Assembly: GCA_947455995.1 (NCBI GenBank)
Contig: CANGQA010000010.1
Span: 1 to 50,576, forward strand
Length of the DNA stretch: 50,576 nucleotides
Source of the DNA: Hyphomicrobiales bacterium
GTDB taxonomy: Bacteria; Pseudomonadota; Alphaproteobacteria; Rhizobiales; Beijerinckiaceae
Reading direction: 5' to 3'
In this document: positions 1 through 50,576 of the stretch, in pieces
Numbering within the stretch: the stretch's first letter is position 1
How the letters are laid out: each line of letters begins with the position of its first letter
Program-made: the position numbers and the translations under genes
Notes under the pieces: model-generated
The model's database searches: none
What the model was told of the DNA's origin: nothing
Seen by the model: only the letters and a program-made list of their open reading frames with translations

Positions 1-174
1 ACCCAGAACAAGACGGTTCCGGTGGCGATTGTCTCGGAATTCGTGGATGGCGACATCTATCGTTGGGGTTCTTTGATGGCTGGCGCGCTGGTTGGCTCGC
101 TGCCGCTGGTGATCCTCTATTCATTCTTTGTCGAACATTACGTGTCGGCGATGACAGGGGCCGTAAAAGAATGA
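1..174 (+). CDS. ABC transporter permease, C-terminal fragment
   Basis: The window opens inside a gene; frame 1 gives the last 57 residues before a TGA. The tail has the MalG-type ending: a Y-x-WG-x-LMAGA turn, an LPLVILYSFF transmembrane helix, then a short V-E-x-Y-V-S-A-M-T-GAVKE C-terminus. This is typical of inner-membrane permeases of the sugar (CUT1) ABC importer family. The substrate cannot be read from this piece. Its stop codon overlaps the next start (ATGA at 171-174), so the downstream dehydrogenase is translationally coupled and probably acts on the imported compound or a derivative. The ABC identity rests only on the tail. Confidence 0.75.
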   Translation, partial: TQNKTVPVAIVSEFVDGDIYRWGSLMAGALVGSLPLVILYSFFVEHYVSAMTGAVKE

Positions 175-1064
175 GCGCACCGCGCAATATCGGTTTTGTC
201 GGGCTTGGAGCCATGGGTTTGCCCATGGCTCTCAACCTCGTCAAAAAGCAATTTCATGTTCGTGGCTTCGATATGAAGCCGGAAGCACTTGCCGCCCTCA
301 GCCATTCGGGAGGGCATGTCGCTGCCAGTGCGGCAGAGGCAGCCCATGCAGCCGATTCGCTGGTGCTGATGGTCGTCAATGTCGCCCAAGCCGAAAGCGT
401 TCTGTTCGAGGCTGGTGCACTTGCGGCCCTCCCGAGCGCGGCAACAGTGATCCTGATGGCAACTTGCCCGCCCGATAGCGTGGCTGCGCTCGCCAAGCGG
501 GTTGAGGCCACAGGCCGCCATTTTGTTGATGCGCCGGTCTCGGGTGGTGTTGTCGGCGCCCAAGGCGGCACGCTGACCATCATGGCCGCAGCGTCCGAAG
601 ACGTGATCGAGGCCAACCGTCCGGTGCTGGTGGCGATGGGCGAGAAACTGTTCCATGTCGGGCTTGAAGCCGGACAAGGCGCGATGGTCAAAACTGTCAA
701 CCAATTGCTGTGCGGCGTCCATATTGCCGCAGCTGCCGAAGGTATGGCCCTGGCCGAAAAGGCAGGCATCGACGGGCAAGTTATTTTGGACATCCTTGGT
801 GGCTCTGCGGCCTCCAGCTGGATGCTGCTCAACCGTGGCCCCCGAATGGTGCAGGCTGAGCCGGAAGTGACCAGCGCGGTCGATATTTTCGTCAAGGACC
901 TCTCCATTGTGATGGATGCAGGCCGTTCATCAAAAGCCGCTCTGCCTCTGGCTGCAGCAGCGCATCAGATGTTTCTGGCGGCTTCTGCCCAAGGCCACGG
1001 GTTGAAAGACGACAGTCAGGTCGTACTGACCTATCGTGACCTGGCAGGCCTTAAAAAGGGATAA
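171..1064 (+). CDS. NAD-dependent beta-hydroxyacid dehydrogenase, L-threonate dehydrogenase-like
   Basis: This is a 297-residue member of the 3-hydroxyisobutyrate/6-phosphogluconate dehydrogenase superfamily. Seen: N-terminal Rossmann motif FVGLGAMGLPMA (residues 9-20), an acidic D34 ending beta-2 (suggesting NAD rather than NADP), the substrate loop DAPVSGG (120-126), and the catalytic lysine in GAMVKTVNQ (K174). The C-terminal KDDSQVVLTY stretch is characteristic of the LtnD/YgbJ threonate-dehydrogenase group, which oxidises L-threonate at C2 to 2-oxotetronate. I chose the ATG at 171, which overlaps the permease stop by 4 bp, because an upstream in-frame start at 63 would lie inside the permease gene. 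The rest of a threonate pathway (OtnK kinase, OtnC aldolase) is not adjacent, so glycerate- or hydroxyisobutyrate-type substrates remain possible. Confidence 0.8.
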   Translation: MSAPRNIGFVGLGAMGLPMALNLVKKQFHVRGFDMKPEALAALSHSGGHVAASAAEAAHAADSLVLMVVNVAQAESVLFEAGALAALPSAATVILMATCPPDSVAALAKRVEATGRHFVDAPVSGGVVGAQGGTLTIMAAASEDVIEANRPVLVAMGEKLFHVGLEAGQGAMVKTVNQLLCGVHIAAAAEGMALAEKAGIDGQVILDILGGSAASSWMLLNRGPRMVQAEPEVTSAVDIFVKDLSIVMDAGRSSKAALPLAAAAHQMFLAASAQGHGLKDDSQVVLTYRDLAGLKKG

Positions 1065-1079
1065 CAGCCCATAGGGCTG
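1065..1079 (+). other. intercistronic hairpin
   Basis: A perfect inverted repeat, CAGCCC-ATA-GGGCTG, lies directly after the stop of the threonate-dehydrogenase-like gene. It has no following T-run, so it is more likely an mRNA 3'-end stabiliser or weak attenuator than an intrinsic terminator. Confidence 0.45.
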
Positions 1080-1129
1080 CCCAACCATATTCTGACCATC
1101 AAATCAAAAAATCATCGGGAGTGACGTTT

Positions 1130-2032
1130 ATGAGTGAGACAATCGGTTTTATCGGCGTCGGCCTGATGGGACACGGCATGGCCAAAAATATCGTCGAAAA
1201 GGGCTATGCGCTGACTGTCATGGGCCACCGCAACAGAACACCTGTCGAAGATTTGCTGACACGCGGCGCCAAGGAAGCAAAAAGCCCGAAGGCTTTGGCT
1301 GAAGCCTCCAGCATCGTGTTCCTATGCGTCACTGGCTCCCGTCAGGTCGAAGCGGTTGTTCGGGGACCAGAAGGACTGGCGGCGGGCCTGAAGGCCGGTT
1401 CGATCATTGTTGACTGCTCGACCTCCGATCCAACCTCGACCATGGCTTTGGCGGCGGAACTTGCCAGCAAAGGCATTATCTTGGTCGATGCGCCGTTATC
1501 GCGCACTCCCAAAGAAGCATGGGAAGGGATGCTCGACACCATGGTCGGTTGCACTGACGAGGTGTTTGCTCGCCTGAAACCCGTGCTCGACACATGGGCA
1601 GGCCGTGTCATCCATATCGGTGGTACGGGCGACGGTCACCGGATGAAGCTGCTCAACAATTTTGTATCGATGGGCTATGCCGCCATCTATTCGGAAGCAC
1701 TATCGCTCGCCCAGAAAGTCGGCATCACTCCGCAGCGTTTCGACAGCGTGGTACGTGGTGGCCGGATGGATTGCGGCTTCTACCAGACTTTCATGAAATA
1801 TGTGCTGGAACGTGACCGTGATGCCCATAAGTTTACGCTGCAAAACGGCTTGAAAGACATGACCTATCTGGAATCAATGGCCAATGATGCCGGCATAGCC
1901 AATCCGATGGGCAATGCCGTGAAAAACGCCTTTGCCGTTCCCGTCAACACGGGTCACGCGCAAGATTATATTCCGATGTTGTCGGACCATGTTGCGGCCC
2001 GCAATGGCATCTCGCTGGTCGAGAAAAAATAA
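1130..2032 (+). CDS. NAD(P)-dependent beta-hydroxyacid dehydrogenase, sulfolactaldehyde reductase (YihU)-like substrate loop
   Basis: This 300-residue protein is a second beta-hydroxyacid dehydrogenase. Seen: GFIGVGLMGHGMA Rossmann motif (residues 6-18), catalytic lysine in RMKLLNNF (K173, N177), and the usual all-helical C-terminal half. The substrate loop reads DAPLSRT (120-126) instead of DAPVSGG; an arginine in this place recalls the GRT loop of YihU-type sulfolactaldehyde or succinate-semialdehyde reductases. The start is the ATG at 1130, eight bases after GGGAG; the GTG at 1121 overlaps that ribosome-binding site. It lies 65 bp after the threonate-dehydrogenase-like gene, on the same strand and ahead of a strong terminator, so it probably closes the same operon. 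Family membership is firm; the substrate is inference. Confidence 0.8.
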   Translation: MSETIGFIGVGLMGHGMAKNIVEKGYALTVMGHRNRTPVEDLLTRGAKEAKSPKALAEASSIVFLCVTGSRQVEAVVRGPEGLAAGLKAGSIIVDCSTSDPTSTMALAAELASKGIILVDAPLSRTPKEAWEGMLDTMVGCTDEVFARLKPVLDTWAGRVIHIGGTGDGHRMKLLNNFVSMGYAAIYSEALSLAQKVGITPQRFDSVVRGGRMDCGFYQTFMKYVLERDRDAHKFTLQNGLKDMTYLESMANDAGIANPMGNAVKNAFAVPVNTGHAQDYIPMLSDHVAARNGISLVEKK

Positions 2033-2062
2033 GCCGCACATTTTATTCTGTTTCATCGCGGC

Positions 2063-2091
2063 AATGGCAGGGGCATCCCTGCCATTTTTTT
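2063..2091 (+). terminator. Rho-independent terminator of the dehydrogenase operon
   Basis: A perfect 10-bp stem (AATGGCAGGG / CCCTGCCATT at 2063-2072 and 2077-2086) with a 4-nt loop runs into a T-tract ending at 2091. It lies 30 bp after the dehydrogenase stop. The opposite strand has no T-tract after the stem, so it terminates rightward transcription only. Confidence 0.85.
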
Positions 2092-2137
2092 ATACTTTTT
2101 TCCTGCCTTTTTATCTTTAGCCCCGACGATGCGGACC

Positions 2138-5100
2138 TTACTGCTGGCGGATAAACCGCCCTTTGATGCGCCCGCGCCACAGCGCGAAACGATCCAGTGC
2201 CAGCAAAGCCGCCGGCGTGACAACAAGGGTCAGGACCGTGGCAAAGCCGAGGCCGAACACGATAGCGACCGATAGATGCACCCACCATTGGGTTGACGGT
2301 GCGCCGATCATGATCGTGCGGTTGACGAAATCCAGATTGATTCCGAAGGCGATGGCTAGAACGCCCAATACGGCGGTAACGGCTGTCAGCGCGACAGGGC
2401 GGGCACGTTCCCGGCAGGTTTCGATGATCGCGTCATAGGTGTCCCATCCCTCCTGTTTCAGGCGGTCATAGGTGTCGATCAGCACGATATTGTTGTTCAC
2501 AATCACGCCGGCATTGGCGATGATACCAATACCGGTCATCACGACCCCGAAGGATTGGCCCATCACCATCAGCCCGATCAACACACCGATCGTCGACAAA
2601 ATCACCGCAGACATCACCAGAAATACCGAGGTAAAGCGGTTGAACTGCGCCAGCAGGATTGCAAAGATCAGAAAGATGGCCGAACCAAAGGCCTTCATCA
2701 AAAAGGCTCCGGCCTTTTCGCGTTCCTCATCCTCCCCTTTCATACGGATTGTGACACCCGCACCGAGATCTGCTGCGTTCAAAGCAGCCATGACCTCTTT
2801 TTGCACAACGGCTGATTGTACACCCGCTTTGACATTGGCCGAGACCGTGATGACGCGCTGTCCGGCAACACGGTTGATTTGCCCCACCCGTTTCACAGGC
2901 ACACGCTTGACAAAATTACCCATCGGCACGGCTCCTTGCGGGCCGGTGATGCGCAATTCGTCCAGTTCATCCAGTGTGCGCTTGTTGGGTGGGAAACGAA
3001 CAATAATATCGACGGCCTTATCAGTCCCTTCGGGTCGGAAATCCGTAATTTTGGTTCCGTTGGTAATGAGCTGAACGGCCGTACCCACTTGGGAGGCGGC
3101 AATGCCATATTTTGCGGCTTCTGCCTTGTCGACGATAATTTCCCAATCCAGCCCCGGCAAAGGCAGCCCGTCATCCAGATCAGTGATATCGCTGCGTGCT
3201 GCAATCACAGCTGCGGCGCGTCTGGCAGCCTCTGGCAGCAAAGCGGATTCAATTGCCATTAATTGCACCTGAATGGCCTTGCCTGTGGGTGGGCCTCCTT
3301 TGGGGGCCGTCACTTCAACCAGAATACCGGGAATATCTGCTGCCGCTGCCCGAATTTCGTCCATGATGACATGGGCTTTGGCGCGTTTTTGCCAATCAAT
3401 GAATTCGAATTGAATCGTACCGATCGTGTCTTCCGACAATTCGGCGGATCCCTTCTGTCCTTCACCCGCTCGCGCATAGACGGTCCGCAAATCATGGCGC
3501 GCAAGAATGCGTTGCTCGACCTGCCGAACCATCTGGTCTTTCTCGGTCAATGACAAATTCCCGCGCGCATGAATTTGCGCAATGCCGTAATCAGGCTCCA
3601 CATTGGGGAAAAATTCGACCCCGTGGCCGAATTTGCCGTAAGCAACAATGACCGTTACCAAAAGCGCCAGAGTGGCCAGAAGCGTATGTCCCGGGCGTTG
3701 CAGGGACAGGCGCACAATCCGCATGTAGAGCCCGTGTGAGGCCGCGCGGTCATCTTGATTGACATCAGGCGCACGTCCCAACAGCGCCCCGAGGGTCGGG
3801 GTGAAAAACAGGGCGACGACCAGCGAAGCCGACAGTGTCGCAATCAGCGTGAGTGGCAAATATTTCATGAATTGGCCGACAATGCCGGGCCAGAACATCA
3901 AGGGTGAGAAGGCGGCAATACGGGTCAGAGTGGCAGCAATCACCGGCCCGGCCATACGCTTGGCCGCCAGCGAATAGGCAGGTCCGGCAGCCATCCCCTC
4001 GGCCATACGCCGTTCAGCGTATTCCGAGACGATAATGGCATCATCCACCAGCATCCCGACCGCCAGAATAAGGGCAAAAAGCACCACGATATTGACAGTC
4101 AGTCCCGCAACCTGGAGACCGAGAATACCGGTCAAAAACGAAGCCGGAATCGCAATACCGATAAAGATCGAGGCACGACCGCCGAGCACCAGCATCATGA
4201 TCACAAAGACCAGCAGCACGGCTGTGATGACGCTGTTTTGCAATTCATGCAGCATGTCGCGGATGGTTTTGGATTTATCCTGGGAGAAGGTGATCGCTAC
4301 CGTTTCAGGCCAGCGGGATTGCAACTGCATTGCAACCATTTTAACGGCATCGACTGTTTCAATCAGATTCGCGCCGGTGCGTTTGGTGATCTCGATGGCA
4401 ATCGCTGGGCGGCCATCGATACGGGTGATTGAAGTCGCATCCTTGAACGTCGGGCGCACTTCAGCCAGATCCCCCAGCACAACCGATGCACCATTGGCGG
4501 CTACGACAGGCAGTTTCAATACATCATTGGGCGTTTCAATCAGCGTCGGCACCTTGACAGCAAACCGCCCGCTTTGTCCCTCGATAGCGCCCGCCGTGAC
4601 CAGTGAATTGCCCATGGAGGTGCCCGCGGTCAGATCGGACAGGGAAATTCCATAGCTTTTGAGGTGCATGGGTTCGGCCACCACCTCGACGACCTCGTCG
4701 CGCGATCCACGCAATTCGGCCGACAAGACACCGGGGACTTGTTCCAGCGCGGCCTTGGTGTCGCGCGCCAATCGCAACAATGTGCGTTCTGGTACTTCGC
4801 CAGTCAGGCCCACCACCAGCACCGGAAACAGTGACAGATTGACTTCGCGCACGGTCGGTTGGTCGGCATCCTTTGGCAGATCGCGTTTTGAATCATCGAC
4901 CTTGGCCCGGACATCGGCCAGCGCACGCGTGGAATCAAAGCCCGCCTCGAATTCCAGCAGCACGAAACCGCCGCCCTCAAATGCCGTGGCGCGCATTTCC
5001 TTGACATTGGCGACCGATTTCATCTGCGTTTCAACGGGACGCAGGAGCAGCCGTTCGGCATCTTCGGGACTGATGCCGCGCTGTGTCAGTTGAACATAGA

Positions 5101-5236
5101 TGATGGGCACCCGCACATCTGGTTCAGCCTCTTTGGGAATGCTGACATAGGCCGATAATCCGGCTATCAACAAAAAAGCCAGCAAAGCCAGCGTCAGGCG
5201 GGCGTGAGAAATGGCATAATCAACCGGATTGCTCAT
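2138..5236 (-). CDS. RND efflux transporter, inner-membrane permease subunit
   Basis: This 1032-residue protein has full AcrB/MexF-like architecture: an N-terminal membrane helix, two large periplasmic porter/docking loops, and two blocks of membrane helices. Helix 4 carries the proton-relay pair in VGMLVDDAIIV (D about 398-399), the hallmark of drug/proton RND antiporters. The N-terminus (YAISHARLTLALLAFLL, then SIPKEAEPDV) is typical of the broad RND group found in alphaproteobacteria. The ATG lies 7 bp after the adaptor stop, and its GAGG ribosome-binding site overlaps that stop codon, so the pair is co-translated. No TolC-like gene is present, so an outer-membrane partner must be encoded elsewhere. 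It is transcribed away from the luxR/luxI pair. Confidence 0.93.
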   Translation of the reverse strand: MSNPVDYAISHARLTLALLAFLLIAGLSAYVSIPKEAEPDVRVPIIYVQLTQRGISPEDAERLLLRPVETQMKSVANVKEMRATAFEGGGFVLLEFEAGFDSTRALADVRAKVDDSKRDLPKDADQPTVREVNLSLFPVLVVGLTGEVPERTLLRLARDTKAALEQVPGVLSAELRGSRDEVVEVVAEPMHLKSYGISLSDLTAGTSMGNSLVTAGAIEGQSGRFAVKVPTLIETPNDVLKLPVVAANGASVVLGDLAEVRPTFKDATSITRIDGRPAIAIEITKRTGANLIETVDAVKMVAMQLQSRWPETVAITFSQDKSKTIRDMLHELQNSVITAVLLVFVIMMLVLGGRASIFIGIAIPASFLTGILGLQVAGLTVNIVVLFALILAVGMLVDDAIIVSEYAERRMAEGMAAGPAYSLAAKRMAGPVIAATLTRIAAFSPLMFWPGIVGQFMKYLPLTLIATLSASLVVALFFTPTLGALLGRAPDVNQDDRAASHGLYMRIVRLSLQRPGHTLLATLALLVTVIVAYGKFGHGVEFFPNVEPDYGIAQIHARGNLSLTEKDQMVRQVEQRILARHDLRTVYARAGEGQKGSAELSEDTIGTIQFEFIDWQKRAKAHVIMDEIRAAAADIPGILVEVTAPKGGPPTGKAIQVQLMAIESALLPEAARRAAAVIAARSDITDLDDGLPLPGLDWEIIVDKAEAAKYGIAASQVGTAVQLITNGTKITDFRPEGTDKAVDIIVRFPPNKRTLDELDELRITGPQGAVPMGNFVKRVPVKRVGQINRVAGQRVITVSANVKAGVQSAVVQKEVMAALNAADLGAGVTIRMKGEDEEREKAGAFLMKAFGSAIFLIFAILLAQFNRFTSVFLVMSAVILSTIGVLIGLMVMGQSFGVVMTGIGIIANAGVIVNNNIVLIDTYDRLKQEGWDTYDAIIETCRERARPVALTAVTAVLGVLAIAFGINLDFVNRTIMIGAPSTQWWVHLSVAIVFGLGFATVLTLVVTPAALLALDRFALWRGRIKGRFIRQQ

Positions 5237-5243
5237 CTTAGCC

Positions 5244-6314
5244 TCACGGTTTTACGGCAGGATGGGCGATGACCCGCTGGCCTTCTTTGACAAAGTCCTG
5301 GCCCTGTACAATGAGGTTAGCCCGATCGGAGAGGCCAGACACCCATATAAACTGGCCCTCATCCTCGACCAATGCCACAGGCATAAATTGCACAACACTG
5401 GCGGAATCAACAAGACGAACACCTAATTGCCCATCAGCGGCAAAGGTCAAAGCCGACCGCGGGATGCGGCTGGCAGGCACCGCCGCCAGTTTCAGCGCGA
5501 CTTCGGCGGTAATTCCATCAGGAATCATTCCGTCTTTATTGGCTATCGACAGATCGACCCGATAGGTCCGCGTCTGTGTTGCCGCGCGTGAGGAAACAAA
5601 GCGGACTTCACCCTTTCCCTCCACACCATTGGCCAGGCGGACCTGAGCAATATCTCCGGTTTTAATCCCGCCAATCCGGCGCTCTGAGACATCAATCACC
5701 ACCAGCATCGGATCAAGCGCGACAATCTCTGCAATGGCACCGCCGGGCTGCATCGCCTGCCCTATTTCCACCGGCAAATCGGTAATGACCCCGTCAATCG
5801 GGGCAAGAACCAGACCACGCTCGCGCTCTGCTTCGGCAGCAGCCAGACCGGCTTCGGCATTTTTCAGATCGGCTTCGTATTGTGCCAGATTAAGCCGTGG
5901 CATAACCCCTTGAGCAACCAGTGGCAAACGGGCCTCGTATTCCTTGCGCCGTTGCTCGACCCGGGCGCTAGCCTGATTGACATTGGCCTCGCGCGCCTCA
6001 TCCGACAGCACCGCGACCACGTCACCCTCTTTGATCCGCGATCCGCGTCGCACATTGATCTGCGTCACGGTACCGTTCGCGCGCACGGTCAGCACCGTGC
6101 GTCGATCGGCCTCCGAACGGCCCGAGACAGTCAACACCCGCGAATGTGCTTCAACTTCAACGGGAACCACAGAAACGCTGAACAATTTGGGGGCTAGTTT
6201 GGTTTCGCCCTGCTTCTGAACAGCCGTATCACGCGTCAAAGATCCCGAAGCGATCCAAAGGGTCGCACCAACGACAAGACCCACAGCCAATATATGACTG
6301 CTTTTCCACTCCAT
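5244..6314 (-). CDS. RND efflux periplasmic adaptor (membrane fusion protein)
   Basis: This 356-residue HlyD/AcrA-type adaptor links the RND pump to an outer-membrane channel. Seen: an N-terminal membrane anchor (ILAVGLVVGATLWIASG), a biotinyl-lipoyl-like half (ANGTVTQINVRRGSRIKEGD), a helical hairpin rich in A, E and R (VNQASARVEQRRKEYEARL), the second lipoyl half (VLAPIDGVITDLPVEIGQ) and beta-barrel segments. I chose the ATG at 6314 (MEWKSSH) because GAAGGG sits 7 bases before it; the in-frame ATG at 6374 has no such site and would add 20 residues with no family match. It is the first gene of the pump operon. The shared upstream region with luxR is very AT-rich. Confidence 0.92.
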   Translation of the reverse strand: MEWKSSHILAVGLVVGATLWIASGSLTRDTAVQKQGETKLAPKLFSVSVVPVEVEAHSRVLTVSGRSEADRRTVLTVRANGTVTQINVRRGSRIKEGDVVAVLSDEAREANVNQASARVEQRRKEYEARLPLVAQGVMPRLNLAQYEADLKNAEAGLAAAEAERERGLVLAPIDGVITDLPVEIGQAMQPGGAIAEIVALDPMLVVIDVSERRIGGIKTGDIAQVRLANGVEGKGEVRFVSSRAATQTRTYRVDLSIANKDGMIPDGITAEVALKLAAVPASRIPRSALTFAADGQLGVRLVDSASVVQFMPVALVEDEGQFIWVSGLSDRANLIVQGQDFVKEGQRVIAHPAVKP

Positions 6315-6607
6315 ATCCAAACCCTTCAAGCATATGAATTTTTTATCGTGCATTGGATATAGCGCAGTTTTCATAAAAGCCTAGTAAATGCCTTAGAGTG
6401 GAATTTTCATAAAAATGTCACTGAGCATGAATTTAATGAGATTTAAAATTACTACTTGTTAAATTTTTTATTTAATGCAATAATTTTCTTATAAAATAAG
6501 AACGTAATAATTTAATTTTGAGACTCATATTCAACAATATGATTTCAAAAAATAAATTATTATATTTAAAATAAAGTAAAATATTTATGTAATGTAGGAG
6601 TAAACAA
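6315..6607. promoter_or_regulatory. AT-rich divergent control region between efflux pump and luxR
   Basis: About 290 bp separate the adaptor start from luxR. The stretch from about 6420 to 6600 is overwhelmingly A+T, unlike the GC-rich coding DNA around it. It contains a 17-bp palindrome at 6486-6502 (TTCTTAT-AAA-ATAAGAA) and an inverted repeat TTAAAT/ATTTAA near 6458-6474. I see no convincing CTG-N10-CAG lux box here. The base composition would suit H-NS/MucR-type silencing or a strongly regulated divergent promoter, which is inference. Confidence 0.5.
6486..6502. promoter_or_regulatory. 17-bp palindrome, candidate operator upstream of luxR
   Basis: Perfect inverted repeat with 7-bp arms TTCTTAT and ATAAGAA around AAA. 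It sits about 105 bp before luxR and 170 bp before the divergent adaptor gene. The binding factor is unknown, and in DNA this AT-rich a chance palindrome is not rare. Confidence 0.3.
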
Positions 6608-7339
6608 ATGAAAACTGAAGATTTGTTTTCAATCCTTGAAAATTTATCGAAATCCACTAAACTTCAGGACACAACCGACCAACTCCGAACAGCCCTTACC
6701 GAGCTTGGCCTTGATCATATTTCTTATCTTGCTGTGAATATCCCGACCCAAAAAACCGCTCTCCCTTTGCTTGCCGTCACCTATGCACCCGAATGGCAAC
6801 GCCATTATTACCAGAACAACTATGTGGATATCGACCCGGTCGTTAAGGCAGGTCTGGGTGGCTTGCTGCCGATCGATTGGGCCCAAGTCGACCGCTCGCA
6901 ACGGGTCGTACAGCGTTTTTTTAGTGAGGCGCAGGATTTCGATATCGGCCAGCAGGGCCTTTCGTTCCCCATCCGTGGGCGAATGAATGAATTTGCGCTA
7001 TTTTCCGTGACCTCCGACGTCTCGGATGTCGAATGGCAGAAAATGCGTCCAACCATCGTGCCACAACTGTTGCTCATTGCGCATCACTTCCACCATTACG
7101 CTTTGCTCAACGCGGGTGTGGAAGCCCCCAATTACGGAGCCTTGCTGTCACAGCGCGAGAAAGAGTGCTTGCGCTGGCGTGCCACAGGCAAATCGGATTG
7201 GGATATCAGCCAGATCATGAATATCAGCGAGCGCACGGTAAAATTCCATCTCGAAAACGCCCGTGCCAAACTTGATGCACTCAACACTACACATGCAGTT
7301 GCAAAAGCTTTGGCAACGGGTGCGATTGCATTGTTTTAA
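6608..7339 (+). CDS. luxR: LuxR-family quorum-sensing transcriptional regulator
   Basis: This 243-residue protein has an N-terminal autoinducer-binding domain (about 20-165) and a C-terminal LuxR-type helix-turn-helix (about 178-240). All hallmark acyl-homoserine-lactone receptor positions are present: W63, Y67, D76, W91 and G117 in the sensor domain (TraR W57, Y61, D70, W85, G113), and E184, L188 and G194 in LSQREKECLRWRATGKS (TraR E178, L182, G188). It is therefore predicted to bind AHL, unlike most orphan or solo LuxR proteins that lack some of these. GGAG lies 7 bases before the ATG. The cognate luxI follows 195 bp downstream on the same strand, and the RND pump operon is divergent. The symbol names the family, not a specific orthologue. 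Confidence 0.93.
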   Translation: MKTEDLFSILENLSKSTKLQDTTDQLRTALTELGLDHISYLAVNIPTQKTALPLLAVTYAPEWQRHYYQNNYVDIDPVVKAGLGGLLPIDWAQVDRSQRVVQRFFSEAQDFDIGQQGLSFPIRGRMNEFALFSVTSDVSDVEWQKMRPTIVPQLLLIAHHFHHYALLNAGVEAPNYGALLSQREKECLRWRATGKSDWDISQIMNISERTVKFHLENARAKLDALNTTHAVAKALATGAIALF

Positions 7340-7403
7340 AGCCCAACCCACTGAATCATCAGCATTTTTTATGATTTAGACAATCAACAGCAAAGGGAAA
7401 ATC

Positions 7404-7440
7404 AATACAATTTTAAGTAGAATATATATTGTATTACAAT
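7404..7440. repeat. inverted repeats in the luxR-luxI intergenic region
   Basis: AATACAAT (7404-7411) is repeated in inverted form as ATTGTATT (7428-7435). The second arm is itself part of a perfect 13-bp palindrome ATTGTA-T-TACAAT (7428-7440). They lie about 95-130 bp before luxI and just upstream of the candidate lux box. They could form a second regulator site or a hairpin ending the luxR message; no T-run follows. Confidence 0.35.
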
Positions 7441-7452
7441 TAAATAACTAAA

Positions 7453-7472
7453 TCCTGCTCTTTTGATCAGTA
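7453..7472 (+). promoter_or_regulatory. candidate lux box before luxI
   Basis: The 16-mer CTG-N10-CAG (7455-7470) is the core of quorum-sensing operators of the las/rhl/lux type. Its centre is about 72 bp before the luxI ATG. If it overlaps the -35 region as in class II promoters, transcription would start near 7505, leaving a short leader. The outer bases fit the 20-bp consensus poorly, so this is a prediction from the core pattern only. A site here would give the usual positive autoregulation of luxI. Confidence 0.45.
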
Positions 7473-7534
7473 TTTAATTTCATTTTATTAATTCATTGTC
7501 GCATCATCGGCTATCAACTTATGAGAGGTGCGCT

Positions 7535-8194
7535 ATGATCAGAGTTATTCACGGACATGAACGGGCTATGTTTCCTAGAGAAATTGATCAAATGCATCGT
7601 TTGAGAAAAAAAGTATTTTATGATCGCATGAACTGGGACGTTCCTGTTATAAATACTTGGGAAGCAGATGGTTTTGATGCCCTTGATCCTGTTTATTTGC
7701 TCAAAATAAGCGATGAAAATCAAGTGATTGGCACAGTTCGGCTCTTGCCGACCACAGGTTTTACCATGATCAATGATATATTTTCTGAACTTCTCCCCGA
7801 CGGCGCACCGATCTATAGCCCGCGCATTTGGGAAGGAAGTCGATTTGCAGTCGACTCGGATGTCTCGCAGACAGGTGAAAGAACGGCTGTCAGCCGTACA
7901 GCTATCGAATTATTGCTTGCTGGCAATGAAATCGGCATGGGCATCGGCATGACACATTGTGTTGGAGTGTTCGATTTGAACATGCACCGTCTGATGAAAC
8001 GGATCGGCTGCGCCGGCGAACCTTTGGCCCCGCCCAAACGGATCGGGCATGTGATGTGTATCGCTGTGTTGATGGAAATGGGTGCGGAAACAGATGCCCG
8101 CCTGCGCCATCTCGGCGGGATCACAGGCGAAGTGATCGAGCCGCGTAAAAGCGCCCAGATCACCCGCAACACACCTGTACCACACGCGGCCTAA
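7535..8194 (+). CDS. luxI: LuxI-family acyl-homoserine-lactone synthase
   Basis: This 219-residue autoinducer synthase makes an N-acyl-homoserine lactone from S-adenosylmethionine and acyl-ACP or acyl-CoA. All invariant residues fall at LuxI positions: R24, F28, W34, D45, D48, R69, E100 and R103 (HRLRKKVFYDRMNW, EADGFDALD, GTVRLL, WEGSRFAVD). The start is the ATG at 7535 with GAGAGG close upstream; an in-frame start at 7496 would add 13 unmatched residues and lacks such a site. The acyl-chain length cannot be told from the sequence. The gene follows luxR and a candidate lux box, so product synthesis is probably self-reinforcing. A short proline-rich tail ends the protein. Confidence 0.95.
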   Translation: MIRVIHGHERAMFPREIDQMHRLRKKVFYDRMNWDVPVINTWEADGFDALDPVYLLKISDENQVIGTVRLLPTTGFTMINDIFSELLPDGAPIYSPRIWEGSRFAVDSDVSQTGERTAVSRTAIELLLAGNEIGMGIGMTHCVGVFDLNMHRLMKRIGCAGEPLAPPKRIGHVMCIAVLMEMGAETDARLRHLGGITGEVIEPRKSAQITRNTPVPHAA

Positions 8195-8287
8195 CCACCG
8201 CGCATACCACATTCGACATTTCAACGCGCTCCGGATTATCTGGGGCGTGAGGGATGTTTTACACGAACAATATCGCGATTCAACGGC

Positions 8288-9478
8288 TCAATCTGGCGAC
8301 ACCTTGTCCAGCTCATCACCGAGAACATCGCGCATCCAGCGGAAAGCCGCATTGCTTGCCGGAACACCCGCATAGATCGAGGCGTGCATCAGCAAGGCTC
8401 TCAATTCCTCCAGCGTCAAACCGTTTTTGATCGCCGGTTTGACATGCAGCTTGAACTCCTCCTCGCGATGCAGCGCAATCATCATGGCCAAAGTGACGCA
8501 GGACCGCAGTTTGAAGGGCAAAGTATCATCCCCCCACATCTCGCCCCAGGCGTTGCGGGTGATGAAATCCTGCCAAGGCATCGTGAATGGCCCGGATTGA
8601 GCCAATGAGCGTTGCACATGGTCAATCCCCAGTACTGCTTTGCGATTGGCCAAGCCTGCTTCGAAGGCGCCACGCGGGAGTGCAGGCAACAAGGCGCCGT
8701 GACGCTCCAACCAATCCAGCAGAAGATTGTTGACGGCCTCTGGCTGCTCCATCGCAATCAGATGCGATGCACCGTCAACAATCTGCAATGTCGAACCGGC
8801 AATCGCCGCGCTCAACGCCGCGCACATATCCGGTGTTGTGACCGGATCATGGCGACCGGCGACAACCAGACAGGTCTGTTTGATCTGCATGATTAGCGGA
8901 CGCAAATCCATGCCGCCGATCGCCTCGCAGCACAGGGCATAGCCCTCGGCATCACCGCTGACAAAGCGGGCGCGAGCAAATGCGACCTTTTCGGGGTACT
9001 TCAAAGCAGCCTGATCCGTAAACCAGCGCCCCATAGCGGCATCGGCGATTGCGCCCAATCCCTGCTCGCGGACTGTTTTGGCACGGGCCTGCCATCCATC
9101 CTCTGGTGGCAGGTAAGCATCTGTCGCCATGAGCACCAGCGAGCGCACTTTGGCGGGATAGTGAATAGCCAGCGCTTGCGCTGTCATCCCGCCCAGCGAA
9201 AGCCCGACCACATGGGCAGAGGTCACCGACAAGGCATCAAGCAGCCCGGCCAGATCATCTGCCAGTTGCCTGATCGTTACAGGACCTGCGGTCGATGAGC
9301 GTCCATGGCCTCTGGTATCATAACGCAAGACGCGGCAGCGTCCTGCCAGCGCACGGGCCTGCGCATCCCACATTTCGGCACTGGTGCCTAACGAATTTGA
9401 AAACACCACCACCGGCGCGCCTTCCGGCCCGGCCAGATCGTAAAACAGGCTCACACCATTTACGGCAATCAGGGGCAT
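8288..9478 (-). CDS. pcaL: Fused 3-oxoadipate enol-lactonase / 4-carboxymuconolactone decarboxylase (PcaD-PcaC)
   Basis: This 396-residue bifunctional enzyme catalyses the last two lactone steps of the protocatechuate branch of the beta-ketoadipate pathway. Residues 1-258 are an alpha/beta hydrolase: oxyanion region FSNSLGTS, RYDTRGHGRS, nucleophile elbow GLSLGG (S94), acid D211 (GRHDPVT) and H239 (GASHL). Residues about 275-390 are a CMD domain: MPWQDFITRNAWGEMW, then SCVTLAMMIAL and the EEFKLHVKPAIKNG helix with its catalytic E and H. Separate PcaD and PcaC proteins are commoner; the fusion is known as PcaL, for example in actinobacteria. It starts 3 bp after pcaB, so the two are one transcription unit. 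Confidence 0.93.
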   Translation of the reverse strand: MPLIAVNGVSLFYDLAGPEGAPVVVFSNSLGTSAEMWDAQARALAGRCRVLRYDTRGHGRSSTAGPVTIRQLADDLAGLLDALSVTSAHVVGLSLGGMTAQALAIHYPAKVRSLVLMATDAYLPPEDGWQARAKTVREQGLGAIADAAMGRWFTDQAALKYPEKVAFARARFVSGDAEGYALCCEAIGGMDLRPLIMQIKQTCLVVAGRHDPVTTPDMCAALSAAIAGSTLQIVDGASHLIAMEQPEAVNNLLLDWLERHGALLPALPRGAFEAGLANRKAVLGIDHVQRSLAQSGPFTMPWQDFITRNAWGEMWGDDTLPFKLRSCVTLAMMIALHREEEFKLHVKPAIKNGLTLEELRALLMHASIYAGVPASNAAFRWMRDVLGDELDKVSPD

Positions 9479-9481
9479 ATT

Positions 9482-10855
9482 TTATCCTTTTGCGGAAAAT
9501 GCTGACACTACGCGCTCGGCTTGCTCCCGCGCCGCAGGAACAATCAGGGATGCCGCCAGTACGGCGGGTGTCGGATCGAACAAAGCTTGCAAACGATCCC
9601 TATTGAAGCCGGAGGGCAGGTCCGGCCACGCGCTGACCACTTGGGACAAATGCTGTCCAGTCCGGCGGACTGCGTCAGCTGCATGCTCGATCACAGCATG
9701 AGCGCGGCTCGCACCCAGTTCGACAGACAGGGCAGAGGCGACTGCATCGGCATAGATTAGACCATGGGTCAGATCGAGATTACTGGCCATCCGCAAGGTG
9801 TCGATTTCCAACCCCTCGGCAATCCGCTTGGCTTCATGCAGGGCGCCAGCCAGCAGCCCCAATAATTGCGGCAGGGTATTCCATTCAGCATGCCATGCTC
9901 CGGCGGGCCGTTCATGCGATGCAACCATTGCGGCCTGCATCGTCTGGTTTAAGCCTTGAGCAGCCTGAAAGGCAGCAAGAATAACTGTCGAAGCCACTGG
10001 ATTGCGCTTGTGTGGCATGGCCGATGAACCACCACGCCCGGCGATGAAGGGTTCGGACACCTCACCAACTTCGGTCGAGGACAGATTGACAACATCACCC
10101 GCCATCTTGGCCAGCGCGCCCAAAACCTGGGTCACAAACGCCGCAAGTGATACGACAGGACTGCGGCGCACATGCCAGGGCACCGGATCGAAAGCCAAGT
10201 CGAGCAGATGCGCAAATTCCTGTGCCGTTTTGGCATGAGCAGGTGAACGACCCGAAAGCGTGCCGACCGGACCTGCCAGAGAGGCTTTCAGGATGGTCGG
10301 GGCCAAAGCGGGCCAAGGGGCCAGCGCGTCACACAAACCCGCCAGCCAGATCGACACTTTATATCCAAAGCTTACAGGAACCGCATGCTGTCCGTAGGAA
10401 CGACCCACACACGGTGTCTGGGCATGGCGTGAAGCCATTTCAGACAGCGCGGACAGAACAGCGACGGACTGAGGAAGCAAAGCCTCCATTGACCGCTTGA
10501 CCTGCAACATCAGGGCCGTATCCATCACATCCTGCGTGGTTGCCCCTTTATGCACATAAGGCTCGTATTCGGGCGGCAGTTTTTTACGCAAGGCATTGAT
10601 AAAGGGAATGGTTGGCACTCCTGACAGAGCGGTTTCCTGTCCCAGTGCCACACAATCAAAATCCAACGGGCTAATCGCCGCTATCGCTTCGGCCACGTTG
10701 GGCGGGCAAAGGCCGTTGTGGGTCTGCGCCATTGCCAGGGCCCACTCAACCTTCAACATCGCGTCCAGTCTTGACTGGTCTGACCAGATATCGACCATAG
10801 AATCAGGCACGAACAGCGGTCCGCTCAGGGCTGAATCAAGTACCGAAAAACTCAT
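9482..10855 (-). CDS. pcaB: 3-carboxy-cis,cis-muconate cycloisomerase
   Basis: This 457-residue member of the fumarase/aspartase superfamily cyclises 3-carboxymuconate to 4-carboxymuconolactone, the substrate of the PcaC half of the next gene. Seen: VGRSYGQHAVP and the superfamily signature GGSSAMPHKRNP, the flexible loop bearing the catalytic serine. The start at 10855 (MSFSVLDS) has AAGGAATT about 8 bases before it and aligns with typical PcaB N-termini. An ATG at 10888 is also preceded by AGGA and would add 11 residues. The ring-cleaving dioxygenase genes pcaHG, often beside pcaB in alphaproteobacteria, are absent from the window. The IclR regulator upstream is divergent. Confidence 0.93.
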   Translation of the reverse strand: MSFSVLDSALSGPLFVPDSMVDIWSDQSRLDAMLKVEWALAMAQTHNGLCPPNVAEAIAAISPLDFDCVALGQETALSGVPTIPFINALRKKLPPEYEPYVHKGATTQDVMDTALMLQVKRSMEALLPQSVAVLSALSEMASRHAQTPCVGRSYGQHAVPVSFGYKVSIWLAGLCDALAPWPALAPTILKASLAGPVGTLSGRSPAHAKTAQEFAHLLDLAFDPVPWHVRRSPVVSLAAFVTQVLGALAKMAGDVVNLSSTEVGEVSEPFIAGRGGSSAMPHKRNPVASTVILAAFQAAQGLNQTMQAAMVASHERPAGAWHAEWNTLPQLLGLLAGALHEAKRIAEGLEIDTLRMASNLDLTHGLIYADAVASALSVELGASRAHAVIEHAADAVRRTGQHLSQVVSAWPDLPSGFNRDRLQALFDPTPAVLAASLIVPAAREQAERVVSAFSAKG

Positions 10856-11093
10856 GCCAATTCCTTCATCATCTGCCTGCGATGACATCAGTGATTCCTG
10901 AAATACTTATAGCATGATCTGCTGTCTGCCATAGCTGCAGCTAGGCCCAGAAGCGGGTGATTGGCCATGATGCGCCTGTCGGATGCCCGCCTTTACGCCT
11001 TGTAAAACCAACAATTGAGCCACCGGATAACCTCTCCTGAGCCTATCAGCACTTCCCAACAGCCCGTCAGGGCTTGACGAAAGCGTGTCATTA

Positions 11094-11110
11094 TGTTCGT
11101 ATAGTGAACA
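11094..11110. promoter_or_regulatory. candidate IclR/PcaR operator 1
   Basis: Inverted repeat TGTTC-N7-GAACA. IclR-family regulators of aromatic catabolism usually bind 15- to 17-bp dyads with GTTC/GAAC-type ends, and this lies about 130 bp before the IclR gene. The assignment to this regulator is inference from pattern and position. Confidence 0.45.
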
Positions 11111-11123
11111 ATAATCCGCATCG

Positions 11124-11144
11124 CGAACGATTTTGCGGCGTTCG
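11124..11144. promoter_or_regulatory. candidate IclR/PcaR operator 2
   Basis: A second inverted repeat, CGAACG-N9-CGTTCG, lies 13 bp after the first. Its outward-facing GAAC/GTTC orientation differs from operator 1. Tandem half-sites of this kind are common in IclR-regulated divergent promoters. Confidence 0.35.
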
Positions 11145-11240
11145 GGCATATCCGTCAAGCGACAGTCCGTTTGGGGCCCCAGGCACCAGCAGAGACCCTA
11201 AAGGCCAATACTGTCAGTATGACACGGGTGCAGGTGAGCT

Positions 11241-12113
11241 TTGAACGATTTGAACCCCGACAGAAAACAACCCTCTATGCCTTCAACGAGCACACTGATG
11301 ATCCCAACCACCGAGCAAAGTCAAAAAGAACCAAGAGCCAATAAACAAAGAGCCCCCGAACGCGATCCGTCCTATGTCGAAGCCTTTGCGCGCGGTCTGC
11401 GGGTGATCCGCTCCTTTGGCGAGGGACGCGAAACCATGACCCTGGCTGATATTGCCAAACTCACCGATTTGCCACGCGCAACGGTACGTCGATCCCTGTT
11501 CACACTTGGTCAACTTGGTTATGTCATCGATGACGGACGCCAATTCCGACTGACCCCGAAAGTCCTGTCGCTCGGCTATGCCTATCTGTCCTCGACGCCG
11601 CTGCCGCGTGTGATCCTTCCTGCTCTGGAAATGGTCAGCGAGCAAGTGAGAGAAAGCTGTTCCGCCGCTATTCTGGACGGCCCCGATATTGTCTATATCG
11701 CCCGTTCGGCCACCAAGCGCATCATGTCTGTCGGGCTGGCGGTAGGCTCACGTCTTCCGGCCTATTGCACATCTCTGGGCCGCGCTTTGCTGGCCTATGA
11801 ACCTGTTGAGCGTCAACAGGCTATCTTGGCGACCAGCCTGTTGAAACCTCTCACCCCCAAGACTGTTACCGATCCGCAAACCTTGCTGGGGATTTTCCAA
11901 CAGGTTGCACACCAGGGCTATGCCTTTGTCGACGAAGAGCTGGAGCTCGGTCTTCGTTCGATAGCCGTGCCTGTCACCAATGCAACGGGACATGTTGTCG
12001 CGGCCATCAATATCAGCACGCAGGCTTCGCGCCTGAGTGAGGAGACCATGTGCACCTCACTCAGGCTTGCGCTGGTGCAAGCTGCCCAAAGCGTGCGATC
12101 ATCCTTGCTGTGA
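11241..12113 (+). CDS. pcaR: IclR-family transcriptional regulator, PcaR/PobR type
   Basis: This protein has an N-terminal winged helix-turn-helix (about 46-110: SYVEAFARGLRVIRSFGE, LADIAKLTDLPRATVRRSLF, LGQLGYV) and a C-terminal IclR effector domain (about 120-290; GSRLPAYCTSLGRALLAY, LELGLRSIAVPV). The YVEAFARGL start and LPRATVRR recognition helix are typical of the PcaR/PcaU/PobR subgroup, which respond to beta-ketoadipate or protocatechuate. It is divergent from pcaB-pcaL, the expected arrangement for their activator. The start is uncertain: TTG at 11241 gives 290 residues but is crowded by AGGTGAG, while ATG at 11277 or 11298 shortens only an unstructured N-terminal tail. Confidence 0.85.
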   Translation: MNDLNPDRKQPSMPSTSTLMIPTTEQSQKEPRANKQRAPERDPSYVEAFARGLRVIRSFGEGRETMTLADIAKLTDLPRATVRRSLFTLGQLGYVIDDGRQFRLTPKVLSLGYAYLSSTPLPRVILPALEMVSEQVRESCSAAILDGPDIVYIARSATKRIMSVGLAVGSRLPAYCTSLGRALLAYEPVERQQAILATSLLKPLTPKTVTDPQTLLGIFQQVAHQGYAFVDEELELGLRSIAVPVTNATGHVVAAINISTQASRLSEETMCTSLRLALVQAAQSVRSSLL

Positions 12114-12196
12114 CAAACACGGCAGTGGCTAAAAATCCAAACTCTGTTTAGACCGTATAGTGATCATGTAAATCGACGTGCCAGAAAGGTTCTCCC

Positions 12197-13264
12197 ATGG
12201 CCACATGTCCTGTTTCCCGAACTGTTGCCTACAAGGAGGTTGGTCCGCTTCCCGAGGGACATCCCGAAGTGCGCCAAGGAAAGATCGGTGTCCTGCTGAC
12301 CAATCTTGGCACACCCGACGGCACAGATTACTGGCCTATGCGCCGTTATCTGAAGGAGTTCCTGTCTGACCGCCGCGTTATCGATACCCCACGCATTTTG
12401 TGGTGGCCGATCCTGAACCTCATCATTTTGTCGCTGCGCCCCCAAAAGAAAGGCAAGGATTACGCCTCGATCTGGAACAACGAGCTGAATGAATCCTTCC
12501 TCAAGACAATTACACGCGATCAGGCCAAAGGCATGGCCGAAGTGGCCAAAGAGCTGGACGACCGGATCATTGTCGATTGGGCGATGCGCTACGGCAATCC
12601 GTCGATCCAATCGCGGATGGAAGCCTTGCAGGCACAAGGGTGTGATCGGGTGCTGGTTATCCCGCTCTATCCACAATACGCAGCAGCCACCTCTGCAACC
12701 GCTTGTGATAAAACGTTTGAAGTGCTGATGAAAATGCGTTGGCAACCGACGATCCGGATTTCACCGCCCTACCATGACGAGCCTGCCTACATCGATGCTT
12801 TGGCAGCATCCATTAACAACCATCTGGCAACACTGCATTTCGAGCCCGAGGTCATCCTGACCTCCTTCCATGGCGTTCCCAAACGCTATCTGATGCTGGG
12901 CGATCCCTATCACTGCCATTGCTATAAAACATGGCGCTTACTGCGCGAAAACCTGGGCAAAACGCCTGAGCAGATGATGATCAGCTTCCAGTCCCGCTTC
13001 GGGCCGGAAGAATGGCTGCAACCCTACACCGACAAGACAGTCGAGGCACTGGCCAAAAAGGGGATCAAGCGCATGGCAATCATCGCGCCGGGCTTCTCGT
13101 CCGATTGCCTCGAAACACTGGAAGAACTTGACGGCGAAAACCGTGAAATTTTCATGCATCATGGCGGTGAGCAATTCACCTATATTCCATGCCTGAATGC
13201 CTCTCCCGAAGGCCTGAGCGTCATCGAAACAGTGATGCGACGCGAATTGATGGGCTGGATCTGA
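12197..13264 (+). CDS. hemH: Ferrochelatase
   Basis: This 355-residue enzyme inserts Fe2+ into protoporphyrin IX, the last step of protohaem synthesis, at the inner face of the cytoplasmic membrane. Seen: GVLLTNLGTP (31-40), FLSDRRVID, PLYPQYAAATSA, the catalytic histidine in TSFHGVPKRYL (H225), and the conserved glutamate in DCLETLEEL (E306). The GDPYHCHCYKT stretch with its cysteine pair is the form usually seen in alphaproteobacterial ferrochelatases. GAAAGG precedes the ATG. No haem-synthesis partner is nearby, so it appears monocistronic, and the hairpin at 13330-13363 probably ends its message. Confidence 0.96.
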   Translation: MATCPVSRTVAYKEVGPLPEGHPEVRQGKIGVLLTNLGTPDGTDYWPMRRYLKEFLSDRRVIDTPRILWWPILNLIILSLRPQKKGKDYASIWNNELNESFLKTITRDQAKGMAEVAKELDDRIIVDWAMRYGNPSIQSRMEALQAQGCDRVLVIPLYPQYAAATSATACDKTFEVLMKMRWQPTIRISPPYHDEPAYIDALAASINNHLATLHFEPEVILTSFHGVPKRYLMLGDPYHCHCYKTWRLLRENLGKTPEQMMISFQSRFGPEEWLQPYTDKTVEALAKKGIKRMAIIAPGFSSDCLETLEELDGENREIFMHHGGEQFTYIPCLNASPEGLSVIETVMRRELMGWI

Positions 13265-13329
13265 GCGATCAGATGAAATGCGATCGATCGTTGCGGCGAC
13301 GACATGCAGACAACTTGCAGACGACTTGC

Positions 13330-13363
13330 ACAGGATGGAAATTTCGATAGATTTCCATCCTGT
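13330..13363. terminator. Long hairpin between hemH and the next gene
   Basis: Perfect 13-bp inverted repeat ACAGGATGGAAAT / ATTTCCATCCTGT with an 8-nt loop. No T-run follows on either strand, so it is at best a weak intrinsic terminator and may instead protect the hemH mRNA 3' end. Just upstream, GCAGAC-A/G-ACTTGCA is repeated in tandem (about 13306-13330). Confidence 0.45.
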
Positions 13364-13426
13364 TCCAAATCCTGAAGATCGGACTTGGTTGGACCTGTTT
13401 AATGATTGCATCATGCATAGGCTGCC

Positions 13427-14479
13427 ATGCGGATTATCCTGACCCTTTGTATTTGGCTTGGGCTGTTGCTGCCAACGGCTGCGCAGAACTATAAAGTCAG
13501 CGATTTATCGGTCGGCAATTGGTCGGGCGGGGCCTACCTCAATCGTAAAACCAACGAATTTGTCTATTGCGGCATGTTTGCCAGCTATAAATCAGGCATA
13601 GGCGTGCATTTTGCTATTGATAATGATGATGAATGGCGCATCGGCTTCAATGCCTCAAAATTCCAGTTCCGCTCCGGAAACAGCTATTCCATTGCCTATA
13701 CGATTGATGGGAGTCCGGCGAGCCTGCTGACCGGAGTGGCCAAAGACCCCAATTTTATTGTGGTCGAACTGCCAAGCAAATCGACCCTGTTCGACCAATT
13801 CCGTTATGGCAATATGCTGACAGTATCGGTGGCCGGAAACGTCTACCAGTTCAAACTTGAAGGTACGGCAAAAGCCTTGGCCGTTTTGCTTGATTGCGCC
13901 CGTAACAACACACCTGCCGGCCGTCAGGCCCAACGTGAAACGACACGCCCAGCCCCCTCGCCCACTCCACAACCCAATCAATCCAGCGGTGGTGTGACAG
14001 CAAATGATCGTTTGGATGCCACCCGCTTTGTCGCCAACCTGTTTTCCCGCACCGATTTCCGAAGTTACCGTTTCATGAGTTCGGAAGAGCTCGACGATAA
14101 AAAATTACCGGATGTGGTCCGCTCTGCCGATGTCGCATGGATTGCTCCGCAGGCTATTGGCCTGTTGCATATTTTCTCCACACAAATCACATCCATTGAT
14201 GATCAGGTCAGTTCAGCACTGGCCAGCGATGCCAAGGCCTGCAATGGCCGGTTTGCATCCGGCAAGGTGTCGGATGAGGAAGACAGCAGTTTCAAGCGGC
14301 TTTATACGATCTGCGATGACAAGAACAACAGTTTCAATATCGAATATCTATTTCTGCCGCGCAAAAATGGGCTGGCTTATCGCTTCGGTACAATGGTGTT
14401 CGGCAGGGCTGATCAGGCACCTGACAACAAGGATCTGCGCGAGGCCCTGAAAAAAGCAGCTTTTACAAAAGCCAACTGA
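13427..14479 (+). CDS. Exported protein of unknown function
   Basis: I do not recognise this 350-residue protein. An N-terminal signal peptide is clear (MRIILTLCIWLGLLLPTAAQ; likely cleavage after A18 or A19). A first domain (about 20-155) is beta-rich with the pattern WSGGAY, EFVYCGMFASYKSG and WRIGF, and ends with a cysteine at about 157. A linker rich in T, P and Q (about 160-190) joins a second domain (about 190-350) with two cysteines that could pair. Periplasmic location is inferred. The start has no strong ribosome-binding site. It lies after hemH and converges on kdsD, so context gives no function. Confidence 0.75.
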   Translation: MRIILTLCIWLGLLLPTAAQNYKVSDLSVGNWSGGAYLNRKTNEFVYCGMFASYKSGIGVHFAIDNDDEWRIGFNASKFQFRSGNSYSIAYTIDGSPASLLTGVAKDPNFIVVELPSKSTLFDQFRYGNMLTVSVAGNVYQFKLEGTAKALAVLLDCARNNTPAGRQAQRETTRPAPSPTPQPNQSSGGVTANDRLDATRFVANLFSRTDFRSYRFMSSEELDDKKLPDVVRSADVAWIAPQAIGLLHIFSTQITSIDDQVSSALASDAKACNGRFASGKVSDEEDSSFKRLYTICDDKNNSFNIEYLFLPRKNGLAYRFGTMVFGRADQAPDNKDLREALKKAAFTKAN

Positions 14480-14485
14480 TCCAGA

Positions 14486-15484
14486 TCAGGCCGCGCCGAT
14501 CCGTAACAGGTCGAGCACATGTACAAGTCCAACAGGCACGCGGTCTTGCGTCACGATCAACGCACCGATCTTGCGGGTCTCGACAATCTCCAGCGCTTCG
14601 GCCACCAGCGTTTCAGGCGGCACCGAGGCGGGATTGGCGGTCATGACCTGATCGACAGTCTGGCCCAACAAATCAACGCTCATGTGACGGCGCAAATCGC
14701 CGTCGGTGATGATACCGATCAACAGACCCTGCGCATCCACCACCAGCACGCAGCCAAAACCTTTGGCGCTCATGGTCACAAGGGCTTCGCCCATCCGCGT
14801 GCCCTTCGGCACCAGCGGCAAAAGCTCGCCCGTGCTCATGATCGCACTCAGTTGTTTGAGTTGCGCCCCCAGCTTGCCGCCCGGATGATAGGTGCGGAAA
14901 TCATGAGAGGAAAACCCGCGCGCTTCAAGCAAGGCAATGGCCAGCGCATCGCCAAGCGCCACCTGCATCGTCGTCGATGTGGTCGGTGCGATACCGTTGG
15001 GGCAGGCTTCTTTGGCTTTGGGAAGCGTGATCAGGATATCGGCCTCGCGGCCCAAGGCACTGTCTTTGTTTGAGGAAACCCCGATCAGGGTCACTCGGAA
15101 CCTTTTTGCGTAGGCGACGATATCGCTCAACTCTGTTGTCTCGCCCGACCAGGATAGCGCAAGTATCACATCTTCTGGTTGCACCATACCCAAATCGCCA
15201 TGGCTGGCTTCTGCCGGATGGACAAAATAGGCCGGTGTGCCAGTCGAGGCCAAGGTTGCGGCGATCTTGCGGCCAATGTGGCCCGATTTTCCCATGCCCG
15301 ACACAATCACCCGGCCACTCGATCGGGCAATAATCTGTGCGGCAGCGGCAAAGGAAGCGCCCATCTCCGATGACATGGCAACAATCAAAGCCTCGAGCCC
15401 TGCTTTTTCTGACTCCAAAGCCCGTTGGCCGGACTGGATAAGCAGATCCGCAGAAGCGGTTTTGGTCGAAGCCATGCCTGTCAT
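14486..15484 (-). CDS. kdsD: D-arabinose-5-phosphate isomerase (KpsF/GutQ family)
   Basis: This 332-residue enzyme interconverts ribulose-5-phosphate and arabinose-5-phosphate, the first step of KDO synthesis for lipopolysaccharide. Residues about 40-180 form a SIS sugar-isomerase domain (VSGMGKSGHIGRKIAATLAS, HPAEASHGDLGM, LSWSGETTEL). Residues about 205-325 hold two CBS repeats (LLIGIITDGDLRRHM, then VETRKIGALIVTQD), as in KdsD. The ATG overlaps the galU stop (ATGA, 15481-15484), so the two genes are coupled and both feed envelope polysaccharide. The product could serve capsule synthesis (KpsF role) instead, but no capsule genes are here. Confidence 0.93.
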   Translation of the reverse strand: MTGMASTKTASADLLIQSGQRALESEKAGLEALIVAMSSEMGASFAAAAQIIARSSGRVIVSGMGKSGHIGRKIAATLASTGTPAYFVHPAEASHGDLGMVQPEDVILALSWSGETTELSDIVAYAKRFRVTLIGVSSNKDSALGREADILITLPKAKEACPNGIAPTTSTTMQVALGDALAIALLEARGFSSHDFRTYHPGGKLGAQLKQLSAIMSTGELLPLVPKGTRMGEALVTMSAKGFGCVLVVDAQGLLIGIITDGDLRRHMSVDLLGQTVDQVMTANPASVPPETLVAEALEIVETRKIGALIVTQDRVPVGLVHVLDLLRIGAA

Positions 15485-16365
15485 AACCCCATACGCTTGA
15501 TTGCGGCCCGCAACGGCTCGCCCAGTTCGGGATGCGCCAGACCCAAAGCGAGATTGGCCGTCAAAAATCCTATTTTCATGCCGGTGTCGTAAACCTCCCC
15601 ATCGAACAAATGGGCATAGAAATCTTGAGATCTCGACAACGCGATCATGGCATCGGTCAACTGGATTTCGCCGCCAGAACCACGCTCCTGTGTCGCCAGA
15701 ATATTGAAAATTTCAGGCTTGAGAATATAGCGGCCCGAAATGGCCAGATTAGACGGAGACGTCCCTTTGGCGGGCTTTTCAACCATCTGGGTGATGCCGA
15801 GATCGCCGTTCTTCTGTTCGATCCCGACAATGCCATATTGATGCGTTTCATTGTCCGGCACTTCATAGACGGCGACGACATTGCCGTGATGCCGGTCATA
15901 GGCATCAATCATCCCCTTCAGGCACGGGGCTTCTCCATGATGCAACATATCGGGAAGCAGCAAGGCAAACGGCTCATCACCGACAATCTCGCGTGCGCAC
16001 CATACCGCATGGCCGAGACCGAGCGGCGATTGCTGGCGTGTAAAACTGGTCTGGCCTGCACCGGGAAGATCGATTTCCAGCAGTTCTATCTCTTTGATCT
16101 TGTTGCGGTCACGCAACGTCCGGTCCAATTCGAATTGGATATCGAAATGATCCTCGATCGCGCCTTTATTGCGGCCCGTCACAAAGATAAAGTGCTCTAT
16201 CCCAGCGGCACGAGCCTCATCGACAACGTGCTGGATGACCGGACGATCCACCACGGTCAGCATCTCTTTGGGGATCGCCTTGGTGGCAGGCAGAAAACGG
16301 GTGCCTAATCCGGCAACCGGAAAAACCGCCTTACGAATTCTTGCCTTACTTGTGCTATGAGTCAT
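15481..16365 (-). CDS. galU: UTP--glucose-1-phosphate uridylyltransferase
   Basis: This 294-residue nucleotidyltransferase makes UDP-glucose for exopolysaccharide, lipopolysaccharide and cyclic glucans. Seen: the nucleotide-binding signature FPVAGLGTRFLPATKAIPKEM near residue 16, VDRPVIQHVVDEA, and downstream FALLLPDM and VEKPAKG motifs. Length and motif order match bacterial GalU. It is first in an apparent two-gene operon with kdsD, whose start overlaps its stop. The transcript presumably begins in the 16366-16560 gap, which it shares divergently with a lytic transglycosylase gene. Confidence 0.95.
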   Translation of the reverse strand: MTHSTSKARIRKAVFPVAGLGTRFLPATKAIPKEMLTVVDRPVIQHVVDEARAAGIEHFIFVTGRNKGAIEDHFDIQFELDRTLRDRNKIKEIELLEIDLPGAGQTSFTRQQSPLGLGHAVWCAREIVGDEPFALLLPDMLHHGEAPCLKGMIDAYDRHHGNVVAVYEVPDNETHQYGIVGIEQKNGDLGITQMVEKPAKGTSPSNLAISGRYILKPEIFNILATQERGSGGEIQLTDAMIALSRSQDFYAHLFDGEVYDTGMKIGFLTANLALGLAHPELGEPLRAAIKRMGL

Positions 16366-16560
16366 GTTTCAAGCATTCTCGATTTCGAGTGAAAAATTCA
16401 GACAAAAAAGACTTTAACCACACAAGACTGAACCATTCGTGAATAGCCCGCTCTCGTGCCCGCATAGAATGAGACGAACCAAACGTCAATGATTTGCAAA
16501 CTTTCCTCAGGCACAACGCAATCACGGCCTATGGTCTGTTGATTCGATGTGAGAGGTTCC

Positions 16561-17757
16561 GTGTTGAAAATCCGCCCCCTATTGTCCTGTTTTCAGGTTC
16601 TGGTGACTGTGATCAGCCTCTGTGCTGCCCCATCGGCCATGGCGCAATCAAACGAGGATTTTCAGCTTTTTCTGCAGAAAATCAGACAGCAAGCCCTATC
16701 GCGAGGTCTAAAATCTTCTTCGGTCGACCGCAGTCTGGATGGCGTGACGCTCGACACTGGTGTGATCGCGCTCACCCAAAAGCAATCGGAATTTACCAAG
16801 CCGATCTGGACCTATCTCAATGATGGCTTGGGAGGCGGGCGGATTGACAAGGGCAAAGCCCTGCTCACCCAACACAAAGGCCTGTTCGATCACGCTGAAA
16901 AACGTTTCGGGGTTGATCGCGGGGTCATCCTCGGCATTTGGGGGATGGAAAGTAATTTTGGCGGTTTCAGCGGCGACAAGGATGTGATCCGTTCGCTCGC
17001 CAGCCTGGCCTTTGTCGGCTATCGCGGCGATTTCTTCCGCAACGAATTAATGATCGCGCTGGAAATGGTCGACAAGGGCCAAGCCCCGCGCGAGAGCATG
17101 AAAGGGTCATGGGCGGGAGCGATGGGCCAGACGCAATTCATGCCCTCCAGTTTCAAAGCCTATGCGATTGATTTTGATGGCGATGGCCAAAAAAACATCT
17201 GGAACAACCTGCCTGACATCATCGGCTCGACCGCCAATTATTTGGCTGCCCATGGCTGGGTAACGGGTTTACCTTGGGGGTTTGAAATCAAACTCCCGCA
17301 AAACTATGCCTTCAGCCTGACCGAAGGAGACTTCAGCGCCTTTGCCAAACATGGCGTCAAACGCGCTAACGGCAAACCGATGCCGCAACGGGGCAATGCC
17401 AAACTTTTCTTTCCTGCTGGGAGCGAGGGGCCGGTATTTCTGACCACCAAAAATTTCGACATGATCCGCGCCTATAATGCGTCCGATGCCTATGCGCTGA
17501 CGGTAGCCCATCTGGGCGACCGGATCAAAGGCGGCTCTCCCTTGATCAAGGCTTGGCCGAGCGCGATGCCGCAACTGTCCGCCGAGGAGCGGATCGAATT
17601 CCAGCAACGTTTGCAAACGCTGGGCTATGATGTGGGCGAAATCGACGGACGGATCGGATCAAAGACCCGCAACGCCTTGCGTCAAGAGCAAATCAAGCGC
17701 GGACAGGTGCCCGATGGATGGCCAAGCCCGCGCGCGCTCAATATGCTGAAAAACTGA
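16561..17757 (+). CDS. Lytic murein transglycosylase, MltB family with peptidoglycan-binding domain
   Basis: A signal peptide (LLSCFQVLVTVISLCAAPSAMA) is followed by an SLT_2/MltB catalytic domain and a C-terminal PG_binding_1 repeat (QRLQTLGYDVGEIDGRIG, then KTRNALRQEQ). The catalytic glutamate lies in GIWGMESNFGGF, and the GSWAGAMGQTQFMPSSF and DFDGDGQKNIWN motifs are typical. It cleaves glycan strands to 1,6-anhydromuramyl products in the periplasm. There is no cysteine lipobox, so it is soluble rather than a lipoprotein. The start is a GTG (16561) or TTG (16564) after GAGAGG; the upstream GTG at 16549 overlaps that ribosome-binding site. Confidence 0.92.
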   Translation: MLKIRPLLSCFQVLVTVISLCAAPSAMAQSNEDFQLFLQKIRQQALSRGLKSSSVDRSLDGVTLDTGVIALTQKQSEFTKPIWTYLNDGLGGGRIDKGKALLTQHKGLFDHAEKRFGVDRGVILGIWGMESNFGGFSGDKDVIRSLASLAFVGYRGDFFRNELMIALEMVDKGQAPRESMKGSWAGAMGQTQFMPSSFKAYAIDFDGDGQKNIWNNLPDIIGSTANYLAAHGWVTGLPWGFEIKLPQNYAFSLTEGDFSAFAKHGVKRANGKPMPQRGNAKLFFPAGSEGPVFLTTKNFDMIRAYNASDAYALTVAHLGDRIKGGSPLIKAWPSAMPQLSAEERIEFQQRLQTLGYDVGEIDGRIGSKTRNALRQEQIKRGQVPDGWPSPRALNMLKN

Positions 17758-17768
17758 TTTCAATAGAG

Positions 17769-17805
17769 TATCCCGCCAAGAGTTACGGCAAGCACTGGCG
17801 GGATA
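17769..17805. terminator. Bidirectional hairpin between convergent genes
   Basis: A perfect 10-bp stem TATCCCGCCA / TGGCGGGATA with a 17-nt loop lies between the transglycosylase stop and the convergent gltD stop. It lacks a T-tract, so it may act as a Rho-assisted or weak terminator for both. Confidence 0.5.
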
Positions 17806-17811
17806 TAAGCG

Positions 17812-19230
17812 TTAGCGTGGCAAAGTGGTGCTGCCCATCAGGAATTTATCGACGCTATGAGCAGTCTGGCGCCCTTCGCGGATGGCCCATACCACCAGCG
17901 ACTGGCCGCGCCGCATATCGCCGCATGCGAACACCTTTTCGGCAGAGGTCTTGTAAGCCACCATATCGGCGGCCACATTGCCACGCGGATCAAGCTTGAC
18001 ACCCAATTCATTGACAACAGCCTCGGTCACAGGCGCAACAAAGCCCATGGCCAGAAGAACCAAATCGGCTTTTAACGCAAATTCTGTTCCGGTAACCGGC
18101 TTGAAATTGTCGTCAACCCGCACACAGTTCAATTCCTTGACGTGACCGTCCTCCCCTGTGAAGGAGACGGTGTTGACCGCAAAATCACGCTCTGCCCCTT
18201 CCTCCTGCGAGGAGGAGGTGCGCATTTTCAATGGCCAATTCGGCCAGGTCAGTGCCTTGTTTTCCTTTTCGGGAGGATGCGGCATGATTTCAATCTGGGT
18301 CACCGACAACGCCCCCTGCCGCACCGAGGTGCCAATGCAATCAGAACCGGTATCACCGCCCCCGATCACTACCACATGCTTGCCCTGGGCAATGATCGGA
18401 TCATTGGCATTGACCGGTTCGTGCGAAACACGCCGGTTCTGCTGCGGCAGAAAATCCATGGCGAAATGAACGCCGTGCAATTCGCGGCCCGGAACAGCCA
18501 GATCGCGCGGCTTTTCCGAGCCGCCAGCCAGAATCACCGCATCATGGCTATCAACCAACTCTTTCAGAGCCTTTTGCTTGCCAACTTCGATATTGTAATG
18601 GAAAATCACACCTTCGGCTTCCATCTGGCTGATGCGGCGGTCGATCAACGGTTTTTCCATCTTGAAATCGGGAATTCCGTAACGCAACAGACCACCGGCT
18701 TTGCCATTCTTTTCATAGACATGGACCTCATGGCCTGCCCTCGCCAGTTGCTGGGCTGCAGCCAATCCGGCAGGGCCGGAACCAACAATGGCAATGCGCT
18801 TGCCCGTCTGATGGCCGGCCACTTCTGGAACCAGCCAGCCTTCCTCCCATGCGCGATCGACAATCGCACATTCGATTGATTTGATCGTAACAGGTGTGTC
18901 AGTCAGGTTGAGCGTGCATGATGCCTCGCATGGTGCAGGGCAGACACGACCCGTAAATTCAGGAAAATTATTCGTTGAATGAAGGTTGCGGGAGGCCTCT
19001 TCCCAATCATTATGATAGACCAGATCATTCCAATCCGGGATCTGGTTATTCACCGGACAACCGTTATGGCAATAAGGAATACCGCAATTCATACAGCGGG
19101 CGGCCTGATCCTTGGTCGCCTCCTGGGATAATGGAATCACGAATTCCTTGAAGTGCCGGATGCGATCCGAAGCCGGTGCATAACGGCGATCCTGACGTTC
19201 AATTTCCAAAAAGCCTGTGACCTTGCCCAT
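17812..19230 (-). CDS. gltD: Glutamate synthase (NADPH) small subunit
   Basis: This 472-residue subunit takes electrons from NADPH through FAD and passes them to the large subunit through 4Fe-4S clusters. Seen: N-terminal cysteine motifs [14 protein letters not shown] and [12 protein letters not shown], the FAD dinucleotide fold [17 protein letters not shown], and the NADPH fold [17 protein letters not shown] chose the ATG at 19230, preceded by AGGAGAG, rather than the GTG at 19236 that overlaps the gltB stop. It begins 2 bp after gltB and is certainly coupled to it. Together they turn glutamine and 2-oxoglutarate into two glutamates. Confidence 0.96.
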
Positions 19231-19232
19231 GA

Positions 19233-22200
19233 TCACTCTCCTGCCACGGCCAAAGGCCGGTTTTCATTTTGCGACTGCAATTCCTTCAATGCACGGCGAT
19301 ATTCAACCGGCATCACTTTTCGGAATTTGGTTTTATACTGGTCCCAATGATCCAGAATCTCTCTGGCGCGGGTCGAGCCGGTATATCGGGCATGGTTGTC
19401 GATCAACCGATGCAAGCGTTCCGAGTCGTAACGTGTCATGTCCGACATCACATCGACACGACCATGGCCTGCCAGATCACCGCCTTGATGGTTGAGACGC
19501 TCATTGAGCTCCTCTTCCTCGGGCACATGTTCCAGTTCCACCATTGCCATGTTGCAGCGTTCGGCAAAATTGCCTTCCTCGTCCAGCACATAAGCAATAC
19601 CGCCCGACATGCCCGCTGCAAAATTACGGCCCGTTTTGCCGATCACGACCACAACACCACCGGTCATATATTCGCAACCGTGATCACCCGTGCCTTCAAC
19701 AACAGCGACAGCGCCAGAATTGCGCACCGCGAACCGTTCGCCTGCCACACCGCGGAAATAACATTCACCGGCAATCGCGCCATACATCACGGTATTGCCG
19801 ACGATGATCGACTCATGCGGGATGATCTTGGTCGCCTCTTTGGGTGGATAGATCACAATACGACCACCCGACAGCCCTTTGCCGACATAATCGTTGGCTT
19901 CGCCTTCAAGCTCCAATGTCACACCATGGGCCAGCCACGCGCCAAAGCTCTGGCCCGCAGTGCCCTTGAGGTTAACATGCACGGTATCGTTTGGCAGGCC
20001 CTTATGGCCGTAATGCTTGGCAATCACACCAGACAGCATCGCCCCCGTGGCGCGGTTGATCGACTTGATCGGTGACACTATTTTCACGGGTTTGCGGTGT
20101 TCGATCGCATCCTTGGCCTGGGCAATCAGGCTCCGGTCGAGCACATGCTCGAGCCCGTGGTCCTGGATCCCGGTATGATAGATCGAATCCTTGTAAACCG
20201 GATCGGGCTTGTGGAACAATTTGGAGAAATCCAGCCCCTTGGCTTTCCAATGCTGGATCGCGCGATCCTGATCAAGCATCTGCATCTGGCCTACCATGTC
20301 ATTGAAAGTCCGATAGCCCAAACGTGCCATTTCCTCGCGCACCTCTTCGGCAACAAAGAAGAAGAAGTTGATGACATGTTCAGGTAAGCCGAGGAAGCGC
20401 TTGCGCAGCACCGGATCCTGAGTTGCCACCCCGACAGGGCAGGTATTCAGATGGCACTTGCGCATCATGATACAGCCAGCAGCAATCAACGGTGCGGTGG
20501 CAAAGCCAAACTCGTCAGCACCGAGCAAAGCCCCGATCACCACATCGCGGCCCGTACGCAATCCGCCGTCAACCTGCACGGCAATACGCGAGCGTAAACC
20601 GTTGAGGACCAGCGTCTGATGGGTTTCAGCCAGACCGATTTCCCATGGCGAACCGGCATGCTTGATCGAGGACAGCGGCGAAGCCCCGGTGCCTCCCTCA
20701 AAACCGGAAATGGTGACATGGTCGGCACGCGCCTTGGACACACCGGCCGCAACAGTTCCTACGCCGATTTCCGACACCAGTTTGACCGACACAGCCGCTT
20801 CGGGATTCACGTTCTTCAAATCATGGATCAGCTGCGCCAGGTCCTCGATCGAATAGATGTCATGGTGCGGTGGAGGTGAAATCAGTCCGACGCCTTGAGT
20901 CGAATGGCGCACTTTGGCAATCACGGCATCGACCTTGTGGCCTGGCAGCTGGCCACCTTCGCCGGGCTTTGCCCCCTGAGCAACCTTGATCTGCATCATG
21001 TCAGAATTGACCAGATACTCGGTCGTCACACCAAAGCGGCCGGATGCCACTTGCTTGATGGCCGAGCGCATGGTGTCGCCATTGGCCATCGGCTTGTAGC
21101 GGTCGCTCTCTTCACCGCCTTCACCGGTGTTCGACTTGCCGCCAATCCGGTTCATGGCAATCGCCAGTGTTGTATGGGCCTCACGCGAAATCGAGCCGTA
21201 GGACATAGCGCCCGTGGCAAAACGCTTCACGATATCCTTGGCTGATTCCACCTCGTCGAGCGGCACTGACGTGCGGCCCTCCTCTGAAGCATCCTTGATC
21301 CGGAAGAGGCCACGCAGCGTCAGCAAATGCTCGGCCTGATTGTTGAGCAATTCGGCATAAGCGCGATACTTGTCCTGCGAGTTCCCGCGCACAGCATGTT
21401 GCAGCAACGATACTGTCTGGGGGGTCCAGGCATGGGCCTCGCCGCGCATACGGAAGGCATATTCGCCACCGATATCCAGCACATTACGGTAGATCGGCGC
21501 ATCGCCGAAAGCATCGGTGTGACGATTGACCGTTTCTTGCGCCACTTCGGGCAGGCCTACCCCGCCAATGCGAGAATGGGTGCCAGCAAAATATTTGGCA
21601 ATCAATTCATCGCTCAGGCCGATAGCATCGAAAATCTGGGCGCCACAATAGGATTGATAGGTCGAAATGCCCATCTTCGACATGACCTTCAAGAGGCCCT
21701 TGTCAACCGACTTGATGAAGCGCTTTTCGACTTCATAGGCATCAACTTCCTCGGGAAAGTCCTTGGCCATCGCAGTCAATGTCTCGAAGGCCAGATAGGG
21801 ATTGATCGCTTCGGCCCCATAGCCTGCCAGACAAGCGAAGTGATGCACCTCGCGCGGTTCGCCCGTTTCAACAACCAGACCAACCGATGTGCGCAAACCC
21901 TTGCGGATCAGATGGTGATGGACGGCTGCGGTGGCCAGCAAAGCAGGAATCGGTATCCGGTCCGGTCCAACCATGCGGTCCGACAGAATAATGATGTTGT
22001 AACGACCTTTGACAGCGGCTTCGGCCCGCTCACACAGGCGTTCAAGTGCTTCTTCCATCCCCGCCGACGATGCCTCGACCGGATAGGTGATATCCAATGT
22101 CTTGGTATCGAACGAGTCTTCAAGATGGCCGATGCAACGGATTTTTTCCAGATCGCCATTGGTCAGAATCGGCTGTCGCACTTCCAACCGCTTGCGGCGT

Positions 22201-24002
22201 GAATTGCCTTCCAGATCAAAAATATTGGGGCGTGGGCCAATGAACGACACAAGGCTCATCACAAGTTCTTCGCGGATTGGATCAATCGGTGGATTGGTCA
22301 CTTGCGCAAAGTTCTGCTTGAAATAGGTGTAAAGCAGCTTCGACTTATCAGACATCACCGAAATCGGCGTATCTGTTCCCATGCTGCCAACGGCCTCCTG
22401 TCCGGTCATCGCCATCGGTTCAAGCAGGATGTTGAGATCTTCCTGGGTGTAGCCAAAGGCTTGTTGGCGATCGAGCAAAGAGACATCGGTACGGGACGCG
22501 CGCGGTTCGACCGGACGCAGATCTTCCAGAACAATCTGTGTACGCTTGAGCCAGTCGGCATAGGGGCTTGCCGTAGCCAGTGTTTCCTTCAATTCCTCGT
22601 CGGAAATGATACGGCCCTGTTCAAGATCGACCAGCAACATCTTGCCGGGCTGCAAGCGCCACTTGGTGACGATGGTTTCTTCCGGCAACGGCAAGACGCC
22701 CATTTCAGATGCCATGACCACCAAGCCCTGATCATCGACATAATAACGGGCCGGACGCAGACCGTTACGGTCCAAAGTCGCACCGATCTGGCGGCCATCG
22801 GTGAAGGCCACAGAAGCGGGACCGTCCCATGGCTCCATCAAGGCAGCATGGTATTCGTAGAAAGAGCGGCGTTGCTCATCCATCAAAGGATTGCCGGCCC
22901 ATGCTTCGGGGATCAGCATCATCATGGCATGGGCGAGTGAATAACCGCCCTGAACCAGAAATTCGAGTGCATTATCGAAGCAGGCCGTATCCGACTGGCC
23001 TTCATAGGAAATCGGCCATAATTTGGAAATTTCCGTTCCGAAGAGTTCAGAATCCACCGACGCCTGGCGTGCGGCCATCCAGTTCACATTCCCGCGCAAG
23101 GTATTGATTTCACCATTATGGGCCACCATCCGGTATGGATGGGCGAGGGACCAGGTCGGGAACGTATTGGTGGAAAAGCGCTGATGCACCAAAGCCAGCG
23201 CAGATTCAAAGCGAGGATCAAGAAGGTCAGGGAAATAATCCCCCAATTGGGTGGCCAGCAACATCCCCTTATAGACAAGGGTTCGGGCTGACAAAGAGAC
23301 CGGATAGAAACCCTTGGTTTGCGGATTACCCAGATTATAGATGGTGTTGGAAATCACCTTGCGCAGTATAAACAGGCGGCGTTCAAAACCGTCAGTATCT
23401 GCAATGCCTGCGCCCTTACCGATGAAAATCTGGCGATGGGTCGGTTCAGTCGGCTTGACTGATTCACCCAGACACGCCGTGTTGACCGGAACATCACGCC
23501 AGCCGAGGAAAATCTGCCCCTCATCGGTCACGACCTTTTCAATCAAGGCCTCGCAAATTTTGCGACCTTCGGCATCACGCGGCAAAAAGACATGGCCCAC
23601 GGCATAATCACCGGCAGCTGGCAGGGCAAAGCCAAGCTTGGCGCATTCCTCGGACAGAAATGCATGCGGAATTTGCACCAGCATGCCGCACCCGTCACCA
23701 GCTTTGGGATCAGCACCCACTGCACCGCGGTGATCAAGATTGAGCAAAATCTGCAGGCCCATCTTGATGATGCCATGGGACTTGCCGCGCTTCATATCGG
23801 CAACGAAGCCAACACCGCACGAATCCTTTTCCAGAGCCGGATCATAAAGCCCCTGCGCCTCTGGCAGCTGCGGATCTTTATAGCTCAAGGCTGGAGAATG
23901 ACTGGGTTTAGAGTTTCCGGCTTTCGAACTTACAGAATGAGAATGGCCCATGGTGGCACTCATATCACGAAGCGTGTTCGTTGCTTCAGTCTTCTGGTTC
24001 AT
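19233..24002 (-). CDS. gltB: Glutamate synthase (NADPH) large subunit
   Basis: This 1589-residue subunit has the standard layout. A glutamine amidotransferase class II domain starts at catalytic C62 (KDSCGVGF) after a propeptide that is normally removed. A central domain, an FMN-binding synthase barrel with the 3Fe-4S motif [15 protein letters not shown], and a C-terminal GXGXG beta-helix ([21 protein letters not shown]) follow. At 61 residues the leader before the cysteine is long; later ATGs at codons 14 and 18 could shorten it, but GAGGG upstream of codon 1 supports 24002. gltD follows after 2 bp. The pair is the main ammonia-assimilation route beside glutamine synthetase. Confidence 0.97.
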
Positions 24003-24580
24003 CTCGCCCTCGCGCCCGGTCTATCCGGTCACAGTGATAAACAGCCGGTAAGTCCCGGCCCGATTGGAAGCGTTGATTGGAAGGAGTTTGATCGGGCGCG
24101 CTCCCTGTGCGCCCGCTCCTTGCAGGCGTTTGCCGGGAAATGCCGGAGACGCCTGTCAGATACGCGCTTTAGTGGCACGTTTGTCCGCACGCGGAGTTTT
24201 CACTCCGGTCGCGGTCATCACGGTCTTTGTGCCAGCCATGCGCATCAAGTCGGATCCTGATTGTTTTAGGCGTATCGTTAGATCAGTCAATTTCATGAAT
24301 GTTGCTTGACGGGGCAAGCACCATAATGGGACAGCAAGACTGTCCTATCTGCTCAAACATTGCCAGAAAACCGTTCAGCACACAAGCAGCGTTTTCGAGA
24401 AAATTTGATATTATATTGCTGAATTCGCAATTTATGCGCAACAAAATATCAGAATCAGAATTTTTCTCTTTCCGTGTCAAACCTTGCCGCTTTTTCAAAC
24501 CAAACCATGGGCCGAAATAGTTCTTTCTTTTGTCGCCTGAAGAAGGCAATTTACTGCCTGATTTTCAGGAGAGCATAACC
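24003..24580. promoter_or_regulatory. gltB leader and intergenic region, several hairpins
   Basis: This 578-bp divergent gap holds no credible gene. The gltB-proximal half is GC-rich with local inverted repeats: CGGGCGC/GCGCCCG near 24095-24117 and CGGAGT-TTTC-ACTCCG at 24192-24207. The half next to the threonine aldolase gene is AT-rich, with TGCTTG/CAAGCA near 24302. A structured gltB 5' leader is possible, but no known riboswitch class is recognisable. Confidence 0.35.
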
Positions 24581-25660
24581 ATGACCACCCCTCAGACCCC
24601 GATCCTTAACCTCGCCAGCGACAATGTATCTGGCATGAGCCAGCCGGTTCTTGCCGCGTTGATTGCTGCCAATTCCGGACCTGAGCCTGCTTACGGGTCA
24701 GACCAGTGGACGGCCAGGGCCGAGGCTTTGCTGTCAGAGGTGTTTGAGCATGAGGTGAGTGTGTTTCTGGTCGCCACCGGGACCGGAGCCAATGCGCTGG
24801 CGCTGGCAGCCATGTCGCCACCCTGGGGAGCTATTTTCTGTCATTCGGAAGCCCATGTGCTTGATGACGAATGCGGCGCACCCGAAATGTTCACAGACGG
24901 GGCAAAGCTCGTCGGCGTACCTGGTGTCGGCGGCAAATTGACGGTGGAGGCTCTTGCACCCGTAGTCAGTCATTTTGCACCCGGCGTCATCAAATCGGTA
25001 CAACCTGCCGCTTTGTCGATCTCGCAGGTCACCGAGGCCGGCACGATCTACACGATTGACGAGATCAAGGCGCTGGGCCAGTTCGCCAAACAGCGCAAGC
25101 TGATGTTCCATCTCGATGGGGCCCGTTTCTGCAATGCCATGGTCACCCTGGGCTGCACGCCGGCAGAGATGACCTGGAAATCAGGTGTCGATATCGTCAC
25201 ATTCGGAGCCACCAAAAACGGCTGCATGGCCTGCGAAGCCATCATCTTCTTCAATAAAACGGATGCAGAATCCATGCCCTTCCGCCGCAAGCGCGGTGGA
25301 CATACGGTCTCCAAAGGCCGCCTGCTCGGCGCGCAGATGGTGGGCTATCTGGAAAACGATCATTGGATTGACAATGCCCGTCACGCCAATGCTATGGCGA
25401 CCGCACTGAGGCAAGGCCTCGAAACCATCCCGGGGGTTAAACTGCCTTGGCCGACCCACGCCAACGAAGTGTTTGTTGTGGTGCCGCAGAGTGCGGCCGA
25501 GCGTCTCACCAGGAACAAAATCCGCGCAGCACCATGGGACAGCGTCAGCCTGCCAGCGGGCTTTTCAATCGGCAAGGACGAACAGTTCTTGCGGTTTGTG
25601 ACGAGTTTTACAACCACCAAAACCGATATTGCGACCGTTTTACAGACAATCACCGGCTAG
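24581..25660 (+). CDS. Low-specificity threonine aldolase (beta-eliminating lyase family)
   Basis: This 359-residue PLP enzyme of fold type I cleaves L-threonine or allo-threonine to glycine and acetaldehyde. Seen: LASDNVSGMSQPV near the start, SEAHVLDDECGAPE, HLDGARFCNAM (cofactor-binding aspartate), and the Schiff-base lysine in TFGATKNGCM (K212). The ATG at 24581 has AGGAGAG 7 bases upstream; an in-frame extension to 24530 has no homology. It converges on the hisN gene with a 24-bp gap and shares no operon. Stereospecificity (L or low-specificity) cannot be read from the sequence. Confidence 0.92.
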   Translation: MTTPQTPILNLASDNVSGMSQPVLAALIAANSGPEPAYGSDQWTARAEALLSEVFEHEVSVFLVATGTGANALALAAMSPPWGAIFCHSEAHVLDDECGAPEMFTDGAKLVGVPGVGGKLTVEALAPVVSHFAPGVIKSVQPAALSISQVTEAGTIYTIDEIKALGQFAKQRKLMFHLDGARFCNAMVTLGCTPAEMTWKSGVDIVTFGATKNGCMACEAIIFFNKTDAESMPFRRKRGGHTVSKGRLLGAQMVGYLENDHWIDNARHANAMATALRQGLETIPGVKLPWPTHANEVFVVVPQSAAERLTRNKIRAAPWDSVSLPAGFSIGKDEQFLRFVTSFTTTKTDIATVLQTITG

Positions 25661-25684
25661 ACTAACGATTTATCGAAGTGCAGA

Positions 25685-26467
25685 TCAGGCATTGAGCAGT
25701 TTGAGCACTTGCTCATGGAGACGTGGATCACCGCAGGCAACAATAGAGCCGCCATTGGCAGGAGACCCCCCCTGCCAATCGGTGACCACACCGCCCGCGC
25801 CTTCGACAATCGGCACAAGGGCGACAATATCGTAAGACTTCAACTTGGTTTCGATAACAACATCCATATGGCCCGCCGCAATCATTGAATAGGCATAGCA
25901 GTCACACCCATAGCGCGTGAGACGAGCCAGCGATTCAACCCGCTGATAGGCTTCCTTGTCACGACCCTCGAACATCACGGGGGTGGTGGTCGACAAGGTC
26001 GCCTCCTTGAGAGAGGTGCAGGCCCGCGATTTCAGGATGCGCTCACCGCCTGGTCCGCGCCATTTGGCCACCCCGCCATCGCCGAAAAACCGCTCGCGCG
26101 TAAAAGGCTGGTGCATCATGCCGTAGCAGGGTCGGCCGTTGCGGGTCAGACCAATCAAAGTACCCCACAACGGCAGGCCTGAAATGAAGGCCTTGGTGCC
26201 GTCGATCGGATCCAGCACCCAGACAAATTCGGCATCCTCGTTTTCACTCCCATATTCCTCGCCGATAATACCGTGCTCGGGGAAGGTCGACTTGATCATC
26301 TGCCGCATGACCACTTCACTGGCCCGATCAGCCTCTGTGACAGGATCAAATACTCCACCGGGTGCTTTATCGGTTGCAGCCAGAGATGTACGGAAAAACG
26401 GAAGGATCGCAGCGCCCGATTGTGTCGCCAGATCATCAACAAAAGATGCAAAATCTACCGCAGACAT
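25685..26467 (-). CDS. hisN: Inositol-monophosphatase-fold histidinol-phosphatase
   Basis: This 260-residue member of the IMPase superfamily has metal-binding residues E70 (GEEYG), D86, D89 and T91 in WVLDPIDGTKAFISG, and a C-terminal SYDIVALVPIVEGAGGVVTDW motif. The IDGTKAFISGLPLWGTLIGL wording is that of HisN, the histidinol-phosphate phosphatase used by alphaproteobacteria and actinobacteria in place of HisB. Inositol-1-phosphatase (SuhB) activity is the alternative. The start at 26467 follows GGGGAGA by a few bases; 26494 adds 9 residues without support. It diverges from the mmgR-like sRNA candidate. Confidence 0.87.
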   Translation of the reverse strand: MSAVDFASFVDDLATQSGAAILPFFRTSLAATDKAPGGVFDPVTEADRASEVVMRQMIKSTFPEHGIIGEEYGSENEDAEFVWVLDPIDGTKAFISGLPLWGTLIGLTRNGRPCYGMMHQPFTRERFFGDGGVAKWRGPGGERILKSRACTSLKEATLSTTTPVMFEGRDKEAYQRVESLARLTRYGCDCYAYSMIAAGHMDVVIETKLKSYDIVALVPIVEGAGGVVTDWQGGSPANGGSIVACGDPRLHEQVLKLLNA

Positions 26468-26818
26468 GATGTCTCCCCTACATTCACAGACCATTCAGTA
26501 CGACCTGATGAAGCCATTGCAATGGCCAAACAGTATGGATGGTGATGTTTAGAGACGTGATTCCGGCCCGCCATGCAAGCCACAACAGCGTCCAAGGTCA
26601 TAATACATCCCTTTTGCGACCCGAGCCTGAAGCCTGAGTTTTAAGATACATCTGCAAAAAACGGGATCAAAACCCCAAAATTCAGATGAGGCATGCATTA
26701 ATAGAGGGTCTTAATTTAGCTAAAAAACAAATAACCCTATGATTTATAATGATTTTTATTGTTTTATCTGAATCGTCACAAGACTTGCTTTTTGTGCGCC
26801 GCAAGAGCATATTGTTGC
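26468..26818. promoter_or_regulatory. hisN-sRNA divergent intergenic region
   Basis: About 350 bp without a gene, AT-rich from 26690 to 26770. On the plus strand CTTGCT (26784-26789) and GCATAT (26807-26812), 17 bp apart, resemble an alphaproteobacterial sigma-70 promoter that would start transcription near 26819, just where the predicted sRNA begins. Nothing else is recognisable. Confidence 0.4.
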
Positions 26819-26909
26819 AACACGATATTGCGCTGTGCGCGACATCCCGTTGCCCTTCTTGGGCGTTTCCTCCCTAGACTTTGGCCGCCGCACAGGTGGC
26901 CTTTTTTTT
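26819..26909 (+). ncRNA. mmgR: Candidate alpha-r8 / mmgR ('suhB') family small RNA
   Basis: The segment contains a short hairpin GCCC-TTCTT-GGGC (26852-26864), then the single-stranded 10-mer TTTCCTCCCT (26866-26875), then a G+C-rich terminator stem (26883-26901) with eight Ts. As I recall it, the alpha-r8/mmgR sRNAs of Hyphomicrobiales, Rfam family 'suhB', are about 77 nt and keep exactly this order with the UUUCCUCCCU core. The neighbouring genes, an IMPase-like gene and N-formylglutamate amidohydrolase, also fit the genomic context I recall for the family. In Sinorhizobium the RNA limits polyhydroxybutyrate storage. The 5' end is estimated from the promoter-like motif. Confidence 0.68.
26883..26909 (+). 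terminator. Rho-independent terminator of the sRNA
   Basis: Stem GGCCGCC / GGTGGCC (one G-U pair) with a 5-nt loop, followed by eight consecutive Ts. No plus-strand protein gene precedes it, which is what first pointed to an sRNA here. Immediately after it ACAGG-TCG-CCTGT forms a second small hairpin. Confidence 0.75.
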
Positions 26910-26943
26910 GACAGGTCGCCTGTAGGCCATAGGCAACCATTGA

Positions 26944-27870
26944 TCACTCGGCAGCAAGCTGTTCTCTTTGGATAGTGTTTCCCCAAGGCGATCCCTCCAT
27001 GGCTTGTGCCAGCGCATTGGTCATCTGCAGCATATCCGCTTGCAATACCTTGAAGCCGCGATGGAGCTGGTAGCTCCGCTCGTCCATGTAGAGAGCGCGA
27101 TTGATTTCGATCTGGATCGCATGCAAGCCCTGTTTGGGTTGCCCATAATGCTCTGTGATGAAGCCTCCCGCAAAAGGGCGGTTCCGAGCGACTTTATAGC
27201 CGGCTGCCGTCAAGCTTTGTTCCACCACATCGCTGACCAGCGCCGTGCAGCTGGTTCCGAACCGGTCACCGATCACGATATCGGCGCGCCGGTGCAAATC
27301 GCGCAGCGGCAAAGAAGGCATCGAATGGCAATCGACCAACACGGCAAAACCATGCCGGCGATGCAATAGCCGAAGCAATTGACCCAATTTTTCATGATAA
27401 GGGTGATAGAGCGCATGGATACGAGCCAGAGCCTCCGCCACTTTCAAAGGCTTTTGGTAGATTTCAGCCCCGTCAGACACAATTTTGGCAATTGTACCCA
27501 AACCCGCCGATACTCTGAGGGAGCGGATATTGGCATAATCGGGCAGATCATCGTCAAACATCGAAGGATCAAGCTCGAAAGGCTCCCGGTTTACATCCAG
27601 AAAAGCACGCGGGAAATGTGCCCTCAGCAGCAAAAGACCCCGTTCGGTCACCGGTGCGAACAGGTCATCGACAAACATATCCTCGGAGCGGCGCAGACTG
27701 ATGGGGTCGAGGCGCGAGGCGGCAACAAATTCAGGAGGATACTGAGCCCCGGAATGGGGGGAATTGAACAACAGTGGCCCCGATGCCATGGGGTCGCCAT
27801 GCACTTCGAATGGCAAATCAAACTGATGAGCCTGATATGAATACACCTCTGGCTCCCGAGCGAAAACCAC
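26944..27870 (-). CDS. N-formylglutamate amidohydrolase family protein
   Basis: This 308-residue FGase-family enzyme would hydrolyse N-formyl-L-glutamate to formate and glutamate, or act on related N-formylated amino acids. Seen: LLFNSPHSGAQYPPEF, the DVNREPFELDPSMF segment, VDCHSMPS and ITEHYGQP with conserved H and E, all typical. The start is a GTG at 27870 with no good ribosome-binding site; a GTG eight codons later (27846), preceded by GGGAG, would remove 8 residues. No hut genes are near, so a role in histidine degradation is not shown by context. It lies 39 bp after the gene for the TPR membrane protein and may be its operon partner. Confidence 0.88.
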   Translation of the reverse strand: MVFAREPEVYSYQAHQFDLPFEVHGDPMASGPLLFNSPHSGAQYPPEFVAASRLDPISLRRSEDMFVDDLFAPVTERGLLLLRAHFPRAFLDVNREPFELDPSMFDDDLPDYANIRSLRVSAGLGTIAKIVSDGAEIYQKPLKVAEALARIHALYHPYHEKLGQLLRLLHRRHGFAVLVDCHSMPSLPLRDLHRRADIVIGDRFGTSCTALVSDVVEQSLTAAGYKVARNRPFAGGFITEHYGQPKQGLHAIQIEINRALYMDERSYQLHRGFKVLQADMLQMTNALAQAMEGSPWGNTIQREQLAAE

Positions 27871-27909
27871 ACCACACAGCGTCCATCATGAGCGAGCCCG
27901 CTACAATGA

Positions 27910-29382
27910 TCAAGGCCGGTCGAAGCTCAGATCATATGGGTTGAGATTGCGTGCTTTGGCGAACATCTCGCGCGCTTCCTCCGCCTGACCCGAAAGAATC
28001 AAACTTTGTCCCGCCAGCCCATAAGCGCTGGCAGACAAGGGTGATTGCCGAATATGGCGTTGCGCTTCGGCGACAACAGTTGCGACATTCAAAGCGCTAT
28101 CCCCGAGCTTCAGCCCCATCACATCGAGCCGCAACCGCCATTGCGGTTTGTTCCATGACAGGCCTGCCGGCAAATCCTTTTCGAAACAGGCTTGCGCCCG
28201 ATGGACGAGATCAAGCTGTTGGGCCAAAAGGGCCCGCATAACCTGATGCTGGCAGGACCATTCATCATTGGCGCCGAACCGGTCGGATTGCGGGGCGCTC
28301 CAGTGGCGGCGGTTGATCAGGCCATCCCAAGCCGCTAGTTCGGTTAGCATGGGCGCCAAAGCGGATAATACTGGCGCTTGCAATTGGGCTGGTTCCTGCC
28401 TGTGATCAACCGCCATCGGAAGATCTTTAGACCAGATAATCTCGCCACTTTCCACCAGCACCAACCGCAACATCAAGGACCCGTTGCCGGTTTTGCGGAT
28501 AACCAGCTGGAAATCAGGCAGCAGGCCGCGCTTGTCACCCTGCACACTGGAATCCAGCACGATAATGGCATCGAAACGCGACAACGCATCGCGCAGGTCA
28601 TCGACCCATACACCAATCCCAGGCACAGAGGACTCCGCAACCACCATCAGCTTAGCAGGCTGGAAGCCCCGCACGGACTGGCCTGCCGTGGCTGACAAGG
28701 CCTTGTCAGGTCTTTGGCTAACGAGCGAAGGCGACACATTGTACCAGGCCACAACAAAAAAAGCGGCGAGCAGGCTCAACCCCAGCAAAACCAGTTTCAA
28801 ATCCGGCGGCAATGAAGCGAATGAAAGCCCAAAAGTCGTTTCGGGCTGTTTGGCAACTGGAGCGGGGTTAATCGGCTCAGGATCAACGGAAGCGGCAACA
28901 GCTGGCTGGTGTAAGTCCTCACGCTCCTTGTGGCCATCAGCAAGGGCGGTTAGTTTTTCGAGCAGCGAGATACTCAGCTGCGGCATGGTCTGCGCCTGAG
29001 CCAAGGGCGCAGCAGCAGGAATAAAACTGACCCCATATTGCCCGCGCTCTATGTGCAGATGCAACGGATCGCTGGCACCTTCCTGTCCGTAATAGCGCTG
29101 CATGGCGCGCCGCAACCGCGTCGCCTCGACCCGGACGATCGGATCGGCCTGCGGATCAAAATGATCGGGACGCATAAAAACCTGAGTTGCGATGGTATAG
29201 GCTTTGAGTGTGTCGGCCTTGCCCTCGACAGAGCGACCAACACAAAATGTCAGAAATGCGGTCAGACGCGGCGATGACCTGAACTCGTCACTCGCCAGAA
29301 TTTGCATTAATGCCTTTTGAACGGCTTCCGGATCAGGGCAGGCTTTGCCACCCGTTTCCTCTGTTTGTTGTGCCAACGGCAT
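27910..29382 (-). CDS. Membrane protein with adenylate-cyclase-associated type N-terminal domain and C-terminal TPR
   Basis: This 490-residue protein starts with a domain (about 20-120) reading ILASDEFRSSPRLTAFL, LKAYTIATQVFMRPDHFDP, DPIVRVEATRLRRAMQRYY and then a beta-hairpin ending GQYGVSFIP. This block is widespread in rhizobial proteins annotated as adenylate cyclases or TPR proteins and probably signals or binds DNA; its role is not settled. One membrane helix follows (about 210-230: LKLVLLGLSLLAAFFVVAWY). A periplasmic part with an FDAIIVLDSS segment leads to a C-terminal TPR-like repeat (YGLAGQSLILSGQAEEAREM). No cyclase catalytic domain is present. A ToxR-like single-pass regulator is my best guess. 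Confidence 0.7.
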   Translation of the reverse strand: MPLAQQTEETGGKACPDPEAVQKALMQILASDEFRSSPRLTAFLTFCVGRSVEGKADTLKAYTIATQVFMRPDHFDPQADPIVRVEATRLRRAMQRYYGQEGASDPLHLHIERGQYGVSFIPAAAPLAQAQTMPQLSISLLEKLTALADGHKEREDLHQPAVAASVDPEPINPAPVAKQPETTFGLSFASLPPDLKLVLLGLSLLAAFFVVAWYNVSPSLVSQRPDKALSATAGQSVRGFQPAKLMVVAESSVPGIGVWVDDLRDALSRFDAIIVLDSSVQGDKRGLLPDFQLVIRKTGNGSLMLRLVLVESGEIIWSKDLPMAVDHRQEPAQLQAPVLSALAPMLTELAAWDGLINRRHWSAPQSDRFGANDEWSCQHQVMRALLAQQLDLVHRAQACFEKDLPAGLSWNKPQWRLRLDVMGLKLGDSALNVATVVAEAQRHIRQSPLSASAYGLAGQSLILSGQAEEAREMFAKARNLNPYDLSFDRP

Positions 29383-29668
29383 TGCACGCGAACCTTATGT
29401 GTCGGCCCCCGACCGGAGGACCAAAAACAACAAACGCCGGAACGCAACACAACACGCGACACTTGATCCCAAACTTGATTAGGAGGGACCTTCAATTTAA
29501 TATAGCAATAATAACCCGTCATTTAAACCCTTTTCAACCCCACTCTGCCCTTTTCTGGCCTGCCCTGCATCTGCCCGAACAAGCGGGCTCATGAATATGG
29601 GTTGTTTCAACCGTGCGGCTGTGGTGTAAATTGTACAGAAATCCGTTTTGGCCTTGAAGGAGCATCCT
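29383..29668. promoter_or_regulatory. divergent intergenic region
   Basis: This 286-bp gap separates the TPR membrane protein gene (leftward) and the beta-alanine transaminase gene (rightward). I see no gene, repeat or recognisable operator; both promoters must lie here. Confidence 0.4.
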
Positions 29669-31018
29669 ATGACTGCCGCTCGTCCTTATCCGACCCAATC
29701 CGCACTGGCCCCCAACGATCTTGAAGCCTGGTGGATGCCGTTTACGGCGAACCGCGCCTTCAAGAAAAGCCCGCGCATGGTCGCAGGTGCCAAGGATATG
29801 TATTACACCACCTCCGACGGCCGCCAGATTCTCGATGGCACAGCAGGTCTGTGGTGCTGCAATGCAGGCCATGGCCGGGACGAGATTGTATCGGCCATCC
29901 AGAAGCAGGCCGCAGAACTCGATTTCTCTCCTGCCTTCCAGTTCGGACACGCCAAAGGCTTCCAGCTCGCCTCGCGCATTGCCGATCTGGCGCCGGGTGA
30001 TCTCGATCATGTGTTTTTCTGCAATTCCGGGTCAGAGTCGATTGATACTGCTCTGAAAATCGCACTTGCTTACTGGAATATTCAGGGGCAAGGCCAAAAA
30101 ACCCGCCTGATCGGCCGCGAGCGTGGCTATCACGGGGTCGGCTTCGGCGGCATTTCGGTGGGCGGTATTGTTGCCAACCGCAAATTCTTCGGCACCTTGC
30201 TGGCGGGCGTCGACCATCTGCCCCACACCTATAACCGTGCCGAGCAGGCATTTACCAAAGGTGAACCGGAATGGGGTGCCCATCTGGCCGATGATCTGGA
30301 ACGGATTGTCGCCCTGCATGACGCTTCCACCATTGCCGCAGTGGTTGTCGAGCCGATGGCAGGGTCGACCGGTGTTCTGCCGCCACCCAAGGGCTATCTG
30401 AAGCGGCTGCGCGAGATTTGCACAAAATACGGCATTTTGCTGATTTTTGACGAAGTGATCACCGGCTTTGGCCGTTTGGGCACACCGTTTGCGGCTGAAC
30501 GCTATGGCGTGATCCCCGACATGATCACCTTCGCCAAGGGCGTCAATTCCGGCACCGTACCGATGGGCGGGGTCATTGCCCGCAAGGGCATCTATGATGC
30601 CTTCATGAAAGGTCCGGAGCATGTGATCGAACTGTTCCATGGTTACACTTATTCGGCCCATCCCCTGGCCTGCGCCGCAGCTTTGGCGACCCTTGATGTC
30701 TATCGTGATGAAAAACTGTTCGAGCGCACCAAAGAGATCGAACCACGCTGGATGGATGCGGTGATGACACTGAAAGACCTGCCGAACGTGCTCGACATCC
30801 GCACCATCGGTCTGGTTGCGGCCATTGATCTGGCCTCCATCCCCGATGCCTTCGGCAAGCGCGCCTTCAACGCCATGGACAAGGCCTTCCAGGAACATGG
30901 CATGATGATCCGCTCGACCGGTGACACGCTGGCCGTCACCCCGCCGCTGATCATTTCTGATGCGCAAATAGACGAACTGGTCGACAAATTACGCAAGACA
31001 ATCCTGAGCGTGGCGTAA
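29669..31018 (+). CDS. Beta-alanine--pyruvate transaminase (class III omega-aminotransferase)
   Basis: This 449-residue PLP enzyme transfers the amino group of beta-alanine to pyruvate, giving malonate semialdehyde and alanine. Seen: AWWMPFTANRAFKKSPRM (typical N-terminus of omega-amino-acid:pyruvate aminotransferases), CNSGSESIDTALK, HGVGFGGISVGG, cofactor aspartate in FDEVITGFGR (D261), and Schiff-base lysine in FAKGVNSG (K290). GAAGGAG precedes the ATG at 29669; a TTG seven codons upstream is less likely. Related enzymes accept many omega-amines, so the physiological donor is not certain. A terminator follows at 31043-31075, so it is probably monocistronic. Confidence 0.93.
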   Translation: MTAARPYPTQSALAPNDLEAWWMPFTANRAFKKSPRMVAGAKDMYYTTSDGRQILDGTAGLWCCNAGHGRDEIVSAIQKQAAELDFSPAFQFGHAKGFQLASRIADLAPGDLDHVFFCNSGSESIDTALKIALAYWNIQGQGQKTRLIGRERGYHGVGFGGISVGGIVANRKFFGTLLAGVDHLPHTYNRAEQAFTKGEPEWGAHLADDLERIVALHDASTIAAVVVEPMAGSTGVLPPPKGYLKRLREICTKYGILLIFDEVITGFGRLGTPFAAERYGVIPDMITFAKGVNSGTVPMGGVIARKGIYDAFMKGPEHVIELFHGYTYSAHPLACAAALATLDVYRDEKLFERTKEIEPRWMDAVMTLKDLPNVLDIRTIGLVAAIDLASIPDAFGKRAFNAMDKAFQEHGMMIRSTGDTLAVTPPLIISDAQIDELVDKLRKTILSVA

Positions 31019-31042
31019 AAAGCCCACGATTACCGATATCAA

Positions 31043-31075
31043 GGGCGGCTGGCTTAGGCTATGCCGCCCCTTTTT
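31043..31075 (+). terminator. Rho-independent terminator after the transaminase gene
   Basis: Stem GGGCGGC / GCCGCCC (31043-31049 and 31063-31069) with a 13-nt loop, one C, then five Ts. It lies 25 bp after the transaminase stop. Confidence 0.7.
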
Positions 31076-31156
31076 ATGGACCTCAGGGAAAGCTGACGAC
31101 TTGCCGCACGCCTCTGCCTGCGCTACCACCCGTGCCACACATACAGGATCAAGCGC

Positions 31157-32680
31157 ATGACCACCGAAACACCGCACGATAGACCGAAGTCTCTGCCCGA
31201 TGCCAAATTGCCGCGCGGCTTTGCGGACCGCGACGCGCTGGATGTGGCGGCGACCGAACGGATGCTGGCCAAAATCCGCGAGACCTATGTGCTTTACGGT
31301 TTCGACGTGCTGGAAACGCCTTTTATCGAATTTACCGAAGCGCTGGGCAAATTCCTGCCCGATCTCGACCGCCCCAATGAAGGGGTATTTTCGTTCAAGG
31401 ATGACGACGACCAATGGCTGTCGCTGCGCTATGACCTGACTGCGCCGCTGGCCCGCCATGTCGCCGAGAATTTCGACAAATTGCCAAAACCCTTCCGCTC
31501 GATGCGCTCGGGCTGGGTGTTCCGCAATGAAAAGCCGGGTCCGGGCCGCTTCCGGCAATTCATGCAATGCGATGCCGATATTGTTGGTGCGGGCTCTGTT
31601 GCTGCCGATGCCGAAATGGCAATGCTGATGGCTGATACGCTGGAGGCGGTCGGGATTGGACGCGGCGATTACCAGATCAAGGTCAACAACCGCAAAGTGC
31701 TTGATGGCGTGATGGAAGCGATCGGATTGGCCGGTGATGACAATGCTGGTCGACGGCTGACCGTTCTGCGCGCCATAGACAAACTCGATAAATTCCCTGC
31801 CGACGAAATCCGCAAATTGCTCGGCGCCGGCCGCAAGGACGAAAGCGGCGACTTCACCAAAGGCGCGGGGCTGGATGCGGATGCCATCGAACGGGTGATC
31901 CAGTTCACCGGCTGGGGGGATCAGGGTGCGGGCGCGCAAAGTCCGGTCGGGAATGTTGCGCTGACGCTGGCCAATTTCAAAGCGGCTGTTGCAGGCTCCG
32001 AGCGCGGCGAACAGGGCTGTCAGGAACTGGCCGATATGGCCGCCTTGTTCGAGGCGGCAGGCTATGACACCTCGCGCATCGTGATTGATCCGTCCGTGGT
32101 GCGAGGCCTTGAATATTATACAGGTCCGGTGTTCGAGGCCGAACTGACCTTTGCGGTTAAAGGCGATGACGGCCGCCCTGTCCGGTTCGGCTCGGTGGCG
32201 GGCGGTGGCCGCTATGATGGCTTGGTCTCGCGCTTTCGCGGCGAGCCCGTGCCCGCAACGGGTTTCTCCATCGGCGTCTCGCGCCTGCTGGCCGCCTTGC
32301 GGCTGTTGGGCAAAATCGATGATCAGGCGGCAACCGCCCCCGTGGTAGTGCTGGTGATGGATCGCGACCAGATTGCCCATTACCAGCGTCTGGTCACCAT
32401 GCTGCGCCAGGACGGCTTGCGGGCCGAACTGTATCTGGGCGATTCCGGCATGAAGGCACAAATGAAATATGCCGACCGGCGTGGCGCGCGCTGCGTGGTG
32501 ATTCAAGGCTCGGATGAACGCGGGCGCGGCGAGGTTCTTATCAAGGATCTGGTGCTCGGCGCCACACTTTCGTCGGCCCCTGATCGCGAAGCCTACCTGA
32601 AAGCGCAAGCCGAAGCGCAATTCGCGGTGGCAGAAACCGCCATGCTGGACGGCGTGCGCAAGGTCTTGGCGCGGGGGTAA
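31157..32680 (+). CDS. hisS: Histidine--tRNA ligase, alphaproteobacterial type
   Basis: This 507-residue class II synthetase charges tRNA-His. Seen: motif 1 region [17 protein letters not shown], motif 2 with [17 protein letters not shown] and [21 protein letters not shown], the HisA motif [14 protein letters not shown], and [12 protein letters not shown] (motif 3 region). The [13 protein letters not shown] form, instead of the LDYYTGTVFE form usual in bacteria, marks the divergent HisRS of part of the Alphaproteobacteria, whose tRNA-His lacks the otherwise universal G-1. AGGA precedes the ATG. In many relatives hisS, hisZ and hisG are contiguous; here hisZ-hisG lie 5 kb away on the other strand. 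Confidence 0.96.
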
Positions 32681-32681
32681 C

Positions 32682-32710
32682 AAAAAAACGGCAGGAAAGC
32701 TCCCTGCCGT
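32682..32710 (-). terminator. Rho-independent terminator of the Old Yellow Enzyme gene
   Basis: On the minus strand, ACGGCAGG-N7-CCTGCCGT (8-bp stem) is followed by a T-run (the As at 32682-32688). It lies 45 bp beyond the stop of the oxidoreductase gene. The plus-strand version has no T-tract, so hisS is terminated weakly or shares the hairpin. Confidence 0.8.
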
Positions 32711-32754
32711 TGGATCGTCCTTTCAACGTCCGGCCAAAGGGTACGGCCGCCAGA

Positions 32755-33870
32755 TCACACCACTTCACGCGCCAGTTTTGAGCCGGGCCATACTTTGGCG
32801 CGGGCGCGGTCATATTGGGGTGGGCGCGGCAGATCGACGCCGAGCACATCGGCGGCATGCCAGCCCCAGCGCGGATTATCGAGAATGCCGCGACCCAAGG
32901 CGATCTGGTCAGCATCACCGGCTTGCAAAATCTCTTCGGCCTGATGCGGCGTCACGATCATGCCGACAGCTCGGGTGACAATGCCGGTCTGCTTTTTGAT
33001 CTCGCGGGCGAACGGCACCTGATAGCCGGGGCCGACCGTGATGCGGGCTTTGGGATCAAGCCCGCCCGAGGACACACAGGCATAATCGACGCCCAAAGCC
33101 TTGAGCTTCTTGGTCAGATCGACGGCATCATCAATGGTCAGGCCTCCTTCGACCCAATCGGAACCGGCGATACGCGCACCGATGGCAACATGCGCAGGGG
33201 CGGCAGCGCGCACGGCGCGGGCCACTTCCAGTGCTAGATTCTGGCGTTTTTCGGCCGATCCACCCCATTTGTCGCTGCGCTGGTTGGTCAGAGGCGACAG
33301 GAACTGGTGGATCAGATAGCCATGCGTCATGTGCATTTCGATGACGGAGTTTCCGGCACGCACCGCACGCACCGTTGCATCGGCAAAGGCTTGTATGATT
33401 CGGGCAATCCCCTTGTCGTCCAACACCTCCGGGGTGGGCCAGCCATCGTTGAAAGGGATGGGGCCCGCAGAAACCGTCTGCCATGGATCATCCCCTTCGC
33501 GGCAAGCCGAACCATCCTCCCAAGGGCTGCGTGAGGAAGCCTTGCGGCCGGCATGGCCTAACTGGATCCCGAAGACGGTGCCCGGCAAAGCCACCGCTTT
33601 GGCTGAATTGAGGGTGCGGCTCATTTCGCGCTCGTTGAGATCGTTGTAGAGGCCGACGCAACCATGGGTAATCCGCCCGATACGCTCGACGCCGGTGGCC
33701 TCGATCATCACAAGGCCGGAACCCGACATCCCCATAGTCATCCAGTGTTGCAGATGCCATTCATTAACGGTGCCATCCGATGCCGAATACTGGCACATCG
33801 GTGCAACGGCGATACGGTTGGGCACGGTGACGGCGCCGATCTTGAGCGGCGAGAACAAAAGAGGAGACAT
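32755..33870 (-). CDS. NADH:flavin oxidoreductase / Old Yellow Enzyme (NamA/YqjM-like)
   Basis: This 371-residue FMN ene-reductase reduces activated C=C bonds of enals, enones, maleimides or nitro compounds with NADPH. Seen: the N-terminal LFSPLKIGAVTVPNRIAVAPMCQYSA, typical of the YqjM-like (thermophilic-like) class with its C in MCQYSA, the paired active-site HMTHGYLIHQFLSPLTNQRSD, and the C-terminal ALGRGILDNPRWGWHAA. I chose the ATG at 33870 because GAGG lies 6 bases before it; 33882 adds 4 residues. The physiological substrate is unknown. It is convergent with hisS and has its own terminator. Confidence 0.92.
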   Translation of the reverse strand: MSPLLFSPLKIGAVTVPNRIAVAPMCQYSASDGTVNEWHLQHWMTMGMSGSGLVMIEATGVERIGRITHGCVGLYNDLNEREMSRTLNSAKAVALPGTVFGIQLGHAGRKASSRSPWEDGSACREGDDPWQTVSAGPIPFNDGWPTPEVLDDKGIARIIQAFADATVRAVRAGNSVIEMHMTHGYLIHQFLSPLTNQRSDKWGGSAEKRQNLALEVARAVRAAAPAHVAIGARIAGSDWVEGGLTIDDAVDLTKKLKALGVDYACVSSGGLDPKARITVGPGYQVPFAREIKKQTGIVTRAVGMIVTPHQAEEILQAGDADQIALGRGILDNPRWGWHAADVLGVDLPRPPQYDRARAKVWPGSKLAREVV

Positions 33871-34264
33871 GAAAAACCTCATTGCAAACGATCGTACCGG
33901 ATGGATACGAAGGACACGGACAATCCTGCTAAACCGGATGCTCTAAAAGCCAACGGTTCAAACACGATCCTGCTCTTATCCATAAGACCAAAAGCCCGTC
34001 GCGCCAAGCGGGGCTGTGCATAGCTCGCAAGCAATCGGGCATGGACAGTTCCATGTGACCGCATCGGGCAATTGCTAAACGCCCTGACAGACCGACACAA
34101 ACCGGTTTGAAGATTTTAATCGTCAATTAGTTGGCGCGATGTATGAATTTGGCTTGCCCTTGCGGCGTCGGCAGGCCAGTTTCATGACAGTTTGATGATG
34201 ATTCTCTGCCTTTGCTTTTTGTCGGCTTTTTGGCCATCCCGACCAATCAACTATCGAGGGTTTT
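33871..34264. promoter_or_regulatory. intergenic region with two palindromes
   Basis: 394 bp between the Old Yellow Enzyme gene (leftward) and a small ORF (rightward). It contains CATGGA-CAGT-TCCATG (34040-34055) and a perfect 12-bp palindrome CAAACCGGTTTG (34098-34109), either of which could be an operator. No regulator gene is adjacent, and I see no gene. Confidence 0.35.
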
Positions 34265-34456
34265 ATGAGTGATATGCAACCACAAGTTCTGGTGATCAAA
34301 CAGTTTCTCGATGAAAGCAATGATGCCTTTGAACAGCGGATCAAGCTTGCCCGGGACGGCAATGCCCAAGCGCCAGAAAGCGACACCTCGCCTCTGATCA
34401 TCTATAGTGTGCCGCTTTCGCTTCCCAATACCGAGCAAACCACCGCCTTTGCATAA
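34265..34456 (+). CDS. Small hypothetical protein
   Basis: 63 codons with GAGGG four bases before the ATG. The product has an amphipathic, acidic first half (VIKQFLDESNDAFEQRIKLA) and a hydrophobic patch (PLIIYSVPLSLP), with no signal peptide or membrane helix. I do not recognise it. It sits 114 bp before the BclA-like transporter gene in the same direction and could be its partner, but the ORF may also be fortuitous. Confidence 0.4.
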   Translation: MSDMQPQVLVIKQFLDESNDAFEQRIKLARDGNAQAPESDTSPLIIYSVPLSLPNTEQTTAFA

Positions 34457-34570
34457 GGTTTGCGACGCACCTCCGGTCTGTCACCTTCCGACATGTCCAG
34501 CAAACTTTAGGTATTGCCGCCAAACAACATAGTGCAAGTGACAGGACGCCACAGACCAGAGAGACAAGCC

Positions 34571-36715
34571 ATGCCGCATGATCTTGCCAACAGCACCAAT
34601 ACAGCCCCTTCGCGCCCGAGCATCCTGTTGAAACAACTTGCGGTGGTCGCCCTGATAGGCGCGATACTGGCGGCCGGAACAGCCTATAAACTTGCTGACA
34701 AGGGCCTATGGGGACTGGCGTTTGCGGGTGTACTGGCCACCGTCGCAACATGGCAAGCAGCTCATATTTCAAAATTCTTGCGGATTTTCTCCGGTTTATT
34801 TGCCGTAGAATACGCCTGTTTCACGACGATCATCGTGCTGGGCCGTCTGGATTTTTGGCCTGATGTTCTAAGCTCTGCGATGCCACCGCTCAGTCTGGCG
34901 GCCAGTGTCGCTGTTTTTGCCATTCTGATTTATGCAATCTCGTTTATTCCCGTCATAAAATCAGTCACCATTATCTCCGACCGCTATTTCGACCATGCCG
35001 GAACCACCCAAATCAATGTCTGGCCATTCAAGCAAGCCAATATCGACGAACGCTTGCTGGCCACCTTGATGATCATTTTCCTGATTGTGGTCAATCAGGC
35101 ACAGGTTGGCATTTCAGTGCGCCTGTCATTCTTCAACCGCGATTGGTTCAATGCCATCCAGAACAAGGATCCCGCGGCGTTCTGGTCGCTGCTATATACG
35201 GTCTTTCTGTTCTGGGCCGCGATTTATATCGCCAGTGCCATCATCGAATATCTGGTGCAATCCAGTCTGATGATCCGTTGGCGGCGGTGGCTGACCGACC
35301 AGTATATTTCCTCGTGGCTGGGTGACGGCACGCATTACCGGATGGCACTGATAGGTCAGGACGCTGACAACCCCGACCAGCGTATTGCCGATGATGTCGG
35401 CTCATTTATCAACCGCACCTATGATTTTTCGATTTCGATGCTGGCGCAATTGAGCTCGCTGGTCTCATTCTCGATTATTTTGTGGCAGTTGTCGGATCAA
35501 TTTACGGTACCGGGCACCGATATTGTTGTGCCTGGTTTTCTGTTCTGGGTCGCGCTGATCTATGCGGCCTTTGGCACATGGATCACCCATATGATCGGGC
35601 GCCGGTTGGTGAAGCTGGATTTTGACCAGCAACGTTACGAAGCGGACTTCCGCTTCTCGCTGGCCCGCTTGCGCGAATACACTGAACAGATCGCCCTGTT
35701 GAATGGCGAAAAAACCGAAAAATCGGCCTTGATGCGGCGGTTTTCGGAAGTGATCCGCAATTTCTTTGCTATTGTCGCCTGCCGCAAGCGCATGATGATG
35801 TTTACCGCCAGCTATGGGCAAATCAGCCCGATCATCCCTTATGTGGTGGCCGCTCCTTTCTATTTCGCAGGCAAGGTGCAATTGGGGGCAATGACGCAGA
35901 CAGCCGGAGCATTCGGGCGGGTTGAAGGCGCCTTGAGCTATTTCATCAATGCCTACACGTCATTGGCCGCCTATGTGGCGATCCTGCAACGCCTTACCAC
36001 ATTTGACCGTTCGATAGACGAGGCCAAACGGCTTGGCTATCAGCCAGAAACCATCATCCGTGAGCAAACAGGCGATGATGGCGCGCTGGAATTGCAAAAT
36101 CTGGCCCTCACACTGCCCAATGGTAAACCACTGCTGTCAGCGCATCATTTGTTCCATGCAGGTCAATCCATCCTGATCAGCGGGCCGTCCGGCTCCGGAA
36201 AGTCGACATTGCTGCGCGCGCTGGCAGGCCTGTGGCCTTATGGATCAGGCCGTTTACGCACACCTTCCACCCGAACGATGATGCTGGCACCCCAACGGCC
36301 CTATTTACCGATTGCCAGCCTGCGCATGGCCGTATCCTATCCTGCAGGCGAGCATGCCTATTCAAAGGACGAGGTGGCCCAAGCGCTTGAAGCGGTCGGA
36401 CTGCCAGCCCTGATCGCCGAGATGGACGAGGAGCATGTCTGGTCGCAACGCCTGTCGGGAGGGGAACAGCAACGGCTTGCAATGGCGCGCGCACTGTTGG
36501 CCAAGCCGGCCTGGTTGTTTCTGGACGAAGCAACAGCCTCGCTTGACGAAGCCAGTGAAGCCCGCCTTTACACCATGCTCAAGCAGCAATTGCCGCAAAC
36601 CACGCTTATTTCCATCGGCCACCGCTCGACACTGCTGGCCTTCCACGAGGTCAAACTGATCCTGGAGCCAACCGCGACAGCAGGGATGCGGCTGCATGTG
36701 GCGAATGCGTCTTAG
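34571..36715 (+). CDS. SbmA/BacA-type ABC transporter with fused ATPase (BclA/YddA-like)
   Basis: This 714-residue protein joins an SbmA/BacA-like membrane domain (about 1-460, with several hydrophobic helices and the FNRDWFNAIQNKDPAAFW and DNPDQRIADDVG segments of the family) to a C-terminal ABC ATPase. Walker A is GPSGSGKST (about 538-546), the signature LSGGEQQRLAMARAL (about 630) and Walker B WLFLDEATASLDE (about 648). Relatives include E. coli YddA, the mycobacterial vitamin B12 importer BacA and Bradyrhizobium BclA, a peptide importer needed in symbiosis. Bleomycin, antimicrobial peptides or cobalamin are candidate substrates; which applies is not visible. The ATG at 34571 has AGAGAGA upstream; a TTG at 34514 would add 19 residues. 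Confidence 0.9.
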   Translation: MPHDLANSTNTAPSRPSILLKQLAVVALIGAILAAGTAYKLADKGLWGLAFAGVLATVATWQAAHISKFLRIFSGLFAVEYACFTTIIVLGRLDFWPDVLSSAMPPLSLAASVAVFAILIYAISFIPVIKSVTIISDRYFDHAGTTQINVWPFKQANIDERLLATLMIIFLIVVNQAQVGISVRLSFFNRDWFNAIQNKDPAAFWSLLYTVFLFWAAIYIASAIIEYLVQSSLMIRWRRWLTDQYISSWLGDGTHYRMALIGQDADNPDQRIADDVGSFINRTYDFSISMLAQLSSLVSFSIILWQLSDQFTVPGTDIVVPGFLFWVALIYAAFGTWITHMIGRRLVKLDFDQQRYEADFRFSLARLREYTEQIALLNGEKTEKSALMRRFSEVIRNFFAIVACRKRMMMFTASYGQISPIIPYVVAAPFYFAGKVQLGAMTQTAGAFGRVEGALSYFINAYTSLAAYVAILQRLTTFDRSIDEAKRLGYQPETIIREQTGDDGALELQNLALTLPNGKPLLSAHHLFHAGQSILISGPSGSGKSTLLRALAGLWPYGSGRLRTPSTRTMMLAPQRPYLPIASLRMAVSYPAGEHAYSKDEVAQALEAVGLPALIAEMDEEHVWSQRLSGGEQQRLAMARALLAKPAWLFLDEATASLDEASEARLYTMLKQQLPQTTLISIGHRSTLLAFHEVKLILEPTATAGMRLHVANAS

Positions 36716-36721
36716 GCGGGA

Positions 36722-37165
36722 TTAGAAGGTCCGTTCGAAAACCAATTTGCCATTTTGCCCTGCAATAACAAGCTTGCCGGGTTCTGTGTCCCATTGCTGG
36801 GCTGTGCGCAAAGCGAGCAGGAAAGCCTTTTCGGTATCGTTTGCCACTTTGGTGCATTCGCGTTTGGTCAGGGCAATCGGCCCTACAGCAAAAGCCTGTT
36901 GCTGCAACGGATAGGCCGTAGCCGAATAGGTATTGCACGCCCCGAAACCGCGGACCCGCAATGTTTCGTCAAGGGTCAGGGTCGGGCGGTCGGCGCGTTC
37001 GCCCGGGAACGGCTTGTCATTGAGACTGACCGCAATCCACTGGGCATCGAAGGGGAATTTCTTACGGGCCATAAACACAGGCTGTGCGACAACCGCACCC
37101 GCCAGCAGCGTGCCAAGCAGGAGTGTTCCCAAAGCGGTGGCTTTCAAACGAGTGGTCAAGCGCAC
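36722..37165 (-). CDS. META/HslJ-domain exported protein
   Basis: This 147-residue protein has an N-terminal signal segment (LKATALGTLLLGTLLAGAVVAQ) and a META/HslJ-like domain with the hallmark GFGACNTYSATAY motif and KRECTK. HslJ-type domains occur in lipoproteins and periplasmic proteins linked to stress tolerance; the function is not known in detail. The start is a GTG at 37165 with AGGAG seven bases before it, and the reading frame extends open upstream to 37555 over hisG, which I regard as spurious. It is the third gene in the hisZ-hisG direction but separated from hisG by about 100 bp. There is no lipobox cysteine at the predicted cleavage site. Confidence 0.78.
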   Translation of the reverse strand: MRLTTRLKATALGTLLLGTLLAGAVVAQPVFMARKKFPFDAQWIAVSLNDKPFPGERADRPTLTLDETLRVRGFGACNTYSATAYPLQQQAFAVGPIALTKRECTKVANDTEKAFLLALRTAQQWDTEPGKLVIAGQNGKLVFERTF

Positions 37166-37268
37166 GGATCGTCTCCTGAAGTGGTATCGCGTCTGGCGAC
37201 ATGATAACGGCAAGCCGGACGGCCTGCAATGTTTCCGGTCGGGGGTTATTGCCCACCCATGCTCAGTC

Positions 37269-38261
37269 TCAAGAGGATGCACCGATGCGGGCATGCAGCT
37301 TTTCAAGCAAGGCATTGGTTGGGCGGAACACATAATCAATCTGGCTGACAGCCACCCTTGTGGCACCTTGATCCACCAGATAGGCGCTGACATCGAACAA
37401 GGCACCCACAGGACATTGCACGATGAAATGCTTGTCATCCTGCAGGGCCACCAAGGTGGCGCCAAAACGACCTGACAATTCATCGAGCACCGAAGGGATC
37501 GGCCGAGACAGACTGACACGGATTTCGCGATGGCTGCGTGCTTCTTCCTCGGCACTGATCCGGTTCATAAGGGAAGCGGCTGCCGTACGCTGGCTGGCAC
37601 CCCAGGGCGCAGTCATCGAGGCCACCAGATTGGCCTCCGAGCGCAGCATCACGCCGTCGTCGATAATCTTCAGCGCATTGGCTGCAAGGGTTTCCCCTGT
37701 CGTGGTAATGTCGACGATCAGTTCAGCCGCACCCGAAGCCGGTGCCCCCTCGGTTGCGCCAAGGCTTTCGACAATCCGGTAATCGGTAATGCCATGCGCG
37801 GTGAAATAACGGCGGGTCAGATTGATATATTTGGTTGCAACCCGCATCTTGTGGCCGTGACGGGCGCGGAATGCCGCCGCCACATCTTCCAGATCGGCCA
37901 TCGTGCGGACATCGATCCAGGCCTGCGGCACCGCCACCACCACATTGGCATGACCGAAACCGAGCGGTGCCAGCAATTCCAGCTTGGCGGCGGCATCATC
38001 AATACCCTCGCGGATCAGATCTTCACCGGTAATGCCCAGATGCGCGCCGCCCTGCGCCAATTCGCGCGCAATTTCGGAGGCCGAGAGATAGAGCACCTCG
38101 ACATTGTCGAAACCGGCAATCGTGCCGCGATAATCGCGCTCGCCGCGCGATTGCTTGAACACCAGTCCGGCACGGGCAAAAAACGCGTTGGCGTTTTCCA
38201 GCAACCGGCCCTTGGACGGCACAGCCAGAAGGAGTGGGGCTTTATCGGCCTGATTGGTCAT
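37269..38261 (-). CDS. hisG: ATP phosphoribosyltransferase catalytic subunit, extended short form
   Basis: This enzyme catalyses the first committed step of histidine synthesis, joining ATP and phosphoribosyl diphosphate. Seen: LLAVPSKGRLLENA, ARELAQGGAHLGITGEDLI, the PRPP-binding VDITTTGETLAANALK, and RVATKYINLTRRYF. Despite a HisZ partner next door, the protein has 330 residues, about 100 more than the short HisG of Brucella or Sinorhizobium; the extra C-terminal part follows the pattern I know from Bradyrhizobium-type HisG. GAGAGAT precedes the ATG. It lies 25 bp after hisZ and surely forms an operon with it. Feedback inhibition by histidine usually acts through HisZ. Confidence 0.95.
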   Translation of the reverse strand: MTNQADKAPLLLAVPSKGRLLENANAFFARAGLVFKQSRGERDYRGTIAGFDNVEVLYLSASEIARELAQGGAHLGITGEDLIREGIDDAAAKLELLAPLGFGHANVVVAVPQAWIDVRTMADLEDVAAAFRARHGHKMRVATKYINLTRRYFTAHGITDYRIVESLGATEGAPASGAAELIVDITTTGETLAANALKIIDDGVMLRSEANLVASMTAPWGASQRTAAASLMNRISAEEEARSHREIRVSLSRPIPSVLDELSGRFGATLVALQDDKHFIVQCPVGALFDVSAYLVDQGATRVAVSQIDYVFRPTNALLEKLHARIGASS

Positions 38262-38286
38262 TGCATCTCTCGTCGTATCAGCCGGA

Positions 38287-39459
38287 TCATGCGTTTGATC
38301 CTATCAAGCGGTCCATCCAGATCGAGCACCCCACAGCGGGGACGGCTTCAGCCGCTCCCAATGATCGGGCCAGACGGTCATAACGCCCGCCGCCTACCAA
38401 AGACGGGGACTTCAGACCTGAGGACGTGACACCTTGTGATGCGCGCATTTCAAACACCATTCCGGTGTAGTAATCCAGATCCCGCCCGAAAGCCGTGGCC
38501 ACGTGGATTGTCGAGACATTGACACCGCGCGCGGCCAAAAAGCCGGTGCGTTCATCAAAGGCATCGATTGCCCCGGACAGATCGAGCCCCTGTGTTGCAG
38601 TCAAGCTGCGCAATTGATCAGACACCTCGTCTGGCTCGCCGCTGATCGCCAGATAGGCAGCCAGCACGGCGCGCGCCTGATCGGGCAAGGTCACTTCGGC
38701 CTGTCCGGCCTGACGCAGAAAGCGATCGGCGATTTCGGCACTGGTACGTCCGCCCACCGTCGAGATGCGGGCGATTTTCAGCATATCGTCGACCAGATTG
38801 CGCGCTGTCACCGGATCAAGACCGACTAATGCCGCGCTCAGTCCGGCATGGCTGGCATCGGCCTGCCCCTGCCCGCCCAAAACCTGATCGAGCGTGGTGA
38901 CCGTCAGACTGCCCAGGGCAAATGCTCGCTTCAGGCGGCGCAGCACGGCATCAGGCAGCGCCAGAGCATCCATCAGGGCATTAAACAATCCCATATCGCC
39001 CAGAGTGATATCGGGATCATGCACGCCAAACTCATTGAGCGCTTCCAGAGCCAGCGCAACCGTTTCGGCATCGGCGGCGGCAATATCCGTTCGTCCGAAA
39101 GATTCGATGCCTGCCTGAACGAATTCGCCGCTTTCACCCGATTGCATGCGGAACACCCGCCCGCAATAGGAATATTGCGCCAAACCACCCGCATCCCCGC
39201 CCGCCAGATAAAGTCGTACAACCGGAATTGTAAATTCCGGCCGAAGAGCCATCTCCCGCCCTTCGCTGTCGGTGGTGACAAACATCCGGCGACGGAAATT
39301 TTCGCCCGACTGGTCCAGAAAAATATCGGCAGGCTGCAATACGGGCGGTTCAACCCGTAGATAGCCGAGCCGTGCAAAACGGGCGACCAGATCTTCGGCA
39401 GAGAGACGTGAATTCACCACAATGGCAGTTCCCAAATCAACATCACGCCTCTTTAGCAA
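38287..39459 (-). CDS. hisZ: ATP phosphoribosyltransferase regulatory subunit
   Basis: This 390-residue class II synthetase-like protein, derived from HisRS, regulates HisG. It keeps synthetase landmarks without the aminoacylation function: LQPADIFLDQSGENFRRRMF, EMALRPEFTIPVVRLYLAGG, and FGRDLDYYTGMVFEM. The start at 39459 is a TTG without a strong ribosome-binding site. The conserved part begins around VVNSR, so a GTG at 39420 or 39417 is quite likely and would drop 13 or 14 residues. Together with hisG it makes the hetero-octameric enzyme. The gene is uncoupled from hisS, unlike in several relatives. Confidence 0.93.
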   Translation of the reverse strand: MLKRRDVDLGTAIVVNSRLSAEDLVARFARLGYLRVEPPVLQPADIFLDQSGENFRRRMFVTTDSEGREMALRPEFTIPVVRLYLAGGDAGGLAQYSYCGRVFRMQSGESGEFVQAGIESFGRTDIAAADAETVALALEALNEFGVHDPDITLGDMGLFNALMDALALPDAVLRRLKRAFALGSLTVTTLDQVLGGQGQADASHAGLSAALVGLDPVTARNLVDDMLKIARISTVGGRTSAEIADRFLRQAGQAEVTLPDQARAVLAAYLAISGEPDEVSDQLRSLTATQGLDLSGAIDAFDERTGFLAARGVNVSTIHVATAFGRDLDYYTGMVFEMRASQGVTSSGLKSPSLVGGGRYDRLARSLGAAEAVPAVGCSIWMDRLIGSNA

Positions 39460-39513
39460 AGGCTGAGCCGCTGCGCGATGGTCAATTTAATGCTTTATTG
39501 AATATGGTGAAGA

Positions 39514-40296
39514 TCAACGATGCGCGCTGGTCCACTCATGAAACCAGCCCAGACCCTCAAGTGTACCCGCACGCGGGTTATATTCACATCCAACAAAGCC
39601 CTGATAGCCCAAACGATCCAACTCGTCGAACAGGAAAGGATAATTCAGCTCCTCACCGTCCGGTTCATTGCGCGAAGGCACGCTGGCAATCTGCACATGG
39701 CCGATCATCGGCATGGCCTGCCGCATCCGCATCGTCACATCGCCATGAATGATCTGGCAATGATAGAGATCAAACTGCAATTTGACATTGGGCAGGTTTG
39801 CTTGCCCGATCAGACGCGCGGCCAGATCGAAATCGTTCAAAAAATAGCCGGGCATATTGCGGCCATTGATCGGTTCGATCACCAGATCCAGCCCGTGCTG
39901 CGCCAATTGCTCGCCTGCATAGCGCAAATTGGCCGCGTAACAGGCCATTGCGGCGTGATCCAGATTGCTGACCAGCCCGCTCATCATGTGCAACCGCTTC
40001 ACTCCTGTGGCCTCCGCATAGGTCAGTGCAGTAGCAACACCTGCCTTGAATTCGGCCTCGCGCCCGACCAGCGCCGCCATGCCGCGCTCACCTTTGGCCC
40101 AATCGCCGGGCGGCATGTTGAACAAAGCCTGCCGAAGCCCCGCCCCCTGCAAAGCCTTGGCCACCGCATCGGGGCTGTGCTCGTAGGGAAACAGAAATTC
40201 AACCGCCGAAAAGCCCGCATCACCGGCAGCCTTGAAGCGGTCGAGAAACGACCATTCATTGAACATCATCGTCAGATTGGCGGCAAAATGCGGCAT
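39514..40296 (-). CDS. Hydroxypyruvate isomerase / 2-oxotetronate isomerase
   Basis: This 260-residue TIM-barrel sugar isomerase (Hyi/OtnI family) interconverts hydroxypyruvate and tartronate semialdehyde, or 2-oxotetronate and 3-oxotetronate. Seen: FAANLTMMFNEW, EPINGRNMPGYFL, LQFDLYHCQIIHGD and GFVGCEYNPRAGT, which carry the metal-binding E, D, H and E residues of the family. It is 54 bp from hisZ on the same strand, but belongs to another pathway. OtnI activity would link it to the threonate-dehydrogenase-like gene at the other end of the window; the glyoxylate/serine use (Hyi) is equally possible. Confidence 0.88.
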   Translation of the reverse strand: MPHFAANLTMMFNEWSFLDRFKAAGDAGFSAVEFLFPYEHSPDAVAKALQGAGLRQALFNMPPGDWAKGERGMAALVGREAEFKAGVATALTYAEATGVKRLHMMSGLVSNLDHAAMACYAANLRYAGEQLAQHGLDLVIEPINGRNMPGYFLNDFDLAARLIGQANLPNVKLQFDLYHCQIIHGDVTMRMRQAMPMIGHVQIASVPSRNEPDGEELNYPFLFDELDRLGYQGFVGCEYNPRAGTLEGLGWFHEWTSAHR

Positions 40297-40408
40297 GGGA
40301 GTTCTCTTGTTGATACTGATGCGACACAGTGCCGCCTCATCCCTTGCTGTGTCAATTGACCAACACGTATCTTGCCCATGAGAAAGCGTGATTATCGGGC
40401 TTTACCGC

Positions 40409-40443
40409 TTGCACTCCCCCCTTAAAAGGCCCATTTTAGCGGG
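40409..40443 (+). promoter_or_regulatory. candidate metal-responsive promoter of copA
   Basis: TTGCAC (40409-40414) is followed by a C-rich dyad CCTT-AA-AAGG and then ATTTTAG 18-19 bp on, just before the ATG at 40444. CueR-regulated copA promoters have a CCTT-containing dyad in a lengthened spacer. The match is weak, and it would leave copA almost leaderless. No cueR gene is nearby. Confidence 0.25.
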
Positions 40444-42660
40444 ATGAGCACCCAAATCAGCCCTAAAACCACCCAATTGGCCATCGAGGGCATGACCTGT
40501 GCGGCTTGCGTGGCGCGGGTGGAAAAAGCTCTGGTTGCGGTCGACGGGGTCACTGAGGCCAGCGTCAATCTGGCCACCCATTCGGCCCGCATCACGGGAT
40601 CGGCTCCCCCCGACGCACTGGCCGACGCCGTCGAAGAGATCGGCTACGGGGCCTCGGTCATACGCGGGGATGATAGGGCAAGCGAGAGCAAGCGCGCCAT
40701 CTTGCGCGAGCACGAAGCCCGCCGCGCCGCCATCATTGGCGGGGTCATCGCCAGCCCGTTTCTGGTGTCGATGGGACTGATGCTGTTTGATAAGCCGATG
40801 CTGCTTTCTCCCGAAGTCGAACTGGCGCTGGCCAGTCTGATGCAGTTCTGGCTTGGCGCGCGGTTTTATCGCGGGGCCTGGAAGGCCTTGCGCAGCGGCG
40901 CGGCCACCATGGATGTGCTGGTGGCATTAGGCACCTCAGCGGCTTACGGCTTGAGTCTGGCCCATTGGAGCATGGGCTTTGGCGCGCATGGGTTGGATCA
41001 CCCGGCCAGCCTGCCGCTTTATTTTGAATCCTCCAGCATGGTCATCGCCTTTGTTTTGCTCGGCAAATGGCTTGAAGAACGCGCAATGTCGGAAACGGCC
41101 TCGGCACTTCGGGCCCTGCAAGCCTTACAACCGGATCAGGCGATCAGGATTGACCAGGCGGGCCATACTGTCCCTGTCCCGATTGCACAACTGGCGACAG
41201 GCGACCGCTTGCTGATCAAAGCCGGAGAACGGATTGCCTGCGACGGCCGCATCATCGAGGGCGGCGCGGGGATTGACGAGTCGATGGTGACGGGGGAGAG
41301 CCTGCCTGTCACCAAAACAGCTGGTGACACGGTAATCGGCGGCACGCTCAACACCGATGGACGCTTGGTGGTGGAAGTGACGGCACTGGGTCCCGACAGC
41401 GTGCTGGCACGCATTGTGGCAGCTGTCGAGGCAGCACAAAGCTCGAAAGCGCCTGTCCAGCTTCTGGTGGACAAGATCAGCGCGGTGTTTGTGCCTGTGG
41501 TGACAGGCATTGCGATTGCCACTTTTCTGTTCTGGCTGGTCAAAGACGGCTCGCTGTCTCTGGCCACCATCAATGCGGTATCGGTTCTTGTGATCGCCTG
41601 CCCTTGCGCTTTGGGATTGGCCACACCGACCGCCATTCTGGCAGGCACGGGGGTGGCGGCACGCAACGGAATTTTGCTGCGCGACGCCCGCGCCATTGAA
41701 TCGCTGGCACGGACCCAAGTTGTGGTCTTCGATAAAACCGGCACATTGACCACCGGCAAGCCCGACATCACAGGCATCGACAGTTTTGGGGACATCCAAA
41801 GAGACCGGATTGTCCTGATTTTGGCAGCACTTGAGGCCGGCAGCACGCATCCGCTGGCCAAAGCGCTGATCCGGGAGGCCAATGGCCCGACGGCTATGAC
41901 AGTCCAAGAGTTCCAGTCGCAAGCGGGTGCGATCACCGGACGGATCGAGGAGGAAACCTATCTGTTCGGTTCCGGAACGGCCTTGCGCCATGCGGGATTT
42001 GATCTGGGCCCTTTCGCGGATCAGGCCAGCCATCGGCACAATGAGGGCGCGGGCCAGTCATGGCTGGGGCGGATCTCCGATCATAGCGTGCTGGCGCTGG
42101 TCAGCTTTGCCGATATGCCGCGCCCCACTGCGGCAGAGGCCGTCGAACAACTCAAACAGCTTGATCTTGGGCTTGTCATGCTGACGGGTGACAGCAAGGG
42201 AGCAGCCGCCCGCATCGGCGAGGCATTGGGGATCAGCGAGGTAATTGCCGAAGTCTCCCCGACCGACAAATCAGCCGCCATTGCCGCCTTGCAAGCCAAA
42301 GGGCTGGTGGTGACCATGGTGGGCGACGGACTCAACGATGCCCCTGCTTTGATGAAAGCCGATACCGGCATAGCCATGGCGGACGGCACCGATATTGCGA
42401 TTGAATCGAGCGGCGTCGCTTTGATGCAGGGCGATCCGCGCTTGGTTGCGCTCTCCATACTTTTGACCCGACGGATTGTCACCACCATCCGGCGGGGTCT
42501 TTTCTTCGCCTTCATCTATAATATGATCGGCTTGCCGCTTGCGGCAGCCGGATGGCTTTCGCCCGTTGTGGCAGGGGCAGCAATGGCTTTGTCGAGTGTC
42601 AGCGTGGTGGCCAATGCCCTGACTTTACGCTGGTTTTCCCTCCATCCATCAAAACATTGA
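40444..42660 (+). CDS. copA: Copper-exporting P1B-type ATPase
   Basis: This 738-residue heavy-metal ATPase pumps Cu+ out of the cytoplasm. One N-terminal HMA domain carries the GMTCAAC metal site (C20, C23). Then come membrane helices, the actuator motif SMVTGESLPVTKT, the copper-selective CPC in helix 6 (IACPCALGLATP, about residue 387), the phosphorylation site DKTGTLTTGK (about 430), and MVGDGLNDAPALMKAD. Many CopA proteins have two HMA domains; this has one. No chaperone gene is adjacent. It is 7 bp from the M20 amidohydrolase gene, which suggests co-transcription but no obvious shared function. Confidence 0.94.
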   Translation: MSTQISPKTTQLAIEGMTCAACVARVEKALVAVDGVTEASVNLATHSARITGSAPPDALADAVEEIGYGASVIRGDDRASESKRAILREHEARRAAIIGGVIASPFLVSMGLMLFDKPMLLSPEVELALASLMQFWLGARFYRGAWKALRSGAATMDVLVALGTSAAYGLSLAHWSMGFGAHGLDHPASLPLYFESSSMVIAFVLLGKWLEERAMSETASALRALQALQPDQAIRIDQAGHTVPVPIAQLATGDRLLIKAGERIACDGRIIEGGAGIDESMVTGESLPVTKTAGDTVIGGTLNTDGRLVVEVTALGPDSVLARIVAAVEAAQSSKAPVQLLVDKISAVFVPVVTGIAIATFLFWLVKDGSLSLATINAVSVLVIACPCALGLATPTAILAGTGVAARNGILLRDARAIESLARTQVVVFDKTGTLTTGKPDITGIDSFGDIQRDRIVLILAALEAGSTHPLAKALIREANGPTAMTVQEFQSQAGAITGRIEEETYLFGSGTALRHAGFDLGPFADQASHRHNEGAGQSWLGRISDHSVLALVSFADMPRPTAAEAVEQLKQLDLGLVMLTGDSKGAAARIGEALGISEVIAEVSPTDKSAAIAALQAKGLVVTMVGDGLNDAPALMKADTGIAMADGTDIAIESSGVALMQGDPRLVALSILLTRRIVTTIRRGLFFAFIYNMIGLPLAAAGWLSPVVAGAAMALSSVSVVANALTLRWFSLHPSKH

Positions 42661-42667
42661 GACCGCC

Positions 42668-43954
42668 ATGCCTTTATCACTGTCGCATTTATCACTGTCT
42701 CCTTTATCACTTGCGCCCTCATCCCTAGGCCAGCACGCTTATGACCGCCTGATGGAGTTGCGCGGATTCAGCGATCATCCCGATCATCTGACAAGGCTGT
42801 TTCTGTCCCCTGCCCACAGGCAAGCAGCAGATGCGGTCAGCCGAATGATGATGGCGGCCGGGTGCGACACGGTGGACATTGATGCCTTGGGCACTGTGGT
42901 TGGCCGCTACCACGGCGAAGGCACCGATGCACCCGCTTTGCTGATCGGCTCGCACATCGACACGGTCAAAGATGCCGGATCCTATGACGGCACTTTGGGT
43001 GTGGTGGCGGGTATCGCAGTGGTTGAAGCCTTGAAGCAGGCAGGCCGCCGCCTGCCTTTTGCGATTGAAATTCTGGCATTCGGGGATGAAGAGAATGTTC
43101 GCTTTCCCAGCAATCTCTCATCCTCGCGCGCCCTGGCAGGCACATTTGATCCGGCGACGCTGAACGGGGTCGACGAGGACGGGATTTCTTTCCGCCAGGC
43201 CTTGCTGGATTTTGGCGGCAAGCCCGAAGCCATCGGCGCAATTGCACGCGATGCATCCAAAGTCATCGGCTATCTGGAAGTGCATATCGAACAAGGGCCG
43301 GTGCTACAGCACGAAAACCTTCCTGTCGGGATCGTCACCGCGATCAACGGCGCCTCGCGCCGCCGCGTGATTGTGTCGGGGCAGGCAGGCCATGCGGGAA
43401 CCGTGCCGATGACCTTGCGACAGGACGCCCTGACAGCGGCCAGCGAAATGGTGCTGGCGGTGGAACGGTTGGGAGCCAAAGCGCCTTTGACAGTTGCAAC
43501 CGTTGGCCGACTGGCTGTATCGCCCAATGCCGTGAATGTCATTCCCGGCGGAGTGCAGTTTACCCTTGATATGCGCGGCCCGGATGATAGCGAGCGCATT
43601 GCGATGGTTCAGGCGATTGAAACTGAACTCAGGGCCATTGCTGCACGCCGCAAGGTAGCCCTCGACATCGCACCGTTTTACGATGCTCCGGCTTGCCCCT
43701 GCTCGCCCTCCTTGCAAGCCGCCCTTACCGAGGCCGTTGCCCGCCATCAGATCAAGCCGCTGCATCTGCCCTCCGGGGCGGGGCATGATGCCATAGCCAT
43801 GGCAGCCTTGTGCCCCATCGGCATGCTGTTCGTGCGCTGCACCGATGGCATCAGCCACAATCCGGCAGAATTTTCCAGCCAGGACGATATCAATCAGGCG
43901 ATCCGGATTCTTCTGGATGCAGTTGAGCATCTGGCCCTCAAGCACGGCTCATAA
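42668..43954 (+). CDS. M20-family amidohydrolase (allantoate amidohydrolase / N-carbamoyl-amino-acid hydrolase)
   Basis: This 428-residue metallopeptidase-fold amidase has IGSHIDTVKDAGSYDGTLGVV (metal-binding H and D), AFGDEENVRFPSNL (catalytic E and metal E), EVHIEQGPVLQ and the late SGAGHDAIAMAALCPIGMLFVRCTDGISHNPAE. These define the hydantoinase/carbamoylase and AllC group, which hydrolyse allantoate, ureidoglycine or N-carbamoyl amino acids. Which substrate applies cannot be read. The N-terminus is odd: codons 3-17 are three near-identical repeats (LSLSH, LSLSP, LSLAP), in place of the usual short start. The gene follows copA by 7 bp. Confidence 0.88.
   Translation: MPLSLSHLSLSPLSLAPSSLGQHAYDRLMELRGFSDHPDHLTRLFLSPAHRQAADAVSRMMMAAGCDTVDIDALGTVVGRYHGEGTDAPALLIGSHIDTVKDAGSYDGTLGVVAGIAVVEALKQAGRRLPFAIEILAFGDEENVRFPSNLSSSRALAGTFDPATLNGVDEDGISFRQALLDFGGKPEAIGAIARDASKVIGYLEVHIEQGPVLQHENLPVGIVTAINGASRRRVIVSGQAGHAGTVPMTLRQDALTAASEMVLAVERLGAKAPLTVATVGRLAVSPNAVNVIPGGVQFTLDMRGPDDSERIAMVQAIETELRAIAARRKVALDIAPFYDAPACPCSPSLQAALTEAVARHQIKPLHLPSGAGHDAIAMAALCPIGMLFVRCTDGISHNPAEFSSQDDINQAIRILLDAVEHLALKHGS
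42673..42717 (+). repeat. three 15-nt tandem repeats at the 5' end of the M20 hydrolase gene
   Basis: Units at 42673-42687, 42688-42702 and 42703-42717 all begin TTTATCACT. The first two share 12 consecutive bases (TTTATCACTGTC); the third diverges after nine. Being 15 nt long, each unit adds five codons without shifting the frame, so unit number could vary by slippage. Confidence 0.85.
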
Positions 43955-43985
43955 AAAAGCCGACACCCTCACTGGCATCGGCTTT
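43953..43985 (-). terminator. Terminator between convergent M20 hydrolase and UxaA-like genes
   Basis: On the minus strand, AAAGCCGA-N14-TCGGCTTT is followed by further Ts (the As at 43953-43958). It is therefore a plausible Rho-independent terminator for the UxaA-like gene, and overlaps the stop of the opposite gene. Confidence 0.7.
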
Positions 43986-44008
43986 GATCTCGCAAAGGAC
44001 GGCGGCGA

Positions 44009-45541
44009 TTACATCGTTGCGCCGACGGTCCATGGCACGAATTCGGCATCGCCGTAACCGAGCTGTTCGGATTTGGACTGTTCGCCGGAGGCAACGCGCA
44101 GCAGCACATCGAAAATCTCTTTGCCTTTGTCCTCGACGCTGACACCGTCAACAATATCGCCGCAGTTGATGTCCATATCATCGATCATCTTGCGGTAGAT
44201 TTCGGAATTGGTTGCCAATTTCACCGAAGGTGTCGGCTTGCAGCCATAGGCTGAACCGCGTCCCGTGGTAAAAGCCAGAATATTGGCCCCACCTGCGACC
44301 TGTCCTGTTGCAGCGACCGGATCATAACCGGGTGTATCCATATAGACAAAGCCCTTGGCCGTGACCTGTTCGGCGTAATGATAGACACCGGTCATGGTTT
44401 TGGTGCCGCCTTTGGCGGTTGCACCAAGCGATTTTTCCAAAATGGTGGTCAAGCCGCCCGCTTTATTGCCCGGTGACGGATTGTTGTTCATCTCCATCTT
44501 GTTGCGGGCGGTGTAATCCTCCCACCAATGGATCATATCAACCAGCTTTTTGCCGATTTCCGGCGTAGCCGCCCGGCGGGTCAGCAAATGTTCCGCTCCA
44601 TAAACTTCGGGAGTTTCGGACAGGATCGCCGTGCCGCCATGCTGGACCAGCAAATCGACTGCTGCACCCAAAGCAGGATTGGCGGTAATGCCGGAATAGC
44701 CATCCGAGCCACCGCATTGCAAAGCCAACATCAATTCGGATGCAGGCACCGTCTGGCGGCGCGCCGCATTGGCGATCGGCAGCATGGTCTTGATGGCTTC
44801 CACGCCGGCCTCGACCGTTTTTTTGGTGCCGCCAACCTCCTGAATGGTCATGGTGCGGAACATATCGCTTTCGGTAATGCCATAGGCGTCCTTCCAGCGC
44901 GAAATCTGGAAGCCTTCGCAGCCCAGACCGACCATGACAACGCCCGCCATATTGGGGTTACAGGCATAGCCCCATTGGGTACGCTTGAGAATTTCATAGC
45001 CCTCGCCCTTGATATCGAGCGCGCAACCGCCGCCATGCACCAGTGGAATCACGCCATCAATATGGGGGTAATCATTGAGGATACCGGAGCGCTCGATCTC
45101 CTGCGCCATGAAGCGCGCGGCCGAAGCCGAGCAGTTTACCGAAGTCAGGATCGCAATATAATTGCGGGTACCGACCTTGCCATTGGCGCGACGAAAGCCC
45201 TCGAATGTGGCCTGTTGGTCAATCGGCAGAATATCTTCCTGACGGGCATCTTCGGAGTAACGGTAATCTCGGGCAAAATCGCGCATCCCGACATTGTGCT
45301 CGTGCAACCATGAACCGGGCGGGACGGGTTTGGTGGTGAAGCCGATGATCTGGCCGAATTTGATAACCGGCTCGCCTTCGGCCAGTCCGGTCAGCGACAT
45401 TTTATGACCGCGGGGAATCCGGTCGATCGCTGTGACGCCGTTGACCACGACGCCCTTGTCTACAGTATCGACGGCAGCCACAACATTATCGGAAGGCGAA
45501 AGCAAGATCGTACGTGGCGTTTGCGCCGCAGAACCATTCAT
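44009..45541 (-). CDS. UxaA/GarD-family sugar-acid dehydratase (altronate/galactarate type)
   Basis: This 510-residue hydro-lyase has an N-terminal SAF domain (about 14-85; LLSPSDNVVAAVDTVDKG, PRGHKMSLTGLAEGEPVIKFGQ) and the long UxaA catalytic part with VGTRNYIAILTSVNCSASAA, the HGGGCAL cluster, LGCEGFQ, CGGSDGYSGITANPA and GRGSAYGCKPTPSVKLATNS. Enzymes of this family dehydrate altronate, galactarate or other aldonates to 2-keto-3-deoxy acids. The size fits altronate (about 495) and galactarate (about 520) dehydratases equally. A divergent gene encodes an FAH/AraD1-type protein, so the pair probably serves sugar-acid oxidation. The ATG is at 45541. Confidence 0.85.
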   Translation of the reverse strand: MNGSAAQTPRTILLSPSDNVVAAVDTVDKGVVVNGVTAIDRIPRGHKMSLTGLAEGEPVIKFGQIIGFTTKPVPPGSWLHEHNVGMRDFARDYRYSEDARQEDILPIDQQATFEGFRRANGKVGTRNYIAILTSVNCSASAARFMAQEIERSGILNDYPHIDGVIPLVHGGGCALDIKGEGYEILKRTQWGYACNPNMAGVVMVGLGCEGFQISRWKDAYGITESDMFRTMTIQEVGGTKKTVEAGVEAIKTMLPIANAARRQTVPASELMLALQCGGSDGYSGITANPALGAAVDLLVQHGGTAILSETPEVYGAEHLLTRRAATPEIGKKLVDMIHWWEDYTARNKMEMNNNPSPGNKAGGLTTILEKSLGATAKGGTKTMTGVYHYAEQVTAKGFVYMDTPGYDPVAATGQVAGGANILAFTTGRGSAYGCKPTPSVKLATNSEIYRKMIDDMDINCGDIVDGVSVEDKGKEIFDVLLRVASGEQSKSEQLGYGDAEFVPWTVGATM

Positions 45542-45793
45542 CAGACGTAACCTCGTTTCAACATGTTAGTATTCATTGCAGTTACAACACCACGACAGAC
45601 TGACAATTTCAACCTCTGACTGCGGATTTTTGATACTTTACAGACCGATAGAGGCCATGCGCTCAGTGCAGATCAAATCTGAAGGGCCAGCAGCAAACGC
45701 TTTTTTGCCAGTTTCATCTTGCCCGATTGCCAAAAGCCCGACACTGTAGGCCCATCACACGCAGCAATAAAAGCAATACGGGATCAGAAACGC
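45542..45793. promoter_or_regulatory. divergent control region of the sugar-acid genes
   Basis: About 250 bp between the UxaA-like and FAH-like genes, lower in G+C near 45560-45650. No regulator gene is adjacent and I see no clear dyad operator. Confidence 0.4.
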
Positions 45794-46972
45794 ATGACCA
45801 AATTACTGTTGACGCCGGAACAGACCCTGCCACATGACGGCACCACAGGTGCCCTTGCCGGACGCGTCTGGCGGCCCGAAGTGGACGGCCCTTCGGTCGT
45901 CGCGATCCGCGCAGAGGGTGTCTATGACATCTCCTCACATTTCCCGACCATGCACGACCTGTGCGAACAGGAAGACCCTGCCGCTGCCATGCGCGCCGTC
46001 AAGGGGGATCGTATCTGCGATCTGGCGGCTCTGCTGGCCAATACGCCCGAGGATGACCGCGACCCGCATCAACCATGGTTGCTCGCCCCGATCGATCTGC
46101 AGGCTGTCAAAGCGGCAGGCGTTACCTTTGCCATCTCCATGCTGGAACGGGTGATCGAGGAAAAAGCCCGCGGAAATGCCGCAGCGGCGGCTGAAATCCG
46201 GAAAGAGATCGTTGCTCTGGTCGGTGATGATCTCTCCAAACTCAAGCCCGGCTCGCCCGAGGCCATGCGCCTCAAGGAGGTGCTGATCAAGCAAGGCGCG
46301 TGGAGCCAGTATCTGGAAGTCGGCATCGGGCCGGACGCAGAAATTTTTACCAAATCACCGAGCATGTCGGCTGTCGGTACCGGTTTCGATGCTGGACTGC
46401 ATCCGATGTCGAACTGGAACAATCCTGAACCGGAAGTGGTGCTGGTGGTGTCTTCGGACGGGCGCATCGTCGGTGGCACGCTCGGCAATGATGTGAATTT
46501 GCGTGATGTCGAAGGCCGTTCGGCTTTGCTGCTTGGCAAAGCAAAAGACAACAATGCCTCGGCCTCGATCGGTCCATTCATCCGCTTCTTTGATACCAGT
46601 TTTACGCTCGACCAGATGCGCCACTGCGTATTATCGCTTATTGTGGAAGGCACCGATGGCTATGTGCTCAAAGGCTCCTCGCGTCTGGACCAGATCAGCC
46701 GCGACTATACCGACCTGACAGCGCAAATGCTCAACCGCAACCATCAATACCCCGATGGCGCCGTCTTGTTCACGGGCACCCTGTTTGCGCCGATAGACGA
46801 CCGCGATCATCCGGGAGAGGGGTTCACCCATAAAATGGGGGATGTGGTGACCATTGCAACACCGGAACTCGGTGCGTTGGTCAATCGCATGAAACGCTCG
46901 AACGACTGTGCACCATGGACCTTTGGCACCGCACAGCTGATGCGCAATCTCGCCAAACGCAAACTGATCTGA
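45794..46972 (+). CDS. Fumarylacetoacetate hydrolase-family dehydratase, AraD1-like
   Basis: This 392-residue FAH-family protein belongs by length and wording to the AraD1 group rather than the roughly 280-residue FAH hydrolases. Seen: LEVGIGPDAEIFTKSPSMSAVG, the acidic metal-site NNPEPEVVLVV, GGTLGNDVNLRDVEGRSALLLGKAKDNNAS and HKMGDVVTIATPELGALVN. Characterised AraD1-type enzymes dehydrate 2-keto-3-deoxy-pentonates to 2-oxoglutarate semialdehyde. That would follow the UxaA-type dehydratase encoded divergently. I use the ATG at 45794; the frame is open from 45719 but the extension has no homology. Gene-level function is inferred from family and neighbour. Confidence 0.82.
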   Translation: MTKLLLTPEQTLPHDGTTGALAGRVWRPEVDGPSVVAIRAEGVYDISSHFPTMHDLCEQEDPAAAMRAVKGDRICDLAALLANTPEDDRDPHQPWLLAPIDLQAVKAAGVTFAISMLERVIEEKARGNAAAAAEIRKEIVALVGDDLSKLKPGSPEAMRLKEVLIKQGAWSQYLEVGIGPDAEIFTKSPSMSAVGTGFDAGLHPMSNWNNPEPEVVLVVSSDGRIVGGTLGNDVNLRDVEGRSALLLGKAKDNNASASIGPFIRFFDTSFTLDQMRHCVLSLIVEGTDGYVLKGSSRLDQISRDYTDLTAQMLNRNHQYPDGAVLFTGTLFAPIDDRDHPGEGFTHKMGDVVTIATPELGALVNRMKRSNDCAPWTFGTAQLMRNLAKRKLI

Positions 46973-47002
46973 CGAGAACGGGAATAAGTCGAGGGGGCAG
47001 CA

Positions 47003-47626
47003 ATGGATTTCGACATTTGGCTGGCTTTTGCTGCCGCCTCGACCGTTCTGGTGCTGATCCCCGGCCCGACTGTTTTGCTGGTCGTGTCCTATGCGCTCGG
47101 GCAAGGCTGGAGGGCCGCTTTGCCAACCGCCGCCGGAGTCGCACTGGGCGATTTTACGGCCATGAGCTTTTCGATGCTGGGTCTGGGCGCGCTGTTACAA
47201 ACATCTGCAACGCTCTATATCGGCCTCAAATGGCTCGGCGCGGCCTATCTGGTCTGGCTCGGAATCGGCCTATGGCGGGCGGGTGGCCGTTTCGAGGTTG
47301 CCCCGAGAAAAGCAGAAACGCGGTGGACAACCATGGTGCTGCACGCCTGGATCGTGACGGCTCTCAACCCGAAAAGCCTGACCTTCTTCATTGCCTTTTT
47401 GCCGCAATTCATGGACCAGCAGGGGGATTTCTGGCTGCAAATGCTGGTACTTGAAAGCACATTTCTGCTGATAGCCTTTGCCAATGCGCTGTTTTATGCG
47501 CTGACCGCAAGCCGTGCCAGACATATGATGGGCTCGCCACGTGCCATCCGCTGGTTCAACCGATCGGGCGCCGTCTTGCTGGTCGGCGCAGGGCTTGCCG
47601 CAGCCACCTTGCCTCAACGCGGATAA
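47003..47626 (+). CDS. LysE/RhtB-family amino-acid exporter
   Basis: This 207-residue inner-membrane protein has six hydrophobic segments and the LysE/RhtB hallmarks: IPGPTVLLVVSYALGQGWRAALPTAAGVALGD near the N-terminus and TALNPKSLTFFIAFLPQF in the middle. Such exporters move lysine, arginine, homoserine or threonine out of the cell. GAGGGGG lies six bases before the ATG. It follows the AraD1-like gene by 30 bp and stands next to genes for probable lysine/pipecolate breakdown, so lysine export is a natural guess but not shown by the sequence. Confidence 0.9.
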   Translation: MDFDIWLAFAAASTVLVLIPGPTVLLVVSYALGQGWRAALPTAAGVALGDFTAMSFSMLGLGALLQTSATLYIGLKWLGAAYLVWLGIGLWRAGGRFEVAPRKAETRWTTMVLHAWIVTALNPKSLTFFIAFLPQFMDQQGDFWLQMLVLESTFLLIAFANALFYALTASRARHMMGSPRAIRWFNRSGAVLLVGAGLAAATLPQRG

Positions 47627-47655
47627 ATTGCGCTGCCTCCTCACATAGGGAGTGC

Positions 47656-48888
47656 TCAGATAATACACTTTTCCAGCACCGGCTGCTGTTTGGCGATGCG
47701 GCCGAAACCGAGATCGGACAGATCCAGCGTGCGATAATGACCGTGAATGACCCATTCCGACAAAGCGCGGCCGACAGCAGGGCTTTGCTGCAGGCCATGA
47801 CCAGAGAAGCCATTGGCCAACAACAGATTGTCGGTCTGCTCGACCGGTCCCAGAATCGCATTGTGATCGAAGAGATTCATATCATAGGGACCGGCCCAGG
47901 CCCGCCCCGGTCTGATTTCCTCGAAAGCCGGAATCCGGTGGGCAAGCAGGGGCCAGAGCCGATCCTCGAACAGATGTGGATCAACGCTGAAATCATTCTC
48001 GGCCATCGCCGGATCGGCCTCACCCTCGCATGGCGCGATACTGCCGATAAACATCTGGCCGGACGCATCCGCTTTGCCCTCGGGCCGACACCATGCGCCG
48101 CTCGGGTCGATCAACAAAGGCACACCGGTCAGGGCTTGTTTGCAGTGGAATGTGTAGACAAACCGTTTCTTGGGCACGACAGGAATATCAACCCCTGCGA
48201 GGGCCGCGACCTTCTGCCCATTGGCACCTGCCGCGTTCACCAGAGTTCCGCAGGCGATTTTGTGGCCTGATTTCAAGGTAACGCCACCGATCATCCGCCC
48301 CTGCCGTGTGACATCAACCACTTCATCGGTGACATAAGTCACACCGAGGGCGCGCGCTTTGCGGCGAAAAGCCTGCATCAACGCCCATCCGTCAAACCAG
48401 CCCTCGCCCGTGCGGCCCCATGAACCACAAGCCAGATCCTGCACATTCAACCACGGAAATTGCGTGGCCAGCCCCGCCCGATCAAACAGTGCGATATCGG
48501 CGCCCTCGCGGGTCTGGATGGTATGATTGTCGCGCAAGGTCACAGCACCGGGATCATCAGGCCCGGAACCGCTCGCCAGATAGAGATAGCCGCCCTCATG
48601 GAGGTCAATGATCGGCACCTCGCCATCAACCATCAGATGCTCGCCCAAATTCCGCAGAAAGGTGATTCCATACAACGAAATGCGGATATTCACGGCGGTC
48701 GAGAATTGCTGGCGGATCGAGGCGGCAGACAAAGCCGATGCCGCTTTGGCATAAGTCGGGTCTTTTTCGACCACTACAATTCGTCCCGTAAAAGCCGGAT
48801 CCTGCGCAAGATAATACGCGATTGACGAACCGATCGCGGCACCGCCGACGATCACCACATCGGCTGAAACAGGCACGGCATCCGACAT
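47656..48888 (-). CDS. FAD-dependent oxidoreductase, FOXRED1/pipecolate-oxidase-like
   Basis: This 410-residue DAO-family flavoenzyme has the FAD motif VVIVGGAAIGSSIAYYLA near residue 10, then SALSAASIRQQFSTAVNI, a substrate-side WFDGWALMQAFRRKA segment and GFSGHGLQQSPAVGRALSEW at the C-terminus. It resembles FOXRED1-type and L-pipecolate-oxidase-type amine dehydrogenases. It diverges from an ALDH7 gene that would oxidise the piperideine-6-carboxylate product, a pairing also known as amaA/amaB in Pseudomonas. Glycine- or sarcosine-oxidase-like substrates are alternatives. It converges on the LysE-type gene with a 29-bp gap. Confidence 0.82.
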   Translation of the reverse strand: MSDAVPVSADVVIVGGAAIGSSIAYYLAQDPAFTGRIVVVEKDPTYAKAASALSAASIRQQFSTAVNIRISLYGITFLRNLGEHLMVDGEVPIIDLHEGGYLYLASGSGPDDPGAVTLRDNHTIQTREGADIALFDRAGLATQFPWLNVQDLACGSWGRTGEGWFDGWALMQAFRRKARALGVTYVTDEVVDVTRQGRMIGGVTLKSGHKIACGTLVNAAGANGQKVAALAGVDIPVVPKKRFVYTFHCKQALTGVPLLIDPSGAWCRPEGKADASGQMFIGSIAPCEGEADPAMAENDFSVDPHLFEDRLWPLLAHRIPAFEEIRPGRAWAGPYDMNLFDHNAILGPVEQTDNLLLANGFSGHGLQQSPAVGRALSEWVIHGHYRTLDLSDLGFGRIAKQQPVLEKCII

Positions 48889-49023
48889 TTTTATTCCTTC
48901 AAAAGCTGAAACTTTGTGCGAAAAATCTTATTCTAAGCTAAAGGAGAGAAAACCTATTTGCCAGCCCCGACAAAATAGCGTTTTGATGGATATAACCGAG
49001 ATACACCGATAAAGGCTGATTGA

Positions 49024-50568
49024 ATGTCCATGTCCCCCCGCGATGAAGCCCTTGCCATCCTGAAACGCCTTGGCGTGTCCCCAAACCATTTCAGCGAGAC
49101 TGAAATCGGTCTCCCCTCTGTGATCCCCGCCCGCTCACCCATTGATGGCAACACCATCGTCCATGTCAAAGCCACCTCGCTGGCCGATACTCGATTGCAA
49201 CTGGGCAAAGCCGAAGCCGCCTTCAAAATCTGGCGTAAAGTCCCGGCTCCGCGCCGTGGTGAATTTGTGCGCCTGCTCGGCGAGGAATTACGGGCCTGCA
49301 AGGCCGATCTGGGCCGTCTGGTCACGCTGGAAGCCGGGAAAATTACGTCCGAGGGCTTGGGCGAAGTGCAGGAAATGATCGACATTTGTGATTATGCGGT
49401 CGGCCTGTCGCGTCAATTGTTCGGCCTGACGATTGCCACTGAACGTCCCGACCATCGGATGATGGAAACTTGGCATCCACTCGGCATTTGCGGGGTGGTT
49501 TCCGCCTTCAACTTTCCGGTCGCTGTCTGGTCGTGGAACGCCGCTCTGGCGCTGGTTTGTGGCAATGCCGTGGTCTGGAAGCCTTCGGAAAAAACCCTGC
49601 TGACAGCTTTGGCTACGCAAGCGATTGTCGAACGGGCCGCAGCCAAATTCGGTGGCCTGCCCGAGGGGATTGCCAGCGTGCTGGTCGGCGGCCGGGATAT
49701 CGGCGAGGCATTGGTCGATGATCACCGCGTGGCGCTGGTATCGGCCACCGGCTCGACTGCGATGGGACGGCAGGTTGCCCCCAAACTTGCGGCCCGCTTT
49801 GCCCGCGCCATTTTGGAGCTTGGCGGCAACAATGCCGCCATTGTCGCCCCGTCTGCGGATCTCGATCTGGCCTTGCGCGGCATTGCCTTTGCAGCGATCG
49901 GCACGGCAGGACAACGCTGCACCACCTTGCGACGGCTTTTTGTGCATGCGAGCATTTATGACCAGCTTTTGCCGAAACTGCGCAAGGTCTATGGTTCGGT
50001 GCAGATCGGCGATCCACGCCGTGACGGCGTGCTGGTCGGCCCGCTGATCGACCAACAGGCTTTCGACATGATGGAGCAAGCCTTGGCCGAGGCCAAAGAG
50101 GCGGGAGCCATGGTCACAGGTGGCGGCCGCATGCCAGTAGATTCCTGCGAGGCTGGCTATTATGCCGCCCCCGCGCTTGTCGAAATGCCTTCGCATAGCG
50201 GCCCTGTGCTGCGCGAAACATTTGCACCGATCCTGTATGTGATCCGCTATTCAACCTTCGAGGAGGCGGTAGCGATGCAAAATGGCGTTGGCGCTGGGCT
50301 GTCTTCGTCCCTGTTTACACTCGACATGCGCGAAGCAGAACGCTTTATTGCTGCCGACGGCTCCGATTGTGGCATTGCCAACGTCAATATTGGCCCCTCC
50401 GGCGCCGAGATTGGCGGAGCATTTGGCGGCGAAAAGGAAACAGGAGGTGGCCGCGAGGCTGGATCTGACGCCTGGAAAGCCTATATGCGTCGGGCGACCA
50501 ATACGATCAATTACGGCACCAGCCTGCCTCTGGCACAAGGTGTAAGCTTTGATATTGATGCAGGATAA
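49024..50568 (+). CDS. amaB: ALDH7-family aldehyde dehydrogenase (L-aminoadipate-semialdehyde / piperideine-6-carboxylate dehydrogenase)
   Basis: This 514-residue NAD-dependent dehydrogenase has the ALDH7 (antiquitin) end signature NIGPSGAEIGGAFGGEK, then GGGREAGSDAWKAYMRR and a TINYG-x-x-LPLAQGV tail. Other family features seen are HPLGICGVVSAFNFPVAVW, VWKPSEKTLLTALA, the catalytic glutamate in LELGGNNAA and the cysteine in GTAGQRCTTLRRLF. It would oxidise alpha-aminoadipate semialdehyde, formed from lysine or pipecolate, to aminoadipate. The flavoenzyme gene diverges from it across a 135-bp promoter region, supporting that pathway. Start codons at 49024 and 49030 are both possible. The stop lies 8 bp from the window end. 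Confidence 0.92.
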   Translation: MSMSPRDEALAILKRLGVSPNHFSETEIGLPSVIPARSPIDGNTIVHVKATSLADTRLQLGKAEAAFKIWRKVPAPRRGEFVRLLGEELRACKADLGRLVTLEAGKITSEGLGEVQEMIDICDYAVGLSRQLFGLTIATERPDHRMMETWHPLGICGVVSAFNFPVAVWSWNAALALVCGNAVVWKPSEKTLLTALATQAIVERAAAKFGGLPEGIASVLVGGRDIGEALVDDHRVALVSATGSTAMGRQVAPKLAARFARAILELGGNNAAIVAPSADLDLALRGIAFAAIGTAGQRCTTLRRLFVHASIYDQLLPKLRKVYGSVQIGDPRRDGVLVGPLIDQQAFDMMEQALAEAKEAGAMVTGGGRMPVDSCEAGYYAAPALVEMPSHSGPVLRETFAPILYVIRYSTFEEAVAMQNGVGAGLSSSLFTLDMREAERFIAADGSDCGIANVNIGPSGAEIGGAFGGEKETGGGREAGSDAWKAYMRRATNTINYGTSLPLAQGVSFDIDAG

Positions 50569-50576
50569 GGGGAATA

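Follow-up and report, generated by a model that had tools for sequence, protein, structure and literature searches.

The alpha-r8 (mmgR/suhB) family of small RNAs, its core sequence, its linkage to an amidohydrolase gene and its promoter control have all been published already. The family shares the core 5'-UUUCCUCCCU-3' and is usually found adjacent to the amidohydrolase gene (PMC12559287). MmgR of Sinorhizobium meliloti, a single-copy gene there (PMC12559287), is described in a review as an RNA of 77 nt with three stem-loops (PMC7143759). According to another review, its regulation relies on a conserved dyad between the -35 and -10 elements, with AniA acting negatively and NtrC positively (PMC8401924). 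The core of the PhaR (AniA) motif in S. meliloti reads YGCRNYGCR (PMC12542648, PMC6201568), and gel shifts demonstrated the binding of PhaR to the mmgR promoter (PMC12542648). Control of mmgR by PhaR is not new, having been published for S. meliloti. In Caulobacter crescentus, where the alphaR8 siblings SisA-D and the sponge RNA CrfA have been described, SisA represses mRNA directly by pairing of this 10-mer within the 5' UTR (PMC12559287). For MmgR, the accounts we drew on describe no direct target (PMC12559287, PMC7143759).

An mmgR-family small RNA gene beside hisN

We analysed a window of 50,576 nucleotides from a Hyphomicrobiales bacterium, by which we mean the whole stretch of contig CANGQA010000010.1 under study. 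Searching the whole window with cmscan against the 4227 families of Rfam 15 gave a single match at gathering thresholds, to RF00519 (suhB/mmgR), which spans the model at full length (1-77 of 77) and scores 67.5 bits against a gathering cut-off of 41, with an E-value of 7.1e-12 over the whole window and all 4227 families. A preliminary description of this DNA, made without tools, had proposed an mmgR/alpha-r8 candidate at 26819-26909 and named RF00519 as the model to check it against; the candidate passed this check, and its reading is now confirmed. By its sequence, the locus is an mmgR-family (alpha-r8/suhB) small RNA gene, one of three in the genome. The features of the locus are as follows.

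25685-26494, minus strand: hisN, histidinol-phosphatase, divergent neighbour (PF00459, 165.4 bits; TIGR02067 of NCBIfam, 324.9 bits, over the cut-off of 275.15)
26784-26789, plus strand: predicted -35 element CTTGCT, read from the sequence
26795-26803, plus strand: putative PhaR/AniA box TGCGCCGCA between -35 and -10, fitting YGCRNYGCR by pattern match
26807-26812, plus strand: predicted -10 element GCATAT, separated from the -35 by 17 nt, read from the sequence
26816-26824, plus strand: degenerate PhaR-type box TGCAACACG, the second of two at a 21-bp spacing, recognised from the relatives' sequence
26819-26909, plus strand: predicted alpha-r8 (mmgR/suhB) transcript of about 91 nt, its start inferred from the -10 and its end from the terminator
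26824-26846, plus strand: 5' stem-loop from the fold, for the most part not covered by the Rfam model
26845-26916, plus strand: RF00519 match, covariance model
26852-26864, plus strand: small stem-loop GCCC-UUCUU-GGGC, GCCCTTCTTGGGC in the DNA, from the sequence, the fold and the family consensus structure
26866-26875, plus strand: unpaired anti-Shine-Dalgarno core UUUCCUCCCU, TTTCCTCCCT in the DNA, the presumed pairing site, from the sequence, the fold and the published core
26883-26909, plus strand: intrinsic terminator with a 7-bp stem GGCCGCC/GGTGGCC at 26883-26901 and eight Ts at 26902-26909, from the terminator scan and the fold
26944-27870, minus strand: N-formylglutamate amidohydrolase family gene, convergent neighbour (PF05013, 251.1 bits; TIGR02017, 108.2, below the cut-off of 278.75)

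The limits 26819-26909 agree with the predicted transcript more closely than those of the Rfam match, because 26819 lies seven bases after the predicted -10. The elements that had been read by eye also proved correct: the 10-mer is identical to the published alpha-r8 core (PMC12559287), the small stem-loop before the terminator is kept in the family consensus structure, and the terminator with eight Ts stands on the plus-strand list of the terminator scan. The terminator had been said to have no protein gene before it on its own strand, and hisN, whose name is borne out by the TIGR02067 score, and the amidohydrolase gene are indeed both encoded on the minus strand. The nearest preceding plus-strand gene, aldolase-like, ends at 25660, and the plus-strand frames of 68 to 137 codons between it and the RNA, which overlap hisN or lie beside it, look incidental. 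Downstream of the amidohydrolase gene, a 490-residue frame at 27910-29382 on the minus strand has no Pfam match at an E-value of 0.001.

The surroundings, which the preliminary description had called usual for the family, agree with the published linkage and recur widely. Among 41 genomes including its own, 31 have at least one RF00519 copy over the cut-off, with 67 copies in total, and a class-wide draw gave 65 of 142 genomes, again with its own included. A PF05013 gene adjoins the RNA in the window; a copy lies at most 1.5 kb from an amidohydrolase gene in 26 of the 31 copy-bearing genomes, its own being one of the 31, and from either an amidohydrolase or a HisN gene in 29. Counted by copy, 30 of the 67 have an amidohydrolase gene within 1.5 kb, 27 have HisN, 24 have both and 33 have either. 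A HisN search of named genomes gave 80 further loci, in which we took the core plus GACTT as the criterion for a copy: 35 have a copy upstream of hisN, always divergent from hisN, and one further locus (L061) has the core with GACTC. The remaining 44 include Labrys, Salinarimonas, Rhodobacterales and gammaproteobacteria, and some end at contig edges. Of the named relatives, metagenome-assembled Hyphomicrobiales come closest, with 96% identity in HisN; the closest cultured strains are Alsobacter, with 76%.

Predicted fold of the RNA

The 92 nt from 26819 are predicted to fold into three stem-loops at -32.5 kcal/mol (z -3.3), and none of 200 dinucleotide shuffles was as stable. The core UUUCCUCCCU is single-stranded in this fold, downstream of the weak small hairpin and ahead of the Rho-independent terminator. 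The 5' hairpin extends mostly beyond the Rfam model. We compared it among 73 sequences of copies linked to hisN or the amidohydrolase gene, omitting the 6 without CTTG at the right distance; the 67 kept comprise 59 distinct sequences. Its z-score (mononucleotide shuffles) is below -1 in all 59, with a mean of -3.3, the window copy ranking with the weaker hairpins. One 8-3-8 hairpin shape fits 41 of the 59 sequences, corresponding to 35 distinct hairpins, and each of its eight pair positions shows at least four standard pair types, with a few mismatches, a count that leans towards this shape because the shape was searched for. The 5' hairpin is probably known already, since S. meliloti MmgR has been described with three stem-loops (PMC7143759).

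The likeness to MmgR covers the core 10-mer, the three stem-loops and the terminator (PMC8401924, PMC12542648), whereas the predicted length of about 91 nt differs from the 77 nt reported, and the present genome has three copies over the cut-off where S. meliloti has one (PMC12559287). With SisA-D the locus shares the existence of several siblings with the same core and the position of one copy beside an amidohydrolase gene. The terminator region of one of the two copies on contig C1 resembles that of SorY (RF02651) at 28.9 bits, far below the gathering score of 111, and the window contains no RF02651 match at the gathering threshold.

PhaR-type boxes in the promoter

The putative box at 26795-26803, TGCGCCGCA, lies between the predicted -35 and -10 elements, as the PhaR/AniA motif does in the mmgR promoter of S. 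meliloti (PMC8401924, PMC12542648); it fits the Bradyrhizobium motif TGCRNYGCASMA in its first nine letters only (motif from PMC12542648, PMC6201568). The pair CTTGCT/GCATAT is absent from the list produced by a scan for the general sigma-70 consensus. Where the window copy reads TGCAACACG, the linked copies of the genus relatives G001, G002 and G004 have TGCAACGCG.

The box is conserved well beyond this locus. It occurs at most 100 nt upstream of 53 of the 67 copies, compared with a mean of 10.6 and a maximum of 18 in dinucleotide shuffles and a mean of 6.2 and a maximum of 13 at random places in the same loci (200 rounds each), all of these counts ignoring kinship among the genomes. Linked copies are boxed in 31 of 33 cases and unlinked copies in 22 of 34, and all 31 genomes have at least one boxed copy; in the host genome, all three copies over the cut-off carry a PhaR-type box. 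Two boxes at a spacing of 21 bp were seen 16 times among the 67 copies, and of the 40 boxes preceded by a CTTG within 14 nt, 33 have it starting at a distance of 11 nt. In other families of the class, 21 of the best-scoring 28 loci are boxed (L206 was counted as unboxed, and minus-strand copies were placed by their distance to the core), against a mean of 2.3 and a maximum of 7 elsewhere. The boxes on all three copies contrast with SisA-D, for which no common promoter motif is reported in the account cited (PMC12559287). In the literature surveyed, we found no printed account of the breadth of this conservation, which Lagares, Roux and Valverde (2016) may describe.

Like S. meliloti, the host of MmgR, the genome has phasins, PhaR and Hfq: it encodes a PhaR domain protein (contig C23), two phasins (C102 and C79) and Hfq (C12:25143-25331), together with two matches to PHA synthase. 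The promoter of the C102 phasin gene contains CTTGAC, TGCAACGCA and TGCATTGCA, in the order seen in the relatives' RNA genes, and the region upstream of the C79 phasin gene contains TGCACTGCA and TGCAATGCA. The boxes before the phasin and RNA genes would fit PhaR holding both. The order CTTG-N7-box is found at 22 sites in the genome, versus 5 for the reversed pattern; the three RNA genes account for three of the 22 and the C102 phasin gene for a fourth. We inspected 7 of the 18 other sites (L176, L180, L184, L188, L189, L191 and L193) and claim no wider regulon, because all seven overlie stop-to-stop frames of at least 212 codons. The window copy is an intact family member at the usual family site, probably under PhaR control.

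Candidate targets of the core

Pairing was compared with a set of 77 start regions of frames of at least 150 codons, which are not verified genes, from the window and the stretches L055-L057; each region is represented by the strongest-pairing of up to six starts, and the energies ignore Hfq. With the unpaired core alone, phasin mRNAs are unsupported as direct targets: 45 of the 77 regions pair at least as well as the C102 phasin start and 60 as well as that of C79. Lengthening the RNA piece brought the pairing with the C102 phasin to -30.1 kcal/mol, and a 36-nt piece that includes the small hairpin gave -32.1 kcal/mol, which none of the 77 regions reaches as long as folding is ignored. When the unfolding costs of both RNAs are counted, 37 of the 77 are at least as strong as C102 and 73 as C79, which weakens the case for direct targeting of the phasins.

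The best core pairing among the 77 belongs to the gene of a solute-binding protein at about C1:2314-4269 (-22.1 kcal/mol). Another solute-binding protein gene, C94:10322-11818, was found independently through GGGAGGAAA, the exact complement of the core, and pairs with the core at -18.6 kcal/mol. With folding costs counted, 2 of the 77 regions are at least as strong as the C94 gene and 2 as the C1 gene, which is itself among the 77. Both proteins are SBP_bac_5 members. The G-rich ribosome binding site is kept in the close orthologue of the C1 gene (G002) and in a homologue with 52% identity (G006), and relatives of the C94 gene in G003, G015, G014 and G029 have G-rich ribosome binding sites too; the homologue of the C1 gene in G028 pairs weakly, and the piece of G004 examined is without the start of its C94-gene relative.

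We extended the comparison to family-5 binding-protein genes, of which 23 were over the cut-off and 21 remained after L281 and L282, which showed no frame in the piece examined, were dropped. Their median pairing was -11.8 versus -9.2 for 75 other frames (one-sided Mann-Whitney p = 0.004), and -14 was reached by 4 of the 21 versus 4 of the 75; 8 of 200 shuffled cores gave a median difference as large as that of the real core. With the two prompting genes removed, the family-5 median is -11.4, the p-value of 0.004 belonging to all 21. We regard this result as a hint only, because two of the members tested had prompted the test. On modest evidence, chosen after the fact, mRNAs of family-5 ABC-transporter binding proteins may be better candidates for direct targets than those of the phasins. 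One of the RNA copies, C1:6990 (L055 6990-7062), lies about 2.7 kb from the C1 solute-binding gene with the best core-pairing start region, and on contig C5 of G002 an RNA copy and the orthologous solute-binding gene are equally close.

A model for the RNA and its alternatives

Expression and function of the RNA in this organism are what we infer from these comparisons. We think it probable that this alpha-r8 RNA, encoded by one of three such genes in the genome, is an Hfq-type small RNA that is released when storage granules titrate PhaR and that blocks ribosome binding sites. When granules are few, PhaR would occupy the box and the RNA would be blocked. Upon build-up of the storage polymer PHB, PhaR would move to the granules and leave the box, and the RNA would be made together with phasin. 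With Hfq, the core UUUCCUCCCU would then pair with G/A-rich ribosome binding sites and lower translation, and its likely targets may include, on weak evidence, the mRNAs of family-5 ABC-transporter solute-binding proteins.

The same RNA could instead have the direct repression of phasin mRNA as its main job, as was first proposed for S. meliloti MmgR. A core-less S. meliloti mutant has more phasin protein at unchanged mRNA levels, according to the review cited (PMC8401924), the present host has two phasin genes, and the 36-nt piece pairs best with the C102 phasin start when folding is ignored; this advantage is lost both with the core alone and, in energies that ignore Hfq, once the unfolding of both RNAs is counted. 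We consider direct phasin repression as the main job somewhat unlikely, and the phasin effect in S. meliloti need not involve direct pairing of the core with phasin ribosome binding sites.

Another reading takes the window copy as a relic with decaying control sites and little expression, leaving the work to the two C1 copies. The mutated second box, the weaker 5' hairpin (z -1.4) and the presence of two other copies in the genome are in its favour, whereas the copy retains an intact core, intact hairpins and terminator, its first box and its synteny, and it occupies the hisN/amidohydrolase site, the one kept in 29 of 31 genomes, which makes a relic quite improbable. That there is no RNA gene at all, the hairpin and T-run being the end of the convergent amidohydrolase gene or a chance structure, is hardly credible. 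The hairpin does lie 42 bases past the end of that gene; however, the structure is not its terminator, because the Ts trail the stem on the plus strand only and the gene is on the minus strand, and chance is countered by the E-value of the RF00519 match and by the conservation of the promoter and the 5' hairpin along with it.

Under the PhaR-titration model, a broader role can be imagined, in which the alpha-r8 siblings of this lineage, wired to PhaR, report the state of the granules, so that full granules would release the RNAs along with phasin and reduce the uptake of peptides and other solutes through pairing at the ribosome binding sites of the family-5 mRNAs. We hold this broader role to be unlikely on present grounds; if true, such a signal of full stores would limit further import and would be kept across much of the class. 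With this locus, the PhaR-boxed form of the RNA is placed in a multi-copy, uncultured lineage of Hyphomicrobiales. What the analysis adds to the published picture is modest, namely how widely the box is conserved and a hint at targets; if the latter holds, it would provide concrete direct targets of alpha-r8 RNAs outside Caulobacter and link granule state to nutrient uptake.

Core complements and further copies

The core complement GGGAGGAAA occurs at 19 sites in the genome, versus 10 for the reversed pattern. Three correspond to the RNA genes read on the opposite strand; of the other 16, 13 lie within stop-to-stop frames of at least 270 codons on one strand, another, in C94, is clearly a ribosome binding site, and the last two are non-coding. 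The non-coding sites, G000:C8:13012-13020 (L038) and G000:C37:17342-17350 (L047), have no evident terminator or strong hairpin in their surroundings, and the latter has a PhaR-type box, TGCGTTGCA, just upstream. Among these exact sites, we identified no sponge RNA like CrfA.

Besides the three copies over the cut-off, namely the window copy and the two on C1, the genome has one weak RF00519 match, G000:C9:21087-21152 (L004 1501-1566, minus strand), which scores 32.4 bits, below the cut-off, and includes a terminator and a core reading UAUCCUCCCAAGACUU. This match may represent a divergent sibling, or else a different anti-Shine-Dalgarno RNA. In G001, G002 and G003, similar matches follow directly downstream of a conserved stretch bounded by the closing arms GGACCCGG and CCGGGTCC, to which neither Rfam (L004) nor ARAGORN (L057) gave a name. 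Copy number reaches 12 over the cut-off in the relative G017, where two copies score equally, on contigs C3 and C5, and several are without a PhaR-type box. Tandem copies about 270 to 740 bases apart stand beside the hisN/amidohydrolase site in L027, L023, L018 and L096, with three copies in G007 and three in the Ancylobacter locus.
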